Shown piece by piece: positions 1 through 6,340 of a stretch of 6,340 bases of DNA. The DNA is from Candidatus Latescibacterota bacterium (GTDB lineage: Bacteria; Latescibacterota; MVCY01). Within the stretch, counting starts at the first letter, position 1. The number at the start of each line of letters is the position of its first letter. The DNA lies in the NCBI GenBank assembly GCA_030669445.1, contig DAOVDP010000074.1, positions 1 through 6,340 on the forward strand, written 5' to 3'. The position numbers and the translations under genes are program-made. A model generated the notes under the pieces. The model saw only the letters and a list, made by a program, of their open reading frames with translations, made no database searches and was not told where the DNA came from.

Positions 1-20
1 AGCATTTGTCTCCAATCCAC
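1..20 (-). CDS. Possible start of a further gene downstream of cdaA (partial, tentative)
   Basis: On the minus strand a GTG at 18-20 is preceded by a good Shine-Dalgarno sequence, AAGGAG at 30-35, with a 9-nt spacer. The six codons that follow read (V/M)DWRQM before the window ends. This is too short to identify. In many bacteria the gene after cdaA encodes CdaR, a YbbR-domain regulator of the cyclase, and a short polar start before a membrane segment would suit it. That is inference from gene order only. The call rests on the ribosome binding site and start codon, so this may not be a gene. Confidence 0.35.
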
Positions 21-91
21 CTTATGAATCTCCTTGTTGTCGCATGTTCCGTTTGCTACTACAATGTTAACTAAATAATATTACAGTGATT

Positions 92-172
92 TGTCATTGC
101 GAGCGCCAGCGAAGCAATCTCAAAACCCACAAATAAAGGGATTGCTTCGTCGCTTCGTTCCTCGCAATGACA
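92..172. repeat. Short inverted repeat (REP/MITE-like palindrome)
   Basis: The ends are perfect 12-bp inverted copies: TGTCATTGCGAG at 92-103 and CTCGCAATGACA at 161-172. A second perfect inner pair, GAAGCAAT at 111-118 and ATTGCTTC at 141-148, completes two arms of 27 and 32 bp around a loop of about 22 bases. The arms differ in the middle: the left has CGCCAGC where the right, read inverted, has a 12-bp GAACGAAGCGAC. This 'TGTCATTGCGAG...GAAGCAAT' type is a dispersed non-coding repeat I recognise from many environmental bacterial genomes. It lies in the 207-bp gap after cdaA and could fold as a long hairpin in the operon transcript. It has no T-tract, so it is not a typical terminator. Confidence 0.85.
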
Positions 173-227
173 GTATGAAGTTTAGTATTACCTTGGAAAC
201 GACATGATAGAACATTCAAGAGGGTTC

Positions 228-992
228 TTATACCCCCGTAAGAAGTTTGGAAAGCTTGCCCCTCAGCTCTTCCAGATCGTCGATCTTTTCCAGTCTACCG
301 TCGACAGCCAAGGAGACAGTGCTGGTTTCCTCTGACACTACTACCATCACCGCGTCTGATTCTTCTGAGAGTCCTATGGCTGCGCGATGTCTCATTCCCG
401 TAGAGGGATTGATAGCGGGATTTTCTGAGATGGGCAACAGGCATTTGGCGGCAGCTATCATTCCTTCCTGGATCACAACTGCACCATCGTGGAGGGGAGT
501 CCTGGGGGTGAAAATGGATGCGAGCAGAGCCGATGAGACCCGGGCGTTGATCTTCACCCCCGTCTCAATAATAGCACCTACACCTACCTCTCTTACCAGC
601 ACCATCAGGGCTCCATAATCTTTCTCAGAGAGGATTTTAACCGCATCTACTATCTCGTTTAATATGGGGATTTCCCCTCCCTTGTAGAACAGACGGACGA
701 CCCTGCTTTGGCCAATGTGAATGAGTATGCGTCGCAGTTCTGGTTGAAAGAGAATCACAAAGACGATTACCCACACGGTCTGCACTTGAGCAATCAGCAG
801 CGATAGTCCGCTCATTCTCAGCCAGGGGGCGATGATGGATATAAGAACTATAATGAGCAATCCCACCAGCATAGTGGCACCGCGGGTGCCCTTCATCAGC
901 CTGAATAGCTGATAGAAAATATAGGCAACCACCCCGATGTCCAAGATGTCAACCGCCCTGACGGGCAGGAATCCGATACTAAAAAGATCCAT
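228..992 (-). CDS. cdaA: Membrane diadenylate cyclase CdaA (DacA), c-di-AMP synthase
   Basis: This enzyme condenses two ATP into the second messenger c-di-AMP at the inner face of the cytoplasmic membrane. The 254-residue product is close to the usual CdaA length. Three hydrophobic segments (about 17-33, 39-58 and 65-82) precede the DAC domain. The catalytic signatures are intact: DGA at 169-171 within TPLHDGAVVIQ, and RHR at 201-203 within GMRHRAAIG, followed by VVSEET. The ATG at 990-992 is the only plausible start. The frame upstream reaches a TGA at 1029-1031 with no other usual initiation codon, and no clear Shine-Dalgarno is seen. The start lies inside the 3' end of the folP remnant (14-bp overlap), which suggests that cdaA was once translationally coupled to folP. 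No intrinsic terminator follows. It is the last certain gene of the tilS-ftsH-folE train. Confidence 0.96.
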   Translation of the reverse strand: MDLFSIGFLPVRAVDILDIGVVAYIFYQLFRLMKGTRGATMLVGLLIIVLISIIAPWLRMSGLSLLIAQVQTVWVIVFVILFQPELRRILIHIGQSRVVRLFYKGGEIPILNEIVDAVKILSEKDYGALMVLVREVGVGAIIETGVKINARVSSALLASIFTPRTPLHDGAVVIQEGMIAAAKCLLPISENPAINPSTGMRHRAAIGLSEESDAVMVVVSEETSTVSLAVDGRLEKIDDLEELRGKLSKLLTGV

Positions 993-1107
993 TTGGCTTA
1001 AGTGTGTCTGCCATTCGAGCCGCCCTGGTCATCTACTCTGCATCGTGGACCCGAACGATATTAGCTCCGGTTACAATCCCTATGGCGACTGCCGCCGCTG
1101 TGGTTTT
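979..1107 (-). pseudogene. folP: Remnant of folP (dihydropteroate synthase), C-terminal end only
   Basis: Read on the minus strand from 1107, the frame encodes TTAAAVAIG, then GANIVRVHDAE, a TAG at 1033-1035, then MTRAARMADTLK and a final TAG at 979-981. GA-IVRVHD followed by a helix with ARM-D is the C-terminal signature of dihydropteroate synthase, where a Glu/Lys-Met pair normally stands at the internal stop. About 42 codons remain of a gene that usually has 270-290. An upstream TAG at 1108-1110 closes the frame, and only 20 bp separate the fragment from the folE stop, so the N-terminal barrel, including the pterin and pABA sites, is gone. The original end still overlaps cdaA by 14 bp, which argues that this is a deletion scar in place, not an insertion. 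The former enzyme joined pABA to hydroxymethyl-dihydropterin diphosphate in folate synthesis. Confidence 0.85.
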
Positions 1108-1127
1108 CTAAAACTGGGAAAGGTGAA

Positions 1128-1691
1128 TTATCTTTGGTGATTTCTGAGCATCGAGAAGGCCTCCATTCTGGTTGCCTCCTGTCGCATAATCCCTCGCATA
1201 GCCGAGGTTAGGGTAAGCGAACCCGGTTTTTTAACTCCGCGCATTGTCATACACATATGCTCAGCCTCTATGACTACCAGAACTCCCTTTGGCTGGAGTA
1301 ATTCCCGCAGATAGTCGGCGATTTCGGTGGTCATCCGTTCTTGGAGTTGAGGTCGTTTGGCGAAGGCCTCTACGATCCTCACCAGACTGCTGAATCCGGT
1401 AATGCGGTTGTTATCAGGAATATAAGAGATGTGTACCCTTCCAGAGAAAGGCAGCAGGTGATGCTCACACATAGAGTAGAAAGGGACATCCTTTACCATA
1501 ATCATCTCATCCTGATTCTCTGCAGTGTAAGTTTTTACCTTCCGTTGGGGTGGTTGGGAAAGCCCCTCGAAGATTTCCTCACACATATCCGCCACCCGAC
1601 GGGGAGTGTCTCTTAGCCCCTCCCGATTAGGATCTTCCCCGATGCCTTCCAGTACCATCTTAATTCCCAGTTCAATCTTCTTCTTGTCCAT
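1128..1691 (-). CDS. folE: GTP cyclohydrolase I (type IA)
   Basis: This cytoplasmic zinc enzyme converts GTP to 7,8-dihydroneopterin triphosphate, the first step of tetrahydrofolate synthesis and an entry point to queuosine precursors. The 187-residue length is normal. The zinc ligands are all visible: Cys75 and His78 in SMCEHHLLPF, and Cys147 in EHMCMTMRG. His77, His145, Arg105 and Arg151 match known active-site positions. The usual GLSK-x-x-R motif reads GFSSLVR at 99-105, so the Lys that contacts the triphosphate in the E. coli enzyme is Ser102. The ATG at 1689-1691 lies inside the end of ftsH (20-bp overlap), with only weak Shine-Dalgarno-like sequence (AGAAGG about 11 nt upstream). Expression probably relies on coupling to ftsH. 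The next gene, folP, survives only as a scar. Confidence 0.96.
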   Translation of the reverse strand: MDKKKIELGIKMVLEGIGEDPNREGLRDTPRRVADMCEEIFEGLSQPPQRKVKTYTAENQDEMIMVKDVPFYSMCEHHLLPFSGRVHISYIPDNNRITGFSSLVRIVEAFAKRPQLQERMTTEIADYLRELLQPKGVLVVIEAEHMCMTMRGVKKPGSLTLTSAMRGIMRQEATRMEAFSMLRNHQR

Positions 1692-3627
1692 TTTGTGCCT
1701 GACCTTCTCTTTTTGTGGGTGAAGTTCTCTTCGCTTTGGCAGGCTTCCTTTTTGGGGTTGGGTTTCTTAATTTCTTTCCAGCTAATAGCTTATCGATTTG
1801 GAAGCCGTCTAAGACCTCATATTCCAATAATGCCTCGGCCAGGACGTGGAGTTTGTCCATATTGTGCTGTAGCAGCTCAGTTGCTCGCTTTTCTGCGTCT
1901 TCTACAAACTTGCGTACTTCCTGGTCGATAACCACCGCTGTCTGTTCGCTGTAGTCTCTATGTCTGGCGATCTCCCGGCCCAAGAATATCTCTTCTTCCT
2001 TCTTGCCGAAGGTGATGGGTCCCAGCTTATCGCTCATTCCCCATTCGCAGACCATCTTTCGTGCCAGTTGGGTTGCCTGTTCGATGTCGTTACCCGCACC
2101 GGTGGTAAGTTCATCAAAGATCAATTCCTCGGCAGCTCTTCCCCCCAGAAGATGGGTGAGCACCCCCAAGCAGTAAGTTTTAGAGTGAGTATGTTTTTCG
2201 TCCAAAGGCAGATAGTAGGTGAGTCCCAGTGCCCTGCCTCTGGGGATGATGGTCACCTTGTGGACGGGGTCTGATTCGGGGACAAGTTTTGACATCAGGG
2301 CGTGACCCACCTCGTGATAAGCCAAGTGTTTTTTCTCGTCTTCGGATATGAACAGGCTTTTTCTCTCTGCCCCCATCATCACCTTGTCTTTTGCTTCTTC
2401 TAAATCGGCCATAGTCACCTTTTTATGGCCTCGGCGGGAGGCCAAGAGGGCGGCCTCATTGACGATATTGGCCAAGTCTGCCCCTGTCAGTCCGGGGGTT
2501 CCCTTGGCGATCACATTTAGCCGCACATCCTTAGCCAGGGGGATATTTGGGGTGTGGACTTTAAGGATTTCTTCTCTGCCCCTGAGGTCGGGGCGGTCTA
2601 AGATAACCTGACGGTCGAATCTGCCGGGACGCAGCAGAGCCGGGTCCAGCACATCCGGGCGGTTAGTGGCTGCCAGAATGATCACCCCTTCGTTGGACTC
2701 AAATCCATCCATCTCCACTAAGAGCTGATTTAAGGTCTGTTCTCTTTCGTCGTGGCCGCCGCCGATGCCTGCCCCTCGGTATCTGCCCACGGCATCGATT
2801 TCATCGATGAATATGATGCAGGGTGCATTGCTCTTGCCTTGAATAAACAGGTCTCTTACCCTGGAAGCGCCCACTCCTACAAACATTTCCACAAAATCGG
2901 AGCCGCTTATGCTCAGGAAGGGAACATGGGCCTCACCAGCCACTGCCCGGGCCAGAAGCGTTTTACCTATCCCCGGCGGTCCCAACAGCAAAACCCCCTT
3001 GGGGATTTTGCCCCCCAGTTTCTGGAATTTGCTAGGATCTTTAAGGAATTCAATTACCTCTGATAACTCCTCCTTGGCCTCGTCCACCCCAGCTACATCA
3101 TTAAAAGTGACCTTCGGCCGGTCTTGGCTGAGTACCTTGGCCTTGCTTTTCCCAAAGGAGAATACTCCCTTGGGCCCGGCCTGCATCTGCCGAATCAAGA
3201 GAAGCCAGATGCCGAAGAAAAGGATAAAGGGCAGCCAGCCTATCAAAAAGCCCGTCCATCCTGTTCTCTTTTTGAACTTGAACTCGACCCCGTATTTCTC
3301 CCACTCTTTTTTGATCTCTGTATCTACAGAGCCAAGATTTACCACAATTCTGCTTTCATCGACCAAGACACCGTGAAAATCGGCGTCGGTGATGATCGCC
3401 TCCTTAATCTGCCTATCTTTTAACAACTGGAGGTATTCGGTGTAAGTGATCTCTGTCGCCTTAGCAGAGAGGTTGCCCAGATAGCGGGCAATCATAAGGG
3501 AGATAAGGAGCAGGAAGAGCCAAATGAGGAGAGTTCTCAGCTTTTTGCCTCCCGCTTTCTGCGTTGGTAGTCTGGGAGGAATGGATTTCTGCCTTCTCTT
3601 TCCCCCATTGTCACTTCTGGTTGCCAT
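1672..3627 (-). CDS. ftsH: ATP-dependent zinc metalloprotease FtsH
   Basis: FtsH is a membrane-anchored hexameric AAA+ protease that unfolds and degrades misassembled membrane proteins and some short-lived cytosolic regulators. The 651 residues contain, in order: a basic N-terminal tail (1-30), TM1 (about 31-48), an extracytoplasmic FtsH_ext domain, TM2 (about 125-146), and the AAA module. The AAA module has Walker A GPPGIGKT at 216-223, a pore loop around MFVGVG at 248-253, Walker B IIFIDE at 271-276, and second-region-of-homology arginines 333 and 336. The M41 protease domain carries HEVGH at 438-442 and a third zinc ligand, Asp514, in TTGAGND. A Lys/Arg-rich tail of about 35 residues ends the protein. 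Walker A has Ile where Thr is usual, and the zinc motif has Val where Ala is usual. Both changes leave the essential residues intact. The ATG at 3625-3627 has a good Shine-Dalgarno, AAGGTG at 3635-3640, spaced by 7 nt. Confidence 0.98.
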
Positions 3628-3680
3628 CTTTTATCACCTTGTTAGCGAAGTTTGTCTCGGCTGTCTGGAACGCAACTATT

Positions 3681-3782
3681 CAGCCACTAAGGCACAAAGA
3701 CACAAAGGAAATATGTGAGTTTTAGAGCGTTTTCAGAGAGAGTTTGTTATTTAATCTTGGTGTCTTAGCATCTTTGTGGCTG
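3681..3782. repeat. Inverted repeat of the 'CAGCCAC...AAGACAC-AAG' type between tilS and ftsH
   Basis: Two 28-bp arms face each other. The plus-strand arm at 3681-3708 begins CAGCCACTAAGG. The minus-strand arm at 3782-3755 begins CAGCCACAAAGA. Compared base by base they agree at 21 of 28 positions, including CAGCCAC at the outer end and AAGACAC further in. A 46-bp AT-rich centre separates them. This family of short repeats recurs in intergenic DNA of many environmental bacteria. Here it fills most of the 123-bp tilS-ftsH gap, and its right arm encodes the last codons and stop of tilS. In the operon mRNA it could form a long imperfect hairpin. No T-tract follows, so I do not call it a terminator. 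Confidence 0.75.
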
Positions 3783-5175
3783 AGCTGTCACTTTGGAACT
3801 GTACTCTCAATATCCGTTGGGTTCTGGGGGTGAGCTTACAGGGGGCATTAATCTCTATTCCTACTACCCACACGACCTTCTCCTGATCAGTCAGAATAGG
3901 GACCTCATCTCGCAAGATCCTGGGCATCTTGCGGTCAATAAGCAGATCTTTCACCTTTTTGTGGCCTTTAATGCCCAGAGGTTGGAAGCTATCTCCCGGA
4001 CGGCGGCTGCGGACCTGAAGCTCGCCGCAGATCGTGTCCAGGTCGAGAAAGGCGGTTTGAGTTTGAGACCCCACCTGGGGGAATTTTTCTCTGAACTGCT
4101 CTGCTGTAAGCACTTGAGTGGAGATCTGGGCGTTTAACTCTGGAATCTTTGTCTGTGCTGGAATCCCCACTTTTTTTTGAAAGGGAGGGACTTTGCCCCT
4201 TTTCATAATCAGTAAATTGCCGCATCGTTGTGCCCTAAGCTCAGAGGCAATTTGAATCCACCCAGACTCCGAGCCGGCCAGTTGGACAAGCTGTTCTACT
4301 TGACCGAATTCAGGATAACCTTCCTTTCCCAGCAGTTGTTGAAGGATATTCCTGAGCACCCTACGTCTCAGACATATATGATAATCTGAAAGCCTGTTAA
4401 TATCAAGTATTATTTTTCTGTTAGTTTTCTGCTTAACACTTAAAGCGTGAACTTGGGAAGTTTGCTCTTCCAAGAAATAATCTTCATCTCGGAGTATCTC
4501 AGCGGTTCGAGCCAACGTGGTGACGATATCTGGATTGTAGTTTTTTCTAAGCAGAGGCAGAAGCTGGTGTCTGATTCTATTGCGGGTATAAGAGAGGTCG
4601 GCATTTGAGGAGTCGCATCGAAAGCTCAGGCCGCGTTGAGTCAAGTATTCTTCTATCTGTTTGCGGGATGTCCCCAGAAGTGGCCTGACGAAAAGCCCAT
4701 CCCGTACCGAGGGAATACCTAACAGCCCTCTTCTGCCTGCCCCTCGAAGTAAGCGAAAGAGGACAGTTTCAGCCTGGTCGTCTAAATTGTGAGCAGTGGC
4801 AATCTTGGTTGCTCCTACTCCTTTAGCAACCTCCTGTAAGAACAGGTATCTGACCTCTCTGGCTCCTTCTTCCTGGGAAAGTCCCCGTTTGCGGATAAAC
4901 TCTGGCACATCGCGTCCCTCTACAGTGGCGGCAAGGCCTAACCTCGAGGCTAACTGGCGCACAAATTCGGCATCTGCATCTGACTGAGTCCCCCGGAGCC
5001 GGTGGTTTAAGTGGGCCACATGAAGTTCTATCCCTAATTGGTCTTTAAGTTGAAGCAGCACATCCAGCAGGGCCACAGAGTCCGGTCCGCCAGAGACCGC
5101 TACTACCGCCTTGTCTCCAGTTATGAACATCTTTTGCTGGCAGATGAAATGTAAGACCTCATCGACAAAGTTCAT
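3751..5175 (-). CDS. tilS: tRNA(Ile)-lysidine synthase TilS
   Basis: TilS uses ATP and lysine to convert C34 of the CAU anticodon of tRNA-Ile2 to lysidine, so that the tRNA reads AUA and is charged with isoleucine instead of methionine. The 474-residue product has the full-length bacterial architecture. The N-terminal PP-loop ATPase carries SGGPDS at 28-33, AHLNHRLRG at 54-62, AHNLDDQAET at 128-137 and RNRIRH at 198-203. A middle helical domain follows, then the C-terminal tRNA-binding domain with RSRRPGDSFQPLG at 389-401 and a KVKDLLID motif. The ATG at 5173-5175 has a modest AGGG a few bases upstream. The usual family end lies near VQFQSD; the final ten residues (SATKMLRHQD) and the stop come from the adjacent repeat. 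A terminator-like hairpin ends about 12-20 nt before the start codon. Confidence 0.97.
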   Translation of the reverse strand: MNFVDEVLHFICQQKMFITGDKAVVAVSGGPDSVALLDVLLQLKDQLGIELHVAHLNHRLRGTQSDADAEFVRQLASRLGLAATVEGRDVPEFIRKRGLSQEEGAREVRYLFLQEVAKGVGATKIATAHNLDDQAETVLFRLLRGAGRRGLLGIPSVRDGLFVRPLLGTSRKQIEEYLTQRGLSFRCDSSNADLSYTRNRIRHQLLPLLRKNYNPDIVTTLARTAEILRDEDYFLEEQTSQVHALSVKQKTNRKIILDINRLSDYHICLRRRVLRNILQQLLGKEGYPEFGQVEQLVQLAGSESGWIQIASELRAQRCGNLLIMKRGKVPPFQKKVGIPAQTKIPELNAQISTQVLTAEQFREKFPQVGSQTQTAFLDLDTICGELQVRSRRPGDSFQPLGIKGHKKVKDLLIDRKMPRILRDEVPILTDQEKVVWVVGIEINAPCKLTPRTQRILRVQFQSDSSATKMLRHQD

Positions 5176-5186
5176 CTTTTCCCTGG

Positions 5187-5221
5187 AAACAAAAAGACCC
5201 TTCCATTAGGTTAGAAAGGTC
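5187..5221 (-). terminator. Intrinsic terminator/attenuator between tRNA-Met and tilS
   Basis: In minus-strand RNA sense, GACCTTTC (5221-5214) pairs with GAAGGGUC (5203-5196) in an 8-bp stem with one G-U pair and a 10-nt loop. UUUUUGUUU (5195-5187) follows directly. This has the form of a rho-independent terminator about 50 nt after the tRNA 3' end, so it probably ends or trims the tRNA transcript. It stops 11 nt before the tilS ATG, so any transcript entering tilS from upstream must read through it. A competing pairing of the ACCCT at about 5228-5224 with AGGGU in the 3' arm is possible but weak evidence for regulated attenuation. Confidence 0.7.
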
Positions 5222-5270
5222 GAGGGTAACAGTCTGTTTTTTCCTTTGGTGGACATACTTCTGAGATTAG

Positions 5271-5344
5271 TAGCGGTGGAGGGACTCGAACCCCCGACAC
5301 GAGGATTATGATTCCTCTGCTCTAACCAACTGAGCTACACCGCC
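5271..5344 (-). tRNA. tRNA-Met (CAU), elongator type
   Basis: A complete 74-nt cloverleaf is present. The acceptor GGCGGTG pairs with CACCGCT (G1-U72 at the end), the D-arm is GCTC/GAGC, the anticodon stem is GAGGA/TCCTC around loop ATCATAA, the variable loop is GTGTC, and the T-arm is GGGGG-TTCGAGT-CCCTC with one G-U pair. The discriminator is A73. The anticodon CAU is shared by initiator tRNA, elongator Met and tRNA-Ile2. The D-loop AGTTGGTTA, the GGCGG-type acceptor and the G1-U72 pair (also found in the Bacillus elongator) favour elongator Met. The acceptor also lacks the C4-G69/C5-G68 pairs that E. coli TilS uses to select tRNA-Ile2. The gene continues as CTA, not CCA, so CCA must be added after transcription. 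Confidence 0.95.
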
Positions 5345-5355
5345 ACGATTGTTTA

Positions 5356-5384
5356 AAGGTAAGAGGAAAATTCTATTTTGTCAA
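5356..5384 (-). promoter_or_regulatory. Sigma70-type promoter for tRNA-Met
   Basis: On the minus strand a perfect -35 TTGACA (5384-5379) is followed, after an ideal 17-bp spacer, by TACCTT (5361-5356), a -10 element matching TATAAT at only three positions. The -10 ends 11 bp before the first base of the mature tRNA, which fits initiation at or just before it. The strong -35 and spacing support the call; the weak -10 lowers confidence. It may also drive the downstream operon by read-through of the hairpin at 5187-5221. Confidence 0.55.
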
Positions 5385-5420
5385 GAAAAAAATAGCTTAT
5401 CTTAGGGCTATCTTTTCTTA

Positions 5421-5449
5421 TTGACAAAGCAGACGATGAAAGTTAGATT
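5421..5449 (+). promoter_or_regulatory. Sigma70-type promoter for argG
   Basis: A perfect -35 TTGACA (5421-5426) is followed by a 17-bp spacer and TAGATT (5444-5449), a -10 matching four of six consensus positions. Transcription would start near 5457, leaving a leader of about 60 nt. The promoter is back to back with the tRNA promoter; the two -35 boxes are 36 bp apart in AT-rich DNA. I see no convincing ArgR-type palindrome, T-box or riboswitch in the leader. Confidence 0.55.
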
Positions 5450-5519
5450 ATAGTCAAAATCAGGATACTATGGAACAATAAACATAAGATCTTTAACTTC
5501 GAAACTAAGAGGAGGAAAA

Positions 5520-6340
5520 ATGACTGCGGCAGAGATAGAAAAAAAGATTGAGGCGATTCAGACACCACCAGTGAATATAGTGGCTGCCGCTTTTTCCGGA
5601 GGTCTTGATTCCAGCCTGAGCATCGAGCTTCTGCGGAGAAAATATAAGGCCAAAGAAATCGTTCCTATTACTGTGGATATCGGACAGGGCGACGAAGAGA
5701 TAGAGCAGAGCAAACTTCACGCCAGGGCTCTGGGGATTGAGCCCATTTTCGTTGATGTGAAAGAGGAGTTCGCCAGTCAGTGGGTAAGTATGGCTATAAA
5801 GGCCAATTCCGATTACGAGGGCTACCCGGTTTCCACTTCGATGACCAGGCAGCTCATCGCCCGCAAGGTGGCCGAGAAAGCGGTGGAACTGGGCTGCGAT
5901 GCTTTGATTGAGGGAAGCAGCGGCAAGGGTAACGACCAGTACCGAATGCACAATGTCTTCACTATGTTTGCTCCTGGGCTGGAGATTTTGGTGCCGGTGC
6001 GAGATTTCGATCTAACCCGGGGAGAGGAAGAGTTGCTGTGCAAGGCCTGGGGTATACCGGTGACAGAAACCCTAACCGGCGGCGACGACAAGACTATGTG
6101 GTGCCGCTCCATCGCCAGCGGAGCCATCGATCTTAATCAGGAACTGCCCGAGGATATCTGGATGTGGCTGGTGGTACCGGAGAAGGCCAAGGACCAACCT
6201 ACCACCATTGAAATAGAGTTCGCCGAGGGTCTCCCGGTCAGCTTGAACGGGAAACAGATGCCACTTGCAGAGCTTGTCCTCCAATTGAATGTGATCGGCG
6301 GAGAAAACGGCATCGGTCGCATAGATATGTTCGAGGATGG
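5520..6340 (+). CDS. argG: Argininosuccinate synthase, divergent form (partial, cut by window end)
   Basis: ArgG joins citrulline and aspartate, using ATP, to make argininosuccinate, the penultimate step of arginine synthesis. The open frame runs 273 codons to the window edge; the family usually has about 400. The ATG at 5520-5522 follows a strong AGGAGG (5510-5515) with a 4-nt spacer. An N-terminal stretch of about 17 residues precedes the ATP pyrophosphatase loop SGGLDSS (26-32). Other family marks are YEGYPVSTSMTR (99-110), SSGKGNDQYR (133-142), PVRDFDLTR (159-167), DDKTMWCRS (189-197) and GIGRID near the cut end. Several positions depart from the usual pattern: SGGLDSS for SGGLDTS, TSMTRQ for TS-ARP, GSSGKGNDQYRMH for GATGKGNDQVRFE, and DKTMWCRS for ENLW-RS. 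It is probably a genuine ArgG, but a specialised paralogue is possible. Confidence 0.88.
   Translation, partial: MTAAEIEKKIEAIQTPPVNIVAAAFSGGLDSSLSIELLRRKYKAKEIVPITVDIGQGDEEIEQSKLHARALGIEPIFVDVKEEFASQWVSMAIKANSDYEGYPVSTSMTRQLIARKVAEKAVELGCDALIEGSSGKGNDQYRMHNVFTMFAPGLEILVPVRDFDLTRGEEELLCKAWGIPVTETLTGGDDKTMWCRSIASGAIDLNQELPEDIWMWLVVPEKAKDQPTTIEIEFAEGLPVSLNGKQMPLAELVLQLNVIGGENGIGRIDMFED

Follow-up and report, generated by a model that had tools for sequence, protein, structure and literature searches.

A 3' remnant of folP, which encodes one of the central enzymes in the synthesis of folate (vitamin B9), lies between intact folE and cdaA genes in the stretch of Candidatus Latescibacterota DNA analysed here (the window, 6,340 nucleotides). 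Very probably the remnant was left by a single deletion in an ancestor, the pterin genes of the pathway have been kept, and the lineage now obtains its dihydropteroate from another source. The loss of the ancestral folP copy has positive evidence, whereas a further copy may exist elsewhere. The window lies in contig 143 of a draft assembly (here G000; 1.29 Mb in 208 contigs, 61.85% complete). Among the titles and opening lines of abstracts listed by literature searches there is no report of a folP loss like this one.

The remnant occupies 982..1107 on the minus strand and is the 3' end, 35-40 codons long, of a dihydropteroate synthase (DHPS) gene. Read directly from 1107 to 982, its frame is K-TTAAAVAIGIVTGANIVRVHDAE-stop-MTRAARMADTLKPNGSF-stop. 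The internal stop is the TAG at 1033-1035, another TAG stands at 1108-1110, and the ATG of cdaA (992-990) falls within the frame. The 20 bases (1108..1127, minus strand) between the remnant and the folE stop codon (TAA 1128-1130) form the 5' side of the deletion and are common to G000 and two other genomes of the genus, G002 and G003. The remnant frame scores 149 against P0002, an intact FolP representing a metagenomic cluster of 15 sequences, and 118 against the FolP of a relative (G005), aligning to residues 364-403 and 364-398 of these proteins. Chance similarity is ruled out by the scores of the other five frames of 979-1127 against the same two proteins (19-27; 22-26 against P0002), by the maxima after shuffling (43 in 2000 nucleotide shuffles, 54 in 2000 residue shuffles) and by the rest of the window, where the best of 1740 segments of 42 codons scores 43. 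The remnant was also found when the whole assembly was searched with the DHPS profile TIGR01496, without the locus being supplied (E 8.6e-4); the match covers model positions 222-257 of 258, with two TAGs inside, and its 18.7 bits against a curated cut-off of 162.6 are what is expected of a fragment. The same profile detects the junction in G003 (E 6.9e-5) and G002 (E 4.3e-4).

Frame reading, profile and shuffles confirm the DHPS C-terminal signature with an internal TAG that the original prediction had placed on the minus strand, and direct reading bears out the 20 bp that it had counted to the folE stop. Its frame of about 42 codons stands, the alignable part being 35-40 codons. Loss of most of folP also stands, although the extent is not the 85% or so first given but 88-91% (363 of 413 or 398 residues). 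The remnant shares with FolP enzymes (TIGR01496, PF00809) the C-terminal codons that include GANIVRVHD and RMAD, and it sits at the position of folP in relatives, but it is without some 363 codons. With profile positions 1-221 gone from the space after folE, the remnant lacks the complete pterin-binding barrel (about 258 positions) and cannot be an enzyme. Its profile match is below the cut-off, and TAGs and the lack of a usual start upstream of the core leave no ORF with a start codon.

Intact genes stand at this place in relatives. In G005, of the same order, a complete folP (L035:692-1888; 341 bits with TIGR01496) lies between folE and cdaA and encodes 398 residues as read here (380 in the public annotation, P0001). 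Three further genomes of the phylum (G007, G011 and G015) have an intact folP between the same genes, with the ORFs in the order tilS-ftsH-folE-folP-cdaA, the tilS-like ORF being recognised by eye. In G009 and G013 folE adjoins folP, and cdaA was not found beside them. The proposed ancestral order tilS-ftsH-folE-folP-cdaA is thus supported by the intact folP of G005 and of the three genomes, the gene having been sought, and found, between folE and cdaA in all four. In the window all the neighbours are on the minus strand: cdaA, for diadenylate cyclase, at 228..992 (TIGR00159, 211.8 bits, cut-off 188.8); folE, for GTP cyclohydrolase I, intact at 1128..1691 (TIGR00063, 227.7 bits, cut-off 181.6); ftsH at 1672..3627, an ORF named by eye that has tblastn matches in relatives and overlaps the folE start; and, as upstream neighbour, an ORF at 3751..5175 which we take to be tilS from a P-loop motif noticed by eye.

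The persistence of the 3' end can be understood from the way in which folP and cdaA seem to have been joined. P0002 is 68% identical to the G005 FolP and matches the remnant of one sister species at 34 of 40 residues. Its tail past the DHPS domain reads KPNGAFQDRIPASQGG; the remnant frame of G002 ends with KPNGSFQYRIPAHRGS and then a stop, and the stretch of it past the cdaA ATG resembles the P0002 tail. Given this likeness between P0002 and the open frame of G002, the folP/cdaA overlap is likely to predate the deletion, the overlap in P0002 being read from the protein tail alone. If the 3' end of folP did overlap the start of cdaA, a deletion that kept cdaA functional would have had to spare the last piece of folP. 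The earlier suggestion that this end persists because cdaA starts inside folP is supported by the same likeness.

About 140 N-terminal residues of both the G005 FolP and P0002 have no Pfam match. A DHPS fused to a flavin-dependent dihydropteroate reductase is mentioned in a 2007 comparative survey (PMC1971073). Dihydrofolate reductase (DHFR, PF00186) was not found in any of the 10 genomes of the phylum searched, so its absence is not peculiar to the genus. The loss of folP may have removed a putative reductase as well.

The junction is present in three of the five genomes of the genus (G000, G002 and G003), and all three that carry the locus have the same breakpoints; the remaining two, 57% and 67% complete, have neither the junction stretch nor folE. 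Over its 126 bases the remnant is 95% identical to that of the window in G003 and 93% in G002, and the alignment of the three contains no indels. Of the three, only the window has the TAG at 1033-1035, and that at 1108-1110 is common to the window and G003. G002 has neither: its frame has no stop within the 42 codons and is also open for 41 codons before them. Since three species carry an identical junction between folE and cdaA, one inherited deletion in their common ancestor is likely, in which the first 363 or so codons of folP would have been lost once. A draft assembly in 208 contigs might be suspected of having collapsed a complete folP here, by an artefact of assembly or binning. This is extremely improbable, however, as three separate genomes have the same junction with species-specific substitutions and no indel, and the assembly collapse that the original prediction had named as its possible undoing is rejected on that ground. 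Its interpretation of 979..1107 as a deletion scar is upheld by synteny and by the junction in three genomes: relatives have an intact gene at this place and the sister species have identical breakpoints.

The lack of indels in three species and the open frame of G002 might instead mean that the remnant has been kept as a short functional element, either as a cdaA leader or because it is translated into a peptide. Pairwise dN/dS in the remnant is 1.08 (G000-G003), 0.34 and 0.16. The last, that of the G003-G002 pair, is below neutral (P 0.012), with six synonymous and three non-synonymous changes, fewer of the latter than expected under neutrality, and some leftover constraint is conceivable. 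Against a function stand the G000-G003 value and the internal TAG of the G000 frame, and the 12 of 115 sites that vary in the remnant do not differ significantly from the 81 of 487 fourfold sites that vary in ftsH, folE and cdaA (Fisher P 0.11). None of the three species has an in-frame ATG, GTG or TTG upstream of the remnant core, and nothing in the window but the tRNA matches Rfam. In a consensus scan of 900-1250, with 0.4 sites of each kind expected, the one site resembling a promoter was in cdaA; two resembling terminators overlapped each other on the other strand, at 1080-1103. A promoter or known RNA element in the remnant was rejected on the basis of the scan and of Rfam. Retention as a functional element is very unlikely. 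The remnant is treated here as a scar kept by the start of cdaA, with a small chance of a role as leader; having no such start codon in any species and stops in two, it is now probably untranslated.

Several other features of the window vary within the genus. The ftsH genes of G003 and G002 have a TAG at what is the seventh-last codon of the window ftsH (window 1672-1700), and the window FtsH is longer, running into folE, because the other two stop earlier at this TAG. The tilS-ftsH spacer and the tilS 3' end (3628-3790) contain a repeat-like stretch that G003 and G002 do not have, gaps taking up 79 of the 123 columns of the spacer alignment and 46 of the tilS columns. In the window genome this stretch appears to have altered the C-terminus of tilS. 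Downstream of cdaA, positions 85-185 resemble a short dispersed element. Over positions 1-227, G003 is nearly the same as the window, with 6 differences in 226, whereas G002, with 99 in 215, does not align. No inverted repeats were found at 60-230 or 3620-3830 at the settings used.

FolE, FolB and FolK make the pterin half of folate, and FolC acts after DHPS. The search that had been proposed for the remaining genes of the pathway found folB and folK, adjacent to each other, in G000, G002 and G003 (three of the five genus genomes). folB is complete in all three. So is folK in G000 and G003, but in G002 it reaches the contig end at codon 171; a second folB-folK pair occurs in G003, and the folK of this pair is cut by a contig end. 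The G000 FolK scores over the TIGR01498 cut-off, and what we take to be the FolK motifs are intact on reading. folC was over its cut-off in G001, where it is complete, and in G002 and G003, where it is cut by contig ends; the profile search did not find it in the window genome or G004, both of which are incomplete.

In the three species folE, folB and folK are under purifying selection. Within the genus, dN/dS is 0.06-0.10 for folE, 0.14-0.15 for folB and 0.27-0.42 for folK, beside 0.14-0.15 for cdaA and 0.07-0.09 for ftsH as comparison genes. folE, folB and the core of folK (codons 1-130) are below neutral in all three pairs (P at most 4e-8 for folB and at most 0.005 for the folK core), and the folK tail is below neutral in two of the three (P 0.2 in the third). 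Of all the intact genes in the comparison, dN/dS is highest in folK, and early relaxation is possible. The dS of the folB contigs is 0.40, against 0.13-0.23 for the folE locus. Thus, the genes acting before the missing step have been kept since the common deletion. The product of FolK is not known to have any use other than as a substrate of DHPS, so a substitute for DHPS is likely, and the step is likely to be met by an unseen or non-homologous source. The lineage would then still make the FolK product and draw its dihydropteroate from something other than the ancestral folP, either a non-homologous enzyme or a folP at another place, missed in all five of the incomplete assemblies.

The search for a second folP that the original prediction had called for was run with TIGR01496 over 21 genomes, five of the genus and 16 from outside it. 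Proteins over the cut-off were present in 13 of the 21 and in none of the five genus genomes, which at 57-90% completeness make absence no proof. Three of the 16 others (G012, G016 and G019) were also under the cut-off, so that failing to find folP is nothing unusual among these genomes; a folE match is present in G012 and G019 and absent in G016. G012, which is of the same phylum and 95% complete, has folE and no folP over the cut-off. Searching 10 genomes with PF00809 gave seven genus proteins (one each in G000, G001 and G004, two each in G002 and G003). A second DHPS among them was rejected: all seven have methyltetrahydrofolate:corrinoid methyltransferase as their best model, whose cut-off four of them exceed and three do not reach.

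The incompleteness of all five assemblies, and the retention of folB, folK and folC, which implies a DHPS, make it quite possible, if somewhat short of an even chance, that a second full folP freed the ancestral copy and that folate synthesis is ordinary. Such a gene might have been acquired horizontally and lie on a poorly binned island or plasmid, mobile folP genes (sul) being known. However, the search detects remnants of 35 codons, and it found no fragment of another folP in any of the five genomes. If misses were independent, the chance of missing folP would be 0.001 in all five and 0.008 in the three with the scar; correlated misses would raise these figures, and a poorly binned element would break the independence. 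Among the best 120 proteins P0002 is closest to the remnant, although a foreign folP need not be close, and among the best 120 matches listed for P0002 none besides P0002 itself is more than 69% identical to it. The other form of substitute, a dihydropteroate synthase unrelated to FolP with which the genus would make its folate and which would have taken over from the ancestral enzyme ahead of the folP deletion, is put forward tentatively and is on balance doubtful.

The original prediction had suggested that the organism salvages folate and uses FolE elsewhere. On such an account folate or dihydropteroate is imported by a lineage that has lost DHPS, with folE, folB and folK in slow decay or serving another pterin. 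The ancestral folP is indeed gone, purifying selection is weaker on FolK than on any other intact gene compared, and four of the five genus genomes have an ECF S-component with a weak folate-family score (19-25 bits, cut-off 60). The FolT cut-off was reached in none of eight genomes, but also in none of 14 control genomes, so this carries little weight. No pabB (TIGR00553) was found in the genus, the matches in G000 and G003 being rejected as TrpE; but it was likewise not found in G005 and G009, which both have folP, and only four of 14 control genomes reach its cut-off. Against decay stand the below-neutral values of folE, of folB and of the folK core in every pair. Salvage is unlikely, and the suggestion is not supported, folB and folK being kept and constrained.

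A dihydropteroate source other than the ancestral folP would serve a lineage in which folate is probably in high demand, since the genus has proteins like methyltetrahydrofolate:corrinoid methyltransferases. Some of their genes adjoin ORFs that by eye resemble acetyl-CoA-pathway genes, and one in G002 is on the same contig as formyltetrahydrofolate synthetase, which G002 alone of the five genus genomes has. With folP deleted at its home locus and folE, folB and folK constrained, this Latescibacterota genus is a place to seek a different DHPS. The alternative prospect from the same lineage is dihydropteroate shared between species.

In the 2007 survey, FolK and FolP together are the signature of folate synthesis, and folate scavengers are without both (PMC1971073). 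The scavengers resemble the present genus in having no folP, and some of them also keep folC; here, however, folK is present in G000, G002 and G003 together with folE and folB, and the retention of these three genes under constraint is an unusual pattern for a folate scavenger. The same survey describes genomes in which, as here, one signature gene is missing, and ascribes the lone absence of folK or folP usually to gene calling or incomplete genomes (PMC1971073). Unlike those lone absences, the junction between folE and cdaA provides positive evidence, in three species, that the ancestral copy was lost.
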